From positions 62,789-126,788 of the forward strand of contig JAPOSC010000004.1 in assembly GCA_026709935.1 (NCBI GenBank): a stretch of 64,000 nucleotides of DNA. The letters are read 5' to 3'. This DNA comes from Thiotrichales bacterium (GTDB lineage: Bacteria; Pseudomonadota; Gammaproteobacteria; HK1). Each line of letters opens with the position of its first letter. Positions within the stretch are counted from its first letter, which is position 1. A program made the position numbers and the translations under genes. Shown one piece after another: positions 1 to 64,000 of the stretch. The notes under the pieces were generated by a model. It ran no database searches, had not been told where the DNA came from, and saw only the letters and a list, made by a program, of their open reading frames with translations.

Positions 1-83
1 TCATCGAGTGCGAGAGCGGGGAGGCGCTGCTCGAACGGGTGGAGCATTTGCGGGCAGCATCCCCAACCGGCGGGCGCGCTTGA
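1..83 (+). CDS. 3' end of an unidentified gene (partial)
   Basis: An open frame enters from the left edge (first full codon at base 3) and stops at TGA 81-83. It encodes about 26 residues, beginning IECESGEALLERVEHLRAA. The amphipathic character and lack of stops suggest a true C-terminus, but it is too short to assign a family. Confidence 0.35.
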   Translation, partial: IECESGEALLERVEHLRAASPTGGRA

Positions 84-295
84 TAGTGCCTCACATCGTC
101 GCCGCACCCGCCGGCCGGGGCGCGCATTGGCCCCCGGGACACAAAATGAGCCAGGCGCCGGGGGTGGCGGAATACGGTAGTGGCTCGCTTCGACTCCTGA
201 ATTCTCGGGAGAACCCGTGTATACAGGCCGGAGACGCCAGGCTGAATGTCTGAAGTGAACCACTACCGACCCGTCAGTCATCGGAACCACCCTCA

Positions 296-1429
296 ATGTC
301 CCTCCACGCCAGAGCCGAACCCATCGAAGTCGGGGAAGTTCCGGTCATCGACGTCGCCCCCCTGCGCGACGGCACCGATCCCGCCGGGGTCGGCGCCGCG
401 CTCGCCCGGGCCGCGACCGAGGTGGGCTTCCTCTACGTACGGAACCACGGTGTGGACGCCGCCCTTGTCGAGCGGGCACGGCGCGTCGCGCTGGAGTTCT
501 TCCGATTGCCGGACGAGGCCAAACGCGAAGCCGGGACGAACCGATTCCACCACGGCTACCTCAAGCCGGGTTCGACGAAGATGTACGACGACGCGAAACT
601 CGACCTCAAGGAGAGCTTCAACTGGGGCATCGAGTTCGACGGTGATCGCGACGCCGATGTCCGTGACCTCTCCGACGTCAATGTCGACACCAGGGCCGAC
701 GCCAGGACCAACGCCCCGGCCGACCCCAAGACCAGCGCCAGAACCAACGCCGGGGCCGACGACCCCAAGGGCGACACCGGAGCCGGAGCCGACGCCGGGA
801 ACGACGCCGGGATCGGACCAGAGCCCACCAATCCGCTCATCGGCCCGAACGTGTGGCCGGCGGCTTTGCCGGAGCTCAGGGCGAGCGTCTACCCCTACTT
901 CGAAGCGGCAAGCGCGTGCGCGGAGGACCTCCTGCGGGGCTTCGCGCTCGGCGCCGGTCTCGACCCCGAACACTTCATCCGGCATCGCGACCGACCGGTG
1001 AGCCGGGGGTCGCTCCAGTACTACCCCCCGCCGCCGGATGGCGCCGCCGAAGACCAGTTCGGGGTGGCCCCGCACACCGACTTCGGCGTGCTCACCGTGC
1101 TGTGCCAGGACGAGGTGGGAGGGCTGGAAATCCAGCGACACGATGGCGGATGGATAGCGATGCCGCCCATTCCGGGCACGTTCGTCGTCAACATCGGCGA
1201 CCTGCTCCACCGCTGGTCGAACCGTCGCTACCGCTCCACCGTGCATCGGGTCATCAATTCGAGCGGCCGCGAGCGACTCTCGCTCGTGCTCGCTTACGAC
1301 CCGAACTTCGAGACCCTCGTCGACGCACGCGCGTTCTGCGCGGCGGACGAATCGCCGCACGACGCCCCCATCACCTGCGGCGACTATCTCCTGTGGCGGT
1401 TCGGGAAGGCGTTCTCGTACCGGCAGTAA
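296..1429 (+). CDS. Isopenicillin N synthase-like 2OG-Fe(II) oxygenase
   Basis: A 377-residue protein of the 2-oxoglutarate/Fe(II) or isopenicillin-N-synthase-like oxidase superfamily, presumably a soluble cytoplasmic oxidase or hydroxylase; its substrate is unknown. The N-terminal DIOX_N region begins at VPVIDVAPL. The metal triad is visible as HTDFG (His260, Asp262) and TVHRV (His317), followed by an Arg-x-Ser-like oxoglutarate-binding segment (RERLSL). Residues of about 123-176 form a low-complexity insertion rich in Ala, Asp, Thr and Asn that the family (usually 310-340 aa) does not have. The ATG has no obvious Shine-Dalgarno sequence. It lies upstream of a branched-chain amino-acid type importer, so an amino-acid-derived substrate is possible but unproven. 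Confidence 0.85.
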   Translation: MSLHARAEPIEVGEVPVIDVAPLRDGTDPAGVGAALARAATEVGFLYVRNHGVDAALVERARRVALEFFRLPDEAKREAGTNRFHHGYLKPGSTKMYDDAKLDLKESFNWGIEFDGDRDADVRDLSDVNVDTRADARTNAPADPKTSARTNAGADDPKGDTGAGADAGNDAGIGPEPTNPLIGPNVWPAALPELRASVYPYFEAASACAEDLLRGFALGAGLDPEHFIRHRDRPVSRGSLQYYPPPPDGAAEDQFGVAPHTDFGVLTVLCQDEVGGLEIQRHDGGWIAMPPIPGTFVVNIGDLLHRWSNRRYRSTVHRVINSSGRERLSLVLAYDPNFETLVDARAFCAADESPHDAPITCGDYLLWRFGKAFSYRQ

Positions 1430-1822
1430 ACGGCGGCCGAAGGCAGATCACCGGCGAATGCGCGGGTCAGTCTCCCACCACCGCCAGTGTCTCGGGATGC
1501 GGGAGGTCCTCGATCCGCACTCCCGCCGCCAGCATCTCCTCCACGAATCCATATCGATTTCGATGTTGCGTACTCGCGCCATGAGCGGCGTCCCCCCCTG
1601 ACTGGAATGTCCGAGGTCCATCCCTGGCCGGCACCGCCGCACACCCGCGGACCCACTACCGGATGAGCGCTCGGGTTGAACGTTCCGGGGTTCCCCATCA
1701 TCATCGGTTCGGCCGGCAGGATTCCCCCGATTCACGGTCCGGATGCGCCGAACGGGGCAGGCAGGCCGTGCGTCCGACACCGGACGAGCGAACCACGGAG
1801 CGCACCACGGAGTTGGGGATCG
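1430..1822. other. Intergenic region with a possible frameshifted remnant
   Basis: This stretch separates the oxygenase from the liv operon. No intact gene is convincing. On the minus strand a short frame beginning MARVRNIEID (about 1581) appears to continue, after a frame change, into a coding-like stretch GFVEEMLAAGVRIEDLPHPE that ends at TGA 1467-1469. It may be a decayed small gene; the family is not recognised. The liv promoter is presumably here, but no clear -35/-10 pair was seen. Confidence 0.3.
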
Positions 1823-2560
1823 TTGACCGAGCACCACCAGCCGGTATTCGAAGTGGCGGACGGCAGCGTCGCGTTCGGCGGCAACCAGGCGCTGGAGTCC
1901 GTGTCGTTCGCCATGGAGAAGGGGCAGCTCGTCGGCCTCATCGGGCCGAACGGCTCCGGCAAGACCACGCTGCTCAACGCCACGAGTGGAATCTATCCTC
2001 TCGACTCCGGCTCCATCCGCTTCGAGGGGCGGCCCATCGAGAAGGCACCGCCGCACGAGATTGCCCGGGCCGGCATCGCCCGCACCTTCCAGATCCCGCG
2101 CATCTTCCCGCGCATGACGGCGCTGGAGAACATGCTCACCCCGGGGTTCACGACCCGCGACCCCCGCACCGACGACCGCATTGCCCTCCTCCGGCGCGCC
2201 AAAGAGCACCTCGACTTCCTCGACATCGCCGACTTCGCCGAGGCACAGGCAGCGGATCTGTCCGGCGGTCAGCGCATGCTGCTCCAGTTCGCGCGCGCCC
2301 TCATGCTGAAGCCGCGGCTGATGCTGCTCGACGAACCCTTCGGGGGCGTCCACCCGCTGCTCGTCGAGCGCATCCTCGGCCGGGTTCGCGACCTGCACGG
2401 CCAGGGGATCGACTTCATCGTGGTGAGCCATGATCTGCCCGCCATCATGGGCCTCGCCGCGCGGATTATCGTGCTCGCCAACGGGGGGCTGATCGCCGAC
2501 GGCACGCCGGGGGCGGTGCGCGAGGACCCCGCAGTCATCGAAGCCTACCTGGGGGGCTGA
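1823..2560 (+). CDS. livG: Branched-chain amino acid ABC transporter ATPase (LivG type)
   Basis: ATPase subunit of a HAAT-family importer. The start is taken as TTG 1823 because GGAG (1809-1812) sits 10 nt upstream and homology begins just after it; an in-frame ATG at 1676 would add 49 unlikely residues. The 245-aa product has Walker A GPNGSGKTT (about residue 42), LivG-type AGIARTFQ, signature LSGGQRM (about 145), Walker B LMLLDEP (about 167) and the switch histidine in VVSHD. It is followed after two bases by the livF-type gene, the usual paired ATPases that dimerise under LivH/LivM. It could equally serve amide or urea-like substrates. Confidence 0.92.
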   Translation: MTEHHQPVFEVADGSVAFGGNQALESVSFAMEKGQLVGLIGPNGSGKTTLLNATSGIYPLDSGSIRFEGRPIEKAPPHEIARAGIARTFQIPRIFPRMTALENMLTPGFTTRDPRTDDRIALLRRAKEHLDFLDIADFAEAQAADLSGGQRMLLQFARALMLKPRLMLLDEPFGGVHPLLVERILGRVRDLHGQGIDFIVVSHDLPAIMGLAARIIVLANGGLIADGTPGAVREDPAVIEAYLGG

Positions 2561-2562
2561 CG

Positions 2563-3276
2563 ATGCTGAGCGCGCACCATATCGTCGCCGGCTACGTCGA
2601 CGAGATCGACATCCTCCGGGATGTCTCCGTCGATGCGGAGAAAGCACGCATCACCTCGGTGATCGGACCGAACGGCTCCGGGAAATCCACCCTGGTACGG
2701 GTGATCTGCGGCTTCCTGCGCCCGAAGTCGGGGACGGTGACGTGGGACGGCGCCGATCTCACCGGGCGCCGCGGCCACGACATGGCCGGGCTCGGCCTGT
2801 GCTATCTGCCGCAGGAACGCACCGTCTTCCCGCACCTCACGGTGGAGCAGAACATCCGGCTCGGCGCGTGGACCTTCCGCCGCGATACGGCCCGGGTCGG
2901 GCGGGAGCTGGAGCGGGTCTACCGCCTGTTTCCGCTCATGCGGGAGCGACGCGGTTCGAAGGCGGGCGATCTGTCGGGGGGGATGCAGAAGATTCTGGAG
3001 ATCGCACGCGGGATGATGATCCGCCCCGAGATCCTGATCTGCGACGAGCCCACGGTGGGGCTCGCGCCCATCATCGCGAAGGAAGTGTACGATACGATCG
3101 AGCTTCTGAAGGCGGATGGACTCACCATCCTCCTCGTGGATCAGAACGTGCGGGAGGCGATTCGGATCGGGGATCACGTCTACGTGCTGGAGGTCGGGCG
3201 GAACCGGGTGAACGGCACCCGGGCCGAGTTCGAGACCAACCTGCACGACATGATCAAGGACTGGCTGCAGATATGA
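2563..3276 (+). CDS. livF: Branched-chain amino acid ABC transporter ATPase (LivF type)
   Basis: The second ATPase of the importer, 237 aa, the normal LivF length. Walker A GPNGSGKST is near residue 35, the signature is LSGGMQK (about 137) and Walker B is ILICDEP (about 157), followed by TVGLAPI, which is typical of LivF. The H-loop position reads LLVDQN, as in other LivF proteins where the histidine is replaced. It starts two bases after livG. Its TGA (3274-3276) overlaps an upstream in-frame ATG of the next gene, so the cluster is probably one transcript. Confidence 0.92.
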   Translation: MLSAHHIVAGYVDEIDILRDVSVDAEKARITSVIGPNGSGKSTLVRVICGFLRPKSGTVTWDGADLTGRRGHDMAGLGLCYLPQERTVFPHLTVEQNIRLGAWTFRRDTARVGRELERVYRLFPLMRERRGSKAGDLSGGMQKILEIARGMMIRPEILICDEPTVGLAPIIAKEVYDTIELLKADGLTILLVDQNVREAIRIGDHVYVLEVGRNRVNGTRAEFETNLHDMIKDWLQI

Positions 3277-3293
3277 AACAAGGAGGCAGGACG

Positions 3294-4514
3294 ATGACCA
3301 GATCGAGCAACGGGAAGCTGCTGTCGGGCGCCGCGCTCGCGGCAATGCTGTCGCTTTCGGCCGCGGCCGGCGCGGCCGACACCATCAAGGTGGGCGGGCT
3401 CGCGCCCCTGTCCTCGCCCGGGAGCTACCAGCAGGGCGCGGAGCTGGTGCTCGGGCTCCAGTGGGCGGTGGACGACGTCAACGCCGCCGGCGGCCTGCTC
3501 GGAAAACAGGTCGAGCTGATCGTGGAGGACACCCAGGGCCGGCCTCCCACCGGCGCCACCGTGGTCGAGAAGCTGATCACCTCGGACCAGGTGGTGGGCG
3601 TGGCCGGCGAGTTCCACTCCTCGGTGTGCACGGCGGAGATCGAGGTCTTCCGCCAGCATGGCGTGCCCTTCGTCATCGGCTCGTGCTGGGCCGACACGCT
3701 GACCGCCGCCGGCTACGACGAGGTGTTCCGCACCAGCGTGTACTCCTCCAAGCTGACCGAGAACATGGTCACGATGATGATGGCCAACGGCATCAAGAAG
3801 GTCGCGGGCCTGGTCGAGGACACCGACTACGGGGTAGGCATCGCGACGACCCTGGAGACCGCCATCGAGAAGCTCGGCGCGGACATCGAGTTCTCCTACG
3901 ACGTGGTGGAGAGGACTTCCAAGGACTTCGTGCCCGTCCTGCTGAAATACAAGACCCAGGTGAAGCCGGAGATGCTGATCGTCGCGGTGACCCAGCCGGG
4001 AGGATTTCTCGTCCTCAAGCAGGCCCACGAGATCCGCTTCGCCCCGACCACCGAGACCCTCTACCTCGACGCCACCTGCACCGCCCAGAACGACGAGGTG
4101 TTCTGGGAAGCGGCCAGGGATGCGGGCAAGCACGTACTGATGTCCTGCCCGTACAGCCCGAGCGTAGTGCTCACCGAGCTCGGCGAGCAGATCAAGCAGC
4201 GCTACATCGATCAGTTCGACCGGCAGCCGAACTACCTGCCCCTGCAGGGATACGACGCCATGATCTCGTTGCTGACCGCCATCGGGAACGCCGGCTCGAC
4301 CGACAGCAAGGCGATCATCCAGGCCCTGCAGGAGCTGAAGGCGCCCGGCACCCGCGGCGAAATCGAGTTCTCGCAGGAGGACGGGGTCTGGCATCAACAG
4401 TGGAAGGGGGTGCCGACCTTCATCTTCCAGTACACGGAAGTCGGACAGTCGGCCGGCGATGCGGCAATTCTCTTCCCGGATCAGTTCGCGACCGCCGAGC
4501 TCATGCGGCCGTGA
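3294..4514 (+). CDS. Branched-chain amino acid/amide ABC transporter substrate-binding protein
   Basis: Periplasmic binding protein of the Leu/Ile/Val-urea-amide family (Peripla_BP_6), 406 aa. ATG 3294 is preferred over ATG 3273 because AAGGAGG (3280-3286) lies 7 nt upstream. A Sec signal peptide (MTRSSNGKLLSG...AAAGAADTIK) is followed by the mature start IKVGGLAPLSSPGSYQQG, typical of the family. The fold continues through VELIVEDTQG and LPLQGYDA. It sits inside the operon after the two ATPases and before the permeases. A strong hairpin follows its stop codon by 13 nt. Confidence 0.92.
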   Translation: MTRSSNGKLLSGAALAAMLSLSAAAGAADTIKVGGLAPLSSPGSYQQGAELVLGLQWAVDDVNAAGGLLGKQVELIVEDTQGRPPTGATVVEKLITSDQVVGVAGEFHSSVCTAEIEVFRQHGVPFVIGSCWADTLTAAGYDEVFRTSVYSSKLTENMVTMMMANGIKKVAGLVEDTDYGVGIATTLETAIEKLGADIEFSYDVVERTSKDFVPVLLKYKTQVKPEMLIVAVTQPGGFLVLKQAHEIRFAPTTETLYLDATCTAQNDEVFWEAARDAGKHVLMSCPYSPSVVLTELGEQIKQRYIDQFDRQPNYLPLQGYDAMISLLTAIGNAGSTDSKAIIQALQELKAPGTRGEIEFSQEDGVWHQQWKGVPTFIFQYTEVGQSAGDAAILFPDQFATAELMRP

Positions 4515-4901
4515 TCTGACGGACCCGCCGGGGGCGGGGCTCCTCCGCCCGTCCCCGGCCATGATTCACCATCGGACTTCGATGGAGAGTCGTGCGCACC
4601 CCGCCGGAATTCGTTGCATATCCGGGATCTCTACGGTCAAGCCGAATGTGTGCCGCGGCGTCGGCAACGGAGGGAAACGATGCCGCTCCCGACCCGACCA
4701 TTAGGATCCTGACCGAAATCAATTTTCCACCTCATCTGCTCCAATCCTCTTTCAGACAGGAGGTACAGGCGCATCGAACGGAAAAGTTGTCTTGGCCAGA
4801 GTCATCAGGGCTCTCGTATCCGGCGGTGTTGCCTGGAGCGTGTCCCGCCGGCCCCGGACGCGATCCTTGCGGGTGACATCGAGCCGGCGTGAACCGCAAT
4901 C
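4515..4901. other. Intergenic region between binding protein and livH
   Basis: Apart from the hairpin at 4528-4558 no convincing gene or promoter was found in these 387 bases. Small open frames here lack a good ribosome site and coding character. The length suggests post-transcriptional separation of the two halves of the transporter operon, or a second promoter for the permeases. Confidence 0.4.
4528..4558 (+). terminator. Hairpin after substrate-binding-protein gene (attenuator-like)
   Basis: Left arm CCGGGGGCGGG (4528-4538) pairs with CCCGTCCCCGG (4548-4558), 11 bp including one G-U, with a 9-nt loop. It begins 13 nt after the stop codon and is not followed by a U-tract. It probably slows 3' decay or partly terminates transcription, favouring binding protein over permeases. 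Confidence 0.5.
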
Positions 4902-5813
4902 ATGGATTACTACGTCCTCTCCCAGATTATCAACGGGGTGATCTTCGGGCTCATCTACGCCCTCATCGCGCTCGGCCTGACCGTGGTGTTCAGCATCATG
5001 CGGGTGGTGAACTTCTCCCACGGCGAGTTCTACATGCTGGGCGGATACATGCTCTACGCACTGACCGCGGGCACGATCACCCTGTTCTCGATCCCCCTCC
5101 AACTGCCGGCGTCCGTGGCGCTACCGCTCGCGATGGCCGCGGTCGCGATGTTCGGCGTGGCGGTGGAGCGGGGGCTGCTGCGCCCGGTGTACACGGCGCG
5201 CATGGCTCGACCCGAGGAGTACGCGATCATCCTGACCTTCGGGCTGTCGCTGTTCCTGCAGTACGGCGCCCTCACCGTCGTGGGGCCCTACGAGATGACC
5301 CCCGATTCGTTCTGGGAGGGGTCGAAGCACATCCTCGGCGACCTTTACCTGGGCGGCGATCGGCTGTTCGCGGCGGGCGTCTCCGCCCTGCTCATCGCCG
5401 CCACCCTGTATTTCATCTACGGAACATGGACCGGCCGGGCCCTGATGGCGACCGCCCAGAATCGGGTTGGAGCGACCATCGTCGGAGTGAATCCGATCCG
5501 GATGAACGTCATGGCCATGGCCCTGGCCGGACTGCTCGCCGGCGCGGCCGGGGCCCTGCTCGCGCCGGTGTTCCTGGTCTATCCCGACGTTGGCCAGATC
5601 CCCGTGATCAAGGCATTCGTGATCATCGTGCTGGGGGGCATGGGGTCCATCCCGGGCGCGGTGGTGGCGGCGTTGATCCTCGGCGTGGTGGAGAGCCTCG
5701 GGTCGGTCTACATCTCGGTCGCCTACCGGGACGTGTTCGCGTTCCTGGTCCTCATCGGAGTGCTGCTGTTCCGGCCCCACGGACTGTTCGGACAGAAGGA
5801 GCGCCGCGCTTGA
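4902..5813 (+). CDS. livH: Branched-chain amino acid ABC transporter permease (LivH type)
   Basis: Inner-membrane permease of 303 aa, matching the usual LivH length. It has about eight hydrophobic segments and the family hallmarks FGLIYALIALGLTVVFSIMRVVNFSHGEFYMLG at the N-terminus (residues 12-44) and the coupling region GVNPIRMNVMAMALAGLLAG. The C-terminal ILGGMGSIPGA is the conserved cytoplasmic loop that contacts the ATPases. It is expected to pair with the LivM-type permease encoded downstream. The ribosome site is weak. Confidence 0.92.
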   Translation: MDYYVLSQIINGVIFGLIYALIALGLTVVFSIMRVVNFSHGEFYMLGGYMLYALTAGTITLFSIPLQLPASVALPLAMAAVAMFGVAVERGLLRPVYTARMARPEEYAIILTFGLSLFLQYGALTVVGPYEMTPDSFWEGSKHILGDLYLGGDRLFAAGVSALLIAATLYFIYGTWTGRALMATAQNRVGATIVGVNPIRMNVMAMALAGLLAGAAGALLAPVFLVYPDVGQIPVIKAFVIIVLGGMGSIPGAVVAALILGVVESLGSVYISVAYRDVFAFLVLIGVLLFRPHGLFGQKERRA

Positions 5814-5937
5814 GTGCGACCGCCTCCCCCGCCCGCCGGCCCGGATCGCGGCTCTTGCGGTCCTTGTGCCCCGGCCGCAAGGCCCGAACCTTGCCGGCCA
5901 TTCCGGCCCACCCCGTCGGCGGGAAGGAGCGGAGCGC

Positions 5938-6900
5938 GTGACCCGGTTCGAGAAGACCGTCTGCGCCCTGGCGCTCGCGGGCGGGCTGGTCATCCCCTTC
6001 CTGCTCGACGGCTACACGATCCGGGTCGCGGCGATGGCGCTGTACTACATCATCCTGGCCTCGTCGTGGAACCTGCTGCTCGGCTATGCCGGCCAGCTCT
6101 CGTTTGCCCACGCGGCGTTCGCCGGAATCGGCGCCTACACCTCCGGCCTGCTCAGCTATCACTACGGCGTCCATCCCGGCATCGGCATCTTCATCGGCGG
6201 CGCCGCGGCAGCCGGCATCGGCTGGTGTCTCGGGCGGATGTGCCTGCGCACCCGCGGCCCCTATCTGGCCCTGATGACCCTGGGCTTCTCCGAGACGGTG
6301 CGACTCATCCTCCAGATCGAGCACGACTACACCCGCGGCTCGCTCGGACTCCAGATCCCCTACCTCTTCGGCGAAGGCCCGCCTCGGCACATGCTCGGGT
6401 ACTTCGTCATGCTCGCGCTGGCGGTGCTCACCCTGGTGGTGCTCCACCGGCTGGTGAACTCCGAGAAGGGGCTCTACTTCAAGGCGATTCGCGAGGACGA
6501 GGACATCGCGGCGGTGATGGGGGTGGATCTGGTGAAGTGGAAGGTCAACGCCTTCGTGATCTCGAGCCTCTTCGCCGGTCTCGCCGGTGCCATCTATGCC
6601 CACCTGTTCGTCCAGGTGCTCGCCCCGCAGAATCTGCTCCTCATCGAGATGGGCCTCATCCTCGCCATGACCATCGTCGGCGGGCTGGGCACCCTGACCG
6701 GCCCCATCATCGGCGCCATCCTGCTGGTGGTGATGTGGGAGGTCATGCGCGACGTGAGCCCCTACGCCCACATGCTGTTGTTCGCGACCCTCGTCATCGT
6801 GGTGATGAAGTTCTTCCGCGCCGGGATATACGGCCTGATCGCGGGCCGCCTGAAGGAGAAGGGCCTGATATCCAGGGCACCGCCATTCACCATGGAATGA
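5938..6900 (+). CDS. livM: Branched-chain amino acid ABC transporter permease (LivM type)
   Basis: The second permease of the importer, 320 aa from GTG 5938, chosen because AAGGAG (5924-5929) lies 8 nt upstream; an ATG at 5866 would add a non-homologous Pro/Arg-rich leader. The LivM hallmark SWNLLLGYAGQLSFAHAAFAGIGAY is near residues 41-65. The loop IREDEDIAAVMGVDLVKWK and a C-terminal TIVGGLGTLTGPIIGA complete the family pattern. The last codons lie in a 12-bp tandem repeat. Confidence 0.92.
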   Translation: MTRFEKTVCALALAGGLVIPFLLDGYTIRVAAMALYYIILASSWNLLLGYAGQLSFAHAAFAGIGAYTSGLLSYHYGVHPGIGIFIGGAAAAGIGWCLGRMCLRTRGPYLALMTLGFSETVRLILQIEHDYTRGSLGLQIPYLFGEGPPRHMLGYFVMLALAVLTLVVLHRLVNSEKGLYFKAIREDEDIAAVMGVDLVKWKVNAFVISSLFAGLAGAIYAHLFVQVLAPQNLLLIEMGLILAMTIVGGLGTLTGPIIGAILLVVMWEVMRDVSPYAHMLLFATLVIVVMKFFRAGIYGLIAGRLKEKGLISRAPPFTME

Positions 6901-6926
6901 ACCGTGGAATGAACCGTCGAATGAGA
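6891..6926 (+). repeat. 12-bp tandem repeat across the livM stop codon
   Basis: Three imperfect 12-bp units, CATGGAATGAAC, CGTGGAATGAAC and CGTCGAATGAGA, span the livM stop (6898-6900) and the adjacent intergenic bases. It belongs to the class of short tandem repeats found at gene ends throughout this window. Confidence 0.7.
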
Positions 6927-6969
6927 GCGCCCGCGCCGCCACGGACCGTCCGTCGCTGAGGTTTGCGCG

Positions 6970-7749
6970 ATGCGGACTCGGGTCGTCTTTCTCCTGCTGC
7001 TCGCCATCAAGACCGCGAGCCGGATCCTGTTCCGGGTGCGGCTCGAATTCGTGCGCGAAACCGATGATCCGTGGGCCGATCTCCGGGTGGTGGCGCTGCT
7101 CAATCACACCAGTCTGTTCGAACCGGTGCTGGCGGCCATAGCGCCCAACCGCCTGCTCTGGGAGATCGCGTCGCACGGGGTGGTTCCAGTGGCCGACAAG
7201 ACACTGGCGCGTCCGATTGTCGGTCGATTCTTCAAGTTCATTGCGCGGCACCCGGTGCGGGTGACGCGCCGGCGCGACGAGACGTGGGCGGAGGTGCTGG
7301 AGCGACTGCATGATGCGAGAGCCCTGATCGTGATCCTGCCCGAGGGCCGCATGAAGCGCCGAACCGGGCTCGATCTCGACGGCAACCCGATGACGATCCG
7401 CGGCGGCATCGCCGACATCCTGGAGTCGGTCCCCGACGGGCGTCTGTTCATCGGCTACAGCGGGGGCCTGCACCATGTCCACGCGCCGGGGGATCGGTTC
7501 CCGCGCCTGTTCCAGCGGGTCTGGCTCGGGGCGGAAGTGCTCGACATCCCGGCGTACCGGCGCGAGTTGCAAGACCGTCATGGGCAGGAGGGATTCAAGG
7601 CGGCGGTGATCGAGGACCTCACCGAGCGCCGGGACCGGCATTGCCGGCTTCATCGCTCCTCCGGACCCGGCAACGGGCCGAGCAACGAGCCGAGCAACGA
7701 GCCAGGCAACAGGCCCGGCAACGAGCCGGGCAACGCGAGACCTGCCTGA
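6970..7749 (+). CDS. 1-acylglycerol-3-phosphate acyltransferase-like protein
   Basis: A 259-aa PlsC-superfamily acyltransferase, presumably transferring acyl chains to a lysophospholipid or related acceptor at the inner membrane. An N-terminal hydrophobic segment is followed by the block I motif NHTSLFEP (the HX4D motif with Glu in place of Asp), a substrate-binding FIARHPVRVTRR and the EGR motif in LPEGRMKRRTG. GAGG lies 8 nt before the ATG. The last ~25 residues are a low-complexity tail of GN/SNEP repeats encoded by six 12-bp units. It follows livM by 70 bases, but a link to transport is not evident. Confidence 0.75.
   Translation: MRTRVVFLLLLAIKTASRILFRVRLEFVRETDDPWADLRVVALLNHTSLFEPVLAAIAPNRLLWEIASHGVVPVADKTLARPIVGRFFKFIARHPVRVTRRRDETWAEVLERLHDARALIVILPEGRMKRRTGLDLDGNPMTIRGGIADILESVPDGRLFIGYSGGLHHVHAPGDRFPRLFQRVWLGAEVLDIPAYRRELQDRHGQEGFKAAVIEDLTERRDRHCRLHRSSGPGNGPSNEPSNEPGNRPGNEPGNARPA
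7669..7740 (+). repeat. In-frame 12-bp tandem repeat (six units)
   Basis: Six units related to GGCAACGAGCCG encode (G/S)N(E/G/R)P repeats at the end of the acyltransferase. The unit is a multiple of three, so copy-number change would keep the frame. Confidence 0.75.
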
Positions 7750-7910
7750 CCGCGGTTTCAGCCATTCTCCCGGCGCGGCGTGCGATAATGCCGATTGCGC
7801 ACCCCCACGGACTGCGACGCGCGACCGGCGCGAGCTTCCATCGCCCGGCTCTTTCCTCGCCGGCGGCCGATCCCGGCCGTGCCGGCATCCATCACCCGGA
7901 GAAAAAACTC

Positions 7911-8645
7911 ATGAACCACCACCGTGAGGGCGCCCGTCCGCCTCTGCGTCGTACCGCATGGCGCATCGCGCCGCTCGTGGCGGGATGTCTCGTGCTCGCG
8001 GCCGGCATGCGGGCGCCCGCGGCGGCGGAGGAACCCCGGCTCGAATCGATGCTGCAGCGTCTGAGCTACACGGTCGGGATACAGATCGGGCAGTCGCTGC
8101 GCCAGCAGGGCCTCGACGAGATCGACACCGCAGCGCTTGCGGCCGCCCTCGAGGACGTGTACGCCGATCGCGAACCGCGGCTCACGCTGGAGGAGATGCA
8201 GGCGGCGCAGATGGCGTACGTGGCGGAAAGCACCGCACGGCAGAGCCAGCAGGCTGAGGCCAACCTCGCGGCCGGTCGGGCGTTCCTCGCATCGAACGCG
8301 GAGAACGAGGGGGTCGTGCAGACTCCGGACGGCCTCCAGTACCGCATCCTGCGCGCGGGTGACGGAGCGACTCCCACCGCCGAGGACCGAGTGGTGGTGC
8401 ATTACCGGGGCATGCTGCTCGACGGCACCGAGTTCGACAGCTCCCACGGACGCGGCGAGCCGACCGAGTTCATGCTCGGCGCCGTGATTCCGGGATGGCA
8501 GGCCGCGCTGCAGCTCATGCCGGTGGGGTCGCACTGGGATGTGTGGGTCCCGGCCGAGCTTGCCTACGGCGAGCAGGGCGCCGGGGGCGCCATCGGCCCC
8601 AACCAGACCCTGCACTTCGAGATCGAGCTGCTGGAGATCAAGTAG
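7911..8645 (+). CDS. FKBP-type peptidyl-prolyl cis-trans isomerase (Mip/FkpA type)
   Basis: A 244-aa periplasmic or outer-membrane-associated prolyl isomerase and chaperone. It begins with a basic region and hydrophobic signal (IAPLVAGCLVLAAGMRAPAAAEE), then an N-terminal dimerisation domain (LSYTVGIQIGQSLRQQG) with a long charged helix, then a C-terminal FKBP domain from about residue 145 (VVVHYRGMLLDGTEFDSSHGRG, VIPGWQAALQLMPVG, FEIELLEIK). The aromatic pocket residues Tyr, Phe, Asp and Trp are present. ATG 7911 is chosen because it opens the signal peptide and GGAG lies 9 nt upstream. A monocistronic gene convergent with prfC. Confidence 0.9.
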   Translation: MNHHREGARPPLRRTAWRIAPLVAGCLVLAAGMRAPAAAEEPRLESMLQRLSYTVGIQIGQSLRQQGLDEIDTAALAAALEDVYADREPRLTLEEMQAAQMAYVAESTARQSQQAEANLAAGRAFLASNAENEGVVQTPDGLQYRILRAGDGATPTAEDRVVVHYRGMLLDGTEFDSSHGRGEPTEFMLGAVIPGWQAALQLMPVGSHWDVWVPAELAYGEQGAGGAIGPNQTLHFEIELLEIK

Positions 8646-8897
8646 CAAGGAGGCCGAATGGTGCCTCACTTTGAAATTCTGTCCGCTGTCGCCGACCCGT
8701 ATGCACGGGCTTTCCCCGGAGTCCGGGAATCAAGGCGAGGCACCACCGACCGGGGGCCGAGGACATCGAAATACCCGGCCCGAGTCGCAAGGCACCGAAC
8801 CCGCCCCGGCGATCCTCCGCCGACCCCCTCGATGACGCATGGTGCGTAACGGGGCGACGGGGCGACGGGACCAGGGAGTGGCGTGGACGCTTGCGGG

Positions 8898-10484
<1,587 letters not shown>

Positions 10485-10672
10485 GTTGGAATCCGTCGGA
10501 ATCTGCGGCGTCGAGCGGTCGGTGGCGGAAGCCCATGTCGGAGAGTACAGGGCCGGAAAATACGGAAGGGACTGACCGGGGCGCACGTCACGCCCCGGTC
10601 GGATGGAATGCGGCCGGTCCGGATGCGCTTCCGGAGCCGGCGATACGACCTGCTGACGAACGCTGGCCCTGG

Positions 10673-10879
10673 CTAGCCCTGAGTCGTGACGTTTCGGGCC
10701 TGCAAGCCCTTCGGACCCTGCTCGACTTCGAAGCTGACGGTCTGGCCTTCAGTCAAGGTGCGGAATCCGGATGCATTGATCGCGGAGAAATGGACAAACA
10801 CGTCCTCTCCGCCGTCCTGCGGGGCGATGAAGCCATACCCCTTCGAATCGTTGAACCACTTCACGGTACCGATCGGCAT
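10673..10879 (-). CDS. Cold-shock protein, CspA family
   Basis: A 68-aa single cold-shock domain protein, the typical size, acting as an RNA chaperone or transcription antiterminator. It opens [14 protein letters not shown] (RNP1) and continues [10 protein letters not shown] (RNP2), with a C-terminal [16 protein letters not shown] lies 8 nt upstream of the ATG. A promoter-like sequence about 110 nt upstream would give a leader of about 100 nt, as is usual for cold-inducible csp mRNAs. Confidence 0.95.
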
Positions 10880-11430
10880 TGATACTTACCTCTGAACAGA
10901 AACGGAGAACGCTTGCAGGTCATCTCAGCGACGAACGGGGAAACCAGGAGGCACTCCGACGGGCGGGACAGCCTTTCAGCGGGCGGGCAGTATAGCCCCA
11001 ACTTCGGGCGGAGAGTCAATTATCGCGCCAACATTATCACCGGGGAGAACCGTGGCACTCGCGCCACTGTTGCAGAGAGGCAACGGCAGCCCGCGATCGG
11101 GGCATCTGACGCGCATTTCTCACTTGTTCTCGGCAAGGATCGGAAAACCACTCAAGCCTGGATGGCTCCGATTCGAGGACCAGAGAACCGTTCAAGCGTT
11201 GAGTGGCTCCGGTTCGAGGACCAACGAGAAATGCGACCGAATGCTCGTCTTCTTCACATACGCCCTGATGCGCATTTCTCACCAGTTCTCGGCGAGGACC
11301 AGAGAACCGTTCAAGCGTTGAGTGGTTCCGGTTCGAGGACCTGTGAGAAATGCGACCGAATGCTCGTCTTCTTCACATACGCCCTGATGCGCATTTCTCA
11401 CCAGTTCTCGGCAAGGAGCCGGAGAACCGC
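10880..11430. other. Intergenic region: csp leader and gene-end repeat array
   Basis: The first ~110 bases hold the csp leader and promoter. From about 11105 to 11445 the sequence is an array of the dispersed gene-end repeat downstream of ada. No protein-coding gene is proposed; small frames here are artefacts of the repeat. Confidence 0.7.
10989..11019 (-). promoter_or_regulatory. Candidate sigma70 promoter of the cold-shock gene
   Basis: On the minus strand TTGACT (11014-11019) is followed after 19 bases by TATACT (10989-10994). It lies in a region locally richer in A+T, about 110 bases from the cold-shock ATG. The 19-base spacer is slightly long. Confidence 0.5.
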
Positions 11431-11445
11431 TCACGCGCTGGATGA
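11105..11445 (-). repeat. Gene-end repeat array downstream of ada (about 119-bp units)
   Basis: Two nearly complete copies and partial copies of the window's dispersed repeat, in the orientation of ada. Perfect 12-bp arms GTGAGAAATGCG (11343-11354) and CGCATTTCTCAC (11390-11401) enclose a 35-nt loop; an equivalent pair lies at 11226-11235 and 11271-11282, and a lone right arm at 11112-11123. The right arms at 11271 and 11390 are 119 bp apart. A 41-bp sub-duplication separates the first copy. The last copy encodes the final codons and stop of ada. Confidence 0.85.
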
Positions 11446-12336
11446 CTCCGGTTCGTCGGTTCCGTCGGTCTCCACGCTCAGCATTGCGAGCTTGTGCTCC
11501 CTCCCCCACCGGTACTCGCCGAGAACCCCCGACGCGCGGATGACCCGGTGACAGGGGATGATCCAGGCCACGGGATTGGACCCGACCGCGGTGCCCACGG
11601 CCCGCGACGCGCCCGGCATCCCGATTCGACAGGCCAGATCGCCGTACGAGGTGACGCATCCGGACGGGACCGCCAGCAGCGCGCGCCAGACCTTGATCTG
11701 GAACGGGGTGCCGCGAAGGTGCAGCCCGACGCCAGGTCCACCCGCCTCGGCGTCGAAGATCCTCTGCGCGATACCGGCGGTGGCGTCCGGATCCTCGATG
11801 AAGGCGGCCGCCTCGACGCCACGGGCAAGCTCCGCGAGCGCCTCGCCGCACCGCTCGGGAGCGGCGAACGCGAGTCCGCACACGCCCCGGGCGGTACGCA
11901 GGATCAGACACCGGCCGAACGGCGACGGGTGCGCGCCGTATCGTATGGTGAGTCCACGCCCCCGATGCCGGTACTCCCCCGGGGTCATCGCCTCCACGTT
12001 GACGAACAGATCGTGCAGCCGCCCCGACCCCGAGAGGCCGGCGTCGTACGCGGCATCGAGCACGCTGCGCGACTGCGCGAGCAACCGCTTCGCGCGCTCC
12101 AGGGTGAGGAACTGGACGTACTTCTTGGGGCTCAGCCCCACCTGACGCTGGAACAGGCGCTGGAAGTGGTGCTCGCTCAGACCGGCGTGGCCCGCCGCCT
12201 CCGCCAGCGAGGGTTGGCGCTCGAAGTTCCGCGACAACCAGTAGAGCGCGTGCGCAACCCGTGATGTGTCGTCCTCGCGCCCCGCGGGCGCCTGGGGTGG
12301 GATGGTCGCCGTCATCGTGGCCTCGGGTGTGGTCAT
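11431..12336 (-). CDS. Ada-like AraC regulator fused to methylated-DNA cysteine methyltransferase
   Basis: A 301-aa DNA alkylation-repair protein. Residues of about 20-120 form an AraC-type helix-turn-helix (LSEHHFQRLFQRQVGLSPKKYVQFLTLERAK). The C-terminal half is an O6-alkylguanine methyltransferase with active-site cysteine in IIPCHRVI, plus GTPFQIKVWRALLAVPSG and SYGDLA. The N-terminal zinc/phosphotriester-repair domain of classical Ada is absent, so it should repair O6-methylguanine without methylphosphotriester sensing. The last few residues (DEPESSSA) are encoded within the adjoining repeat. The gene name ada is only partly appropriate. Confidence 0.9.
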   Translation of the reverse strand: MTTPEATMTATIPPQAPAGREDDTSRVAHALYWLSRNFERQPSLAEAAGHAGLSEHHFQRLFQRQVGLSPKKYVQFLTLERAKRLLAQSRSVLDAAYDAGLSGSGRLHDLFVNVEAMTPGEYRHRGRGLTIRYGAHPSPFGRCLILRTARGVCGLAFAAPERCGEALAELARGVEAAAFIEDPDATAGIAQRIFDAEAGGPGVGLHLRGTPFQIKVWRALLAVPSGCVTSYGDLACRIGMPGASRAVGTAVGSNPVAWIIPCHRVIRASGVLGEYRWGREHKLAMLSVETDGTDEPESSSA

Positions 12337-12568
12337 TGCCTTGCTTCTCCCCGGTACGAAGTTCCAGCGCGGACAACGCGCTTGACCCTGACATTGGCGA
12401 AATCATCCCACCGGGCCGGAGGCTCGACGACCCGATTCTTGCGCAAGCCGGCTACGGTCGTGTGATCCGTGAAAATGCCGGGTACCCGGCCCCGTCTCCC
12501 TCCGCGGGAGACGACGAGCAGCCATGACATGTGTGACCTGTCATTCGTGACGTGAGACTACGAGCCGG

Positions 12569-15500
12569 CTACGGATCGAAGAAACGTCGTCCGCGTTTGA
12601 ACGCGGCCGGGTCGGTCACCAGAGCAGGGAACGACTCGATCTTCGACTCGGTCTCCGACTCGCTCCCGGATTCGGTCATCGTCTCGGGCGTCCCCTCGAT
12701 CATCGGTTCGGGCCCCGCCTCGGTCTCCGGCCCAGGCTCAGACCCAGACCCAGGCCCAGGCCCAGGCCCAGGCTTGGTCACCGCATCCGCGCCCCCGAAC
12801 ATCGCTCCAGCGGCCGAAGACTCACGGCTCGATACCGCGACGACCAGCCCGCGGGCCGTGTCCGGATCGGCGACGAGATCGCGCCAGGCGCCAGCGAGAT
12901 CGTCCCGGCCGACGGCGCGCACCGCCTCGAGGAGACGCTCGCGCCGGTCGAACCCGTAGTGCTCGCGATCGATCGCATGCCAGTAGCGTTCGGTGCGCTC
13001 GTCGAGCTGTGTCTCGGCCTCCAGCAGGGCGCTCTCGACCGCGGCGCGATGGCGTTCGAACACGGACGGCGGCATGTCGCGAAGCACTCCACCGAACCGG
13101 TCGATGAACCCATCGACCTCGCGGTGGAGCGCCTCGGGCGGCGTCGAGGGGGACTGAACCACCAGCGCAAGGCCCGGCACTTCGAGCAGTGGAAAGAGGG
13201 TCGCGAAGACGATGTACCCGATCTCGCGCTCGGTGCGGAGTTCGTGGAAGAACCGGTTGCCCGCCGCCTGCGCGAGCAGCGCCATCGTCGCCCGCTCCGG
13301 AAATCCGCGATCGCGCCCCTGGCGGTAGACGACGAGCGCATGGTCTTCGTGCCGGCTGTCGAGCCACCACGCGGGGCGCGGGCCGGAGTCCAGCCGCACG
13401 ACGCGGCCGTGCATGACCGACGCCGCCCGCATCGAACCGAGCAGCTCGCGCTCCAGTACGCGGCCGAGCGCCTTCGCGCCCTCTTCGGTGACATTCCCGT
13501 GGGCGAGGGCGACGACCGTTCCCCGCTCGAAGAACCGCGCCGCGTACTCGCGCAGATCGTCGAGCGCGACCGCATCGAGCGCTTCGAGCAGAGCCTCCTC
13601 GGACCAGTACGGGTCGAGGAGCAGCTCGCGCACCCCGCCCATCGCACGGTCGGTCGGGCTGCGCTCGCCGATGTTTCGCAGGCGCCGGGCGTACTCGGTC
13701 TTCTCCGCCTCGAACCGGTCCGCCGGAAGCGGCAGCGCGCGAAGCGTGGAGACGATGCGCGCGAGCAGCAGATCCTGCTTGTCACTCCAGCCGGAGAGAC
13801 GGACGGTCAGCCCGCGACGATGGCGGTAGAGCGCGTGGGACTGCCCGGCCAGCACGGCGGGATAGGCGAACTCGTTGAGCGCATCGTTCGCCATGCGCAC
13901 GAGCAGGGCGCTCAGCACCGCGTGCCGCGGCGAGTCGCCGGCAATCGGGGAACGGACGGAGAAGTAGAAGTTGGTGCGCGGCGGCCCGAACTCCACGTCG
14001 GCGTGGTGCCACAGATCGAAGCCGGGCCGGCTCACGATGCGCTCCGGCCGAGCCCCGGCCTCCGATGCGTCGATCAGTTCGAGGTTGTCGGGGAGGAACG
14101 GATTCGGCGCCGGCAGCGCAAACGCGTCGTGCGACGCGGCATCGCGCCAGCGCGCCACGGTGTCGGCCGGGATCGGAGTCAGCCGGTACGGAGTGTCGTA
14201 GAACGGGTCGACCGAGTCCGTGGTCACGCCCTTCGCCACCACCGTCATCAGGACACGGTCCGGGGTGAGGAAGGAGAGAAAGCGCCGTTCCACTTCGGGG
14301 TCGAAGTCGTCGAAACGCCAGGGCGCGATCAGCACCTCCGCGGCCGGATGGATGTGCAAGGCGGAGGCGAGCGACACCGCCCAGGACCGGGGAGCCGCCT
14401 TCTCCTGAAAGCGGAAACCGATCCGCGCCATGCGCGCGAACTCCTCGTGATAACGCGGCTCGATGCCTTGCGCACGAATGAGACGGAGGTACGCGAACAC
14501 CGCGGCCACCAAGTCGTCGCGATGAGCGAGCCCCGCTTCCGTCAACTGGATGGTCACCCTGAACGTCGCGAAGTCCCGGTGCCGCATGTCCGGCCCCGCG
14601 CTCAGCCCTTCCGCCCAGCCCCGCGCCTTCAGCGCCGAGAGCAGGCTGCCGCGGCCTTCGTGGCCGAGGAGGTGGGAGACGAGGTTGAGCGGGTGCGCCC
14701 GGTGGTCCGGGCGCATCGAGGGAAGCGCGAACGAGAGCGAAAGAGCGCGGAGTTCCCGGATCGGCTCGACCTCGAGCCGCGCGGGCAGCAAACCTTCCGG
14801 GTAGAGCGGCGTGTCGATCCGCGGCGGATCGTGGTCGCGGCGGGGTACCGCGGCGAACCGCGCCCGGACCCAGCCCTCCAGCACCTCGAGCGGCTCGCGG
14901 CCGACCACGACGAGCTTCATCAGGTGCGACGAGTAGGTGCGCGCATGAAAGTCGATCAGATCGTCGCGGATATCGGCGCCGGGACGGTCGGCCAGCGTCT
15001 CGGCGTTCCCCGCCAGGAATTTCGAGAGAGGATGGCGGGGGTCGAGCGCCTCACGCCACGCCGCGAAACCGCGGAGCCGGTCGCTGCGGCGGCGCGAGAT
15101 GTACTCCGAGTGCACCACCTGACGCTCGCGCCCGACGTACTCGGGGTCGAACCGGGGCGCGATGAAGAACTGGGCGAAGCGGTCGAGCGCGCCTTCGAGG
15201 TACTCGGCGTCGACGTCGAAGAAGTAGCTGGTGTGGGCGAACGAGGTGGTGGCGTTGCTGGAACCGCCGTGCTCGGCGAGGAATCGACCGTACTCGCCGG
15301 CATCCGGGTACTTCTCCGTACCGAGAAACAGCATGTGCTCCAGGAAGTGTGCGAGCCCCGCACGGTCCTCCGGATCGCTGCCGCTGCCCACGTTGACATT
15401 CAGCGCGGCCGCCCCCTCGTCGGCATCGGGGTCGGAGACGACGAGCGCCTCGAGCCCGTTGTCGAGCACGAATGCCCGGTAGTCCCGGGTATCGGCGGGA

Positions 15501-15676
15501 CTGCGCTCGATCTCGACGCCGCGCTCGATCTCGACGCCGCGCGCGGTCTCGACGCTGCACGACTCGATGGAGGGGTCCGGGGCACCGGCGCCTTGCGCCG
15601 ACGCCGCCGCCACGAGCAACAACGCGGACAGAAGAGTGAGGATCGCCGCGCATCCGCGGCACCGGGGAATGGTCAT
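12569..15676 (-). CDS. M16 family zinc metalloprotease (pitrilysin/insulinase-like)
   Basis: A 1035-aa periplasmic protease of the pitrilysin branch of M16. ATG 15676 is chosen because it opens a signal peptide (ILTLLSALLLVAAASAQG). The inverted zinc motif HFLEH is at about residues 109-113, with the distal Glu in the following helix, and the usual four M16 repeats follow, including TEREIGYIVFATLF in the C-terminal half. An 18-bp tandem repeat encodes RGVEIE repeats just before the catalytic domain, and the C-terminus carries PGPGPGPGSGSEPGP and ETE/ES repeats not seen in pitrilysin. It degrades peptides in family members; the substrate here is unknown. Confidence 0.9.
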   Translation of the reverse strand: MTIPRCRGCAAILTLLSALLLVAAASAQGAGAPDPSIESCSVETARGVEIERGVEIERSPADTRDYRAFVLDNGLEALVVSDPDADEGAAALNVNVGSGSDPEDRAGLAHFLEHMLFLGTEKYPDAGEYGRFLAEHGGSSNATTSFAHTSYFFDVDAEYLEGALDRFAQFFIAPRFDPEYVGRERQVVHSEYISRRRSDRLRGFAAWREALDPRHPLSKFLAGNAETLADRPGADIRDDLIDFHARTYSSHLMKLVVVGREPLEVLEGWVRARFAAVPRRDHDPPRIDTPLYPEGLLPARLEVEPIRELRALSLSFALPSMRPDHRAHPLNLVSHLLGHEGRGSLLSALKARGWAEGLSAGPDMRHRDFATFRVTIQLTEAGLAHRDDLVAAVFAYLRLIRAQGIEPRYHEEFARMARIGFRFQEKAAPRSWAVSLASALHIHPAAEVLIAPWRFDDFDPEVERRFLSFLTPDRVLMTVVAKGVTTDSVDPFYDTPYRLTPIPADTVARWRDAASHDAFALPAPNPFLPDNLELIDASEAGARPERIVSRPGFDLWHHADVEFGPPRTNFYFSVRSPIAGDSPRHAVLSALLVRMANDALNEFAYPAVLAGQSHALYRHRRGLTVRLSGWSDKQDLLLARIVSTLRALPLPADRFEAEKTEYARRLRNIGERSPTDRAMGGVRELLLDPYWSEEALLEALDAVALDDLREYAARFFERGTVVALAHGNVTEEGAKALGRVLERELLGSMRAASVMHGRVVRLDSGPRPAWWLDSRHEDHALVVYRQGRDRGFPERATMALLAQAAGNRFFHELRTEREIGYIVFATLFPLLEVPGLALVVQSPSTPPEALHREVDGFIDRFGGVLRDMPPSVFERHRAAVESALLEAETQLDERTERYWHAIDREHYGFDRRERLLEAVRAVGRDDLAGAWRDLVADPDTARGLVVAVSSRESSAAGAMFGGADAVTKPGPGPGPGSGSEPGPETEAGPEPMIEGTPETMTESGSESETESKIESFPALVTDPAAFKRGRRFFDP
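12729..12773 (-). repeat. In-frame 6-bp tandem repeat in the M16 protease tail
   Basis: A run of about seven GGCCCA-like hexamers on the plus strand encodes the Pro-Gly repeat near the protease C-terminus. Next to it are further degenerate Ser/Glu repeats. Confidence 0.7.
15506..15559 (-). repeat. In-frame 18-bp tandem repeat in the M16 protease
   Basis: Two identical 18-bp units (15506-15523 and 15524-15541) and one degenerate unit encode RGVEIE repeats between the signal peptide and the catalytic domain. Confidence 0.75.
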
Positions 15677-15866
15677 TTCACCGCCGGGGGTCGTGGCAGG
15701 CGAGGAGATTCGATTGGACCGCCTCCGCGCCGGGACGTTCGGGGCGGCGGGCGTAACCGTTCTTCCGGGCCGTGGGGGCTCCGGGACCGGAGAGCCGGGC
15801 CTCGACTCGCGCGTCGTGGCATCCGCGACGCGCGGAGACTCGGATGAGCACGGTGCGGCGGCCCGC

Positions 15867-16190
15867 TCAGCCGCCTTCCCTCGCCTTGCCTCCGAGGCAC
15901 TTCGGGGAATCGGGCGCAGCGGCGCCGGTCCGCGCCCACGCCTCCTTGGTGTAGGTATGGACCGCGAGCGCGTGCACGCCCGTGCGCAGCTCCTCGTCCA
16001 CGGCACCGAACACCATCCGATGCTGTGCGACCCGCGGCTTTCCGGCGAAGGCGCCGGAGACGACGACGACCTTGAAGTGGGTCTCGGAGCCGGCCGGCAC
16101 GTTGTGCTGCCCGCTCTCGTTCACCACCTCCAGATGCACCGGCGCCAGCGCGCCGGTGAGCTTCTCGCGTATGCGCTGCTCCACGATCAT
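15867..16190 (-). CDS. bolA: BolA family protein
   Basis: A 107-aa protein of the BolA/IbaG fold, which cooperates with monothiol glutaredoxins in iron-sulfur cluster trafficking and, in enterobacteria, affects morphology under stress. Visible are IREKLTGALAPVHLEVVNES, SETHFKVVVVSGAFAGKPRVAQHRMV and HALAVHTYTKEAW, with the conserved His of the class. ATG 16190 is preferred (GGGAAG upstream); the open frame extends further upstream but without homology. It lies between sohB and the M16 protease on the same strand. Confidence 0.92.
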   Translation of the reverse strand: MIVEQRIREKLTGALAPVHLEVVNESGQHNVPAGSETHFKVVVVSGAFAGKPRVAQHRMVFGAVDEELRTGVHALAVHTYTKEAWARTGAAAPDSPKCLGGKAREGG

Positions 16191-16425
16191 CGCAACTTCC
16201 CGTCGATGGCTTCGATCCCGGACAAGGATACGGGACCGACCCATGCGCGGGAACCTCGCACCGATCGGCGCCGCCATTCCCGCCATGCGGAACAGGTTCC
16301 CGGCATTACCCGCAATGGACCACGTCCGGAACCTGCGTCGGGCACGGCTGCATGACAAGTGCATTCCCGACATCGCGCTGGAGCAGTACCGCCCGTAGGC
16401 GCATCCACCGTTACGTCCTTCAACC

Positions 16426-17460
16426 CTACAGCGACAGTCGCCGGTCCTTCTCGCTCGTCCGCAGGGCGGTCTCGGCGCCGCCCAGGAATGCAGACACCGA
16501 TTCCGCAAGCCGGGATGCAAGCCGCTTGCGGGCCTCGAAGCGGACCCCGACCAGTTCGGCCCGTTCGGTCGCCGCGAGGAGATAGTCGTCGCTGGTGACG
16601 AGTTCGTCGCACAGACCGAGGTCCTTCGCCCGGCGCCCGAGCCAGTGCTCACCGGTGGCGACCCGCTCGACATCGAGCCCCGGACGCTGCTCCGCGACGA
16701 AGTGCTTGAAGATGCCGTGGATCTCCCCGATGTCCTGCGTGAGCTTCGCACGGTCGGCGTCGGTGTTCTCCCCGAACATGGTGACGGTGCGCTTGAACTC
16801 CCCGCCCTTGAACTGCTCGAAGTCGATGCCGTGGCGGTCGAGCAGGCGATGGAAGTTCGGGATTTGTGCCAGCACCCCGATCGAACCGAGAATGGCGAAC
16901 GGCGCGGCGAGGATGCGATCCGCCACGCATGCCATCATGTAGCCGCCGCTCGCCGCGATGCGGTCCACGCTCACGGTGAGCGGAATGCCACGTTCGCGCA
17001 CCCGCATGAGCTGGGATGCGGCAAGGCCGTACTCGTGCACGAGACCACCCGCGCTTTCGAGCCGCACCAGCACTTCGTCCTCGGGCCGGGCGTGCGCCAG
17101 CACCGCCGTCACCTCTTCGCGGAGCGACGATACCGCGCTGGCGCGGATGTCGCCCTTGAAGTCGAGCACGAAGACCCGGGGACGGTCCGCCCCGGTGCCC
17201 TTCTCGCGGGCCTTCGCCTCGCGCTTGCGATCTTTCGCCGCCGCCTTGCGTGCCTTGCCGCGCAGCAGCCCGCTCTCCAGAGTGCGTTTCATTTCGTGGT
17301 AGCGGGCCCCGAGATCGCGCACTTCGAGCCGCTCGGGGCCGCCGCCCGCGCGCCGCCGCGCGGCGAGCACCGCGACGAGGAGAATCAGGGCGGCAACGGC
17401 CGCGGCGACGGTCAGCGTCTCGGCCAGAAACAGTCCGTACTGCCACAGATAGTCGAGCAT
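16426..17460 (-). CDS. sohB: Inner-membrane S49 peptidase SohB
   Basis: A 344-aa signal-peptide-peptidase-like serine protease, close to E. coli SohB in length. ATG 17460 (GGGAG 8 nt upstream) is preferred to an in-frame ATG at 17475. Residues 10-32 are a transmembrane anchor, followed by a Lys/Arg/Glu-rich linker (KARKAAAKDRKREAKAREKG). The S49 domain includes VFVLDFKGDIRAS, catalytic Ser in RIAASGGYMMAC (about residue 171) and GSIGVLAQIPN. The active site should face the periplasm. Confidence 0.93.
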   Translation of the reverse strand: MLDYLWQYGLFLAETLTVAAAVAALILLVAVLAARRRAGGGPERLEVRDLGARYHEMKRTLESGLLRGKARKAAAKDRKREAKAREKGTGADRPRVFVLDFKGDIRASAVSSLREEVTAVLAHARPEDEVLVRLESAGGLVHEYGLAASQLMRVRERGIPLTVSVDRIAASGGYMMACVADRILAAPFAILGSIGVLAQIPNFHRLLDRHGIDFEQFKGGEFKRTVTMFGENTDADRAKLTQDIGEIHGIFKHFVAEQRPGLDVERVATGEHWLGRRAKDLGLCDELVTSDDYLLAATERAELVGVRFEARKRLASRLAESVSAFLGGAETALRTSEKDRRLSL

Positions 17461-17711
17461 CGTGCGGGCTCCCATGCAGTGAGGATCGGCGCGGATCTTG
17501 CCACGGCGCCCGAGCCCGGGACGCGGAATGGCGCGGCGCGGCAGGATCGCTTTCTTGTCGTGTCCGGAGCCGGAGGCCCGGGAAGAACGGGCTCGCAGGA
17601 ACGATTTGCAGCCCCGAGGTGCCTGGTTCGGCAGGTCCTCCGACCCCGCCGAACCCTGCGCAGTGCGGTACCGCAGCGCAGTCCCGGCGCCGGACGGCTC
17701 AGCCGGAACGG

Positions 17712-18272
17712 TTACCCGTCGGTCGGTGGTACCGCAGCCTGGAGAAGGTCTTGCAGCGCGTCGTCCGCGCTGGTGGCCACGCGAAGCTGCACGCGCTGGT
17801 GCGGCTCGAGGTAGCCGGCGTCGGTCATATGGTCCAGGAACGCGATCAGGGCGTCGTAGTAGCCGTCGATGTTGAGCAGCACCGACGGTTTGTCGTGGAT
17901 ACCGAGCTGGGCCCACGTCCACATCTCGAACAGCTCGTCCATAGTCCCGATGCCGCCGGGGAGCGAGATGAAGCCATCGGAAAGCGAGGCCATGAGCGAC
18001 TTGCGCTCCAGCATCCCCTCCACCGCGCGCAGCTCGGTGATGCCCTTGTGGAGGTGTTCGCGCAGAAAGAGATCGCGCGGGATCACACCGATGACCCGGC
18101 CGTCGGCGGCAAGCGCCGCATCCGCCACTGCGCCCATCATCCCCCGCCCGCCGCCGCCGTAGACGAGCTCGATGCCGCGCGCGGCAATGGCGGTGCCCAG
18201 CGCCGTCGCGGCATTGCGCCACGACGCCGTGCGCCCGGCGCGGGAGCCGCAGAATACGCAGATGCGTTTCAT
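17712..18272 (-). CDS. LOG family nucleotide phosphoribohydrolase (TIGR00730 type)
   Basis: A 186-aa Rossmann-fold protein of the LOG/YgdH family; characterised members hydrolyse nucleotide 5'-monophosphates such as cytokinin ribotides to base and ribose phosphate. It starts MKRICVFCGSRAG and shows VYGGGGRGMMGAVADAA and the signature LPGGIGTMDELFE with its catalytic Arg/Glu context. Length is normal. It is transcribed with sohB on the minus strand after a 250-base gap in which no gene was seen. Confidence 0.92.
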   Translation of the reverse strand: MKRICVFCGSRAGRTASWRNAATALGTAIAARGIELVYGGGGRGMMGAVADAALAADGRVIGVIPRDLFLREHLHKGITELRAVEGMLERKSLMASLSDGFISLPGGIGTMDELFEMWTWAQLGIHDKPSVLLNIDGYYDALIAFLDHMTDAGYLEPHQRVQLRVATSADDALQDLLQAAVPPTDG

Positions 18273-18387
18273 GCCGATTCAGGTTCCCCGTGGTGTCCGT
18301 GTGTCCCTGCGTGCTCGACGAGCACCGCACACGCTAAGCGCACCGGGCGGGGAAAGCAACGGGGATCCGACCGGCGGGGATTCGAGT

Positions 18388-18450
18388 TACACGGCCCAGA
18401 TTTCTCACGCACTCTCGGCCTGGACCGGAGAACCGCTCAGGCTTGGGTGG
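18388..18450 (-). repeat. Degenerate copy of the gene-end repeat
   Basis: Read on the minus strand, CAAGCCTGAGCGGTTCTCCG and a following GTGAGAAAT match the linker and left arm of the family near ctaA and ada, but the second arm is missing. Confidence 0.55.
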
Positions 18451-18499
18451 CCAACGCCTCTCCCATAGGGTCCGAGTTCACTGAAACGGCGAGAGAAGG

Positions 18500-18572
18500 G
18501 GGAGCGGTGCCGGTCGGAGTCATCCCGGGGGGATCACCTGAGACATCCCCGCGAGACACCGACACCGCTCCC
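18500..18572. ncRNA. Candidate structured RNA or large hairpin
   Basis: GGGAGCGGTG (18500-18509) pairs perfectly with CACCGCTCCC (18563-18572); after a single C/A mismatch CGGT (18511-18514) pairs with ACCG (18558-18561); and GGGGAT (18529-18534) pairs with ATCCCC (18545-18550). No known riboswitch consensus is evident. It may be an element of either strand; the minus strand would place it after the ribbon-helix-helix gene. Confidence 0.35.
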
Positions 18573-18721
18573 TGAGCCACGGCCTCCCCGTGCATCCCTT
18601 CGCAAGCAGGAAGGTGTCCCTGTCCCCGAAAGCTACACGCGCTCTTGACGCCGTCGTAGCAAGGAGGTGGAGCAAGCGACGGCACTGGGAGCGCCCTCGA
18701 AAGATTCAGAATCCCCGTGAG

Positions 18722-18790
18722 GCAGTACCGCCGCCCACTCCGTAAATCGTCTGTCCTGCGCTTACTGCGCACCCCGTAGGGCGGTACTGC
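18722..18790. repeat. 69-bp element bounded by 11-bp perfect inverted repeats
   Basis: GCAGTACCGCC (18722-18732) and GGCGGTACTGC (18780-18790) flank 47 bases. The right end touches the stop codon of the next minus-strand gene. It could be a miniature inverted-repeat element or a long hairpin. Confidence 0.4.
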
Positions 18791-19011
18791 TAGGCGGCTT
18801 GCGCTTCCTCCTCGCCGCACCGCCTCAACAACGCTTCCGCAATCGCCAGCCGCACGACATCACTTTGGCTGTGCTGGTCCCGCGGCTTCCCGACATGCAG
18901 TTGGCGATTACCCCTCGGCGCATCATCACGGTTCACCCTGGCGACCAGCGCATCGAGATTCGCGCAGTCTTCGCGGGAGAGCCGCATGTGCAGGAATCGC
19001 TCGGTGGCCAT
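18790..19011 (-). CDS. Ribbon-helix-helix-like small protein
   Basis: A 73-aa protein beginning MATERFLHMRLSREDCANLD, with a C-terminal helix SQSDVVRLAIAEALLRR. The beta-strand, then helix, then a second helix starting at a conserved-looking SQSDVVR resembles CopG/RHH DNA-binding proteins, which act as repressors or antitoxins. AGGAG lies 10 nt before the ATG. No toxin gene is adjacent. It lies in the lower-G+C patch beside the lipoprotein. The annotation is tentative. Confidence 0.5.
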   Translation of the reverse strand: MATERFLHMRLSREDCANLDALVARVNRDDAPRGNRQLHVGKPRDQHSQSDVVRLAIAEALLRRCGEEEAQAA

Positions 19012-19185
19012 TGGTCATTTGCTCCTGAACGGTTCCTAGAGGGAAAAAAGTGCTGACGGTCTGGTGGGCTGCGGAAGCGCGGAGAAAAGACTCAAGCTCC
19101 GAACTGTTTCCCGTCAAACCGCCAGCACTACCCTTGTTGGGGAATGGGGCGCTCTACAGGGAGAGCGCCCCTGTGAAACTACCGC

Positions 19186-21645
19186 TTACTCGTCGTACTC
19201 CGCGCCGAAGGCTCCAGCGACGTGGCCATTTGTAAAGTGGCCGTTGAACTCGCCAGATACGTTCTCGGGGTAGTCATTAGTAGTATCGGGAGCGTCCCCT
19301 GCATCATTGTCGTTCCCATCGTTAGCGTTGCCGTAGAACTGACCGCTCCATTCTCCAGTCTCACCCCCACCCTTCGTAACTCCTCCAGTAAAACCTCCTT
19401 CAGATCCCGAGGTTTGGGTAATGTCTGATTTCTCTAACATTAGAGGATCAAATCCAATGTCATCCCCTTCAGCATCCGTGAAGTCTGAGATAGTTCCCGA
19501 GACCGAGAAATGGTCGTCCTCAGCAATCGCGGTTCCGCCAAAACTCGCCGTCAGTTTTGCATCTGCCGTGAACATTCCATTCGTGACTTCAAGGACATCA
19601 CCAGTGCCATCTCTCTTCACATACACACCAGCCGCTACGCCGTAGTAGTCCGCGGTTCCTACGATCTCGTCACTACCAGAAACGAAGCCTTCTTCGTCAA
19701 GCGTTCCCGCCCCTCCTGCGAATGTGCGGATGTCGTGCTCGACAATACCGTCGCGCTGCGTAGTGGATTTCATCCAGTAACCGAAGTGGGTATAGTCCGA
19801 ATCAGGATCACCGTACTTCACCATTGGTTCGCCTGAGTCAGGATCGAACGACAGAGTTCCTCCCCCGAAAGTTACTGAATCCTCTCCATTACGCGTGATT
19901 ACGCAGTTGCTAGAAGCGCATGAAAACCGCCCAGATTGACCAAAGAGCATCCCTCGCTCACTATCTCCATCTTTGATAGTTATGCTTGCTGTCCCACTCT
20001 CCGTACTAGGTTTTCCAGGAACAACATTTCCACCTGTGATATCACGCGCATTTACCGTAGTTGCGGCGGCTGTAAAAGTTACATTGCCTCCGGCAGTTGG
20101 GGCAGGAAAGCTATCAGCTCCATCGATTCCATTAAAGACCGTATCTGTCCAAGCAGCATCACCAGCTTTCTCGATGTCGGTGTAGATCGTCCCCCTTTCG
20201 GTGAACGGACGTCTCGCTTCGTCATCGGTATGGACGAAAGTCTTACCCATCCACCCTGATCCAGCACTCGGGGCGTCAGACATCGTATACGGCTTCTCAT
20301 CGTCTTCATCTATCTTGATCACGGCATCGCCGGAGGTACGAGTAATCGTGCGACCTGCGAACTCCGACGGCACCGCAGCACCTACCTCGTGATCGTTGAT
20401 GGCCTCGGCTACCTTCATCGGCGCTTCATTCATCTTCTTGCGATCGGCGACATCCGCAGCCTCACGATCCTTCTTTGCCATTGCGAGGACAGTCTTCGAA
20501 GATTCGAGCAGCCCATTAGCAATGCTCAGCTCGGCAGTAAGATCCGCACTCATGTCTTGCGCATTATTGATTGCCGTCTCAAGAGCCTTGATAGCGGCAT
20601 CAAGAGCTTCTATCTGCGGCTGAGTCGGAGGAGTGCTAAGCGCGGCCCGCGTAGTATCGACACCCGTTGAAGCATTAGCGATCGCAACCCTGTGCCCCTT
20701 GAGCGCTTCCACCTTCTTGCTGCTCGCAGAGTCATTGACAGACGCCTGCGCTATCGTCAGCTCGCCTTTCGCATCGCTGATCAGTGAATTAGCATCGGCG
20801 ATAGCTGTCTCGTCAGTCTTCCAATCCGTCGCTGCCGTTACTGCACTCTCAAGGCTTTGGATGGCGGTATCCAGACGGGCGACTAAATCAGTAGTTGGAG
20901 AATCTCCCGCGTCCTTCAGGTCGGCTCTGGCTGCAACAACACGAGCAGTTGCTAAAGAGATCGCACTGGCCTGAGTAGACCTACGGTTGTTCAGCGCGGT
21001 AGTCACCTGCCCCTGCGCTGTCGTAGATGCAGTTCTGGCATTCGTGAGAGTAGTGTTAGCGGCGGCCAAATCGGCATCATCGGCTGCAACGTCATCAGCG
21101 CCATTGATCGCAGCCTCAAGTTCTGCGATGGCCGCCTCGAGAGCGGTTACTTGCGCCTGAGTCGGTAGCGGGCTGCTGAGCGCATTCTGCGCCGCCGTTA
21201 CCTTACCTGCAGCCGGGCTGATAGCGCTTTTCTGCGTGACGATACGGCTCGCCTTAGCGGCAGCCGCGATATTCGCCTTCGCCGTGCTGGATGCACTCTG
21301 CGCAAACGAAAGCTGCCCCCTCGCCGTCGACTTCGCGCTATCGCTCAAGTCCTCAGCAGCCTTGATGGCCGCATCAAGGGCAGAGATAGCCGCGTCGAGG
21401 GTATCGACTTGGCCCTGAGTCGGGGAGGTTGAATTCAGACCGGTCAGCGCCGTTGTAACGCCAGTCGCCGCCGTAGTGATGGCAGCCTGCTGGGCTGTTT
21501 GCCGCTGTTCCAGCGTAGGGCCGTCGTCCATCATGTCGGTATCGTCGTCGTTGTTGCTGCTCGAACCGCCGCATGCGGCCAGTCCGATGCTGACGGTGGC
21601 CGCAAGGGCCAAGCGCGCCAGTAGGTGGGCTCGTACTATCTTCAT
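19186..21645 (-). CDS. Large repeat-rich lipoprotein with TbpB-like C-terminal domain
   Basis: An 819-aa predicted lipoprotein. ATG 21645 has AAGGAG 8 nt upstream; the signal peptide ends in lipobox LAAC (Cys about residue 25), followed by GGSSSNNDDDTD, an acidic linker typical of exported surface lipoproteins. Residues of about 45-420 contain four or five degenerate Ala-rich helical repeats of about 90 aa, each with PTQxQVxxLDAAIxALxxAI, predicted as coiled coil. The C-terminal ~400 residues are beta-rich and end GEWSGQFYGN...VSGEFNGHFTNGHVAGAFGA, a pattern of transferrin-binding-protein-like barrels (TbpB_B_D) carried by many Slam-exported lipoproteins. Base composition is visibly richer in A+T than the neighbours, suggesting transfer. 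The ligand is unknown. Confidence 0.75.
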   Translation of the reverse strand: MKIVRAHLLARLALAATVSIGLAACGGSSSNNDDDTDMMDDGPTLEQRQTAQQAAITTAATGVTTALTGLNSTSPTQGQVDTLDAAISALDAAIKAAEDLSDSAKSTARGQLSFAQSASSTAKANIAAAAKASRIVTQKSAISPAAGKVTAAQNALSSPLPTQAQVTALEAAIAELEAAINGADDVAADDADLAAANTTLTNARTASTTAQGQVTTALNNRRSTQASAISLATARVVAARADLKDAGDSPTTDLVARLDTAIQSLESAVTAATDWKTDETAIADANSLISDAKGELTIAQASVNDSASSKKVEALKGHRVAIANASTGVDTTRAALSTPPTQPQIEALDAAIKALETAINNAQDMSADLTAELSIANGLLESSKTVLAMAKKDREAADVADRKKMNEAPMKVAEAINDHEVGAAVPSEFAGRTITRTSGDAVIKIDEDDEKPYTMSDAPSAGSGWMGKTFVHTDDEARRPFTERGTIYTDIEKAGDAAWTDTVFNGIDGADSFPAPTAGGNVTFTAAATTVNARDITGGNVVPGKPSTESGTASITIKDGDSERGMLFGQSGRFSCASSNCVITRNGEDSVTFGGGTLSFDPDSGEPMVKYGDPDSDYTHFGYWMKSTTQRDGIVEHDIRTFAGGAGTLDEEGFVSGSDEIVGTADYYGVAAGVYVKRDGTGDVLEVTNGMFTADAKLTASFGGTAIAEDDHFSVSGTISDFTDAEGDDIGFDPLMLEKSDITQTSGSEGGFTGGVTKGGGETGEWSGQFYGNANDGNDNDAGDAPDTTNDYPENVSGEFNGHFTNGHVAGAFGAEYDE

Positions 21646-22849
21646 TTCGTGCGCTCCTTCAGATGGTTGCGAAATGACTCGGAGAGAGCTCACGGTCCTC
21701 ACGCTGGCCGCGCGATCGCCGTCAAGTCAGGCGAGACCCCGATCCGGGCTGGCGGTGAATGTGGTTCGCGCCGCCGGTTGGGTCCTGTCGTGCACACTTG
21801 CCTGTCTCCCGGCGTTGAAGCCGTTGAGTCGTTCAAGCCTTCTGTGCGCGTGTGTTGACGGGGTGTTTCCTGGCCATTCGAGAGTGCGAATCCACCCGGC
21901 TTTTCGAGGACTGATCCCGCCGGATCGGTCAGGTACTGTGGGTGTGATTGGGGGGTGGCGTGTCCCAGCGAGCACGGAGGCACCTGTTCAGGGCCATGCG
22001 CCGGAGACGAAATACCAGTTAAAACAGAGGATTGGAGTCCATCTAACGCAGATGCGAATGCTTCCTATTTGGTTCTAATTAAGCCATTATGTTTGTTACC
22101 CGCGTGTCCCCAGGTGTTACCCAGAGGGGGAAATGCGTCCCGCACCGGTCACCATTGATATCCCGGCAGGGGGCGAATTGAGGGGGTGAGAGGGAGGATT
22201 CCCGGATTTCGAGCGAGCGCCGCATCGGGGGGGCCGGTCGCGGCCTCACAGGCCCTCCGCGTCCTGCCCGAAGTTACGCCAAGTGGTTGTAAACGCAGGT
22301 AAAAAGACACACAACCCCGAAGAGAATCCGACGCCGAGTCCCCGAAAAGCCCACCGGCAGAAATGTCGCATGAAAGACATCAATGTCGTTCAAGGATATT
22401 TGACAACACACCCGAGGCAGTATGCTTCCTCCCGCTCGTGTGTGGGTTTCTCTTGGCCGCGCGTCGAGTTATATGCAGTCACACCCACTGTACCTGATTC
22501 CCACACCGTCCCTCGCTATTCTCCGTATTGCTCTTTTTCGAGCATCTACAGGCACTTACGCGCTGTTCCTCCGAAAACTCGGTCCACTCCCGGGGACACG
22601 GATGGGGACACGAGGCGACTCCTCGCAGCACTCGGCGCTTCCGCAGCACCGGCCAATCCATCGCACCGGGCCAAGGTCGCCACGGCCCTCCATGGAGCAC
22701 GGGTGGGGCGTGGTGGGCTGAGGCCATCGCCAATCCGCGCCGTGCGAATGCACGATCACGATGCCCGACGATGCAGGCGTCGGTGCCTTCAGTGGGCAGG
22801 GCAGGGAAAATTGAGTGGCGCAGTGAGAAATGCGGGCTGAACGTGCGGT
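21646..22849. other. 1.2-kb region without a recognised gene
   Basis: This is the longest stretch without a confident gene. The first part must hold the lipoprotein promoter. From about 22010 to 22560 the sequence is markedly richer in A+T than the chromosome average here, and several short frames have no coding character or recognisable family. A half-site of the gene-end repeat (GTGAGAAATGCG, 22823-22834) lies just beyond mutM. It may be a decayed island boundary. Confidence 0.4.
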
Positions 22850-23686
22850 TCAGCGTTGTGCCGACGGCACCCACGCGGTGGTGCGCCCGCCGATGGTCAC
22901 ATGCTCGATCGGCTGGCCGCTCGCCGTCTTTGCATCATCCTGTCTGCCCCAGCGCCGGTGGAACAGCCATGAGCGTGGATAGAGCGAATTGTCGGCGTTC
23001 ACATCCACTGCGCGCTTGACGATGGCGGCGAGTCCGGATCGCATGCGCTTCGCCTCGGCGTCGGTCAGCGAGGAGGCGCGGCGTCGGGGATCGATGCCGG
23101 CCTGGTAGAGCACCTCGTCCGCGATCCAGTTGCCCACGCCGGCCGCGAACGACTGGTCCAGCAGGAGCGACTTCACGTTGGCGGAGCGCGCCCGCAGCAT
23201 CTCGGAGAACCGCTTCGGCGGCGGCATCGCCAGCAGGGGATCGAAGCCGAGCCTCGCGATGGGGGGCTGGCGTTCGGGATCGTCGCGCAGGAGGATGCGT
23301 CCGAGCCGGCGCCCGTCCACCATCACGAGTTCGCCGCCGTCATTGAATCGCATCCGGATCTTCACGAATCGGGGTGGCCACGCCGCCGGGTCCTCCCGCG
23401 GCCCCGACTTGAGCTGCAGCGGCGTCGTGGTCGGGGTCCTGAACGCGCCAGTCATCCCGAAGTGGAACAGCGGGTGGGGCGGAGCACTCAGATCGAACCA
23501 GAGCTGCTTGCCCCAGCGCCGGGCCGCCTCGACCCGCTTGCCCTCCAGCGCGCGGCGCCATGCGCGGGGCGCGATCGAATCGAACACGATCTCGTCATCC
23601 GCGCACCACACGTGTTCGATGCGCCGCCCGCCCGCCACGGATTCCGCCAGCCTGCGTCCCCGCTCGACCTCCGGCAGCTCCGGCAT
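22850..23686 (-). CDS. mutM: Formamidopyrimidine-DNA glycosylase, zincless-finger type
   Basis: A 278-aa base-excision repair glycosylase/AP lyase. ATG 23686 is required because the mature enzyme needs Pro2; the N-terminus reads MPELPEVERGRRL with catalytic Pro2 and Glu3. HFGMTGAF and GVGNWIADEVLYQAGIDP (helix-two-turns-helix) are conserved. The C-terminal zinc finger with four cysteines is absent; in its place is SWLFHRRWG...IGGRTTAWVPSAQ, resembling the zincless beta-hairpin of plant and fungal FPG proteins. It is divergent from the DsbA-like gene. Confidence 0.9.
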   Translation of the reverse strand: MPELPEVERGRRLAESVAGGRRIEHVWCADDEIVFDSIAPRAWRRALEGKRVEAARRWGKQLWFDLSAPPHPLFHFGMTGAFRTPTTTPLQLKSGPREDPAAWPPRFVKIRMRFNDGGELVMVDGRRLGRILLRDDPERQPPIARLGFDPLLAMPPPKRFSEMLRARSANVKSLLLDQSFAAGVGNWIADEVLYQAGIDPRRRASSLTDAEAKRMRSGLAAIVKRAVDVNADNSLYPRSWLFHRRWGRQDDAKTASGQPIEHVTIGGRTTAWVPSAQR

Positions 23687-23873
23687 GCTCGATTCCCCCG
23701 TGCTGGATTCTCTCGTCACTAACCCCGGCGGGCCGATAATAACGAGGCCGGGGCGGAAGCCGATGGCGCAAGCGGGTCAGTGCATGTCGGCGGACGGTGG
23801 CAAGGCCGTCGCGCGCCGCTGTGTTTCACCTCATAATGACCGAACACTGCCACGCACATCGGTGCCGGTTCCC

Positions 23874-24557
23874 ATGAATGAGACAGACGCTTCCGGAGAC
23901 GAGCGGACGCGGGTGCGCATCGACATCTTCTCGGACACCATCTGCCCGTGGTGCTGGATCGGGAAGCGGCGCCTGGAGCGCACGCTGGAGGCACGCCCGG
24001 ACCTCGACGCCGAGCTGGTCTGGCACACATTCCAGCTCAATCCGACGATGCCGGCCGCCGGAATGGACCGGAAGGCGTACCTCGAAGCGAAGTTTGGCGG
24101 CGCCGACAACGCGCGCGCAACCTACGGCCGGATCGTCGCCGAAGGCGCCCGCGAGTCACTTCCGTTCGATTTCGGCGCCATCCCGCGTACTCCCAACACC
24201 CTCGATTCCCATCGGCTCGTGCGCTGGGCGGCGGATCAGCCGCCGGGCCAGACGCCGATGGTGGAGGCGCTGTTCGACGCCTACTTCGCGCGCGGGCAGG
24301 ATGTGGGGGATGCGGAGGTGCTGGCGCGAGTCGCGGCGGAAGCCGGCTACGATGAACCGGGCGCACGCGGACTGCTCGCGGGCGACGAAGGGCGCGCCGA
24401 GGTGACCAACGAGGACATGCGGGCCCGCGGCGCGGGCATCACCGGCGTTCCGTGTTTCATCCTCGACGGCAAGGTGGCGGTGCCCGGCGCGGTGGAGCCG
24501 GACGTGTTCCTGCGCGTGTTCGAGGAACACGGCATCGGAGCTGCGGCCGCAGGCTGA
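23874..24557 (+). CDS. DsbA family oxidoreductase, FrnE-like
   Basis: A 227-aa cytoplasmic thioredoxin-fold protein with an inserted helical domain, of the FrnE/2-hydroxychromene-isomerase-related DsbA family. The redox motif CPWC occurs in DTICPWCWIGKRRLE (about residues 24-38). The family signatures HTFQLNP, NTLDSHRL and GITGVPCFILDGKVAVPGA (cis-Pro) are present. There is no signal peptide. The gene is monocistronic and converges on the beta-keto acid cleavage gene with 17 bases between them. Confidence 0.9.
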   Translation: MNETDASGDERTRVRIDIFSDTICPWCWIGKRRLERTLEARPDLDAELVWHTFQLNPTMPAAGMDRKAYLEAKFGGADNARATYGRIVAEGARESLPFDFGAIPRTPNTLDSHRLVRWAADQPPGQTPMVEALFDAYFARGQDVGDAEVLARVAAEAGYDEPGARGLLAGDEGRAEVTNEDMRARGAGITGVPCFILDGKVAVPGAVEPDVFLRVFEEHGIGAAAAG

Positions 24558-24574
24558 GTGCCGCGGGCCGACGC

Positions 24575-25471
24575 TCAGGCGACCTTCGCGTCCCGCACCG
24601 AGGGAAGCCCCAGAATCCCCCGCGCCTCTTCCACCGTGGCTACCCGTCCGCCAAGTTCGCGGATGATGCGCACGCCCTTGTCGACCAGTTCCCGGTTGCC
24701 CCTGCACTTGACGCCGCGCTCCAGATAGACGGCATCCTCCATCCCGATCCGGCAGTGCCCACCGAGCAGAAACGCCTGTGCGAGCATCGGAAACGCCCAT
24801 CGGCTCGCGCCGAACGCCGCCCACTCGCAATTCGGGGGGAGCAGCGACTTCGCGTACAGCATCGTCTCGCTGCCCGGCGAGAAGCCGTACTTCACCCCGG
24901 TGACGATCTGGAACAGCGTCGGCTCGCGAAGCGTGCCGTCCCTGACGAGCTCGTGCGCGAGCTGGATGTCGCCGCTGTCGAAGACTTCCAGCTCCGGCTT
25001 CACGCCGGCTGCGTAGATGCGCTCGGCCATGATGCGGATGTTGCGGGGGGTGTTGATCACCGCCCCGCCACCGAACCACATCGTGTTGAGATCGAGGCTG
25101 CAGATCTCGGGCCGGAGCTCCACGATGTGCTCGGTGCGGATCTCCGGGGTGGTCAGCATCGTGGCCGGGGCCGCCACTTTGGGGTCGTCGTCGCTTGGCA
25201 CGAACCGCCCGCCGGGCCCGGTGGTGAGGTTGATGATGAGGTCGGTGTCACTGGCGCGGATGCGCCCGACCACCTCGCGGTAGTACGCGATCTCCATGCT
25301 CGGCACGCCGGACTCCGGGTCGCGCACGTGGATGTGGCAGATGGCGGCGCCCGCCTTCGCGGCGGCGATGCAATCGTCGGCGATCTCGGCCGGGGTGACC
25401 GGCAGCGTCTCGTTGTGGCGGCGCGTGGTGTGGCCGCCGGTCACGGCGCAGGAGAGGATGGTGGGTCTCAT
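24575..25471 (-). CDS. Beta-keto acid cleavage enzyme (BKACE, DUF849)
   Basis: A 298-aa TIM-barrel enzyme of the BKACE/Kce family, which condenses a beta-keto acid with acetyl-CoA to give acetoacetate and a CoA ester. It opens TILSCAVTGGHTTRRHNETLPVTP, and the zinc-ligand segment CHIHVRDP with Glu at position PES is visible, then LNTMWFGGG, FSPGS and HCRIGMEDAVYLERG. ATG 25471 has a weak ribosome site. The adjacent divergent operon imports amino acids, and several BKACE enzymes act in lysine, carnitine or ornithine breakdown; its substrate here cannot be told. Confidence 0.9.
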   Translation of the reverse strand: MRPTILSCAVTGGHTTRRHNETLPVTPAEIADDCIAAAKAGAAICHIHVRDPESGVPSMEIAYYREVVGRIRASDTDLIINLTTGPGGRFVPSDDDPKVAAPATMLTTPEIRTEHIVELRPEICSLDLNTMWFGGGAVINTPRNIRIMAERIYAAGVKPELEVFDSGDIQLAHELVRDGTLREPTLFQIVTGVKYGFSPGSETMLYAKSLLPPNCEWAAFGASRWAFPMLAQAFLLGGHCRIGMEDAVYLERGVKCRGNRELVDKGVRIIRELGGRVATVEEARGILGLPSVRDAKVA

Positions 25472-25905
25472 GGGATCGGCCTGGTCGTTGCTCGGGTCGG
25501 TGCTCGGGTCGGGACGACGATGCGGCCGAGCGATGGTACCAAGGACGTCCGGTTGCGCGCAGAACCGCCTCCGGCCACCGGCGTCACCTGTCCCTGACCC
25601 GCACTCTCGCCCTCGGTGCCCACGGCTTCGACCGGCCCCGATATGCGATTGACATGCCAATATCCGACTCGGCCAGTACCGCAATCGCCACGATCCGCCC
25701 CGGAAATTTCCCATCTCCGACGCCTCCGGACGCCGGGCACGGCATGATTGCATGCGACTCCGAAGTGACGTTAGGATGCAGTCGGTAAGGGTGTGCGCCG
25801 ACTTTCGAAGCCTGATTGCGGTTCGGTCCGCACCTCCACCAAATGCACCGAAGTGAAGAGTGCATGCATCTCCTGATCTCTGTTTATCTTGCGAGGGAGT
25901 GAACC
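25472..25905. other. Divergent intergenic region between BKACE and aapJ
   Basis: No gene was seen. It holds a short tandem repeat of GCTCGGGTCGGT-like units (about 25492-25520) just upstream of the BKACE start. The strong ribosome site GAGGGAG precedes aapJ. Promoters for both directions must lie here, but no clear consensus pair was identified. Confidence 0.4.
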
Positions 25906-26925
25906 ATGAAAAAGAGAACCTCCGTAGCGGTTGGCGCGCTTGGACTCGCGCTCGGCGTCGCCGGCAGCGCTCAGGCCGCGACCCTTGAGGACGTGCAGGC
26001 CCGTGGCGTTCTGAATTGTGTCGTGAGCACCGGCATCGCCGGATTCGCCTACACCGACGAGTCGGGCGAATGGAAAGGCTTCGATGTCGACTTCTGCCGT
26101 GCCACCGCCGCCGCCGTGCTCGGCGACCCGGGCGCCATCAAGGCCGTCACCTCCACCGGCAAGACGCGTTTCACCCTGCTGAACGCTGGCGAAGGCGATG
26201 TGCTGTGGCGCAACACCACCATCACCTTCTCGCGCGATGTCGGCGTGAAGCTGCGTTTCCACGGCGTCAACTACTACGACGGCCAGGGCTTCATGGTGCG
26301 CAAGGACCTTGGAGTTTCCAGCGCCAACGATCTTGACGGCGCCTCCGTCTGCATCCAGACCGGCACCACCACCGAGCTCAACCTCGCCGACTACTTCCAC
26401 GCCAACGGCATGAAGTACGAGGCGGTGACCATCGAAACCAACGACGAAGCGCGGCAGAACTACACCGCCGGACGGTGCGACGTGTACACCACCGATGCAT
26501 CGGGCCTCGCCGCGACCCGCTCCACCTTCACCGATCCGGACAATCACATCATTCTTCCGGAGATCATTTCCAAGGAACCGCTCGGCCCCGCCACGCGCCA
26601 CGGCGACGACCAGTGGTCGGACATCGTGACCTGGGTGCTGAACGCGACGATCACGGCGGAGGAACTGGGCGTCACGTCGGCGAACGTCGACGAGATGAAG
26701 AGCTCCAACAATCCTGAAGTGCTGCGTCTGCTCGGGGTGGAAGGCAACCAGGGGTCGGAGCTCGGCCTGAGCGCCGACTGGGCCTACAACATCATCAAGA
26801 TGGTCGGGAACTACGGAGAGATCTTCGAGCGCAACATCGGCGTGAACACGCCAATCGGCCTGGCGCGCGGACTCAACGCGCAGTGGACCGATGGGGGCCT
26901 TCTGTACTCGCCGCCGTTCCGTTGA
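25906..26925 (+). CDS. aapJ: General L-amino acid ABC transporter substrate-binding protein
   Basis: A 339-aa periplasmic binding protein (SBP_bac_3) of the AapJ/BztA group with broad L-amino-acid specificity. The signal peptide MKKRTSVAVGALGLALGVAGSAQA is followed by the AapJ-typical TLEDVQARGVLNCVVSTGIAGFAY and GFDVDFCRATAAAVLG. Also present are NTTITFSRD, CIQTGTTTE and AGRCDVYTTD. Length is as expected. It is first in the aapJQMP operon and is separated from aapQ by a perfect 14-bp hairpin. Confidence 0.95.
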   Translation: MKKRTSVAVGALGLALGVAGSAQAATLEDVQARGVLNCVVSTGIAGFAYTDESGEWKGFDVDFCRATAAAVLGDPGAIKAVTSTGKTRFTLLNAGEGDVLWRNTTITFSRDVGVKLRFHGVNYYDGQGFMVRKDLGVSSANDLDGASVCIQTGTTTELNLADYFHANGMKYEAVTIETNDEARQNYTAGRCDVYTTDASGLAATRSTFTDPDNHIILPEIISKEPLGPATRHGDDQWSDIVTWVLNATITAEELGVTSANVDEMKSSNNPEVLRLLGVEGNQGSELGLSADWAYNIIKMVGNYGEIFERNIGVNTPIGLARGLNAQWTDGGLLYSPPFR

Positions 26926-26976
26926 GATCGAGCTTGATCGAGCCCAGCCTGAACCGGGCCTGATCGAGTCCGAAAA

Positions 26977-27006
26977 CGCGCCTGCGTGCACCTGCACGCA
27001 GGCGCG
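26977..27006 (+). terminator. Perfect 14-bp hairpin between aapJ and aapQ
   Basis: CGCGCCTGCGTGCA (26977-26990) and TGCACGCAGGCGCG (26993-27006) are exact reverse complements separated by CC. It lies 51 bases after the aapJ stop and has no U-tract. It probably protects aapJ mRNA or partially terminates, so that binding protein exceeds permease. Confidence 0.6.
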
Positions 27007-27033
27007 ATTCCCCGAGCCCGAGGGAGCCATCGG

Positions 27034-28227
27034 ATGACGGCAGCCGCTCCCCCCCAGCAGACCGGCGCCCTTCTCCGCCTCTGGCGGAACAAGGAGGCGC
27101 GATCGGTCATCGTGCAGATCGTCACCGTGGCGGTGGTGTGCACCCTGGTGGCCATCGGGCTGCACAATGTCTCCGTCAACCTCGCAGCGATCGGCAAGGA
27201 ATTCAGCTTCGACTTCCTGACCGCCCCCGCCGCGTACGACATCACCTTCTCTCCCTTCATCGACTACACCTCCCGCGACACGCACCTCGTCGCGACGGCG
27301 GTGGGAGTCCTGAACACCCTGCTGGTAGCGGTCTGCGGCATCGTGGCCGCCACCCTCCTCGGCTTCACCATGGGCGTCCTGCGGCTGTCCAACAACTGGT
27401 TGATCAGCCGGATGGTCTACGTCTTCATCGAATTCACCCGCAACGTCCCGGTGCTGCTGCACATCCTGCTCGTCCACGGGATCGTGGTGACCACGCTTCC
27501 CGCCGCCCGCCAGGCCATCAACTTCGGGGACACGATGTTCCTCTCCAACCGGGGTTTCTACGTGCCGGCGCCGGTGCCCGAGGATGGAGCCGGCATCGTG
27601 GGCGTGGTGTTCCTGGTTGCGGTCATCGCCGCCATCGTGTTTCGCCGGTGGGCGAAGCGGGTACAGGACGAAACGGGGACGATCTACCCGGTGTTCTGGA
27701 TCTGCGCCGGGGTCATCGTCGGCGCGACGGGACTGGCGTTCCTCGCGACGGGAGCGCCCCTGACCTGGGAGGTGCCGGCGCTCAAAGGATTCAACTTCCA
27801 GGGGGGCATGGCGCTGAAGCCCGAGTTCCTGGCCCTGTGGCTCGCGCTGACCTACTACACCTCGTGCTTCATCGCCGAGATCGTGCGGGCCGGCATCCTC
27901 GCGGTCAGCCATGGCCAGACCGAGGCGTCCTACGCGCTGGGCCTGCGGCCGAACCGCACCCTTCAGCTCGTGATCATCCCGCAGGCGCTGCGCATCATCG
28001 TGCCGCCGCTCGTCAGCCAGTACCTGAACCTCACCAAGAACTCCTCGCTGGCCATCGCCATCGGCTACATGGACGTGGTCGCCACCATCGGCGGCATCTC
28101 GCTCATGCAGACCGGCAAGGAGGTGGAGACGATGATCATCGTGCTCGGGATCTACCTCGTCATCTCGCTGGTCATCTCGGCGTTCATGAACTGGTTCAAC
28201 CGCAGCATCAGGTTCAAGGAGCGATAG
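27034..28227 (+). CDS. aapQ: General L-amino acid ABC transporter permease AapQ
   Basis: A 397-aa inner-membrane permease of the polar amino-acid family. ATG 27034 with GGGAG upstream is preferred over an earlier frame start. An N-terminal transmembrane helix and the segment FDFLTAPAAYDITFSPFIDYTSRDTH are characteristic of AapQ. The coupling loop TEASYALGLRPNRTLQLVIIPQALRIIVPPLVSQY and LTKNSSLAIAIGYMDVV are conserved. It forms a heterodimer with AapM. Spacing to aapM is 52 bases. Confidence 0.94.
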   Translation: MTAAAPPQQTGALLRLWRNKEARSVIVQIVTVAVVCTLVAIGLHNVSVNLAAIGKEFSFDFLTAPAAYDITFSPFIDYTSRDTHLVATAVGVLNTLLVAVCGIVAATLLGFTMGVLRLSNNWLISRMVYVFIEFTRNVPVLLHILLVHGIVVTTLPAARQAINFGDTMFLSNRGFYVPAPVPEDGAGIVGVVFLVAVIAAIVFRRWAKRVQDETGTIYPVFWICAGVIVGATGLAFLATGAPLTWEVPALKGFNFQGGMALKPEFLALWLALTYYTSCFIAEIVRAGILAVSHGQTEASYALGLRPNRTLQLVIIPQALRIIVPPLVSQYLNLTKNSSLAIAIGYMDVVATIGGISLMQTGKEVETMIIVLGIYLVISLVISAFMNWFNRSIRFKER

Positions 28228-28279
28228 CCGTGCCGGACCGACGAGCACCTCCGAATGCGGCGCACCGTGGCTGTCTGTC

Positions 28280-29413
28280 ATGACCGATTCGACGACTTCT
28301 TCGCACTACGCCCCCGGGACGCACCCGGACCTGCCGCCGCCCCGTCGCACCACCGGCGTCGTCGGCTGGGTGTACAAGAATCTCTTCTCGACGCCCCTGA
28401 ACATCGTGCTGACCCTGGTCGGGGTCTGGATTCTCTACCTCATCGTTCCCCCACTGCTGGACTGGGCGCTCCTCGAATCGGTGTGGACGGCGGAGAACCG
28501 CACCGAGTGCTGGGACAAGATGGAGGTAGCGGAGGAAGCCGCCTGCTGGGCCTTCATCAAGAGCCGGTTGACTCTCTTCATCTACGGGTTCTACCCCGAG
28601 GCGGAGCGGTGGCGCGTCAACCTGTCGTTCGTGCTGCTGATCTTCGCGATCCTGCCGGTGCTCTACGACAAGCTGCCGGGACGCAGGCACTGGATGTGGT
28701 ACGTGGCCGCGTTCCCGTTCCTGGTCGGCTGGCTTCTGGTTGGTGGACTCGGCCTGGCGCCGGTGGAGACCAGCGAGTTCGGCGGCTTCATGCTGACCCT
28801 CGTCATCGGGGTCACCGGAATCTCGTTCTCGCTGCCGCTCGGCATCGCGCTGGCGCTGGGACGCACGTCGAATCTGCCGGCGCTTCGCATCCTGTGCGTG
28901 CTGTTCATCGAGTTCATCCGCGGGGTGCCGCTGATCGCGCTGCTGTTCGTGGCGTCGACGATGCTCAACTACTTCCTCCCGCCCGGCACCACCTTCGACC
29001 TGCTCATGCGGGTGCTGATCATGGTGACGCTCTTCGCTGCGGCCTATATCGCGGAGGTCGTGCGCGGGGGGCTTCAGGGCATTCCGAAGGGCCAGGTCGA
29101 GGCGGCGGATTCGCTGGGCCTCTCCTACTGGAAGGCACAGCGGCTGATCATCCTGCCCCAAGCGCTGAAGATCTCCATCCCCGGCATCGTCAATACCTTC
29201 ATCGGGCTGTACAAGGACACCACTCTGGTCCTCATCATCGGCATGCTGGATCCGCTCGGCATCGGCCGGTCGTCGCTCGCGGATGCACAGTGGGCAGGGC
29301 TCGCCCGCGAGGTCTATCTCTTTATCGCGGTCTTCTTCTTCCTGTGCTGCTTCGGGATGTCGCGCTACTCGCTGTACCTGGAGCGCAAGCTGCACACCGG
29401 GCACGAACGATAG
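28280..29413 (+). CDS. aapM: General L-amino acid ABC transporter permease AapM
   Basis: A 377-aa permease pairing with AapQ. It has a first hydrophobic segment ([24 protein letters not shown]), the extra periplasmic stretch [23 protein letters not shown] seen in AapM proteins, and a C-terminal transport domain with the coupling loop [31 protein letters not shown] and [19 protein letters not shown]. The start is ATG 28280. The next gene begins 26 bases after its stop. Confidence 0.94.
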
Positions 29414-29439
29414 CCAGGCATCGACACGGGAGCCTGTCC

Positions 29440-30234
29440 ATGGCGAACACCGATCAAACGGCCAGCGCGCCGGAGCTCGATTCGAAGGTGGATACCTCCG
29501 AATCCACCATTTCGATCCGCGGCATGCACAAGTGGTTCGGCGATTTCCATGTGCTCAAGGACATCAACCTGGAGGTCACGCGCGGCGAGCGCATCGTGAT
29601 CTGCGGGCCGTCGGGCTCGGGCAAGTCCACCCTCATCCGCTGCATCAACCGGCTCGAGGAGCACCAGCAGGGCTCCATCGTGGTCGACGGCACCGAGCTC
29701 ACCAGCGATCTCAAGAACATCGAGATCATCCGCTCGGAAGTCGGCATGGTGTTCCAGCACTTCAACCTGTTTCCCCACCTCACGGTGCTGGAGAACTGCA
29801 CGCTGGCGCCGATCTGGGTGCGCAAGATGCCGAAGGCGGAGGCGGCGGAGGTGGCGATGAGCTACCTGGAGCGGGTGCAGATTCCGGAGCAGGCGAGCAA
29901 GTTCCCCGGGCAGCTCTCCGGCGGTCAGCAGCAGCGGGTGGCGATCGCACGGTCGCTGTGCATGAGCCCACGCATCATGCTCTTCGACGAGCCCACCTCG
30001 GCGCTCGATCCGGAGATGATCAAGGAAGTGCTCGACGTCATGGTCGAGCTCGCCGAAAGCGGCATGACGATGCTGGTGGTCACCCACGAGATGGGGTTCG
30101 CCACCGCAGTCGCGAACCGCGTCATCTTCATGGACGGCGGCGAGATCATCGAACAGAACGAGCCGAACGAATTCTTCACCAACCCGCAGCACGACCGCAC
30201 AAAGCTGTTCCTGAGCCAGATCCTGTCGCACTGA
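29440..30234 (+). CDS. aapP: General L-amino acid ABC transporter ATPase AapP
   Basis: A 264-aa ATPase of the GlnQ/AapP group. It has a ~25-residue N-terminal extension, then [19 protein letters not shown], Walker [11 protein letters not shown]-loop [17 protein letters not shown], signature [15 protein letters not shown], Walker [16 protein letters not shown] and switch VTHEMGFA. It is the last gene of the aap operon and is followed by a palindromic hairpin at 30264-30281. Confidence 0.95.
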
Positions 30235-30263
30235 GGCGGGGTGACGACGACCGCCGTCGCAAG

Positions 30264-30281
30264 GCGGGTCGATCGACCCGC
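30264..30281 (+). terminator. Palindromic hairpin after aapP
   Basis: GCGGGTCGATCGACCCGC is a perfect 18-base palindrome 29 bases beyond the aapP stop. There is no run of T, so it may be a Rho-assisted terminator or an mRNA-stabilising hairpin. Confidence 0.45.
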
Positions 30282-30371
30282 GTCTCGATCAACCCATGGC
30301 GGCGGCCCCGCCGCGTGACCGGGCTCGGCCATTCTCACCGCACCTGACTCGGAATCCGGGCGGGCCTGCAC

Positions 30372-30410
30372 CATCAAGCTTTGGCATCAGGCTTTGGCAT
30401 CAAGCTTTCT
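30372..30410 (-). repeat. 13-bp tandem repeat at the 3' end of the OppF-like gene
   Basis: Three units related to CATCAAGCTTTGG on the plus strand span the stop codon and the last codons of the minus-strand ATPase gene. A 13-bp unit would shift frame on copy change, altering only the last residues. Confidence 0.65.
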
Positions 30411-31433
30411 CACCCGAGTTCGTTCAAGCAGCGCTCCCCGACGCTCCAACTCCCGGAAGCGGTGGCAGGCGACGGTGTGGTGCTCGTCGTCGGCGGGTTC
30501 TGGCAGCGGGATCTTCTCGGTGCAGACGGGGGCGGCGTGGGGACAGCGTGGGTGAAAGCGGCAGCCGCTCGGCGGGTTGATCGGGCTCGGGATCTCGCCA
30601 CTCAGGCGTTGTGCACGGCCGCGGTCGTCCGGGTCCAGAGAGGGGATGGCGGAGAGCAGCGCCTGCGTGTAGGGGTGGCGCGGGGCGGTGAACAGGCGGC
30701 GGGTGGGCGCGGTCTCTACCAGGGTGCCGAGATACATCACCGATACCACGTCGCAGGTATGGGCCACTACGCTCAAGTCGTGGCTGATGAACAGGAAGGT
30801 GAGTCCGAGGTCGTTCTGGAGCGACTTCAGCAGGTTCAGGATGTCGGCCTGAATCGAGACGTCCAGCGCCGCCACGCTCTCGTCCGCAATCAGGAACCGG
30901 GGGCTGCATACCAGGGCCCGGGCGATGGAGATTCGCTGGCGTTGCCCGCCGGAGAAAGCGTGCGGGAAGCGGCGCAGATGCTCCAGGTTGAGCCGGCACT
31001 TCGCGGCGATCTCGCGCACCCGCTCGTCCGTTTCCTGGCGTGAACCGGTGAGACCCATGACTTCCAGCGGCTCGGCGATGATGTCGCGCACCGTCATCCG
31101 GGGGCTCAGCGCCGCGTAGGGATCCTGGAAGATGAGCTGGGCGCGTCGGCGAAAGTCCTTGGTCTCGGCCGGGGTCATGCGATGCAGATCGTAGTGGACC
31201 TCGCTGTCCTCCCAGGTTCCGCTGCCGGCGGCGATCGGCACCGCCCTCAGGATCGCGCGCCCCAGCGTGGTCTTGCCGGAACCCGACTCGCCCACCAGTC
31301 CGTAGAACTGCCCGGGCATGATCCGGATCGAGACCCCGTCGACGGCACGCACCACCGGCGCCGGGCCGAGCAGGCGCTTCCCCACCGGGAAGTGCACCTC
31401 GAGATTGTTCAGGGTGACAAGGGGCGGGCTCAT
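30387..31433 (-). CDS. Oligopeptide/dipeptide ABC transporter ATPase (OppF/DppF type)
   Basis: A 348-aa ATPase, last gene of a five-gene importer operon. ATG 31433 overlaps the preceding stop (ATGA), indicating translational coupling. Walker A GESGSGKTT, FQDPYAALSPRMTV, signature FSGGQRQRISIARAL and Walker B FLIADESVAALDVS are visible. The Oligo_HPY tail with its cysteine cluster (CRFHPRCPHAAPVCTEKIP), which binds a 4Fe-4S cluster in some homologues, completes the protein. An ESV replaces the usual EPT after Walker B, a conservative family variant. Confidence 0.92.
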   Translation of the reverse strand: MSPPLVTLNNLEVHFPVGKRLLGPAPVVRAVDGVSIRIMPGQFYGLVGESGSGKTTLGRAILRAVPIAAGSGTWEDSEVHYDLHRMTPAETKDFRRRAQLIFQDPYAALSPRMTVRDIIAEPLEVMGLTGSRQETDERVREIAAKCRLNLEHLRRFPHAFSGGQRQRISIARALVCSPRFLIADESVAALDVSIQADILNLLKSLQNDLGLTFLFISHDLSVVAHTCDVVSVMYLGTLVETAPTRRLFTAPRHPYTQALLSAIPSLDPDDRGRAQRLSGEIPSPINPPSGCRFHPRCPHAAPVCTEKIPLPEPADDEHHTVACHRFRELERRGALLERTRVRKLDAKA

Positions 31434-32446
31434 CCAGTCACGAGCTCCCCGGCCTTCTCCAACCGCAGGCACGACGCCCGGTGCCTCTCCCCGACCTCCA
31501 TCGAGGTCGGCAGCTCCACCCCGCAGCGGTCCTGGATGACCTCCGGACACCGGGTATGGAATACGCATCCGGACGGGCGCTCCAGCGGGCTCGGAATGTC
31601 ACCCGGCACCGGGGTCAGCGGCTGGTCCAGCGCATCGAGCTTCGGCAGGGCGTCGAGCAGTCCGCGCGTGTACGGATGGGCGGGGTGGCGAAGCACATCG
31701 CGCACCGGGCCAGTTTCCACGATCCGCCCGAGGTACATCACCGCGACCCGGTCGGCGGTTTGCGCGATCACCCCGAGATCGTGGGTGATGAACAGAATGG
31801 CCATCCCGAACTCCGCCACCAGCTCCTTCATCAGCTCCAGGACCTGAGCCTGGATGGTGACGTCGAGCGCGGTGGTGGGCTCGTCCGCGATCAGCAGCCG
31901 CGGCCGGGTGGAGAGCGCCATCGCGATCATCGCCCGCTGGCGCATCCCCCCGGAAAGCTCGAAGGCGTACTGGTCGAAGCGCCGGCCCGCATCCGAGATC
32001 CCGACCCGTTCCAGCATCTCCACCGAATGATCGCGCGCCGCGCGTTTCCCGAGGTCGGTGTGAAGCTCGAGCTGCTCCACCATCTGACGGCCGATGGTGA
32101 TGCCGGGGGCGAAACTCGCCATCGGTTCCTGGAAGATCATGGAGATGGCCCCGCCCCGCACCACCATCAGGTCCCGGGCGCGCTTCAGCCCCAGCACGTC
32201 GACGGTGCGTCCGTCGAGATGGAGGCTGATCCGGCTCGCCGGGTCGTAGAGCGTGTTGCCGGCGTTGAGTTGCATCAGCGACTTCGCGGTCACCGACTTG
32301 CCCGAGCCGGATTCCCCCACAAGCCCGAGCACCTCGCCGGGCGCGATCCGGAACGCGGTGGACTCGACCGCGGTGATCAGTCCCTCGTCGGTGCGAAAGC
32401 GCACCGTGAGGTCCTCCACCTCGATGAGCGCGCCACCACCGCTCAC
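31430..32446 (-). CDS. Oligopeptide/dipeptide ABC transporter ATPase (OppD/DppD type)
   Basis: A 338-aa ATPase. The GTG 32446 start overlaps the upstream permease stop (GTGA) and has GGAG 8 nt before it inside that gene. Walker A GESGSGKS, FQEPMASFAPGITIGRQM, signature LSGGMRQRAMIAMAL, Walker B LLIADEPTTALDVTIQ and the C-terminal CVFHTRCPEVIQDRC are present. It forms a heterodimer with the OppF-type partner below two permeases. Confidence 0.93.
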   Translation of the reverse strand: MSGGGALIEVEDLTVRFRTDEGLITAVESTAFRIAPGEVLGLVGESGSGKSVTAKSLMQLNAGNTLYDPASRISLHLDGRTVDVLGLKRARDLMVVRGGAISMIFQEPMASFAPGITIGRQMVEQLELHTDLGKRAARDHSVEMLERVGISDAGRRFDQYAFELSGGMRQRAMIAMALSTRPRLLIADEPTTALDVTIQAQVLELMKELVAEFGMAILFITHDLGVIAQTADRVAVMYLGRIVETGPVRDVLRHPAHPYTRGLLDALPKLDALDQPLTPVPGDIPSPLERPSGCVFHTRCPEVIQDRCGVELPTSMEVGERHRASCLRLEKAGELVTG

Positions 32447-33636
32447 CGGTGCTGCTCCGAGTACGGGTCGGCGGCGTCGCGGAGCCCGTCGCCCACGAAC
32501 ACGAAGGCCAGCACCAGCGCGATGAAGAACAGCGCGGGGATGAAGTGCCACTGGTAGTTGAGCAGCACGTCGGCGTTGGTCACCGCCTGGAGCAGCACCC
32601 CGAGCGAGTTGACCGGCTCCTTGAGCCCCAGCCCGATGAAGCTGAGCGCGGTCTCCGACAGCACCATGTAGGGGAAGGAGATCACCAGGTCCACGATGAT
32701 GTAGCTCGTGAAGCTCGGCAGCAGATGGCGCCGGATCACGTGCCCGGACGAGGCCCCGCAGAGCTGCGCGGCGAGCACGTACTCCTGGTTGCGCTCGGTC
32801 AGCAGGTGGGTGCGGATGCGGCGTGCGAGCGTCGGCCAGCCCACCAGCCCCAGAATGATGGAGATGAAGAAGAAGCGGGTCTCCGCGCTCCACTCCGGCG
32901 GCACGAACGCGGCCAGGGCCATGAACAGCGGAATGGTGGGCACGGTGCGCACCGCGTCGGTGATCATCTGCAGCAGGCCGTCGATATAACCGCCGAAGTA
33001 GCCGGACACGCCGCCGATGATCAGGGCCAGAAAGAAGCTGATCAGCATCCCGATGGTGCCGACCGCGAGCGACGTCCAGATGGCGTGCAGGGTGCGGGAG
33101 AAGATGTCCTTGCCGGCGGAGTCGGTCCCGAAGAGGTGGATGCCGCCTTCGTCGATGCCGAAGAGGTGGGTCCGGAGCTCGATGCCGCGCAGGCGCAGAT
33201 CAAACGCCCGGCCCGGGAGGTCGAGCTCGACCGAGAACAGGTGGTACGTCCATCCCTCCACGAAGAACCGCACATAGCGGCGTTTTTCGGGGTTGACCTT
33301 GGTGACCCAGCGGAAGTTGGTCTCGATCGAGCGGGTCCGCTCCAGTGTGTGCAGGAACGGCCGCAGCGAGCACCCGTTGTGGTCGCAGAACATCGGGATC
33401 TGCGGCGCGCCGAACTGGTAGTCCTTGTCCCGACCGGCGATGGTCGGGTCGTAGGGGGAGAGGAAAGGGGCGGCGAGGCCCATCAGGACCAGGACCACCA
33501 GCACCGCGCCCGCGACCATCGCCGCGCGCTGCCGGCGGAACCGCGTCCACACGAGCTGCGTCTGGCTGGCGGTGAAGTAGGCTTCCTTCAGCCGCTGGTC
33601 CGCGAGAGCTTGGGCGGTGGCGGACGCTTCGCTCAC
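32443..33636 (-). CDS. Peptide-type ABC transporter permease (OppC/DppC/YejE-like)
   Basis: A 397-aa permease, longer than the usual ~300 aa because of a large periplasmic loop (about residues 65-165, with CDHNGCSLRPFLHTLERTRS and WVTKVNPEKRRYVRFFVEGW) between the first and second transmembrane segments, as in YejE-like members. The downstream core has HLFGTDSAGKDIFSR, GVSGYFGGYID and the coupling loop AAQLCGASSGHVIRRHLLPS. It starts four bases after the OppB-type gene. Confidence 0.93.
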   Translation of the reverse strand: MSEASATAQALADQRLKEAYFTASQTQLVWTRFRRQRAAMVAGAVLVVLVLMGLAAPFLSPYDPTIAGRDKDYQFGAPQIPMFCDHNGCSLRPFLHTLERTRSIETNFRWVTKVNPEKRRYVRFFVEGWTYHLFSVELDLPGRAFDLRLRGIELRTHLFGIDEGGIHLFGTDSAGKDIFSRTLHAIWTSLAVGTIGMLISFFLALIIGGVSGYFGGYIDGLLQMITDAVRTVPTIPLFMALAAFVPPEWSAETRFFFISIILGLVGWPTLARRIRTHLLTERNQEYVLAAQLCGASSGHVIRRHLLPSFTSYIIVDLVISFPYMVLSETALSFIGLGLKEPVNSLGVLLQAVTNADVLLNYQWHFIPALFFIALVLAFVFVGDGLRDAADPYSEQHR

Positions 33637-33640
33637 GGCC

Positions 33641-34648
33641 TCATCCCCCCATCACGCTGCGCCGCATGCGCGGGTCGATGATGGACAGCAGCAGGTCGGT
33701 GAAGAAATTGAGCGCCACGATGGCCGCGGTCAGCATGAAGATGATGGCGCCCGCGAGCTGCTGGTCGTTGGACCGCGCCAGCGCTTCCAGCAGCAGCGCT
33801 CCGGCTTCGGTCAGGGTCAGGATGACCGCGACGATGGGCAGCTCGTTGAACACCCGGTTCAGGTCGAATCCGAGCGAATTGATGATGGGCCCCAGCGCAT
33901 GGCGGGCCGGGTAACGCCACAGGAGCCGCCGGCCGTACATCCCCCGGGCCCGGGCCGCGGTCACGTAGAGCTTGCCCAGCTCGTCCGACATCAGCGCCCG
34001 CACCGTCTGCAACGCGAACGCGGTGGCCGACCACCCGAGGATCACGATCGGCAGCCACGCCCGGCTCAGGAAGTCCATCAGCTTGCCCAGCGACCACGGC
34101 GCGTCCCGGTATTCCTTGGAGAAGAGTCCGGTCAGGCTGTCGCCGAAGACCATGGTGGAGAACAGCATGATCATCAGCGCGAGCAGGAAGTTCGGCATCG
34201 CCAGGCCGAGGTACGAAACGAAGCGGAGCGCATTGTTGGCGAGGGGGTTGTTCGCGGTGGCGGACACGATCCCCACCGGGATCGCGATCAGGTAGGCGAA
34301 CAGCAGGGCGACGAAACAGATGCCGAGCGAGATCCAGATCTTGGTCCCCAGCAGTTCGTTGATCCGCACCCGCAGGATGCAGCTCTCGCCGAAGTCGCCG
34401 CGCACGAACACGTTGCCGATCCAGCTCCCCCAGCGCACGAGGAACGGCCGGTCCAGGCCGAGGCGCTTCTCTTCCGCCTCGATGTCCTCGACCGTGATTC
34501 CCTGCCCCTGGGTGTTCTTGTAGGCGAGATAGCGCTCGGCGCAGTTGCCGGGCACCATTTCCATCAGCGAGAAGACGATGAACGAGACCAGCAGCAGGGT
34601 GACGATCGCCATCCCGGCCCGGGTCAGCACGAAGTGAGCAAATTGCAC
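33641..34648 (-). CDS. Peptide-type ABC transporter permease (OppB/DppB type)
   Basis: A 335-aa inner-membrane permease with six transmembrane segments. It starts with the typical N-terminus FVLTRAGMAIVTLLLVSFIVFSLMEMVPGN and has the conserved RYLAYKNTQ...LGLDRPFLVRWGSWIGN stretch, and the coupling region YVTAARARGMYGRRLLWRYPARHALGPII. It is the first permease after the binding-protein gene, which is 269 bases upstream across two strong hairpins. Confidence 0.93.
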   Translation of the reverse strand: MQFAHFVLTRAGMAIVTLLLVSFIVFSLMEMVPGNCAERYLAYKNTQGQGITVEDIEAEEKRLGLDRPFLVRWGSWIGNVFVRGDFGESCILRVRINELLGTKIWISLGICFVALLFAYLIAIPVGIVSATANNPLANNALRFVSYLGLAMPNFLLALMIMLFSTMVFGDSLTGLFSKEYRDAPWSLGKLMDFLSRAWLPIVILGWSATAFALQTVRALMSDELGKLYVTAARARGMYGRRLLWRYPARHALGPIINSLGFDLNRVFNELPIVAVILTLTEAGALLLEALARSNDQQLAGAIIFMLTAAIVALNFFTDLLLSIIDPRMRRSVMGG

Positions 34649-34756
34649 GTCCGATCTGCCCCGCTCACGCCATCATCGAAGGGCGGCGGCGCGAAAGAGC
34701 CTGACTCGCGGCGCAAGCACGATGGGCTCGGCACCCGACACGGAGCCGGCCGGCCG

Positions 34757-34828
34757 GAAGCGTCACCCGACACCCGGCCCACGCATCGGACCGGGTTTCA
34801 AACCATGCTTCACGTCGGGTGACGCTTC
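34757..34828 (-). terminator. Large stem-loop upstream of the OppB-type gene
   Basis: GAAGCGTCACCCGAC (34757-34771) and GTCGGGTGACGCTTC (34814-34828) are perfect 15-bp complements with a 42-base loop that can form its own ACCCGG/CCGGGT stem. It is the second strong structure in the gap between binding protein and permease genes. Confidence 0.5.
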
Positions 34829-34862
34829 GCCTCTCCGGCCGGCGGGCGACCGGCGGACGAGC

Positions 34863-34889
34863 GAAGGGCCGGTGCAAGCCCGGCCCTTC
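34863..34889 (-). terminator. Hairpin after peptide-binding-protein gene
   Basis: GAAGGGCCGG (34863-34872) and CCGGCCCTTC (34880-34889) form a perfect 10-bp stem with a 7-nt loop, 28 bases beyond the substrate-binding-protein stop. No strong U-tract follows. It is probably an attenuator or stabiliser. Confidence 0.6.
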
Positions 34890-34917
34890 GTGTCCTTTCA
34901 TGCTCAGCCCCCGGATC

Positions 34918-36969
34918 TCAGCTCTCGTCGTCCAGGAACCACTGGTACCCACGGTACGGATAAGTCCGGTAGAACTCGTACGACCAGGTCTTGAAGTCGG
35001 TGAAGTTCTTCAGCGCGTTGCGGCGGTAGATGGGGTTCGGTGCGAGCACCGTGCCGATCATCAGCATGTTGCCGGTCAGGTTCTCGACCAGGCGCAGCCC
35101 GATCTCCGTCGACTCCGGAGTCCCCACCGGGGTCGCCTGGAACGCGTTGATGTCGTCGATCATCTGGTAGGCCCAGTCCGGCGGCTGCACCCCCTTCGCC
35201 CCGTCGGTCTCCAGGTACTCGCCCCAGAGCATGCCGGTACGATGGTTGAAGTAGTCACCGAAGGGCGCGACGAAGCTCTCGTTGAGGCCGAGAATCATCA
35301 GGAGCGGCAGGCCCTTCTGCCACGCCCCGACATCGAGCTGGTTCGATGACTGGGCCGAACGGTACTCGTCGGGGGTCACCTCCTTGAACGTCGTCTGCAC
35401 CCCGACGTCGGTCCAGTGCTGCGCCACCAGCTCGACCACCTTGCCGGACACACCCTGGGTGGCAAACCGGATGTCGAGCACCAGCTTCTCGCCGTTCGGC
35501 AGTTCGCGCATGCCGTCGCCGTCGGTGTCGGCCAGGCCCACCTCGTCGAGAAGTCGGTTGGCCAGATCCGGGTCGTACTGGGCGTAGTGCTGCTTCCACT
35601 CGCCGGGGATGAACTCGGGTTCGGGCGAGAAACCGGTGTACTGCTTCGGTTCGCCAAGCCCGAAGAAGGCGACCTCGTTGATCTCCTCGCGGTTCATCGC
35701 CACCGACATCGCCTGGCGGAAACGCAGATCACCGAACACCTTGCGCTTCTCCAGGTCCTCCGACGTGACATTGAACGAGAACGTGGGCATCGCGATGGTG
35801 GGCCGCAAGTCGATGGTGTAGTCCCCCTTCTCCTGGCCGTCGAGGAGAATCGGGGCCGAGGGCAGCCGCACCGACTGCGACTTGTAGTCGACCTCGGCGT
35901 TCACGAGCTTGAGGATGCGCACCTCGTTCTCGTTGATGTACACCTCGTCCTGCTCGTTGATGTAGGGGAGCTGGTTGCCGGCGGTGTCCACCACGTGGAA
36001 GTAGGGGTTGGCGACGAGGTGACGCCCGTCCGTGGTGTCCCTGGTGTAGATGTGGCTCTCCAGGGTCGGCACCGTGGCCTTGGGCAGTGCGTCCACCTTG
36101 TCGGGGTGAGCCAGCATCGGCGTGGGGGTGTCGGTCCAGTCGGAGTTGCCGAAGTAGGCCGCGATCGCCGCGTAGCCGTTCTCGAAGCCGAGCGACTGCG
36201 CGTACTTGTCGGCATCGGAGTTGTGCTTCGGGTGGAACTGGCCGAGGAAGTGCTTCGGCTGGAAGCCCTGGGCGTAGGAGGTCGCGAAGTGCGCGAGCAG
36301 CCCCGGCTTCGGCGCGGGCAGGATGAACTTGACGGTCTGCGGGTCGATCACCTCCACCTGCATCCGCTCGCCCGCGACCAGCACGTAGTCTCTCGGCTTG
36401 GGGCTCACGTTCTCGTCGAGGGCCAGGTCGTCGTACCAGAACTTGACGTCCTCGGCCGTGAACGGCGCGCCGTCGGACCACTTGTGGCCCTTGCGCAGGA
36501 AGAAGGTGAGCTCGGTGAAGTCGTCGTTCCAAGCCCAGTCCTTCGCCACGTTGGGCACGATGGTCTGGAGGTCGTCGGAGATGCGCACCAGGTTCACGTG
36601 GCGTACCGAGAGAAAGTCCGACGTGCCCGCCTCGGTCGCGTTCGAGAGCACGTCGAGCACCCCGCCGTAGCGGCCGATCTCGTCGTAGGGCGCCATGACC
36701 AGCGGCTCTTCGGGCAGGCGCTCGGCGAGCGGCGGCAGGTCCGGGTTGCCGGCGATCCGCCCGTTCATCTCGGCGATGGCCGGATTCTCCTGAAAGGTCA
36801 GGGTGCAGCCGGCGAGCTGCTCGAACTCGGCCCGCTCGTACTGCTGCGGGTACTTCCCGGCTCCGACGCCCATCGCGTCGGCGACGGTGATCGGCGGACA
36901 CTCCGCCGCCAGGGCGGTGCCGGCCAGCAACGACAGGCCGGCACTCATACAGAGAAAGCGTTTGTTCAT
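34918..36969 (-). CDS. Peptide-type ABC transporter substrate-binding protein (SBP_bac_5)
   Basis: A 683-aa periplasmic binding protein of cluster C (family 5), larger than typical DppA (about 535 aa). The signal peptide is MNKRFLCMSAGLSLLAGTALAAE. An N-terminal extension (about residues 25-110) precedes the usual GGVLDVLSN start of the fold. WNDDFTELTFFLRKGHKWSDGAPFTAEDVKFWYDD is the family signature. The size resembles the YejA-like and plant-derived-solute binders, so the ligand could be a modified peptide or sugar conjugate rather than a plain dipeptide. AAGGAG lies in a short palindrome just before the ATG. Confidence 0.92.
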   Translation of the reverse strand: MNKRFLCMSAGLSLLAGTALAAECPPITVADAMGVGAGKYPQQYERAEFEQLAGCTLTFQENPAIAEMNGRIAGNPDLPPLAERLPEEPLVMAPYDEIGRYGGVLDVLSNATEAGTSDFLSVRHVNLVRISDDLQTIVPNVAKDWAWNDDFTELTFFLRKGHKWSDGAPFTAEDVKFWYDDLALDENVSPKPRDYVLVAGERMQVEVIDPQTVKFILPAPKPGLLAHFATSYAQGFQPKHFLGQFHPKHNSDADKYAQSLGFENGYAAIAAYFGNSDWTDTPTPMLAHPDKVDALPKATVPTLESHIYTRDTTDGRHLVANPYFHVVDTAGNQLPYINEQDEVYINENEVRILKLVNAEVDYKSQSVRLPSAPILLDGQEKGDYTIDLRPTIAMPTFSFNVTSEDLEKRKVFGDLRFRQAMSVAMNREEINEVAFFGLGEPKQYTGFSPEPEFIPGEWKQHYAQYDPDLANRLLDEVGLADTDGDGMRELPNGEKLVLDIRFATQGVSGKVVELVAQHWTDVGVQTTFKEVTPDEYRSAQSSNQLDVGAWQKGLPLLMILGLNESFVAPFGDYFNHRTGMLWGEYLETDGAKGVQPPDWAYQMIDDINAFQATPVGTPESTEIGLRLVENLTGNMLMIGTVLAPNPIYRRNALKNFTDFKTWSYEFYRTYPYRGYQWFLDDES

Positions 36970-37301
36970 CAGGAGTTACTCCTTGTGAGATTTGGAACTG
37001 ATATGCAACGCCGCGGCAGTCGGCCGGCGGCGACGGCCCCGAATGGCAACACGCCCATGTTGCCGGCGCATGTCACGGGCACTCCCGCGCCGCGCCGACT
37101 CCCGGGGGCACCACACCGGAGTGGACCGACAGCGCGCAGAATAGCGGACCCAAGCCGGTAATCAAGATATCCCACCGATGCAGGACGGACATCGGCCCCA
37201 ATCGGCCCGAATTGGTGCGCCGGGGCCGGACGCATGTTCGGGCGCCGGTCGGGGCCGGGGCGAGTCCTGTGAATCGGGGGCCTTCCGAGTCGGGAGCATC
37301 A
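36970..37301. other. Intergenic region upstream of the peptide-type importer operon
   Basis: No gene. Immediately before the importer ATG the minus strand reads AAGGAGTAACTCCTG, in which the ribosome site is half of a palindrome (36971-36983). The operon promoter should lie in the remaining ~300 bases, but no good consensus was recognised. Confidence 0.45.
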
Positions 37302-38507
37302 TCAAGCCGCCGCCGCGCCTTGCTTTCGCTCCACCGCCCGGATCCCGGCCGTCACGCCGAGTCCGGCGATTCCGAGCGCCACCATCAGCATCCAGCCCTG
37401 CTCCCAGCTCCCGAACACGGCGACGAACCCCGCGAACACCGGCGGCCCGATCACCACGCCGACATGGGAGCCCTGCACCACGAATCCGTTGACGGTGGCC
37501 ACATGGCCGCGGTTCGGCGCGTGAACAGCGGTTCCGGCGAGGACCGCCGCAGGCAGCAGGCCCCCGACCGCGCTGAAGATCGTGGCAAGCGCGACCGCAA
37601 GCGGCGGCGCAAGAGCGGAGGAGAAGGCGCCGGCGGCACACGGCGCCATGACCAGAAAGGTGACCGCGAGCAGCTTCCAGCGGGCGACATCGCGATGGAG
37701 CAGCCAGGCGCCGACGAGACAGCCCAGGATGTTGGCGGCCACCACGAGCGCGCCGGCGAGCGCGGCCGCCTCCGGTGTGCTGCCGTGCGACTCGACCAGG
37801 AACGTCGGCATCCAGGTGGCCACGGCGAAGAACTGGACCGTGTAGCAGGCGAACGCGGCGGCGAGAAGCCAGGGCCCGGGACGGCGCAGCGCCTCGGTGC
37901 TGATGCGCCTGGGTACACCCGCTTGCCCCGAGGCATCTCTGGTGGCAATCAGCACGATGACGAGCACGACCGCCGTGAGGCCCGCATGGAGCAGCCACAG
38001 GCCGCGCCACCCCGCCCAGGGCAGCACGAGAGGAGCGCTCAGCATCGCGATGACCATTCCCGCCGGCATGTAGATGCTCCACGCCCCCAGCGCGAGCCCG
38101 TGATCGCGCGGGCGGGCGACGGCGACGATGATCCCGGGGGCGGCGACCGCGACGGTGACGAGACCGAAGCCGGACAGGACGCGCGTCGCGAGCAGGGCGG
38201 CGCCCGAGTCGGTGGTGGCGCCCCACACCGAGCCGACAACCAGAAACACGAGTCCTGCGGTGAGAACCCGGCGGGCGCCGAACCGGTCCGCGGCCAGCCC
38301 GCTCGCGATTCCGATGGTCGCCCCGATGAGGCTGAAGATCGAAGCGACCCATCCCGCCGCCACGAGACCGAGACCCAGCTCCTCACGCACAGCCGGCAGG
38401 GCGGGCGGCACCTTGCCGACATGAAGCGAGGCGGCGACTCCACTCGCAATCATGACGCTCACGACGAGCCACTGCGTGGCCGCCATGCGCTCCGGCGCGC
38501 GTGTCAT
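37302..38507 (-). CDS. Major facilitator superfamily transporter
   Basis: A 401-aa protein with twelve predicted transmembrane segments. The loop 2-3 motif A appears as GLAADRFGARRVLTAG and a second half-repeat follows the central loop (DASGQAGVPRRIS). No substrate-specific motif was recognised; cyanate/nitrate-like or drug exporters have similar layouts. It lies between the importer operon and the amidase on the same strand, so uptake or efflux of an amide product is possible. An alternative start is the ATG seven codons later. Confidence 0.85.
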   Translation of the reverse strand: MTRAPERMAATQWLVVSVMIASGVAASLHVGKVPPALPAVREELGLGLVAAGWVASIFSLIGATIGIASGLAADRFGARRVLTAGLVFLVVGSVWGATTDSGAALLATRVLSGFGLVTVAVAAPGIIVAVARPRDHGLALGAWSIYMPAGMVIAMLSAPLVLPWAGWRGLWLLHAGLTAVVLVIVLIATRDASGQAGVPRRISTEALRRPGPWLLAAAFACYTVQFFAVATWMPTFLVESHGSTPEAAALAGALVVAANILGCLVGAWLLHRDVARWKLLAVTFLVMAPCAAGAFSSALAPPLAVALATIFSAVGGLLPAAVLAGTAVHAPNRGHVATVNGFVVQGSHVGVVIGPPVFAGFVAVFGSWEQGWMLMVALGIAGLGVTAGIRAVERKQGAAAA

Positions 38508-38518
38508 CGCATCAACCC

Positions 38519-38600
38519 GAAAATTTCATCAATTCCCGGCAAGATTCGGAGAGCCGCTCAAACCTGGATGGCTCCGGTTCGAGGGCTTGGAGATGGTCGG
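38519..38600 (-). repeat. Partial gene-end repeat downstream of the amidase
   Basis: Read on the minus strand this matches the linker module of the family (CTCGAACCGGAGCCATCC, then TGAGCGGCTCTCCG and TTGCCGGGAATTG). The 12-bp hairpin module is missing. It sits 33 bases beyond the amidase stop in the amidase's orientation. Confidence 0.7.
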
Positions 38601-38632
38601 CATCCGCTTGCTTTGCAAGCCTGGCAGGCGGT

Positions 38633-40060
38633 TCAACCGAGCCAGTCGAGCGCCGGATGGCGCCGGTGCCAGTCGGTCGAGCGCTGGTAGGCGTGACCGA
38701 CGCGCAGCACCGGAGCCTCGTCGAAGGGCTTGCCGTAGATCATCAGTCCGACCGGCAGTCCGCTTGCGGTGAAGCCGCAGGGCACGCTCAGCCCGCACAA
38801 CGCCAGAATGTTGCCGATCGAGGTGTTGCGCAGTGCCTGCAGGTTGCGCTCGGCGTAGGTCTCGGTGCTCGCCAGCGCATCGGCCACCGGCGTCGGCGGC
38901 ACCATCACCGTCGGACAGAGCAGTCCGTCGATGCCGTCGAGCGCGTGCACCGTGTCCGCGCGCAGTTCCTCCCACGCCCGCACCGTCGCCAGGTACTCGT
39001 GCGCCGGAATGTCGCGGCCCTGCACGATGCGGAAGGCGACGATGGGGTCGAGCGCTTCAATGCTCGAATCGACGAGGTGGCGGTTGACCTCGTAGGCCTC
39101 GGCCGCGATCACGAGCCCCCGGGGGTTGAGACGCCGCGCCGCCGCGGCCGGCTCGAACTCGATGTCCACCACCTTCGCGCCGAGGGATTCCACGTGCGCG
39201 ATCGCCTCTCGCACCAGGCGCTCGACCTCGGCGTCGCAGTCCTCCCAGAACACCGCGCGCGGCACTCCGAGGGTCAGCCCGGAGACGCCCCGGCCGATCC
39301 CGCTCGTCACGTCGTGAGGCGTCTGGCCGCGGGTGGTGGAGTCGGCCGGATCGTGACCCTGCATCGCCTCGTAGACGATGGCGGCGTCCGCCGTGTCGCG
39401 GGTGAGCGGTCCCACGCTGTCGAGGCTCCGGCTCAGCGGGTAGACGCCGGCGCGGCTGATTCTCTCCACCGTGGTCTTGAGGCCGGTGACCCCGCACATG
39501 CTCGCGGGAATCCGGACCGACCCGCCGGTGTCGGATCCGAGCCCCATCGGCGCCATGCCTGCCGCCACCGCGACGCCGGTGCCCGAACTCGATCCACCGG
39601 GAAGGTGGGGGTCGGAATGCCAGGGGTTGTGCGGCGTGCCCTGGTCGGTGTTGATGCCGGCGCCGCCGTAGGCGAACTGCACCGTGATGGTCTTGCCGAG
39701 CAGCACCATCCCGGCCCTGGTGAGGCGGTCCACGACGGTGCAGTCGGCATCCGGCACGTTGTCGGCGAGCAGGCGGGTGCCCGCAGTGGTCGGCAGACCC
39801 GCCACGTCGTACAGGTCCTTGGCCACGTAGGGGATGCCATGCAGGGGACCGAGGTCGATGCCCGCGCCGAGCTGCGCATCGGCGGCCCGGGCCTGGGCAA
39901 GGGCGCGGTCGCGGCACACCACCGTGAACGCCCGCAGATGCGGCTCGAGCGCGTCGATCCGATCGAGGAAGTGCTCCGCAATCGCCACCGCCGTCAGTTC
40001 AGCGGCCCGAATCGCCCGTCCCAGCTCGACGATGGACCGGTAGTGGATGGGTGGTTGCAT
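38633..40060 (-). CDS. Amidase signature family amidase
   Basis: A 475-aa cytoplasmic amidase (AS family) hydrolysing an amide to acid and ammonia. The Ser-cisSer-Lys triad is visible: Lys in GIPYVAKDLYDV, the cis-Ser in GGSSSGTGVAVAAGM and the nucleophile Ser in GLGSDTGGSVRIPA. GGAG lies 8 nt before the ATG. It is distinguishable from GatA by lack of an adjacent gatB/gatC. Context with an importer and an MFS carrier suggests use of an exogenous amide. Confidence 0.9.
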   Translation of the reverse strand: MQPPIHYRSIVELGRAIRAAELTAVAIAEHFLDRIDALEPHLRAFTVVCRDRALAQARAADAQLGAGIDLGPLHGIPYVAKDLYDVAGLPTTAGTRLLADNVPDADCTVVDRLTRAGMVLLGKTITVQFAYGGAGINTDQGTPHNPWHSDPHLPGGSSSGTGVAVAAGMAPMGLGSDTGGSVRIPASMCGVTGLKTTVERISRAGVYPLSRSLDSVGPLTRDTADAAIVYEAMQGHDPADSTTRGQTPHDVTSGIGRGVSGLTLGVPRAVFWEDCDAEVERLVREAIAHVESLGAKVVDIEFEPAAAARRLNPRGLVIAAEAYEVNRHLVDSSIEALDPIVAFRIVQGRDIPAHEYLATVRAWEELRADTVHALDGIDGLLCPTVMVPPTPVADALASTETYAERNLQALRNTSIGNILALCGLSVPCGFTASGLPVGLMIYGKPFDEAPVLRVGHAYQRSTDWHRRHPALDWLG

Positions 40061-40190
40061 CGCGCGTTCTCCGGGGAGTGGTCAAGGCGCGCCTGCCTGG
40101 GCCGCGCGTCGATGTACAGATGCGACGGTACATCACGCCAGCGGGCTGGTCGAGGCTGGCTCGTAGGGAGAGCTTTCGGCTGTCCTTCAT

Positions 40191-40214
40191 TATCGAGTTC
40201 CGATAACATCGATA
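40191..40214 (+). promoter_or_regulatory. Candidate HigBA operator
   Basis: Three copies of the TATCG/CGATA half-site (40191-40195, 40201-40205, 40210-40214) lie directly before the higB ATG, the first two as an inverted repeat. HigA proteins bind such palindromes to repress their own operon. Confidence 0.5.
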
Positions 40215-40215
40215 C

Positions 40216-40515
40216 ATGATTTCGACGTTTGGGAACATCCTGGCGGAGGACCTGTTCAATGACAGGAGAAGCAGAGCAACCCGCTCGTTCCCCGCCGAAC
40301 TCCGCCGGGCAGCCAGAAGAAAGCTGCTCTATCTGCACGACGCAACGGACCTGCGAGATCTGAGAGCGCCACCGGGCAACCGGCTGGAGAGCCTGAAGGG
40401 GGACCGGAGCGGATTCCATTCCATCCGGATCAATGATCAGTGGCGGCTCGTCTTCAAATGGAGCACCGGATGTGCAAGTGATGTACGCGTAATCGACTAT
40501 CACCGATCGGGATGA
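40216..40515 (+). CDS. higB: HigB-type toxin (RelE/ParE fold)
   Basis: A 99-aa member of the plasmid-maintenance killer family, a ribosome-dependent mRNA interferase. Characteristic segments are AARRKLLYLHDATDLRDLRAPPGNRLESLKG and SIRINDQWRLVFKW. There is no Shine-Dalgarno sequence; the ATG directly abuts the putative operator, so translation may be leaderless. Its stop overlaps the antitoxin start (ATGA). Confidence 0.92.
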   Translation: MISTFGNILAEDLFNDRRSRATRSFPAELRRAARRKLLYLHDATDLRDLRAPPGNRLESLKGDRSGFHSIRINDQWRLVFKWSTGCASDVRVIDYHRSG

Positions 40516-40790
40516 ATACGATGGACAAGCAACCGGAGAGCCCCTTCCACCCCGGGGAAATGCTCCTCGAAGAGTTTCTTGCCCCCATGGGCATGAGCCA
40601 GGCGGCGTTTGCGAACAGGATTGGCTGGACGCGGACGCGACTCAATGAATTTGTCAGGGGCAAGCGAGGGGTGACCGCCGCCGCCGCCCTGGATCTGGCA
40701 GAAGCCCTGGGGACGTCTCCCAAGCTGTGGATGAACCTGCAGGCGACCTGGGATCTGGACAAGGCGGCCAGGGCGAAGAGAGTGGTTTGA
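40512..40790 (+). CDS. higA: HigA-type antitoxin (XRE family)
   Basis: A 92-aa helix-turn-helix antitoxin with HPGEMLLEEFLAPMGMSQAAFANRIGWTRTRLNEFVRGKRGVTAAAALDLAEALGTSPKLWMNLQATWDL, the standard HigA pattern. It neutralises HigB and autoregulates the operon. The toxin-first gene order is characteristic of higBA. Confidence 0.93.
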   Translation: MNTMDKQPESPFHPGEMLLEEFLAPMGMSQAAFANRIGWTRTRLNEFVRGKRGVTAAAALDLAEALGTSPKLWMNLQATWDLDKAARAKRVV

Positions 40791-40884
40791 CGATCGGAGA
40801 ATGAATTTCGAAGGCGCGACGAGGCACTGAAGGACTTTGCGTGTAGAGTCCGTTCCCGATCTGGCCGGAGAACCCGAGTACGCA

Positions 40885-41688
40885 ATGAGCATTCGAGATT
40901 GCAGGATCGTCATCGTCAACGACGACGGGATCGACGCCCGTGGACTGTCGATACTGGAACACGCCGCGCGGCGCTGCAGCGAGGACGTGTGGGTGGTCGC
41001 GCCGGCAGAGAACCAGAGCGGGCGCGGGCGCGCGATGAGCTGGAGGCAGAACGTGCAGGTGGAGCCGCGCGGCGAGCAGCGCTTCGCGGTCCACGGCACC
41101 CCCGCCGACTGCGTGCTCGTCGCGCTCAACGGGCTCCTCGGGGCGCGGGGCGCGGACCTCGTGGTCAGTGGCGTCAATGCCGGCTCGAACCTCGCGAACG
41201 ACATCGGCAGCTCCGGCACCATAGGCGCCTGCTTCGAGGCGGCGGAGCTGGGCGTTCCCGCCATCGCCTTCAGCCAGAGGCACGCCGGCCAGGGCGAGCG
41301 CCACGACTGGGCTTGCGCGGAAGCCCTGACCGCGCCCCTCCTGCCGCGTCTGTTCGACGCCCTGTGCGCGCCGCGCCAGGTACTGAGCGTCAATTACCCC
41401 GCGCCGGCGGACGGCGAGGCGGTGGCGGGACTCGAAGTGACGCACAGCGGCTGGCGCGCGGGGCCCATCTCGATCGAAGAGAGGCCCTCGATCCGAAACC
41501 GGCGCGTCTTCCACATCTACACGATTCGGGAAGACGAGCCGAACGCACCGGATTGCGACCTCGATCTCGTGCGCCGGGGCTACGTCACGGTGACGCCGCT
41601 CGGCATGGACCAGACCCGGCACCAGGATCTCGCCGGCATGCGGACGCGCTTGCAGGGCGTGCTTCCCTCCATGGCCGCGGCGGACTGA
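40885..41688 (+). CDS. surE: 5'/3'-nucleotidase SurE
   Basis: A 267-aa metal-dependent nucleotidase/exopolyphosphatase. ATG 40885 is chosen because homology starts there: IVIVNDDGIDARGLSILEHAA with the metal-binding DD (about residues 12-13). PAENQSGRGRAMS, GTPADCVLVALNGLL, VVSGVNAGSNLANDIGSSGTIGACFEA and SVNYPA are conserved. The usual partners pcm and nlpD are absent here; instead the gene sits between two toxin-antitoxin modules. Confidence 0.92.
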   Translation: MSIRDCRIVIVNDDGIDARGLSILEHAARRCSEDVWVVAPAENQSGRGRAMSWRQNVQVEPRGEQRFAVHGTPADCVLVALNGLLGARGADLVVSGVNAGSNLANDIGSSGTIGACFEAAELGVPAIAFSQRHAGQGERHDWACAEALTAPLLPRLFDALCAPRQVLSVNYPAPADGEAVAGLEVTHSGWRAGPISIEERPSIRNRRVFHIYTIREDEPNAPDCDLDLVRRGYVTVTPLGMDQTRHQDLAGMRTRLQGVLPSMAAAD

Positions 41689-41842
41689 ACGCCGGAACTT
41701 CCGGCGCGCGCTTCAGCCGCGAGATCGACGATGGCGAGCCAAGTGCGACGCCGGGGCGGCGGGGCGGGGAAGAGATGATCGCGTTAGCATGATCAGGTCA
41801 GGTTGATGGTCGGGCGGGTGGCGTCACACTGGAGGGGACACC

Positions 41843-42049
41843 ATGCGATACAAAGTGGTTCTGCGGAAATCGGAAGAGGGGTACAGCGTTTCCTGTCCGG
41901 GCCTTCCGGGCTGCTGGTCCCAAGGTGCCAGCGAAGCGGAAGCCCTGGATAACATTCGGAGCGCCATAAGGGAGTACCTTGGCGTTGTCGAGGAACTGCT
42001 GCGGGAAACGCCGGAGATCGAAGTTCGGGAGCTGGACGTCGCGGTATGA
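41843..42049 (+). CDS. hicB: HicB-type antitoxin
   Basis: A 68-aa HicB-like protein with the degraded-RNase-H fold: YKVVLRKSEEGYSVSCPGLPGCWSQGASEAEALDNIRSAIREYLGVVEELL. GGAGGGG lies just upstream. It lacks the C-terminal DNA-binding domain of longer HicB proteins, so autoregulation must differ or be absent. It is followed three bases later by the toxin. Confidence 0.88.
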   Translation: MRYKVVLRKSEEGYSVSCPGLPGCWSQGASEAEALDNIRSAIREYLGVVEELLRETPEIEVRELDVAV

Positions 42050-42052
42050 CCC

Positions 42053-42265
42053 ATGCCGAGGTTGCCCGGGATCAATCATCGACGAGCTGTTCAGGCGTTG
42101 GAGAAAGCCGGTTATCGCATCGTTCGTGAGGGTAGGCACATCGTGATGTCGGACGGCACCCATATTCTCACCATTCCGCGGCACAACCCGATCAATGCAT
42201 TCACCATGGGCAGTATCGTTCGAGACGCAGGGATAGCTCTGGAGGATTTTCGTACGTTCTTGTAG
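42053..42265 (+). CDS. hicA: HicA-type toxin (mRNA interferase)
   Basis: A 70-aa YcfA/HicA family toxin with a double-stranded-RNA-binding-like fold. LPGINHRRAVQALEKAGYRIVREGRHIVMSDGTHILTIPRHNPINAFTMGSIVRDAGI contains the catalytic His in GRHIVM. Order is antitoxin then toxin, the reverse of E. coli hicAB but common in chromosomal copies. Confidence 0.9.
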   Translation: MPRLPGINHRRAVQALEKAGYRIVREGRHIVMSDGTHILTIPRHNPINAFTMGSIVRDAGIALEDFRTFL

Positions 42266-42398
42266 TGGCAGGTCTGTCGGAGCCGCGAAACGTGTGGTGT
42301 CGCGCCGTCGAGGTCGTACGATCGAGGGACGTCTCCGAGCAGAGCATCCGCCGGCTGCATGAGGATCGGTGTCGATATGCGAGCCGATCCGGAAACGC

Positions 42399-43430
42399 TC
42401 AATCGGTGGCTGGCCGTTCAAGGCGGTAGACCCGCGCTGCGGTATCGTGAAAGAGGTGTGCGCGTTCGTCCGCCGAGTAGTCGGCGGTGAGTCGCTTGAA
42501 CGCGTTCCACAGCACGCCGTAGCTGCAGCTCACCTTCTCCACCGGGAAGTTCGATTCGAACATGCAGCGCTCGACGCCGAAGCGCTCGATGGTGTGTTCG
42601 TAGTAGCGGCGCGTGGCCTCCATCAGCTCCCGGCTCGTCGGGGGCGACTCGCGTTCGTGCCAGCCGAAACCGTTGACCTCCATCGCGATGCCGCCGAGCT
42701 TCGCGACGACGTTCGGGCACTCGGCCAGCGGCCCGATCGAGCGCCGCCACTCGGCGAACACCTCGTCCGCCCGACCCGCACAAGGGCCGATCCCCAGCGG
42801 ACCGCCGAAGTGATCGAGGACGATGGTGGTGTCGGGGAACGCGCGCGCGAGATCGGTCAGGGCCGGGATCTGGGGGTGGTAGCACCAGCCTTCGAACGAC
42901 AGATCTCGCGGCGCGAGGTGGCTGAAACCGGCCCGAAAGCGCGAGTCGAGGTACATGTCGGGCGCGGGCTCGGTGCGATGGTTGGGCACATCGGGGCTTT
43001 CGTGCCAAGCCGCGCCCTGCCGGATGCCCCGGAAGCGTCCGCCGCCGGCGGCGATCTGGCGATCGAGGACCTCCGCCACCGCGTCTCCTCGATCGAGGTA
43101 CGCGGTCCCGACGATGCCGGCGGCGATGCGGGTCGGACCGTACAGGCCCGACGCGCTCATCGCGGCGATGCCGTTGACGAACTCGGTCTCGCCAATCGGG
43201 CGAAGCATCTCGGGGCCGTCGGCCCTGAACATCGCCCCGCACTCGATGAACACCGTCGACACGACATTGTGGCCGGGCGACAGGTCCTCCAGGAAGTCGT
43301 CGAGCAGATAGCTAGGCGCTACCCCCGTGGTGCGCAAACCCCACAGGTGATGGTGCGGATCACAGATCGGCAGCTCCGGCTCCAGAGCCGGCTCGACGGT
43401 GCGCGCGAGCCATTCGTGGTTCGTCGACAT
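42399..43430 (-). CDS. Amidohydrolase family protein (Amidohydro_2, COG3618-like)
   Basis: A 343-aa TIM-barrel metal hydrolase. ATG 43430 is preserved by GGAGGAG 9 nt upstream. The metal motif is ICDPHHHLWG (about residues 22-31); DHFGGPLG and MFESNFPVEK are hallmarks of this lactonase/decarboxylase-like branch that includes 2-pyrone-4,6-dicarboxylate and sugar lactonases. The substrate is unknown. The gene stands alone on the minus strand after the hicBA pair. Confidence 0.88.
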   Translation of the reverse strand: MSTNHEWLARTVEPALEPELPICDPHHHLWGLRTTGVAPSYLLDDFLEDLSPGHNVVSTVFIECGAMFRADGPEMLRPIGETEFVNGIAAMSASGLYGPTRIAAGIVGTAYLDRGDAVAEVLDRQIAAGGGRFRGIRQGAAWHESPDVPNHRTEPAPDMYLDSRFRAGFSHLAPRDLSFEGWCYHPQIPALTDLARAFPDTTIVLDHFGGPLGIGPCAGRADEVFAEWRRSIGPLAECPNVVAKLGGIAMEVNGFGWHERESPPTSRELMEATRRYYEHTIERFGVERCMFESNFPVEKVSCSYGVLWNAFKRLTADYSADERAHLFHDTAARVYRLERPATD

Positions 43431-43485
43431 GCTCGATCGCTCCTCCACCATGTTTGCGGGGCACTGCGTCGCACGTAAATTCTTC

Positions 43486-44067
43486 TCAGTGACAGATCCA
43501 CAGTCCCCGGTTCGGAATCACGAGGCGGGAGAATTCCGCGGACTTCAGCGCGCTCACCGCATCGCGGTCGCCGGCTTGCACCGAAACGACGATCCAGCCC
43601 GGCACCGCCGACTCGCGCTCGTAGCGCATGGTGGTCATCGGTTCGAGCTCCACTTTGAACGCTGCGATGGTCGCGGTGTCGTCGAGAAGAACGGCGTATT
43701 CGGCGCGTCCATCGATCACGTGACCGGCGGCTTCGAGCATCACGAGCTGGGACTGGGCGTAGAGCTCGAAGAATCTCACGCCGAGGACCGCAGCCCGGTC
43801 GAGAATGCCGGCCGACCATGCAAAGGCAACGACGAACAGGAGCCCGGCGAGATACAGGGTCCGGCGCGACCGCCCGGAGACACCCCAGTCACCGGCTCGC
43901 CGGCGTACCGACGAGCCGATCCGATCATCGGCTCGCCTACGCGGTGACGACCCGATCCGATCATCGGCTCGCCTGCGCGGTGACGACCCGATCCGATCAT
44001 CGGGTCGCCGACGCGACGGCGCCGACGGCGGCACGGGATTCGGATTGCGCGGCAACGATGCGGTCAT
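43486..44067 (-). CDS. Hypothetical membrane protein with N-terminal tandem repeats
   Basis: A 193-aa protein of unknown function. The cytoplasmic N-terminus carries two and a half copies of a 12-residue repeat (RRRADDRIGSSP), then a single transmembrane helix (TLYLAGLLFVVAFAWSAGI, about residues 70-88). The remaining ~100 residues are probably periplasmic, with VMLEAAGHVIDGRAEYAVLLDD and VVSVQAGDRDAVSALKSA. It ends 56 bases before the amidohydrolase start. The ribosome site is weak, and an upstream start is possible. Confidence 0.6.
   Translation of the reverse strand: MTASLPRNPNPVPPSAPSRRRPDDRIGSSPRRRADDRIGSSPRRRADDRIGSSVRRRAGDWGVSGRSRRTLYLAGLLFVVAFAWSAGILDRAAVLGVRFFELYAQSQLVMLEAAGHVIDGRAEYAVLLDDTATIAAFKVELEPMTTMRYERESAVPGWIVVSVQAGDRDAVSALKSAEFSRLVIPNRGLWICH
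43918..44010 (-). repeat. In-frame 36-bp tandem repeat
   Basis: GATCCGATCATCGG recurs at 43918, 43954 and 43990, an exact 36-bp period encoding the 12-residue repeat of the membrane protein. Two full units and a partial third are present. Confidence 0.85.
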
Positions 44068-44458
44068 GACGGGAAGTGTACTCCGATTCGTCCGGAGCCC
44101 AGCGTGCCCCGCGCGCCGGACGGCGGGGGTGGTCCGCTCGCAACCGGTCATTCCCACCGACGCTCCCGCCGGCCATCACGCGGCGGGATTTCGGTGGAGT
44201 TTCGGCCTCCGGGGCACCCGGTCAGGGTGATTTCGAGCGCATGTCCGGGTTCAGCGGAAATTGCTGATGGGCGGCCAATACGCAACCAATCGGTTTGACC
44301 ATTTGGAAGGATCATGCTCTGATTCGATCCGGGATCGCGGGTCGGAAGGACGCCGCGAGTCGGGAGCGGAAGGCCGACACGCAAACAATGCCCCGGATAC
44401 GGCGTCGGACCTCCGCTCGCACCGACCCCCGACGTGGAGGCATGCCGAGGATGCGCGG
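44068..44458. other. Divergent intergenic region upstream of the creatininase operon
   Basis: No gene. Contains a possible promoter at 44295-44323 and, around 44175-44235, a stretch resembling the degenerate repeat found upstream of ctaA. Confidence 0.4.
44295..44323 (+). promoter_or_regulatory. Candidate promoter of the creatininase/ABC operon
   Basis: TTGACC (44295-44300), 17 bases, then TCTGAT (44318-44323), which matches four of six -10 consensus positions. It lies in locally A+T-rich sequence 136 bases before the first ATG. Confidence 0.3.
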
Positions 44459-45256
44459 ATGAAGCGTTTCTGGATCGACCATACGAGCGAGGAGTTCTCG
44501 CGCCTGCCGCACGAACGGCTGATTGCGGTGCTTCCCCTCGGCGCGGTGGAGCAGCATGGCCCGCACCTGCCGCTGTCGGTCGATGCCTGCGTGGTCGATG
44601 CGCTCGCGCGCAAGGTGGCCGCTGCGCTGCCTGCGGACAGCCCCGCCGTCTTCCTCCCGACCCAGGCCATCGGCAAGAGCAACGAGCACCTGAGCTATCC
44701 CGGAACGCTGACTCTGAGCGCCGAGACGGTGATCGCGGCGTGGTGCGAGATCGGCGCCTCGGTCGCCCGCGCCGGGGTGCGCAAGATGGTGCTGTTCAAC
44801 TCGCACGGCGGCAACATCCCGGTTATCGACATCGTCGCCCGGGAGCTGCGCGTGCGTCACGAGATGTTCGTGGTCAGCATGAACTGGTGGGCGGGTGGCC
44901 TGCCGGAGGGGATGTACCCGCCGGACGAGCTGCGCCACGGGATCCATGCCGGCGACATGGAGACTTCGGTGATGCTGTCACTCGATCCGGACAACGTCGA
45001 CATGGCCAGGGCCCGTAATTTCCACTCGCGCACCCGCGACTGGGAGGCCGACAGCCGGCATCTCTCGCTCGCCCGGGCGCGGCCGGCGTGGCAGATCGAG
45101 GACCTCAACCCGGCCGGGGCGTGTGGCAACGCCGCCGCCGCCACGCTGGAGAAGGGCGAGGCGACCGTGGCGTTCGCGGTCGAGCGGCTGGTCGAGGTGC
45201 TCGCCGATATCGATCGCGTGTCCCTCGACGGGCTCGCGAACAAGCCGGAGTGGTGA
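44459..45256 (+). CDS. Creatininase family amidohydrolase
   Basis: A 265-aa metal-dependent hydrolase of the creatinine amidohydrolase superfamily, whose members open cyclic amides or formamides. ATG 44459 has GAGG 8 nt upstream. Metal ligands are visible in LPLGAVEQHGPHLPLSVDA (Glu, His, Asp), SHGGN and GDMETS. It is the first gene of a probable seven-gene operon; its TGA overlaps the next gene's GTG. It resembles uncharacterised members more than true creatininase, and the substrate is unknown. Confidence 0.88.
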   Translation: MKRFWIDHTSEEFSRLPHERLIAVLPLGAVEQHGPHLPLSVDACVVDALARKVAAALPADSPAVFLPTQAIGKSNEHLSYPGTLTLSAETVIAAWCEIGASVARAGVRKMVLFNSHGGNIPVIDIVARELRVRHEMFVVSMNWWAGGLPEGMYPPDELRHGIHAGDMETSVMLSLDPDNVDMARARNFHSRTRDWEADSRHLSLARARPAWQIEDLNPAGACGNAAAATLEKGEATVAFAVERLVEVLADIDRVSLDGLANKPEW

Positions 45257-46164
45257 GCGGTCGGCGGGTGCCCCCTGCGCAAGAAATGCCGCAGGCGAGC
45301 CGCGCCCTCATCGAAATGCGGGGTGTGTCGAGGCGTTTCGGCAGTGGCACGGTGGCGGTGGACGGCCTGTCGCTCGACATCCATGACGGCGAATTCGTCA
45401 GCCTGCTCGGGCCGTCGGGCTGCGGGAAGAGCACGGTACTCAGGATGATGGCGGGGCTGCTGGCCCCGTCCGCAGGCACCATCGCCCTCGACGGGCGCGC
45501 GCCGGGCGCCAGTAGGGATGTCGGGCGTGGGGTTGCCGGAGCTGTTGCCCGGAACGTGACCCGGGACATGGGCAAGGACGTAGCCAATGACACGGCCCAA
45601 GACATGGGTTTCGTCTTCCAGGACGCCACCCTGATGCCGTGGGCGACGGTGTTCGACAATGTCTGGCTTCCGTTGCGGCTGAAGGGCGTCGGCAAGACAG
45701 CGGCGCGGACGGACGTGGAAGCGTCGCTCGCCTCCGTGGGCCTTCTGGACTCCGCCGCCGCCTGGCCGCGCGAGCTGTCGGGTGGCATGAAGATGCGCGT
45801 GTCCATCGCGCGGGCCATGGTGATGAAGCCACGGCTGCTGCTGATGGACGAGCCGTTCGCGGCGCTCGACGAGATGACCCGCTTCAAGCTCAACAACGAT
45901 GTGCTCGCGCTGTGGGAGGCGCAGAAGCTCACCGTGGTCTTCGTCACCCACTCCGTGTTCGAATCCGTGTATCTCTCGAGCCGCGTCATCGTGATGGGCG
46001 CCCGCCCGGGCCGCGCCGTGGACGAGATCGATCTCTCCGACGGCTCCCCGCGCACCGAGCAGTACCGCACCACCGCCGAGTACGCCACCCGCTGCCGCAT
46101 CGTCAGCGAGGCGCTCGCGGAGACCATGGATCATGCGGCAGGGGATCATGCGGCCGGCGGCTGA
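45253..46164 (+). CDS. ABC transporter ATPase (nitrate/sulfonate/pyrimidine type)
   Basis: A 303-aa ATPase of the SsuB/TauB/ThiZ group. The start GTG 45253 overlaps the previous stop; GTG 45268 or ATG 45286 are alternatives. Walker A GPSGCGKST, Q-loop FVFQDATLMPWATVFDNV, signature LSGGMKMRVSIARAM and Walker B LLLMDEPFAALDEMTR are intact. Between Walker A and the Q-loop an insertion of about 30 residues (ASRDVGRGVAGAVARNVTRD and onward to AQD, about residues 84-117) is absent from the family and repetitive, so the family length of ~260 aa is exceeded. Confidence 0.9.
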   Translation: MSGRRVPPAQEMPQASRALIEMRGVSRRFGSGTVAVDGLSLDIHDGEFVSLLGPSGCGKSTVLRMMAGLLAPSAGTIALDGRAPGASRDVGRGVAGAVARNVTRDMGKDVANDTAQDMGFVFQDATLMPWATVFDNVWLPLRLKGVGKTAARTDVEASLASVGLLDSAAAWPRELSGGMKMRVSIARAMVMKPRLLLMDEPFAALDEMTRFKLNNDVLALWEAQKLTVVFVTHSVFESVYLSSRVIVMGARPGRAVDEIDLSDGSPRTEQYRTTAEYATRCRIVSEALAETMDHAAGDHAAGG

Positions 46165-46984
46165 CGCCCCGGCCGGGACCACCGGCCCCACCGTACGCCC
46201 GGCGCGGCGGGTGCTGCCGTACGCGATGCCGGCCCTGACGCTTGCGGCGGCGCTCGGGCTCTGGGAGTTCCTCGTGCGCTACCACGAGATCCCGCACTAC
46301 CTCATTCCCGCCCCGAGCCTGATCGCCTCCACCCTGGTGCGCGACTTCTCCTCCCTCACCGGGTCGCTCTGGTTCACGGTGAAGCTGACCGCCTGCGCGC
46401 TCGGGCTCGCCATCGTCGGGGGGGTGCTGATCGGGATGTGCTTCGCCCTTTCGCGCACGGTGGAGATGAGCCTGTTCCCCTTCGCGGTGGTGCTCCAGGT
46501 GACCCCGGTGGTGGCCATCGCGCCGCTGATCCTCATCTACGTGAGCAACACCTTCGCGGCGCTGCTCGTATGCGCGTGGATCGTGGCGTTCTTCCCCATC
46601 CTCTCCTCCACCGTGATCGGGCTGCGCAGCGCCGATCACAATCTGCGCGATCTGTTCACGCTCTACGGTGCCACACGCTGGCAGCGGATGCGGCTCCTGC
46701 TCGCACCTTCGGCCCTGCCCTACTTCATGGCGGCACTGAAGATCGCGGGCGGTCTGTCGCTCATCGGTGCGGTGGTGGCGGAGTTCGTGGCCGGGGCGGC
46801 GGGGCAGAACACGGGGCTCGCGTCCAGGATCCTGGAGTCGGGCTTCCGCAACGAGATCCCCCGCATGTTCGCGGTGCTGCTGCTCGTGTCCCTGCTCGGC
46901 ATCTCCATCTTCCTGTTCACGAGCTGGCTCTCGAACGCGGTCCTCGGGCACTGGCACGAGAGCGAGATGGAGCGCGAGAGGTAG
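46133..46984 (+). CDS. ABC transporter permease (SsuC/ThiX type)
   Basis: A 283-aa inner-membrane permease of the nitrate/sulfonate/pyrimidine-precursor family. ATG 46133 overlaps the ATPase gene and has GGAG 10 nt upstream; ATG 46148 is an alternative. The typical WEFLVRYHEIPHYLIPAPSLIASTL N-terminus, the coupling region LFTLYGATRWQRMRLLLAPSALPYFMAALKIA and GAVVAEFVAGAAGQNTGL are present. About six transmembrane helices are evident. Confidence 0.92.
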   Translation: MRQGIMRPAADAPAGTTGPTVRPARRVLPYAMPALTLAAALGLWEFLVRYHEIPHYLIPAPSLIASTLVRDFSSLTGSLWFTVKLTACALGLAIVGGVLIGMCFALSRTVEMSLFPFAVVLQVTPVVAIAPLILIYVSNTFAALLVCAWIVAFFPILSSTVIGLRSADHNLRDLFTLYGATRWQRMRLLLAPSALPYFMAALKIAGGLSLIGAVVAEFVAGAAGQNTGLASRILESGFRNEIPRMFAVLLLVSLLGISIFLFTSWLSNAVLGHWHESEMERER

Positions 46985-46989
46985 GCAGC

Positions 46990-48411
46990 GTGAACAGAGC
47001 CATCGAACGGCGGGACATCGACTGGGCGGCGCTGCGCGCGGAGCTCGGAGGCGTCGAATCGAGCGACGCCCCGGCCCTCCTGCGGGCGCGGTCGAAGGAC
47101 TACCACTGGTACAGCCCCATCCTCGCCGAGCGGTTGCAGGGGCTCACCGCCGAACTCGTCGTCATTCCACGGGATCAGGACGAGGTGCGGCGCGCGGCCG
47201 CAGTCATCGCTCGCCACCGGGCACCGCTCACGGTGCGCGGCGGCGGCACCGGCAACTACGGGCAGTGCGTACCACTGGAAGGCGGGGTGGTGATGGATCT
47301 CACTCGGCTCGATCGGGTCGTCGAGATCACGCCGGGGCAGATCCGGGTCGAGGCGGGGGCGCGAATCGCACACATCGACGACGCCGCGCGCGAGGCCGGG
47401 CAGGAACTGGTGATGTATCCCTCCACGCGGCGCGTGGCCACCATCGGCGGGTTTCTCGCCGGCGGTTCGGGCGGGGTCGGTTCGCTGCGCCACGGAATGC
47501 TGCGCGACCCCGGCAACGTCACCTGGGCCCGGATCGTCACCGTCGAGCCGGAGCCACAGGTCATCGAGCTGCGCGGGGAGGACGTTCAGAAGGTCCACCA
47601 CGCCTACGGCACCAACGGGATCGTGGTCGAGCTCGTGGTGGCGCTCACCGCGGCGACCGACTGGGTGCACTGCGCGGCGCTGTTCGACGGCTACGCGAAG
47701 GCCCTCCGCTTCGCCATGGCATCGCAGGGCGAAGGGCTCGACTGCTACCTGCTCACGCCGGTCGAACGCCGCTTTGCGCCCTACTACCGCAGGTTCGGCG
47801 ACCTGTTCCCGCCCGATCGCGACGCGGTGTTCGCCATGGTCGCACCGCACGAGGTGCCGCGGTTTCGCACCCTGGCCGTCAAGCACGCCGGCCGGACCTC
47901 CTTCGCGATGAACGCGCACACTCTCGCGGACCAGCGCCTGCCCCCCGCCTGGGAGTGCGGCTGGAATCACACGACGCTCCAGGCTTTGCAGGTGGATCGG
48001 GGCTGGACCTACCTCCAGGTCGCCTATCCGCACCCCTTCGACCCCGATCTCGTGCAGCGCCAGATGGAGCGCTACGGCGACGAGGTGTACTGGCATCACG
48101 AGATGGCCCGGATGGGCGGAGAGGTGCAGATCTTCGCCCTGCCGCTCGTGCGCTACCGCGGGCACGAGGCGATGTACCGGCTGATTGCCGAACTCGAAGA
48201 GCGTGACGGCTGCACCATCTACGACCCCCATGTCGTGACCATCGAGGACGGCGGCATGAAGGAAATCAACGTCGCGCAGATCGAGTTCAAGCGCCGGGCC
48301 GACCCCTACGGCCTGATGAATCCCGGCAAGACGCGGGGATGGACCGCCGACATGGCGAAGACCGACGACCAATCACCAACCACCCACCGACGAAAGGAGG
48401 CACGACGATGA
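46990..48411 (+). CDS. FAD-binding oxidoreductase (GlcD/VAO type)
   Basis: A 473-aa flavoprotein. The GTG 46990 start follows AGAGG in the end of the permease gene. The PP-loop FAD domain (FAD_binding_4) is seen as VIPRDQDEVRRAAAVIARHRAPLTVRGGGTGNYGQ and YPSTRRVATIGGFLAGGSGGVGSLRHG. The C-terminal half differs from glycolate oxidase but ends ADPYGLMNPGKTRGW, a common ending in this superfamily. Its stop overlaps the next ATG (ATGA). It presumably oxidises the imported compound or its hydrolysis product. Confidence 0.88.
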   Translation: MNRAIERRDIDWAALRAELGGVESSDAPALLRARSKDYHWYSPILAERLQGLTAELVVIPRDQDEVRRAAAVIARHRAPLTVRGGGTGNYGQCVPLEGGVVMDLTRLDRVVEITPGQIRVEAGARIAHIDDAAREAGQELVMYPSTRRVATIGGFLAGGSGGVGSLRHGMLRDPGNVTWARIVTVEPEPQVIELRGEDVQKVHHAYGTNGIVVELVVALTAATDWVHCAALFDGYAKALRFAMASQGEGLDCYLLTPVERRFAPYYRRFGDLFPPDRDAVFAMVAPHEVPRFRTLAVKHAGRTSFAMNAHTLADQRLPPAWECGWNHTTLQALQVDRGWTYLQVAYPHPFDPDLVQRQMERYGDEVYWHHEMARMGGEVQIFALPLVRYRGHEAMYRLIAELEERDGCTIYDPHVVTIEDGGMKEINVAQIEFKRRADPYGLMNPGKTRGWTADMAKTDDQSPTTHRRKEARR

Positions 48412-49427
48412 AGAAGTCACTGCTGAAGATGCTGTTCGCGGCCACCGCGATCGCCTGGATTCCGGGGTTCGCAGCCGCCGCCGACAAAGTCGTGATGGCC
48501 ACCAACTGGCTCGCGCAGGGCGGCCATGGCGGGTTCTACCAGGCGCAGGCCGACGGCACCTACGAGCGGTACGGGCTCGATGTCGACATCATGATGGGCG
48601 GCCCGCAGATGAACAACCGGCCGATGCTGCCGGCGGGGCGCATCGACTTCCTGATGACCGGCAACCTGCTGCTGTCGTTCGACAACGTCCGCAACGACAT
48701 TCCCACCGTGGTGGTCGCCGCCTTCTTCCAGAAGGATCCGCAGGCGCTTCTGGCCCACCGCGGGGTCTACGAGGGCGGGTTCGCGGGGCTCGCGCAGGCA
48801 CCCACGGTGCTCATCTCCAAGGATGGGCAGTTCAGCTTCTGGCGCTGGATGGTGGCCGAGCACGGCTTTCGCGACGAACAGCTCCGTCCCTACGGCTACA
48901 ACCTGGCGCAGTTCCTGAGTGACACCTCGATCGTGCAGCAGGGCTACGCGACGGCCGAACCCCTGTACGCGGCCGCTGCGGGTGCCGAGGTGGAGACTCA
49001 CCTGCTTGCCGACAACGGATGGAGCACATATTCCACCACGCTGGAGACGCGCTGGGATCTTGTGCGCGACAACCCGGACCTGGTGCAACGCTTCGTCAAC
49101 GCCACCATCGAGGGCTGGTACAACTTCATCTACGGCGACCGCACCGCCGCCTACGCGGCGATCATGGCGCACAACCCGGAGATGACGGTCGAGAAGCTCG
49201 ACGCGGAGATGGACCAGTTCGCGCGGCTCGGGATCATCGACGTGGGCGGGGCCGAGACCGGAGGAATCGGGGCGATGAGCCTCGCGCGGGTGAAGGCGTT
49301 CCACGATCTCGCGGTCTCCACCGGCATCATCGAGGCCGGCGCGGTGGACCTCTCGAAAGTCGCGACCGACGAATTCGTCAACAAGGGTCACGGACTCGAC
49401 ATCAAGAAGAAGCTCACCGGCGGCTGA
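48408..49427 (+). CDS. ABC transporter substrate-binding protein (NMT1/THI5-like)
   Basis: A 339-aa periplasmic binding protein of the SsuA/ThiY family. ATG 48408 has AAAGGAGG upstream and overlaps the oxidoreductase stop. The signal peptide MKKSLLKMLFAATAIAWIPGFAAA is followed by KVVMATNWLAQGGHGGFYQAQADGTYERYGLDVDI, in which the NWxxxxxHxGFY pattern is typical of pyrimidine-precursor binders. It is paired with the ATPase and permease upstream. Unlike the other importers here no hairpin follows the gene. Confidence 0.92.
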   Translation: MKKSLLKMLFAATAIAWIPGFAAAADKVVMATNWLAQGGHGGFYQAQADGTYERYGLDVDIMMGGPQMNNRPMLPAGRIDFLMTGNLLLSFDNVRNDIPTVVVAAFFQKDPQALLAHRGVYEGGFAGLAQAPTVLISKDGQFSFWRWMVAEHGFRDEQLRPYGYNLAQFLSDTSIVQQGYATAEPLYAAAAGAEVETHLLADNGWSTYSTTLETRWDLVRDNPDLVQRFVNATIEGWYNFIYGDRTAAYAAIMAHNPEMTVEKLDAEMDQFARLGIIDVGGAETGGIGAMSLARVKAFHDLAVSTGIIEAGAVDLSKVATDEFVNKGHGLDIKKKLTGG

Positions 49428-49440
49428 TGGGGGACGGGCG

Positions 49441-50037
49441 GTGCGCTGTCTGATCGTCTTCTGCCATCCGAGCGAGACGAGCTTCGGCGCCGCGATCCTG
49501 GAAACGGCCCGCACCGCGCTCAGCGATGCGGGCCACGAGCTGCGGGTGATCGATCTGTACCGCGAGGGCTTCGACCCGGTGCTCTCCCCCGACGAGTGGG
49601 AGAGCTACCTGGCGGATACCGAGCGCAATATCGCCGGGGTGCGCGACCACGTGCAGGCCATGCAGTGGGCGGAGGCGCTGGTGCTGATCTTCCCGACCTG
49701 GATGTTCGGGCCGCCCGCGCTGCTGAAGGGGTGGCTCGAGCGGGTGTGGCTTCCCGGGGTCGCGTTCGAGGTGCCACAGGGAAGGCACGGGCGAGTGGTC
49801 GGGCGGCTCCGGAACATCCGGCGCTTCACCACCGTCACCACCTCCGGCTCTCCCTGGTGGTGGCTGCGCCTCATCGGCGATCCGTGCCGGAGCATGCTGA
49901 TGCGCGGCTTCAGGGTGGTGTTCCATCCCCGTTGCCGAACCCGATGGTTGCAACTCCACCGCATGAACCACACCACCCACAACGAACGCCAGGCGTTCCT
50001 GGAACGGGTGCGCACCGAACTGGCGGCGCTGCGATGA
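49441..50037 (+). CDS. NAD(P)H-dependent oxidoreductase, flavodoxin fold (NQO1/KefF-like)
   Basis: A 198-aa flavoprotein beginning with a GTG, 13 bases after the binding protein. CLIVFCHPSETSFGAAILETARTAL is the phosphate-binding loop of the flavodoxin_2 family, and FPTWMFGPPALLKGWLERVWLPGVAF and TTVTTSGSPWWW are further hallmarks. It probably supplies or recycles reduced flavin or reduces a quinone or imine. Its stop overlaps the TetR start. Confidence 0.88.
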   Translation: MRCLIVFCHPSETSFGAAILETARTALSDAGHELRVIDLYREGFDPVLSPDEWESYLADTERNIAGVRDHVQAMQWAEALVLIFPTWMFGPPALLKGWLERVWLPGVAFEVPQGRHGRVVGRLRNIRRFTTVTTSGSPWWWLRLIGDPCRSMLMRGFRVVFHPRCRTRWLQLHRMNHTTHNERQAFLERVRTELAALR

Positions 50038-50705
50038 ATGCCTCCGGGACGCGCGACGACGCCGGACCCATGAGCGAAACGCGCCGGCGCCGGCAGGAGA
50101 TACGCCGGGCCATCCTGCAGGCGGCCATCCGGGAGTTCGCCCGCAACGGACTCGAGGGCACCTCGACCCAGACCCTCGCGGATGCGGCCGGGCTCAGCAA
50201 GGCGCAGCTCCATTACTACATCTCGTCGAAGCTGGAGCTCTACGAAGAGGCACTCCTGCACATCATCGCCGAGTGGAGGCACATCTTCTTCGTCGACTCC
50301 GACTCGACGGACCCGGCGCGCGTGATCGGCAGCTACATCACCCGCAAGGTGCGCCATTCGATCGAGCACCCGGAAGTGACGCGCCTGTTCGCGCGCGAAC
50401 TCGCGCGGGGCGCACCCGTTCTGCGCCGGCACTGGGACGCGCTCAAGGAGAACGTCGATCGGGCGAGCGCGCTGATCGAAGGGTGGATCGAACGGGGACT
50501 CATCGAGCCGGTCGATCCGATCCTGTTCCAGATGCACATCTGGGCCGTGACGCAGCACTATGCGGAGTACGAAGCGCAGGCGCGCCACCTCCTTGCTCTG
50601 CGCGAGGTCGAATCGCTCGATGCAGATCGGATCGCGGCCGAGGCGACCCGCATGTTCCTGATGCGCTGCGGCCTGACGCCGGACGACTCTGCCGCTGCGG
50701 GTTGA
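50034..50705 (+). CDS. TetR family transcriptional regulator (RutR-like)
   Basis: A 223-aa TetR protein. The helix-turn-helix is RRAILQAAIREFARNGLEGTSTQTLADAAGLSKAQLHYYISSKLELYEEALLHI (about residues 24-77), with SKxxLHYYxxSK resembling RutR, which senses uracil. A RutR-type ligand domain follows. It is translationally coupled to the oxidoreductase and is the last gene of the operon, so it is the likely local regulator, responding to a pyrimidine or similar ring compound (inference). Confidence 0.9.
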   Translation: MNASGTRDDAGPMSETRRRRQEIRRAILQAAIREFARNGLEGTSTQTLADAAGLSKAQLHYYISSKLELYEEALLHIIAEWRHIFFVDSDSTDPARVIGSYITRKVRHSIEHPEVTRLFARELARGAPVLRRHWDALKENVDRASALIEGWIERGLIEPVDPILFQMHIWAVTQHYAEYEAQARHLLALREVESLDADRIAAEATRMFLMRCGLTPDDSAAAG

Positions 50706-50742
50706 AACGCGAAGCGCCGCGATTCCGCGGCCGCCACTGCGC

Positions 50743-52653
50743 TCATCGCACCGCCTTGCGCCGCCTTGTCACGAGCTGTTCCCAGTCCGTATCGAAGAGC
50801 TCCGCGAGCTGCTCCATCACCGCGCCCCCGAGCTGCTCCGCGTCCACCAGGGTCACCGCGCGCTGGTAGTACCGGGTCACGTCGTGACCGATGCCGATCG
50901 CGAGCAGCTCGACCGGGCTCGCGTGCTCGATGTACTCGATGACCTGGCGCAGGTGCCGCTCCAGGTAGTTGCTCGGATTGACCGAGAGCGTGGAGTCGTC
51001 GACCGGGGCGCCGTCGCTGATGACCATCAGGATGCGGCGCTGCTCGGGCCGGCCGAGAAGACGCTGGTGCGCCCACAGCAACGACTCGCCGTCGATGTTC
51101 TCCTTCAGCAACCCCTCGCGCAGCATGATGCCGAGGCTGCGTCGCGCCCGCCGCCAGGGTTGGTCCGCGGACTTGTAGACGATGTGGCGGAGATCGTTGA
51201 GCCGCCCCGCGTTCGGGCGCTTGCCCTGCGCGAGCCACCGCTCCCGGGACTGTCCGCCCTTCCAGGCCCGCGTGGTGAACCCGAGGATCTCGACCTTGAC
51301 CCCGCAACGCTCGAGCGTGCGGGCGAGGATGTCGGCGCTCATTGCCGCGATCACGATGGGGCGGCCGCGCATGGAGCCCGAGTTGTCGATGAGCAGGCTC
51401 ACCACGGTGTCGCGGAAGCCGGTCTCCTTCTCCATCTTGTACGAGAGGGCGTGGGTGGGGTTGGCGACCACCCGCGCGAGGCGGGCAGTGTCGAGGTAGC
51501 CCTCCTCGAGATCGAAGTCCCAGGAGCGAACCTGTTTCGCCAGCAACCGGCGCTGGAGCCGATTGGCGAGCTTGCCGATGACGCTTTGCAGGTGCGAGAG
51601 CTGCTGGTCCAGGTGGGCGCGCAGGCGGTTGAGCTCGTCCGGCTCGCACAGCTCGGCCGCGTCGACGATCTCGTCGAAGTCGGTGCAGTAGGCGTGATAG
51701 AGGTCGCGGGTGGGGAGGTTGTGTCCCGGCTGGGGGCGCCACACCGCTTCGCCCGGGGTCTCGGAGTCGTCCTCGCCGAATTCGAGGTCGCCGGGGTCGA
51801 GGCTCTCCATGTCGCCGGCGTCGGCCTCGTCCTCGCCCGCGCCGTCGCGCATCTCGGCGCCTTCCATGCTCTCGGAGGAAGAGGCGTCCGCGTCGCCGGC
51901 CTCGCCTTCGTCCGTGGCGCTCTCCTCGCCTTCGCTCTCGGCGGCGTCATCGTCGGATTCGTCGTGCTCCGGATCCGCCTGCTCGTCGGAGAATCCGAGG
52001 GAGCGCAGAAGCTCGCGCAGCGCCTGCGCATAGGCGCCCTGATCGTGCACGCAGCGCGAGAGTTCGGTGAGATCGGCCCCGACCATGCGTTCGATCTTCG
52101 GGCGCCAGTGCTCCAGCACCTTCATCGCCGAAGGCGGGGGAAGTTGACCGAGCATGGCCTCGCGGGCGAGCAACCCGAGCATCTCGGGCAGTGGCGCCTG
52201 GTCGGAATCCCCGAGGTCGCCGAGGTTCAGCGACGCGATCCGCGCTTCCAGCGCAGCATCGAGATTGATCGCGACCCCGGCCATCGCCCGGGCGCCGAGC
52301 ACCTCGCACCGCGTCTGTTCCAGGGCGTTGAACACCTGCCGGGCGCGGGCGCTGCGCGGCACGTGCCGGGCGTGGAACGCCGCGTCGTGGTGACGGCGCT
52401 TCAGCGCCGCCGAATCGGCCTGCCCGCGGGCGCGCACCACCTGCTGATACGGAAGCGACGCATCCGGACGTTCGATCCGCACCGTGTTTCCGGTCGCTCC
52501 CGGGTTTTCGACCACGAATTCGACGTCGATCTCCCCGTTACGGCCGATGGCCCGGGACGCCGCCCCGGTGGCCCGGCGGAGCTCGTCGAGGGCCCGGGTG
52601 GCCCGGGTAGCCTGGGTGGCCCGATCCGCCGCCTGCTTCGGCAATGCCGCCAT
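50743..52653 (-). CDS. cobT: CobT-like protein with VWA domain (cobaltochelatase subunit type)
   Basis: A 636-aa protein. The N-terminal CobT region is followed by a strongly acidic stretch of about 90 residues ([20 protein letters not shown] and beyond), then a C-terminal von Willebrand factor A domain with [13 protein letters not shown] (about residue 420). In CobNST it forms a ring with CobS that drives cobalt insertion into hydrogenobyrinate diamide. CobN is not in this window. It starts 49 bases after cobS on the same strand. Confidence 0.9.
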
Positions 52654-52702
52654 CGTCTGTCCCGCCCGCGGTTCGCGAAATGATGCACCGGGGACCCGAT
52701 CG

Positions 52703-53704
52703 TCACGTCAGGGTCACGTGGACGCCGGTCTCCGGCAGCTCAGTGCCGAAGCAGCGCTGGTAGTACTCGGCGACGATCGAGCGTTCGACCTCGTCGCACT
52801 TGTTGAGGAACGTCAGACGGAACGCGAACCCGAGGTCGCCGAAGATCTTCGCGTTCTGCGCCCAGGTGATGACCGTACGCGGGCTCATGACCGTGGACAC
52901 GTCGCCGGCGATGAAGCCGGATCGGGTGAGGTCGGCGAGCGTCACCATCGCAGCGATGATCCGGCGCCCTGCCTCGTCGTCGTACTCCGGCGCCTTCGAA
53001 AGCACGATGTCGCACTCCGCATCGTGGCTCAGGTAGTTCAGGGTCGCGACCAGGCTCCAGCGGTCCATCTGGCCCTGGTTGATCTGCTGGGTACCGTGGT
53101 AGAGCCCGGTGGTATCTCCCAGTCCGACGGTGTTGGAGGTGGCGAAGAGGCGGAATCCCGGGTGGGGGTGCAGCACGCGCGACTGGTCGAGGAGCGTGAG
53201 CCGACCCTCCGCCTCGAGCACCCGCTGAATGACGAACATCACATCGGGACGACCGGCGTCGTACTCGTCGAACACGAGCGCACACGCATGCTGGTACGCC
53301 CACGGCAGGATCCCCTCGCGGAACTCCGTGACCTGCTGCCCGTCGCGGAGCACGATGGCATCCTTGCCCACCAGATCGATACGGCTGATGTGACTGTCCA
53401 GATTGATGCGGATGCACGGCCAGTTGAGGCGCGCCGCCACCTGCTCGATGTGAGTCGATTTCCCGGTGCCGTGGTAGCCCTGGATCAGCACCCGCCGGTT
53501 GTGGGCAAAGCCCGCCAGGATCGCGAGCGTCGTGTTCCGGTCGAAGCGATAGGCGTCGTCGATGGCCGGCACATGCTCGGTGCGTTCGCTGAACGCCGGC
53601 ACGTCGAGGTCGCAGTCGAACCCGAAGGTCTGGTGCACCGAGACCCGGATGTCGGGCTCGTGCTGAGGCGTGGGCAGAGGCTGGGAGGGCGTCGTCGGGG
53701 CCAT
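52703..53704 (-). CDS. cobS: CobS-like AAA+ ATPase (cobaltochelatase subunit type)
   Basis: A 333-aa MoxR-like AAA+ ATPase. ATG 53704 is preferred; the open frame extends 36 codons further without homology. Walker A is [10 protein letters not shown], Walker [11 protein letters not shown], sensor [21 protein letters not shown]. The N-terminal [29 protein letters not shown] is CobS-specific. It should work as a hexamer with the CobT-like product. Confidence 0.92.
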
Positions 53705-54221
53705 GAATCGGGTTCGCTCGTTCGGTTGAATCGGGAGCCGCCGGATGGTCCGGGCGGTCGGGAAAGTCGGGTTCGGAGGCGCGGGCGATGCGCGGTGCGG
53801 TGGCCCCGTCACCGGGCTCTGTCTTTCGCCGCCACGCGCACTTCACGACCCGCGAAATGAGGGCGGGAAGCTACACGATCCCGTTCCCGCGCCGCAACTT
53901 GGGCGCAACACTTGCGCGACACCTGGGCACGACGAGCGCAGCCGTTCCCGCTGGCGCACCGAGAAAGCATCCCGTGGGGCGATAGCGGCGAGATTTCGAT
54001 CTCCGGAACATCCGGTCGATGCAGCTCCAGGGACGGTTCCGACTGGTTGCGAGAGCTTCTCCCGCCAACGCGCCAGGAGGCTGGCCGATGGTGCGATGGC
54101 GGCGAGATCCCGGTGTCCGGTCGGGACGGCTGCGAGCGCGGACTTCGGCTCGGCGGCAGCGGCCACGGCGATGGTGTCGGCGATGGGTGCGGCAACAGTT
54201 CGTTCGGGCGAAAATGCGCGG
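53705..54221. other. Divergent region between cobS and ctaA with a degenerate 114-bp duplication
   Basis: No confident gene. GCGATAGCGGCGAGAT (53979-53994) and GCGATGGCGGCGAGAT (54093-54108) mark two diverged copies 114 bases apart. In one minus-strand frame both encode LAAIAP-like segments, but the frame lacks a good start and family. Promoters for both flanking genes should lie here. Confidence 0.45.
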
Positions 54222-55397
54222 ATGATCATGCACGGAACCACGACCTTGACGGACGCTCCATTGCGGACACCGCCGGCACACTCCAACGCGGTGGGGATCT
54301 GGCTGCTCGCATGCGCCGTGCTCGTCTACGCGATGGTCGTCGTGGGCGGCGTGACGCGGCTCACCGGATCCGGGCTCTCGATGGTCCGGTGGCATCCCGT
54401 ATCCGGGGTCCTGCCACCGGTGGGGGCAGAGGCGTGGCAGCACGAGTTCGACGCGTACCGAGCATCGCCCGAGTACCGGCTGGTCAATCGCGGGATGTCG
54501 CTGGCCGAGTTCAAGCGCATCTTCTGGATGGAGTACGCGCACCGTCTGCTGGGGCGCGGCATCGGCATCGCATTCCTGGCGCCATTTCTCGTCTTCCTGG
54601 CGATGCGCGCGATCCCGCGGGGAATGACTCCGCGTCTGGTCGGGGTATTCGTGCTCGGCAGCCTTCAGGGCGTGCTCGGCTGGTACATGGTGAGGAGCGG
54701 GCTCGTCGACGAACCCCGGGTGAGCCAGTACCGGCTCGCGGCCCACCTCTCGCTCGCGGTGGTGATCTACGTCTACCTCCTTGCGCTCGCGTTGCAGTTG
54801 CTCGGCCTCCGAGGCCCGACCGGGGTCGCCGCGACCCGTTCCGGCGCCATCCGGGGGCTGGCGCTCGCGGCGGGAGGGTCGGTGTTCGTCACCCTCGTGA
54901 TGGGCGCCTTCGTCGCCGGGCTGGAGGCCGGATACCTCCACCCCACGTTCCCGACGATGAGCGGGTACTGGATACCGCCCGGGATGTTCGAAGCCGCCCC
55001 GTGGTGGCGGAACTTCTTCGAGAATCCGGTCACGGCCCAGTTCACCCACCGGGTGCTGGCGTTCGTGAGCGGCGCCGCCGTCTTCGCGGCCTGGGTCGCG
55101 AGCCTCGGGGCCCACGTGCCGCGCCGCGCCCGCCTCTGGGCTCACGCCAGCCTCGCCGCGGTCGTCGTCCAGATCGGGCTCGGAATCTCCACCCTGCTGT
55201 TCCATGTCCCGATCCCGCTGGCCGCGGGCCATCAGGCGGGAGCGATCGCGTTGCTGACGTGCCTGACAGGGTTGTATCTCGCCACCCGGACCCCGAGACT
55301 TGCCCCCGCGTTGTCCACCGGGCGCGCGTATGCCTGGTTTTCTCAGGGCACGCGAAGGCGTGGAGATAGTGAGAAATGCGCATCAAGACGTATGTGA
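54222..55397 (+). CDS. ctaA: Heme A synthase (CtaA/COX15)
   Basis: A 391-aa inner-membrane protein that oxidises heme O to heme A for cytochrome oxidase. ATG 54222 (or 54228) is chosen. About eight transmembrane segments and the heme-ligand histidines are seen in MEYAHRLLGRG, LAAHLSLAVVIY, QFTHRVLAFVSG and AAGHQAGAIALL. VGGVTRLTGSGLSMVRWHPVSGVLPP is typical of the COX15-like type. The last ~16 residues (GTRRRGDSEKCASRRM) and the stop codon are encoded inside a gene-end repeat and are not family-conserved. Confidence 0.92.
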   Translation: MIMHGTTTLTDAPLRTPPAHSNAVGIWLLACAVLVYAMVVVGGVTRLTGSGLSMVRWHPVSGVLPPVGAEAWQHEFDAYRASPEYRLVNRGMSLAEFKRIFWMEYAHRLLGRGIGIAFLAPFLVFLAMRAIPRGMTPRLVGVFVLGSLQGVLGWYMVRSGLVDEPRVSQYRLAAHLSLAVVIYVYLLALALQLLGLRGPTGVAATRSGAIRGLALAAGGSVFVTLVMGAFVAGLEAGYLHPTFPTMSGYWIPPGMFEAAPWWRNFFENPVTAQFTHRVLAFVSGAAVFAAWVASLGAHVPRRARLWAHASLAAVVVQIGLGISTLLFHVPIPLAAGHQAGAIALLTCLTGLYLATRTPRLAPALSTGRAYAWFSQGTRRRGDSEKCASRRM

Positions 55398-55500
55398 AGA
55401 AGACGAGCATTCAGCCGCATTTCTCACAAGTCGCTCGAACCGGAGCCATCCAAGCCTGAGCGGTTATTCGGTGCTTGCTTGGAACTGGCGAGAGATCCGG
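55369..55500 (+). repeat. Gene-end repeat downstream of ctaA
   Basis: Perfect 12-bp arms GTGAGAAATGCG (55369-55380) and CGCATTTCTCAC (55416-55427) enclose a 35-base loop containing the ctaA stop. The linker CTCGAACCGGAGCCATCC follows (from 55434). Same orientation as ctaA and sixA. Confidence 0.85.
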
Positions 55501-55540
55501 GTGAGTTGTGCGTCTGAACATTGAGGGGAACCGATCACCG

Positions 55541-56056
55541 ATGAAGCGCCGCGAACTGCTCATTCTCCGCCACGCCAAATCCGCGTGGGATACCGGTGCG
55601 CCCTCCGACTTCGATCGACCGCTTGCGGTGCGCGGGCTCAAGGCGACGCAGCGGATCGGTCGCTATATCGCAGAGACGGGACTGATACCCGATGCGATCG
55701 TCTGCTCCACCGCGACCCGCGCGGTCCAGACGGTGCTCGGAGCGGCGCAGTCCGGCGGCTTCACGCTCCGGCCCGTGCGTTTCGAAAACGCGATCTACGA
55801 GGCGAGCCTCAAGACCCTTCTCGGGGTACTGGGCAACTGCAACCCGCAAGCGCACCGCACGATGATCGTCGGACACAATCCGGGACTCGAGTATCTGATC
55901 GACCACCTCGCGGGCGGCGTTCCGGTGCCCGGGGACGGAAAGCTGATGCCCACCGCCGCGCTCGCGCGCGTCGACCTTCCCACGAACTGGCACGGGCTCG
56001 AACGCGGCCAGGGCAAGCTCCTCGGACTCACCCGGGTGCGCGACCTCGACGACTGA
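55541..56056 (+). CDS. SixA-like histidine phosphatase
   Basis: A 171-aa protein of the histidine phosphatase (phosphoglycerate-mutase-like) superfamily, SixA group, which in E. coli dephosphorylates histidine-phosphotransfer proteins. Start ATG 55541, with GAGGGGAA upstream. Catalytic His is in LILRHAKSAWD; CSTATRAVQT and IVGHNPGLEYLI supply the second Arg and His. Its stop codon abuts a tandem array of gene-end repeats. Confidence 0.88.
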   Translation: MKRRELLILRHAKSAWDTGAPSDFDRPLAVRGLKATQRIGRYIAETGLIPDAIVCSTATRAVQTVLGAAQSGGFTLRPVRFENAIYEASLKTLLGVLGNCNPQAHRTMIVGHNPGLEYLIDHLAGGVPVPGDGKLMPTAALARVDLPTNWHGLERGQGKLLGLTRVRDLDD

Positions 56057-56430
56057 GCGGACCTTCGATCCCTGCGGGGAACTAGTGGGAAATGCGCGTC
56101 AAGGCGTATGGGAGGGAGACGCGCATTGGGCCGCATTTCCCACCGGCCCTCGAACCGGAGCCGTCCAGACCTGAGCGGACCTTCGATCCTTGCCGGGAAC
56201 TGGTGGGAAATGCGCGTCAAGGCGTATGGGAGGGAGACGCGCATTGGGCCGCATTTCCCACCGGCCCTCGAACCGGAGCCGTCCAGACCTGAGCGGACCT
56301 TCGATCCTTGCCGGGAACTGGTGGGAAATGCGCGTCAAGGCGTATGGGAGGGAGACGCGCATTGGGCCGCATTTCCCACCGGCCCTCGAACCGGAGCCGT
56401 CCCTCGATTCTTGCGGAGAACTGGTGGGAA
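56053..56430 (+). repeat. Tandem array of 118-bp gene-end repeats downstream of sixA-like gene
   Basis: Units start at 56053, 56171 and 56289 (exact 118-bp period), followed by a partial unit. Each contains GTGGGAAATGCG and CGCATTTCCCAC arms (first pair 56085-56096 and 56132-56143). Relative to the ctaA and ada copies, the fourth base of the left arm and its partner both changed (A-T to G-C). The array begins at the sixA stop codon. Confidence 0.9.
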
Positions 56431-56510
56431 ATCCGGGGCCAGGGTCGGCTGCCGCGGCGGGTACCGCGTCTGCTACATTGCGCGCGCCTTGCGTCATGGA
56501 GAGAAGAAAG

Positions 56511-57332
56511 ATGTATGCGGTGCCGACCGCTGAGGCGGGTGGCGGCGAGTGCCTGCTGGGGGCCGGAGATCCCGATCCGGTCGAAGTGGTGCGGCCGTCC
56601 GGCGCCTCGCCCTTCTTCCTGACCTGCGAGCACGCGGGGCGGGAGTTCCCCGCCCGTCTGGGCACACTCGGCCTGACCGGACCCGATCTCGACCGGCACA
56701 TCGCGTGGGACATCGGGGCGGCGGCGGTCGCGCGCGGGCTTTCCGAGCGGCTCGACGCGACCCTGGTGCTGCAGCGGTACTCCCGGCTGGTGGTGGACTG
56801 CAACCGGGTCCCGGATGCGGACGACTTCGTGACCGAGTTGAGCGAAGACACCCTCATTCCCGGCAACCGCGGCCTGAGCGACGCCGAGATCGACACGCGA
56901 GCGGCCGAGATCTTCCATCCCTATCACGACCGCATCCACGATCTGCTCGAAGCGCGGGTCGCGGCGGACCGGCTCACCGTCGTCGTCTCGGTGCATACGT
57001 GCACGCCGGTGTATCACGGCGTGCATCGGCCCTGGCATATCGGCGTGATGTACGAGCACGACGACCGGCTCGCCCGCGCGATGCTGGCCGTACTACGCGA
57101 GGAAGGCGAGGAGGCGGGGCTCGTGGTGGGCGACAACGAGCCCTACTTCATGACCTCGGACACGGATTACTCGATGCCGCGGCATGGACAGGGCCGGGGA
57201 GTCCCCCACGTCGGATTCGAGATCCGCCAGGATCTCGTCGAGAGCGCGCCCGGACAACACGAATGGGCCGAGCGGATGGAGCGGGTGCTGCGCGAATCGC
57301 TGGGACGTTTGAAGCGGGCGGGCGAGGTTTGA
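56511..57332 (+). CDS. N-formylglutamate amidohydrolase family protein
   Basis: A 273-aa zinc-dependent hydrolase of the FGase family. ATG 56511 has GGAG 9 nt upstream; ATG 56496 is an alternative. FFLTCEHAGREFP, HIAWDIGAAAVARGLSERLDATLVLQRYSRLVVDCNR and VSVHTCTPVYHG carry the conserved Glu, His and Asp positions. Classical members release glutamate in the histidine-utilisation pathway; no hut genes are present, so another N-acyl amino acid is possible. Confidence 0.88.
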   Translation: MYAVPTAEAGGGECLLGAGDPDPVEVVRPSGASPFFLTCEHAGREFPARLGTLGLTGPDLDRHIAWDIGAAAVARGLSERLDATLVLQRYSRLVVDCNRVPDADDFVTELSEDTLIPGNRGLSDAEIDTRAAEIFHPYHDRIHDLLEARVAADRLTVVVSVHTCTPVYHGVHRPWHIGVMYEHDDRLARAMLAVLREEGEEAGLVVGDNEPYFMTSDTDYSMPRHGQGRGVPHVGFEIRQDLVESAPGQHEWAERMERVLRESLGRLKRAGEV

Positions 57333-57627
57333 GTCGTTCGATCCGGCGCCGGGGCTCGCCGCGATACATCCGGATTGGCCGATGTTCCGCAACGCCGCCC
57401 CGACCGCGGGGTGCACGACCATGGCGCCACCGCGCAGACCGCGCATGAATTCACGCGTCGAGCCCCTCGCCTACATCGGAGGTACCGCAGGTCGACAGAC
57501 GGCGCGCAAGGATCGGGCCCACAATATCGAACGATCGAATTGCAACCCGACCGAGCCGGACAACGAGCGGTCTAGTTGCGGCCCACACGTGCCAGCCACA
57601 TAATGCGCCCGAAGGGAGGTCTCCGCG

Positions 57628-57837
57628 TTGGAAATCAAAGCCACTATCATCACCGCTGCCTTGGCGCTCGCCGGTCTGCAGATCGGGCTGTTCGCCTGGC
57701 TCAAGGCCGACATCGGCGCGCTGGGCGACCGGATGGTCATGGTCGAGCGCGAGGTCGCCTTCATGCGCGGTCAGTTCTCCGTGGCCTTTCCCACGGTGAA
57801 GCCGCCCAAGACCACCGGGGAAGGCGGTTCCGAGTAG
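57628..57837 (+). CDS. Small membrane protein of unknown function
   Basis: A 69-aa protein from TTG 57628, with GGGAGG 8 nt upstream. Residues 5-26 (ATIITAALALAGLQIGLFAWL) form one transmembrane segment, followed by a short amphipathic helix (DRMVMVEREVAFMRGQF) and a Pro/Lys-rich tail. No family recognised; similar small anchor-plus-coil proteins are common beside transport or holin-like genes. Confidence 0.55.
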   Translation: MEIKATIITAALALAGLQIGLFAWLKADIGALGDRMVMVEREVAFMRGQFSVAFPTVKPPKTTGEGGSE

Positions 57838-57927
57838 ACGATCCTCGCGTATCGCGGGGTACGCCGAGCCGGTCGCAACCACCGAATCAATTCGTGGTGC
57901 GGGATCCCCTCCGGGCAGACGAACCTT

Positions 57928-58452
57928 TCACTCTGGAGCGCCCGCCGTTCCTCCGAGCGCAAGCAGGCGGTCGAAGGCGAGCCGGGAGTCCGGGGTCACG
58001 GGCTCGACCTCGCCGGCGGTGATCGCCTCGACGGTGTGGAATGCCACACTCTCCACCTCCTCGGCCTGGAGCATGAACGGCCCTTCGTGGACGCAGGTGA
58101 ACACCCGCCCGAAGCAGCGGTTGCGCTCGTCCTCGTAGTAGAAGTCGAGTTTCTGCTCCAGCACCGTGTCGCGGATCCCGAGTTCCTCCTGCGCCTCGCG
58201 CTTCGCGCTCTCCTCGTACGACTCGCCGGCCGCGACGACCCCGCCCGCCGCGAGGTCGTAGTAGCTCGGATACATGTCCTTGATCGCGGTACGGCGCTGC
58301 ACGAGCACCCGTCCCGCGCGGTCGAAGACGAAGATGTAGGTCGCACGATGCGGCAGGTTCTCGCTGCGCACGCGGTGGCGCGGCACCTCCGCCACCGGAC
58401 GGTTCTCGCCGTCGACGACCATGACGATTTCCTGGCTGGACAAGGCGGGCAT
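57928..58452 (-). CDS. Nudix hydrolase (YfcD-like)
   Basis: A 174-aa Nudix hydrolase. The Nudix box GGVVAAGESYEESAKREAQEELGI is complete (about residues 71-94). HRATYIFVFDRAGRVLVQRRTAIKDMYPSYYDLA resembles the YfcD/isopentenyl-diphosphate-isomerase-like subgroup. The substrate is unknown. It lies 141 bases downstream of the mod gene on the same strand. Confidence 0.92.
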   Translation of the reverse strand: MPALSSQEIVMVVDGENRPVAEVPRHRVRSENLPHRATYIFVFDRAGRVLVQRRTAIKDMYPSYYDLAAGGVVAAGESYEESAKREAQEELGIRDTVLEQKLDFYYEDERNRCFGRVFTCVHEGPFMLQAEEVESVAFHTVEAITAGEVEPVTPDSRLAFDRLLALGGTAGAPE

Positions 58453-58593
58453 CGCAACGTTGCTCCTGCCGGACGGTTCGGGAGTCCGGTGCGCCGGAGG
58501 GTACCCCGCTTCCGGGCGGGCGGTGGTCGAATGCTTCAGAAACGCTTGAGGAGGAGGGATTTCACGAAAGGGATGGTCATCGGACGATTCCTG

Positions 58594-61554
58594 TCACACC
58601 CGGATCACTTTCATCACTTCATCGCCGAGGTGGTTGATGACCTTGACGGCGATGCGGCCGGATTGAGGCTTGGGAAAGATGCGGGAGATATCGCGGTGGA
58701 GCGTCGCCCAGGCGTCGGGGTCGATCTCGGCCTTGAGGGTGGTCTTGAGGGACTGGTAGGGGTCGCTGGCGCCGAGGAAGTAGGCGTGGCGGACGAAGAA
58801 GCTCTCCTCGTTGTAGTCGGTGTCGATGAACCAGCAGGCGATGCCTTCCGGACCGTCGGAGCGAACCTCGCCGGTGTTGGGGTGGAATACGTCCACGCCG
58901 TTGATCCTGACCTGAATATGGCTGCCATCCGCTTCGAGGACGTCGATATCAGGCTCGCCGAAGACGACGAAGAGATTGCCCTTGCCGGTGTTCTTGAGGT
59001 CCTCCGCCATGTGGAGATCGGCGTTCATGCGGGCCTTGAGGATGGGAATGCGGCCGAGCCCGGCGAAGTCCGACGATCGCGCGTCGTAGCTGAAGGCGCA
59101 AGCGACGAGTACGTCGAAGTCGGCCTCGGCGGCCTCGCGAACGGCAGCAACAAGGTCGGGGCGGGATACCGTGCCGAACTCCGGGCCCACGAAGATCGCC
59201 GCCCGTCTCTCGGGGCCGGCGCGCTCATCATCGTCCCCGCCACCGCCTTCGACGTAACGCCCCTCTGCGCATACGTACTGGCCCGGCCAGGGAACGAGAG
59301 TGGCGAACGTCAGCCTGTCTTCCTTGTGGGCCTGCTGGACACCGGTGCTCTTGAGGTTCTCGAGAATCATCGGCACGAAATCGGCTTCTCTTCCGTAGAA
59401 GCCTCTGGCGTCCGCCGCCTTGTCGATCAGGCCGTCATTCTCGTCCACCCCCAGCATACGGTGCGGGGAAAGGCTTTCGACTGTGAAGGGTCCGGCGGTA
59501 CGGACGATCTTCCGGTCTTCATAAGGGCGATCGTAGAGATACTCGAACTCGGCCCGGGCCGCGATGGATGCGTCGATCTCCCTCTGGCGGGCGATACGGG
59601 CTTCCCACCAACGGCGGTGCAGGTCGGTGACTGCGCGCGTCCACTGGTCACGGGTGTGATCAGGGACATCGTCCAGCGTATAGCTCCGACCCAGTTCGCG
59701 ATTCAGAACGAGAAGGGCCGCTGCCCGCTCGTCCTCAGTGCTTCCGCCCCGGAGCCTGTCCCATGCCTTGATCGCTGCTTCAGACCACGGGTCACCCGGT
59801 TCCCGTGGGATCTCCCATTCTTCCCAGCTCCGATCGAGTGCGGCATTCAACTCGGCGCGCAGAGGCTCCAGCGTCTCCTGGTGCTTCTCCCAGATGACGT
59901 CGATCTCGGCGTTGTTGGCGATGGACTTGAGGGTGATGTGGGGCACCCGCTCGTAGACGAAGCCCTGGCGGATTCGCCCGTAGGTGGGGGCGCTGCTGGG
60001 CGCGGTGCGGGTGATCTCCGCTTCCTTCCGCTGCCCGTCCTTGCTGTCCGCAAGCAGGTAGAAGGGATAGCGGGCGCCCATGATACGGGCACGGGCGAGG
60101 GCCAGGGCCACGCGGGAGGTGTCGATCGTGATCCAGCGGCGGCCCCACTGCTCGGCGACATAGGCGGTAGTGCCGGAGCCGCAGGTGGGATCGAGGACCA
60201 AGTCACCGGAGTCGGTTGCCATGAGGATGCAGCGTTCAATCACCCGCGTCGATGTCTGTACCACATAAGTCTTTGGTTCTCCGAAGCCGCTTTGTCGAGT
60301 ATCGGACCAGAAGTTATTTACCGGAAAAGCGGCGAAGTCATCTAGGTAACGCACATAGGTTAAGGTTTTTCCAATTCCAGCTAAGCGATTGGCCTTCTGG
60401 AGTCGACCTGAACCTACGACGTTCGTTTTCCATCCCCCTTTATTTATCTTGTATTCCTTGCCTTCATGAAATACTGGTTGTTGGGTAGTTGGTGCACCCG
60501 TTTGGGATGTGAATTGATCGTACCGGAAAGGGCGTTCGTCGTCCTCGACTGAACTTTGACCTATAGCCCGCCGAAGTCCCTGCGAGTCTTCGGCGTATCG
60601 ATATTGATCTGTCCCATCGTCTCTCAACTTTTTTTGTCTATACGGCTGCCGATACTTGACGGTTTTATAATCTCGTGCATACCAGAGAATGATGTCGTAC
60701 ACACCAGCGACCGTTTTGGTTCCGACTGCGGGACTACCTGCGCCACTTGTCTTCAAGAACGCAATTTCCGATACAAACTGCTGTGCACCGAATACTTCAT
60801 CCAGAACGGAACGGATCAAGTGCACATTCTCATCACCAATCTGCACGAACACGGAGCCGCTGTCCGTCAGCAGATCCCGCGCCACCGTCAACCGATCCCG
60901 CAGATAGGTAAGGTACGAGTGGATACCGTCGCGCCACGTATCCCGGAACGCCTTGACCTGCTCCGGCTCCCGGGTGATGTGCTCGGCCTTGCCGTCTCTC
61001 ACGTCACGGCTGGTCGTGGACCACTGGAAGTTGGAGTTGAACTTGATGCCGTAGGGTGGGTCGATGTAGATACACTGCACCTGACCGCGAAGCCCTTCGC
61101 GTTCGGCCAATGAGGCCATCACCTGAAGGCTGTCGCCCAGGATCATGCGATTGCTCCAGTTGGCATCGTGCTGGTAGAACTCCGTACCAACCGCGCCTTC
61201 CGGGAGGCCGTTGAAGTCGGCGAAGAGGTCGATCTGCTCGCGGGACGATTCGCTGTCCGCCCCGCCGTGTCGAATCAGATCGTCAATCAGGGCCTTGGGG
61301 TGCACCTTCTCCTGGATGTAGAGCGGTGGCGCCTGCACGATCAGATCCGACCAGTCCTGGGTGTCCTTGCCGCGCCACACAAGCTGCGGGTCGAGATCCC
61401 GATTGCGCCGTTCGTAGGCAACCTGGATGGGATCCAGCTCCGTATCCCGCATGACGGGCTGGTACTCGGCGGTCGGGATGTTCCGGCGCCTCGTCCCTTC
61501 GTGGGTCAGCGTCTCCACGGATTTCAGATGCCGCCGGTTTGGTCTTCGGGCCAT
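58594..61554 (-). CDS. mod: Type III restriction-modification DNA methyltransferase (Mod)
   Basis: A 986-aa N6-adenine methyltransferase, long for a Mod. ATG 61554 (GGAAG upstream) opens MARRPNRRHLKSVE. Motif IV IDPPYGIKFNS (about residue 164) precedes motif I LDPTCGSGTTAYVAEQ (about residue 454), the beta-class order; the target-recognition region between them is visibly richer in A+T. The C-terminal ~450 residues form a large additional domain that includes a VFGEPDIDVLEADG segment. It is the last gene of the res-PIN-mod operon and starts 11 bases after the PIN gene. Confidence 0.93.
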   Translation of the reverse strand: MARRPNRRHLKSVETLTHEGTRRRNIPTAEYQPVMRDTELDPIQVAYERRNRDLDPQLVWRGKDTQDWSDLIVQAPPLYIQEKVHPKALIDDLIRHGGADSESSREQIDLFADFNGLPEGAVGTEFYQHDANWSNRMILGDSLQVMASLAEREGLRGQVQCIYIDPPYGIKFNSNFQWSTTSRDVRDGKAEHITREPEQVKAFRDTWRDGIHSYLTYLRDRLTVARDLLTDSGSVFVQIGDENVHLIRSVLDEVFGAQQFVSEIAFLKTSGAGSPAVGTKTVAGVYDIILWYARDYKTVKYRQPYRQKKLRDDGTDQYRYAEDSQGLRRAIGQSSVEDDERPFRYDQFTSQTGAPTTQQPVFHEGKEYKINKGGWKTNVVGSGRLQKANRLAGIGKTLTYVRYLDDFAAFPVNNFWSDTRQSGFGEPKTYVVQTSTRVIERCILMATDSGDLVLDPTCGSGTTAYVAEQWGRRWITIDTSRVALALARARIMGARYPFYLLADSKDGQRKEAEITRTAPSSAPTYGRIRQGFVYERVPHITLKSIANNAEIDVIWEKHQETLEPLRAELNAALDRSWEEWEIPREPGDPWSEAAIKAWDRLRGGSTEDERAAALLVLNRELGRSYTLDDVPDHTRDQWTRAVTDLHRRWWEARIARQREIDASIAARAEFEYLYDRPYEDRKIVRTAGPFTVESLSPHRMLGVDENDGLIDKAADARGFYGREADFVPMILENLKSTGVQQAHKEDRLTFATLVPWPGQYVCAEGRYVEGGGGDDDERAGPERRAAIFVGPEFGTVSRPDLVAAVREAAEADFDVLVACAFSYDARSSDFAGLGRIPILKARMNADLHMAEDLKNTGKGNLFVVFGEPDIDVLEADGSHIQVRINGVDVFHPNTGEVRSDGPEGIACWFIDTDYNEESFFVRHAYFLGASDPYQSLKTTLKAEIDPDAWATLHRDISRIFPKPQSGRIAVKVINHLGDEVMKVIRV

Positions 61555-61565
61555 TCGTACTTCCT

Positions 61566-61937
61566 TTAGTCGCCTTCGAACAACGTTACGCCGAGATCTT
61601 CGGCAACTCCATGCAGCCTTGCATCCCGGGTCCACAACGATACATCGACCTGGTGCAAAGCCGAGCACAGGAGATGAAAGTCGATGAAGCCGACGCCCCG
61701 TCCCATGAGCCTTTCGGATTCGATGAGGGAGAGGACGGGTTCGTGCGCCGATTCGGGAATCCGGGGCAGCTCGTGAAGATCGCGCAAGACCGTTTCCCGG
61801 TTTGACAGGTTGCCGCACGCGAGCTCCCCGAGCACCATGGAATGCATGAAAATGCCTTTCATCTCCAGATGGTGGAGGAGTTGCGGTTCGGGGTCTCGAA
61901 AGTGATCGACCCATACCGATGTGTCGACGAGGATCAT
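61566..61937 (-). CDS. PIN-domain ribonuclease, VapC-like
   Basis: A 123-aa PIN domain protein, the usual VapC length. It begins MILVDTSVWVDHFRDPEPQLL (first catalytic Asp at residue 5), with the acidic GELACGN, FIDFHLLCSALH and WTRDARLHGVAEDLGV positions conserved, so it should be an active RNase. Its ATG overlaps the res stop (ATGA) and its stop lies 11 bases before mod. No VapB-like antitoxin gene precedes it. Confidence 0.9.
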   Translation of the reverse strand: MILVDTSVWVDHFRDPEPQLLHHLEMKGIFMHSMVLGELACGNLSNRETVLRDLHELPRIPESAHEPVLSLIESERLMGRGVGFIDFHLLCSALHQVDVSLWTRDARLHGVAEDLGVTLFEGD

Positions 61938-64000
61938 TCCCAGACTACGCTCTTCCTGCGAGGGATGTACTCGAGGTCCGGCATGCTGCCGCCCGCGCGC
62001 GCCAGACTCTTTGCCGCTTCGACCTCTGCCTCGGGCAACATCCCTTCGATGAGCCTGCGAACCTCCTGCTTCACCTTGTCCTCGAAGTCCGAACCGATCG
62101 CGTAGAAGTCGGTGATCTCGGCGAACGCCCAGCGTCCATGGGTGCCGAGCTTTTTCACCCCGGGTATCCAGCAGGTCTCCATGACCTCCTTCTTGAGCTT
62201 CGCGTCCTCCCCCCGATAGCCCTTGATCTCGATGACAAGGTGCAGAAAGTCTCGATCATGGTGTCGATCGCGTACGAGCACGATGAAGTCGGGAATGTAC
62301 TTCCGGGTCTGCGAACCGATGCGGTATGGAACCTCGAACCCGAGGTTGTGGTTCTTGACGTAGGCCTTCACCCGGGGGTGTCCCTCGACCACCCGGCAGA
62401 GCTCCGCTTCCCACTCGCTGTCGAGGATGGCCCAGTTGACGTGGGAGCGACGGGGGTCGGTCTCGTAGCGGCTCGTCTTCGACGTGTGGAAGTTGACGTG
62501 CGCGGTCGAGCCTGTCGGGTTGTAGGGGTCGAGGATGACCTTGGGCGGCATGTCCTTCGCGAGCTGGGCCCGGGTAACCCCGTCGGCAATCTTCGCGCAG
62601 GCGATGTCGGCAATCATCTTGTACGCCAACTGCGAGGCATTGGTTCCACCCTTGCAGACGAGGTGGTTGTTCACCCACTCGCGGACAATGCGCTTCAACT
62701 GTCCGAACAGGTGCAGTTGGGGCTCCCCGTCCGCGTCCGGGTATCTGGTCATCAGGAGATACGCGGTCAGTTCGTACACGACCCGAGACCGCCGCACTGC
62801 GCCGGTATGCGCGAGCGTCAGGTCCACGGACTCGCCGATGATCCCCGAATTCCTGGTCTCGGTGGCGCCGACCAGTTCCGGGGTGAGCACCAGCCCCGAG
62901 TCCTCGTTGAACTCGGCGACAAGGTTGTCTTTCGGCAGCTCTACACCATAACCGGCGACTCTGGGAAAGCGGATCTCCAGATGGTCCCGTTCGGGGCGAA
63001 CGGCATGTACGTGAATCGTCTCGCGCGGAGACTTGAGCGACGGGACAACCGGCGTGGCCGTGAAGTCGAAGGGGATGCCAAGCACATCCGCGTACTCGAC
63101 ATCGAACCGATCCTGCCCATCGAGATCGTAGGACTGACGGCGCAGGGCGCGTCCGACGACCTGCTCGCACAGCAACTGGGTACCGAAGGCCCGCACCCCG
63201 AGCACGTGCGTCACGGTGTTGGCGTCCCAGCCTTCGCTCAGCATGGAGACGGAGACGACGCAGCGAATCGAGTCGCCGAGTCGTCCCGGCTTCCCGACGG
63301 TGTTCATGACCTCGCGGAGCAGTGCCTCGTCGCTGATGTTCTCGGCCTGGCGGCGATCCCCGGTCCGCTCGACGATCTCTCGTCGAAACCGTTCAATCTC
63401 GGTCGCAGCCATCTTGCGAAAGTTCGAGTCGAGCGCGTCTCCGGACTCGAGTTGTTCGCTGTCGATCAGCAGCGTGCGGGGACGGCCGAGGGGGTTCCCG
63501 TCATCGTCGAAGTTCCGGAACAGCTCCAGGCGACCGTTCTCGAGTCTCCGGGAACCATCTTCCCTCCGCCGGTAGAAACCGGAGATGTAGTCGTACACCA
63601 GCTTGGACGCAGCGGTGTTGTTGCAGACCACGATGAAGCACGGCGGCACGGAGACTCCCGCCTCACGCCAGAGCCTGAAGGTCTCCTCGTAGTGTCCGTA
63701 GAGCGCATCGAGCGCGGTACGAAGCTCGGGCGGCAGGTTCGCCGGATTGAGGGGGCCGGCCCTGCCGCGGCTCTGCTTCGGCATCCGGGTGCGGATGTAC
63801 TTCCAGAGCTCCCGGTACATGGGCATCTCGTTGCCGGGCACGTTGTCCGCGACCGGGACCCGTGGGAGCTTGACGATGCCGCATTCGATGGCATCCATGA
63901 GGGAGAAGTCGCACATCGTCCACGGAAACAGGGAGCCCTCATCGTAGCCGGACCCGCTGAGAAAGAAGGGCGTGGCGGAGAGGTCGATCACTCGTGATGT
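61934..64000 (-). CDS. res: Type III restriction enzyme Res subunit (5' end off window)
   Basis: At least 688 residues of the helicase/nuclease subunit; the Walker motifs lie beyond the right edge. The visible part starts at helicase motif III (VIDLSATPFFLSGSG) and includes motifs V-VI (SMLSEGWDANTVTHVLGV, QVVGRALRRQ). The C-terminal endonuclease has a PD-(D/E)XK pattern in YIPDFIVLVRDR and HLVIEIKGYRGED. It hydrolyses ATP and cleaves DNA lacking Mod methylation at paired sites. It is translationally coupled to the PIN gene. Confidence 0.93.
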   Translation of the reverse strand, partial: TSRVIDLSATPFFLSGSGYDEGSLFPWTMCDFSLMDAIECGIVKLPRVPVADNVPGNEMPMYRELWKYIRTRMPKQSRGRAGPLNPANLPPELRTALDALYGHYEETFRLWREAGVSVPPCFIVVCNNTAASKLVYDYISGFYRRREDGSRRLENGRLELFRNFDDDGNPLGRPRTLLIDSEQLESGDALDSNFRKMAATEIERFRREIVERTGDRRQAENISDEALLREVMNTVGKPGRLGDSIRCVVSVSMLSEGWDANTVTHVLGVRAFGTQLLCEQVVGRALRRQSYDLDGQDRFDVEYADVLGIPFDFTATPVVPSLKSPRETIHVHAVRPERDHLEIRFPRVAGYGVELPKDNLVAEFNEDSGLVLTPELVGATETRNSGIIGESVDLTLAHTGAVRRSRVVYELTAYLLMTRYPDADGEPQLHLFGQLKRIVREWVNNHLVCKGGTNASQLAYKMIADIACAKIADGVTRAQLAKDMPPKVILDPYNPTGSTAHVNFHTSKTSRYETDPRRSHVNWAILDSEWEAELCRVVEGHPRVKAYVKNHNLGFEVPYRIGSQTRKYIPDFIVLVRDRHHDRDFLHLVIEIKGYRGEDAKLKKEVMETCWIPGVKKLGTHGRWAFAEITDFYAIGSDFEDKVKQEVRRLIEGMLPEAEVEAAKSLARAGGSMPDLEYIPRRKSVVWE

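Follow-up and report, generated by a model that had tools for sequence, protein, structure and literature searches.

In the 64-kb window (the whole stretch of DNA analysed), copies of one repeat family are found at the ends of ctaA, sixA and ada and beside several other genes. The element at the ctaA end (55369–55501, plus strand) consists of a left TIR core (55369–55380), a hairpin (55369–55427), a linker and a degenerate right TIR (GGCGAGAGATCCGGG, 55487–55501), and its hairpin arms, GTGAGAAATGCG and CGCATTTCTCAC, occupy positions 55369–55380 and 55416–55427. This copy does not lie beyond the gene, as an earlier note on this DNA had stated: the ctaA reading frame (54291–55397) overlaps the element, with its last codons and stop inside it. 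The predicted C-terminal residues and the stop codon of ctaA (55365–55397) are supplied by the inserted element. The element after sixA (56053–56437, plus strand) is composed of a truncated left linker, three tandem 118-bp units and a right TIR (GGTGGGAAATCCGGG, 56423–56437) followed by GCCAGG. The three hairpins (56085–56143, 56203–56261 and 56321–56379, all on the plus strand) are identical, with arms GTGGGAAATGCG and CGCATTTCCCAC. After ada, an element on the minus strand (11107–11432) contains hairpin units at 11343–11401 and 11224–11282 and a terminal half-site at 11112–11123; the arms are again GTGAGAAATGCG and CGCATTTCTCAC, one of them being degenerate in the hairpin at 11224–11282. The arm sequences read earlier at ctaA and ada, as well as the three tandem copies after sixA, were thus all confirmed.

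The copy reported downstream of the amidase gene (38516–38590, minus strand) does carry sequence of the family, but has no hairpin, being a right element half made up of the linker and the TIR GATGAAATTTTCGGG only. A right-half fragment at 18395–18450 (minus strand), located upstream of a lysine-decarboxylase-family gene, likewise contains the linker and a degenerate TIR (CGTGAGAAATCTGGG) without a hairpin. Therefore, closeness to gene ends is independent of the hairpin. In addition, a solitary TIR (AGTGAGAAATGCGGG, 22822–22836, plus strand), followed by CTGA, is found 3' of a formamidopyrimidine-DNA glycosylase gene encoded on the opposite strand. Tandem Repeats Finder also reported a 36-bp tandem repeat at 43889–44015 (3.5 copies, 86% matches), which is apparently unrelated to the hairpin family. 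No match to Rfam was obtained within the window.

With up to one mismatch allowed, the half-site GTGRGAAATGCG occurs 15 times in the window versus 0.8 expected from shuffles. A genome-wide search with this half-site revealed 105 exact matches in the 3.78-Mb gammaproteobacterial draft genome (none for the reversed control), and one 118-bp unit used as a query gave 63 matches. Based on blast matches covering more than 60 bp of the unit, the genome contains about 58 hairpin units at about 43 intergenic loci, with one to three tandem units per locus; several arrays are found at contig ends, array lengths being minimum values, and at abutting contigs a few copies may have entered the count twice (L078 and L109 have the same starting sequence). 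Contigs C24 (L078:1–60) and C66 (L109:1–51) both start inside the same repeat copy, which suggests that they are neighbours and that the repeats break the assembly. In the stretches analysed (about 3 kb on each side of the sites), all of the approximately 43 loci are intergenic or at gene ends, span 42–444 bp between TIRs and have no transposase gene inside. A pattern scan of the named genomes, among which the window's own genome was possibly not included, for the hairpin end together with the linker start found nothing.

The order within a unit is GTGAGAAATGCG, 35 bp, CGCATTTCTCAC and a linker of about 59 bp ending in CCTTGCCGAGAACTG, after which the next GTGAGAAATGCG begins. Each module of about 118 bp therefore starts with an internal TIR core, and because a second, inverted core follows 35 bp further on, a 59-bp hairpin results. 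A full element is bounded at both ends by TIRs of about 15 bp, and inspection of the flanks of all arrays revealed that the outer ends of many of them are inverted repeats, the left one usually being CCCGGAAATTTCACC and the right one either GGTGAAATTTCCGGG or the variant GGTGAGAAATGCGGG. The right outer ends are followed by CTAG, TTAG, TCAG, CTGA and similar tetramers. In many arrays, among them the window arrays at ctaA and sixA, the outer TIRs are degenerate or absent. At L115 (3066–3279) a hairpin unit is enclosed between such ends with CTGA on both flanks, and elements with the same ends elsewhere in the stretches analysed are flanked on both sides by CTAG at L074 (1433–1645) and by CTGA at L076 (2005–2135). 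For 24 TIR-bounded elements of this genome, identified with up to two edits per end, the flanking tetramers agreed at 2.54 of four positions versus 1.84 after permutation (p = 0.0003, somewhat optimistic owing to a few nested pairings that share a locus), and a stricter test with no indels in the ends gave p = 0.16 for 13 elements. At least three of the four YTAR positions were matched in 40 of the 48 flanks, versus 8% of window tetramers, and this target bias is far stronger than the uncertainty from the nested pairings. A signal of the YTAR target duplication of an IS1380-type MITE is thus seen genome-wide, weaker in the stricter test, while the window copies are too degenerate to display it.

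Comparison of one gene neighbourhood in three genomes of the same genus (G002, G003 and G004) showed that the gap between ctaA and sixA is free of the element in all of them, and in G003 the interval separating sixA from the N-formylglutamate amidohydrolase gene is likewise free of it. The outer TIR variant GGTGAAATTTCCGGG, with 34 copies here, is absent from 16 relatives in the same taxonomic family. In three genus relatives the half-site is present in only 6–17 copies, most of them solitary or within small MITEs, and it is absent from G001. Some of the solitary sites are old, since G002 and G004 share their position.

A search across the class detected GGTGRGAAATGCGGGYTA in 23 of 274 genomes from many families, with up to 114 copies per genome (reversed control, 0) and often as inverted pairs about 150–165 bp apart. 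The subset examined in detail yielded plain MITEs of 126–311 bp, several of which have identical YTAR-like flanks, for example CTAG/CTAG (L206), TTAA/TTAA (L205), ATAG/ATAG (L196) and TTAG/TTAG (L176). Two class relatives, G220 and G284 (L174, L185, L193–L196), contain up to 114 IS1380-type TIR copies per genome, including nearly identical 176-bp MITEs, and related MITEs of 176–178 bp, about 73–77% identical, were observed in G146 and G287 of other families. In G284 (L189; JALUUZ010000046.1), an inverted end pair surrounds a 486-codon open frame that encodes an IS1380-family transposase (PF13701, 1.5e-156; NF033539, 1.8e-121). This autonomous element has identical 15-bp ends and reads CTAG|CCCGCATTTCTCACC...GGTGAGAAATGCGGG|CTAG. 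The named genomes were then searched with the G284 transposase as a query, end pairs being defined by inverted ends and flank duplications without use of the TIR sequence. Ends of the CCCG[C/G]ATTTCTCACC type, with at least three of four matching, YTAR-like flank bases, were found at about 32 of the 52 loci around transposase relatives, in taxa ranging from Gammaproteobacteria to Nitrospirales, Scalindua and Singulisphaera, that is, in many phyla. The solitary and right ends GGTGAGAAATGCGGG of the present family are identical to the ends of the G284 element, and the outer variant CCCGGAAATTTCACC is similar to other IS1380 ends. Based on the G284 element and the ends at the transposase relatives, the 12-bp hairpin arm thus corresponds to the core of a TIR of the IS1380 type.

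An IS1380 transposase was not found in this genome, a draft of 95.9% completeness from which multi-copy elements may be missing. The IS1380 copies of G002 and G004 were considered as mobilisers and rejected, as their ends are unrelated to those of the hairpin family. In G005, which belongs to the same family, IS1380 copies have CCCGGATATTGCACG ends and CTAG, CTAA or CTAC flanks. The mobiliser is thus a putative one.

The earlier note had suggested a lineage-specific terminator or mRNA-protection element with selected pairing. Such an RNA element at the 3' ends of genes, whether a terminator or an mRNA-protecting or processing hairpin kept by base-pairing selection, now appears highly improbable. 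The predicted stems are stable (z about −2.5 to −4.4), and the arms are more conserved (0.97–0.98) than the loop (0.86), but copies of a TIR would be expected to show the same conservation in their arms. The paired A-U to G-C change, taken as evidence of selected pairing, does exist; however, among 53 aligned hairpins (49 distinct) only one of the 12 pairs is changed on both sides, in two distinct sequences (the sixA array with its three identical hairpins, and L115), and as many double-changed pairs were reached by 132 of 500 shuffles. The covariation score (0.075) was matched by only 3 of 500 shuffles, and the covariation term of RNAalifold was only −0.34 kcal/mol. Overall, the evidence for selected pairing is weak. 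In relatives, the G variant further occurs as a natural allele of solitary ends (L117, L125, L136, L147). The 38 elements assigned to gaps (genes were predicted with a simple codon-usage caller, some being checked against Pfam) are distributed over 19 same-strand, 9 convergent and 10 divergent gaps, versus 24.4, 4.4 and 9.2 expected by gap length. The convergent gaps are somewhat over-represented, as a 3'-end element would have it, but the divergent gaps are not depleted, and the elements in same-strand gaps show no significant orientation bias (13 co-directional, 6 opposite; p = 0.17). Thus, the enrichment and strand bias at 3' ends that were to be looked for did not emerge, and the statement that all scoreable copies lie beyond gene 3' ends in the orientation of the gene does not extend to the genome. 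A terminator is further contradicted by the frequent placement in divergent gaps and by the stems themselves, after which neither a T-tract nor a terminator was found (55300–56600), and the amidase copy, as mentioned above, lacks the hairpin.

The family shares with REP/REPIN elements, which are mobilised by a RAYT tyrosine transposase, the inverted doublets forming hairpins, the tandem clusters, the intergenic position and the high copy number, in the manner of REPIN clusters (PMC3116915). It is nevertheless extremely unlikely to be of this kind, given that TIRs and 4-bp target duplications fit DDE-type IS1380 elements instead and that the sole Y1 transposase found in the genome is encoded by a disrupted IS200-like gene whose surroundings lack the motif; the RAYT link was rejected on the latter grounds. 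That gene (L139:2900–3400; G000:C5:18335–18694) is IS200/IS605-like, has in-frame stops and is the only Y1_Tnp match in the genome. A REP-type preference for positions downstream of genes was not observed among the 38 elements either, those in divergent gaps being about as many as length predicts. The REP-like label of the earlier note therefore holds for a dispersed, lineage-restricted, palindromic and intergenic family, but not in the strict, RAYT-linked sense. Another possibility, compatible with a MITE origin as a later addition, is that some copies were locally co-opted as promoter or operator parts, such as solitary TIRs just upstream of tRNA genes. In L124 (1501–1611) and L151 of G004 and G002, and in L071 (2988–3093) of this genome, a TIR-type motif followed by a −10-like TATAAT or TAGACT is located about 20 bp upstream of tRNA-Arg or tRNA-Val. 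More precisely, GGTGAGAAATGCGGGCTATAAT, which has the same position in G002 and G004, precedes tRNA-Arg by 22 bp, and GTGAGAAATGCGGTCTAGACT precedes tRNA-Val by 19 bp in this genome. The comparable MITE BrickBuilt has promoter activity (PMC4596501). On the other hand, the cases are few, the window copies showed no sigma-70-like promoter, and the AT-rich YTAR target resembles a −10 box, so that the pattern can come from target choice; such co-option is considered rather unlikely. As a general explanation, a promoter motif was set aside once inverted pairs had been found across the class and the IS1380 element had been identified.

Taken together, the family very probably represents IS1380-type MITEs in which a TIR-bounded 118-bp module has been amplified in tandem. 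Judging from the sequences, the features that define an IS1380-type MITE are present within the limits given above. The family is of a known kind and apparently undescribed in the literature searched: no paper on bacteria was retrieved by a text search with the TIR sequence, and the publications on IS1380 and MITEs, for the most part in their titles and abstracts, contained no description of it. It is likely that an IS1380-type transposase acting in trans moved and spread the elements, inserting them into a YTAR-like 4-bp target that would be duplicated, and that this mobiliser was either lost or is missing from the assembly. The modules may have multiplied through slippage at, or unequal recombination between, the direct repeats GAACTGGTGAGAAATGCG; such tandem growth is suggested by the higher similarity of units within arrays than between them (0.94 vs. 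0.85) and by the direct repeats bounding the units. The likeness of the arms may be kept as both are copies of one protein-binding site, and since both would copy one transposase-bound end sequence, their identity would be expected even if RNA pairing were not under selection. A dedicated host function of the elements is most likely absent, and their intergenic position may reflect where insertions are tolerated. Co-option for a role at the RNA level is conceivable but unsupported, and a terminator or mRNA-protection role is not needed to explain the hairpins. More speculatively, and with a rather low likelihood, this could be a MITE with an amplification module of its own, in which internal TIR copies form a tandem-multiplying 118-bp hairpin unit and so produce multivalent arrays of putative transposase-binding sites that outlast the transposase, some being later co-opted as promoter or 3'-end elements.

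A supposed new RNA element thereby becomes a recognisable transposon-derived repeat, and the case illustrates that transposon ends in inverted orientation can look like an RNA stem under selection, apparent covariation included, which is a trap for reading from sequence only. It also adds a new IS1380-type MITE family, with related MITEs in many gammaproteobacterial families and named autonomous partners.

The repeats share with IS1380-family insertion sequences, as represented by the G284 element, the TIR core CCCGCATTTCTCACC and the 4-bp YTAR target duplication, but they have no transposase and measure about 0.05–0.45 kb versus 1.7 kb. According to the definition of bacterial MITEs (PMC4133298), these are short, multicopy, TIR-bounded, intergenic and noncoding, with ends like those of an intact IS, and the present family resembles them in all of these respects, whereas its internal tandem modules, which derive from TIR copies, are unusual for a MITE. 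The MITE BrickBuilt of Porphyromonas gingivalis (PMC4596501) likewise contains a tandem repeat, is always intergenic and varies in its number of units; however, its units are 23 bp long, without a spacer and of unrelated sequence, while those described here are about 118 bp long and each contain an inverted TIR pair. Similar to REPINs (PMC3116915) and GTAG/CGTC-tagged REPs (PMC3733652), the repeats are extragenic inverted hairpin doublets, some in tandem clusters, that would be moved in trans. Those elements are associated with RAYTs, whereas the family described here is associated with DDE-type TIRs and target duplications, and not with a RAYT.
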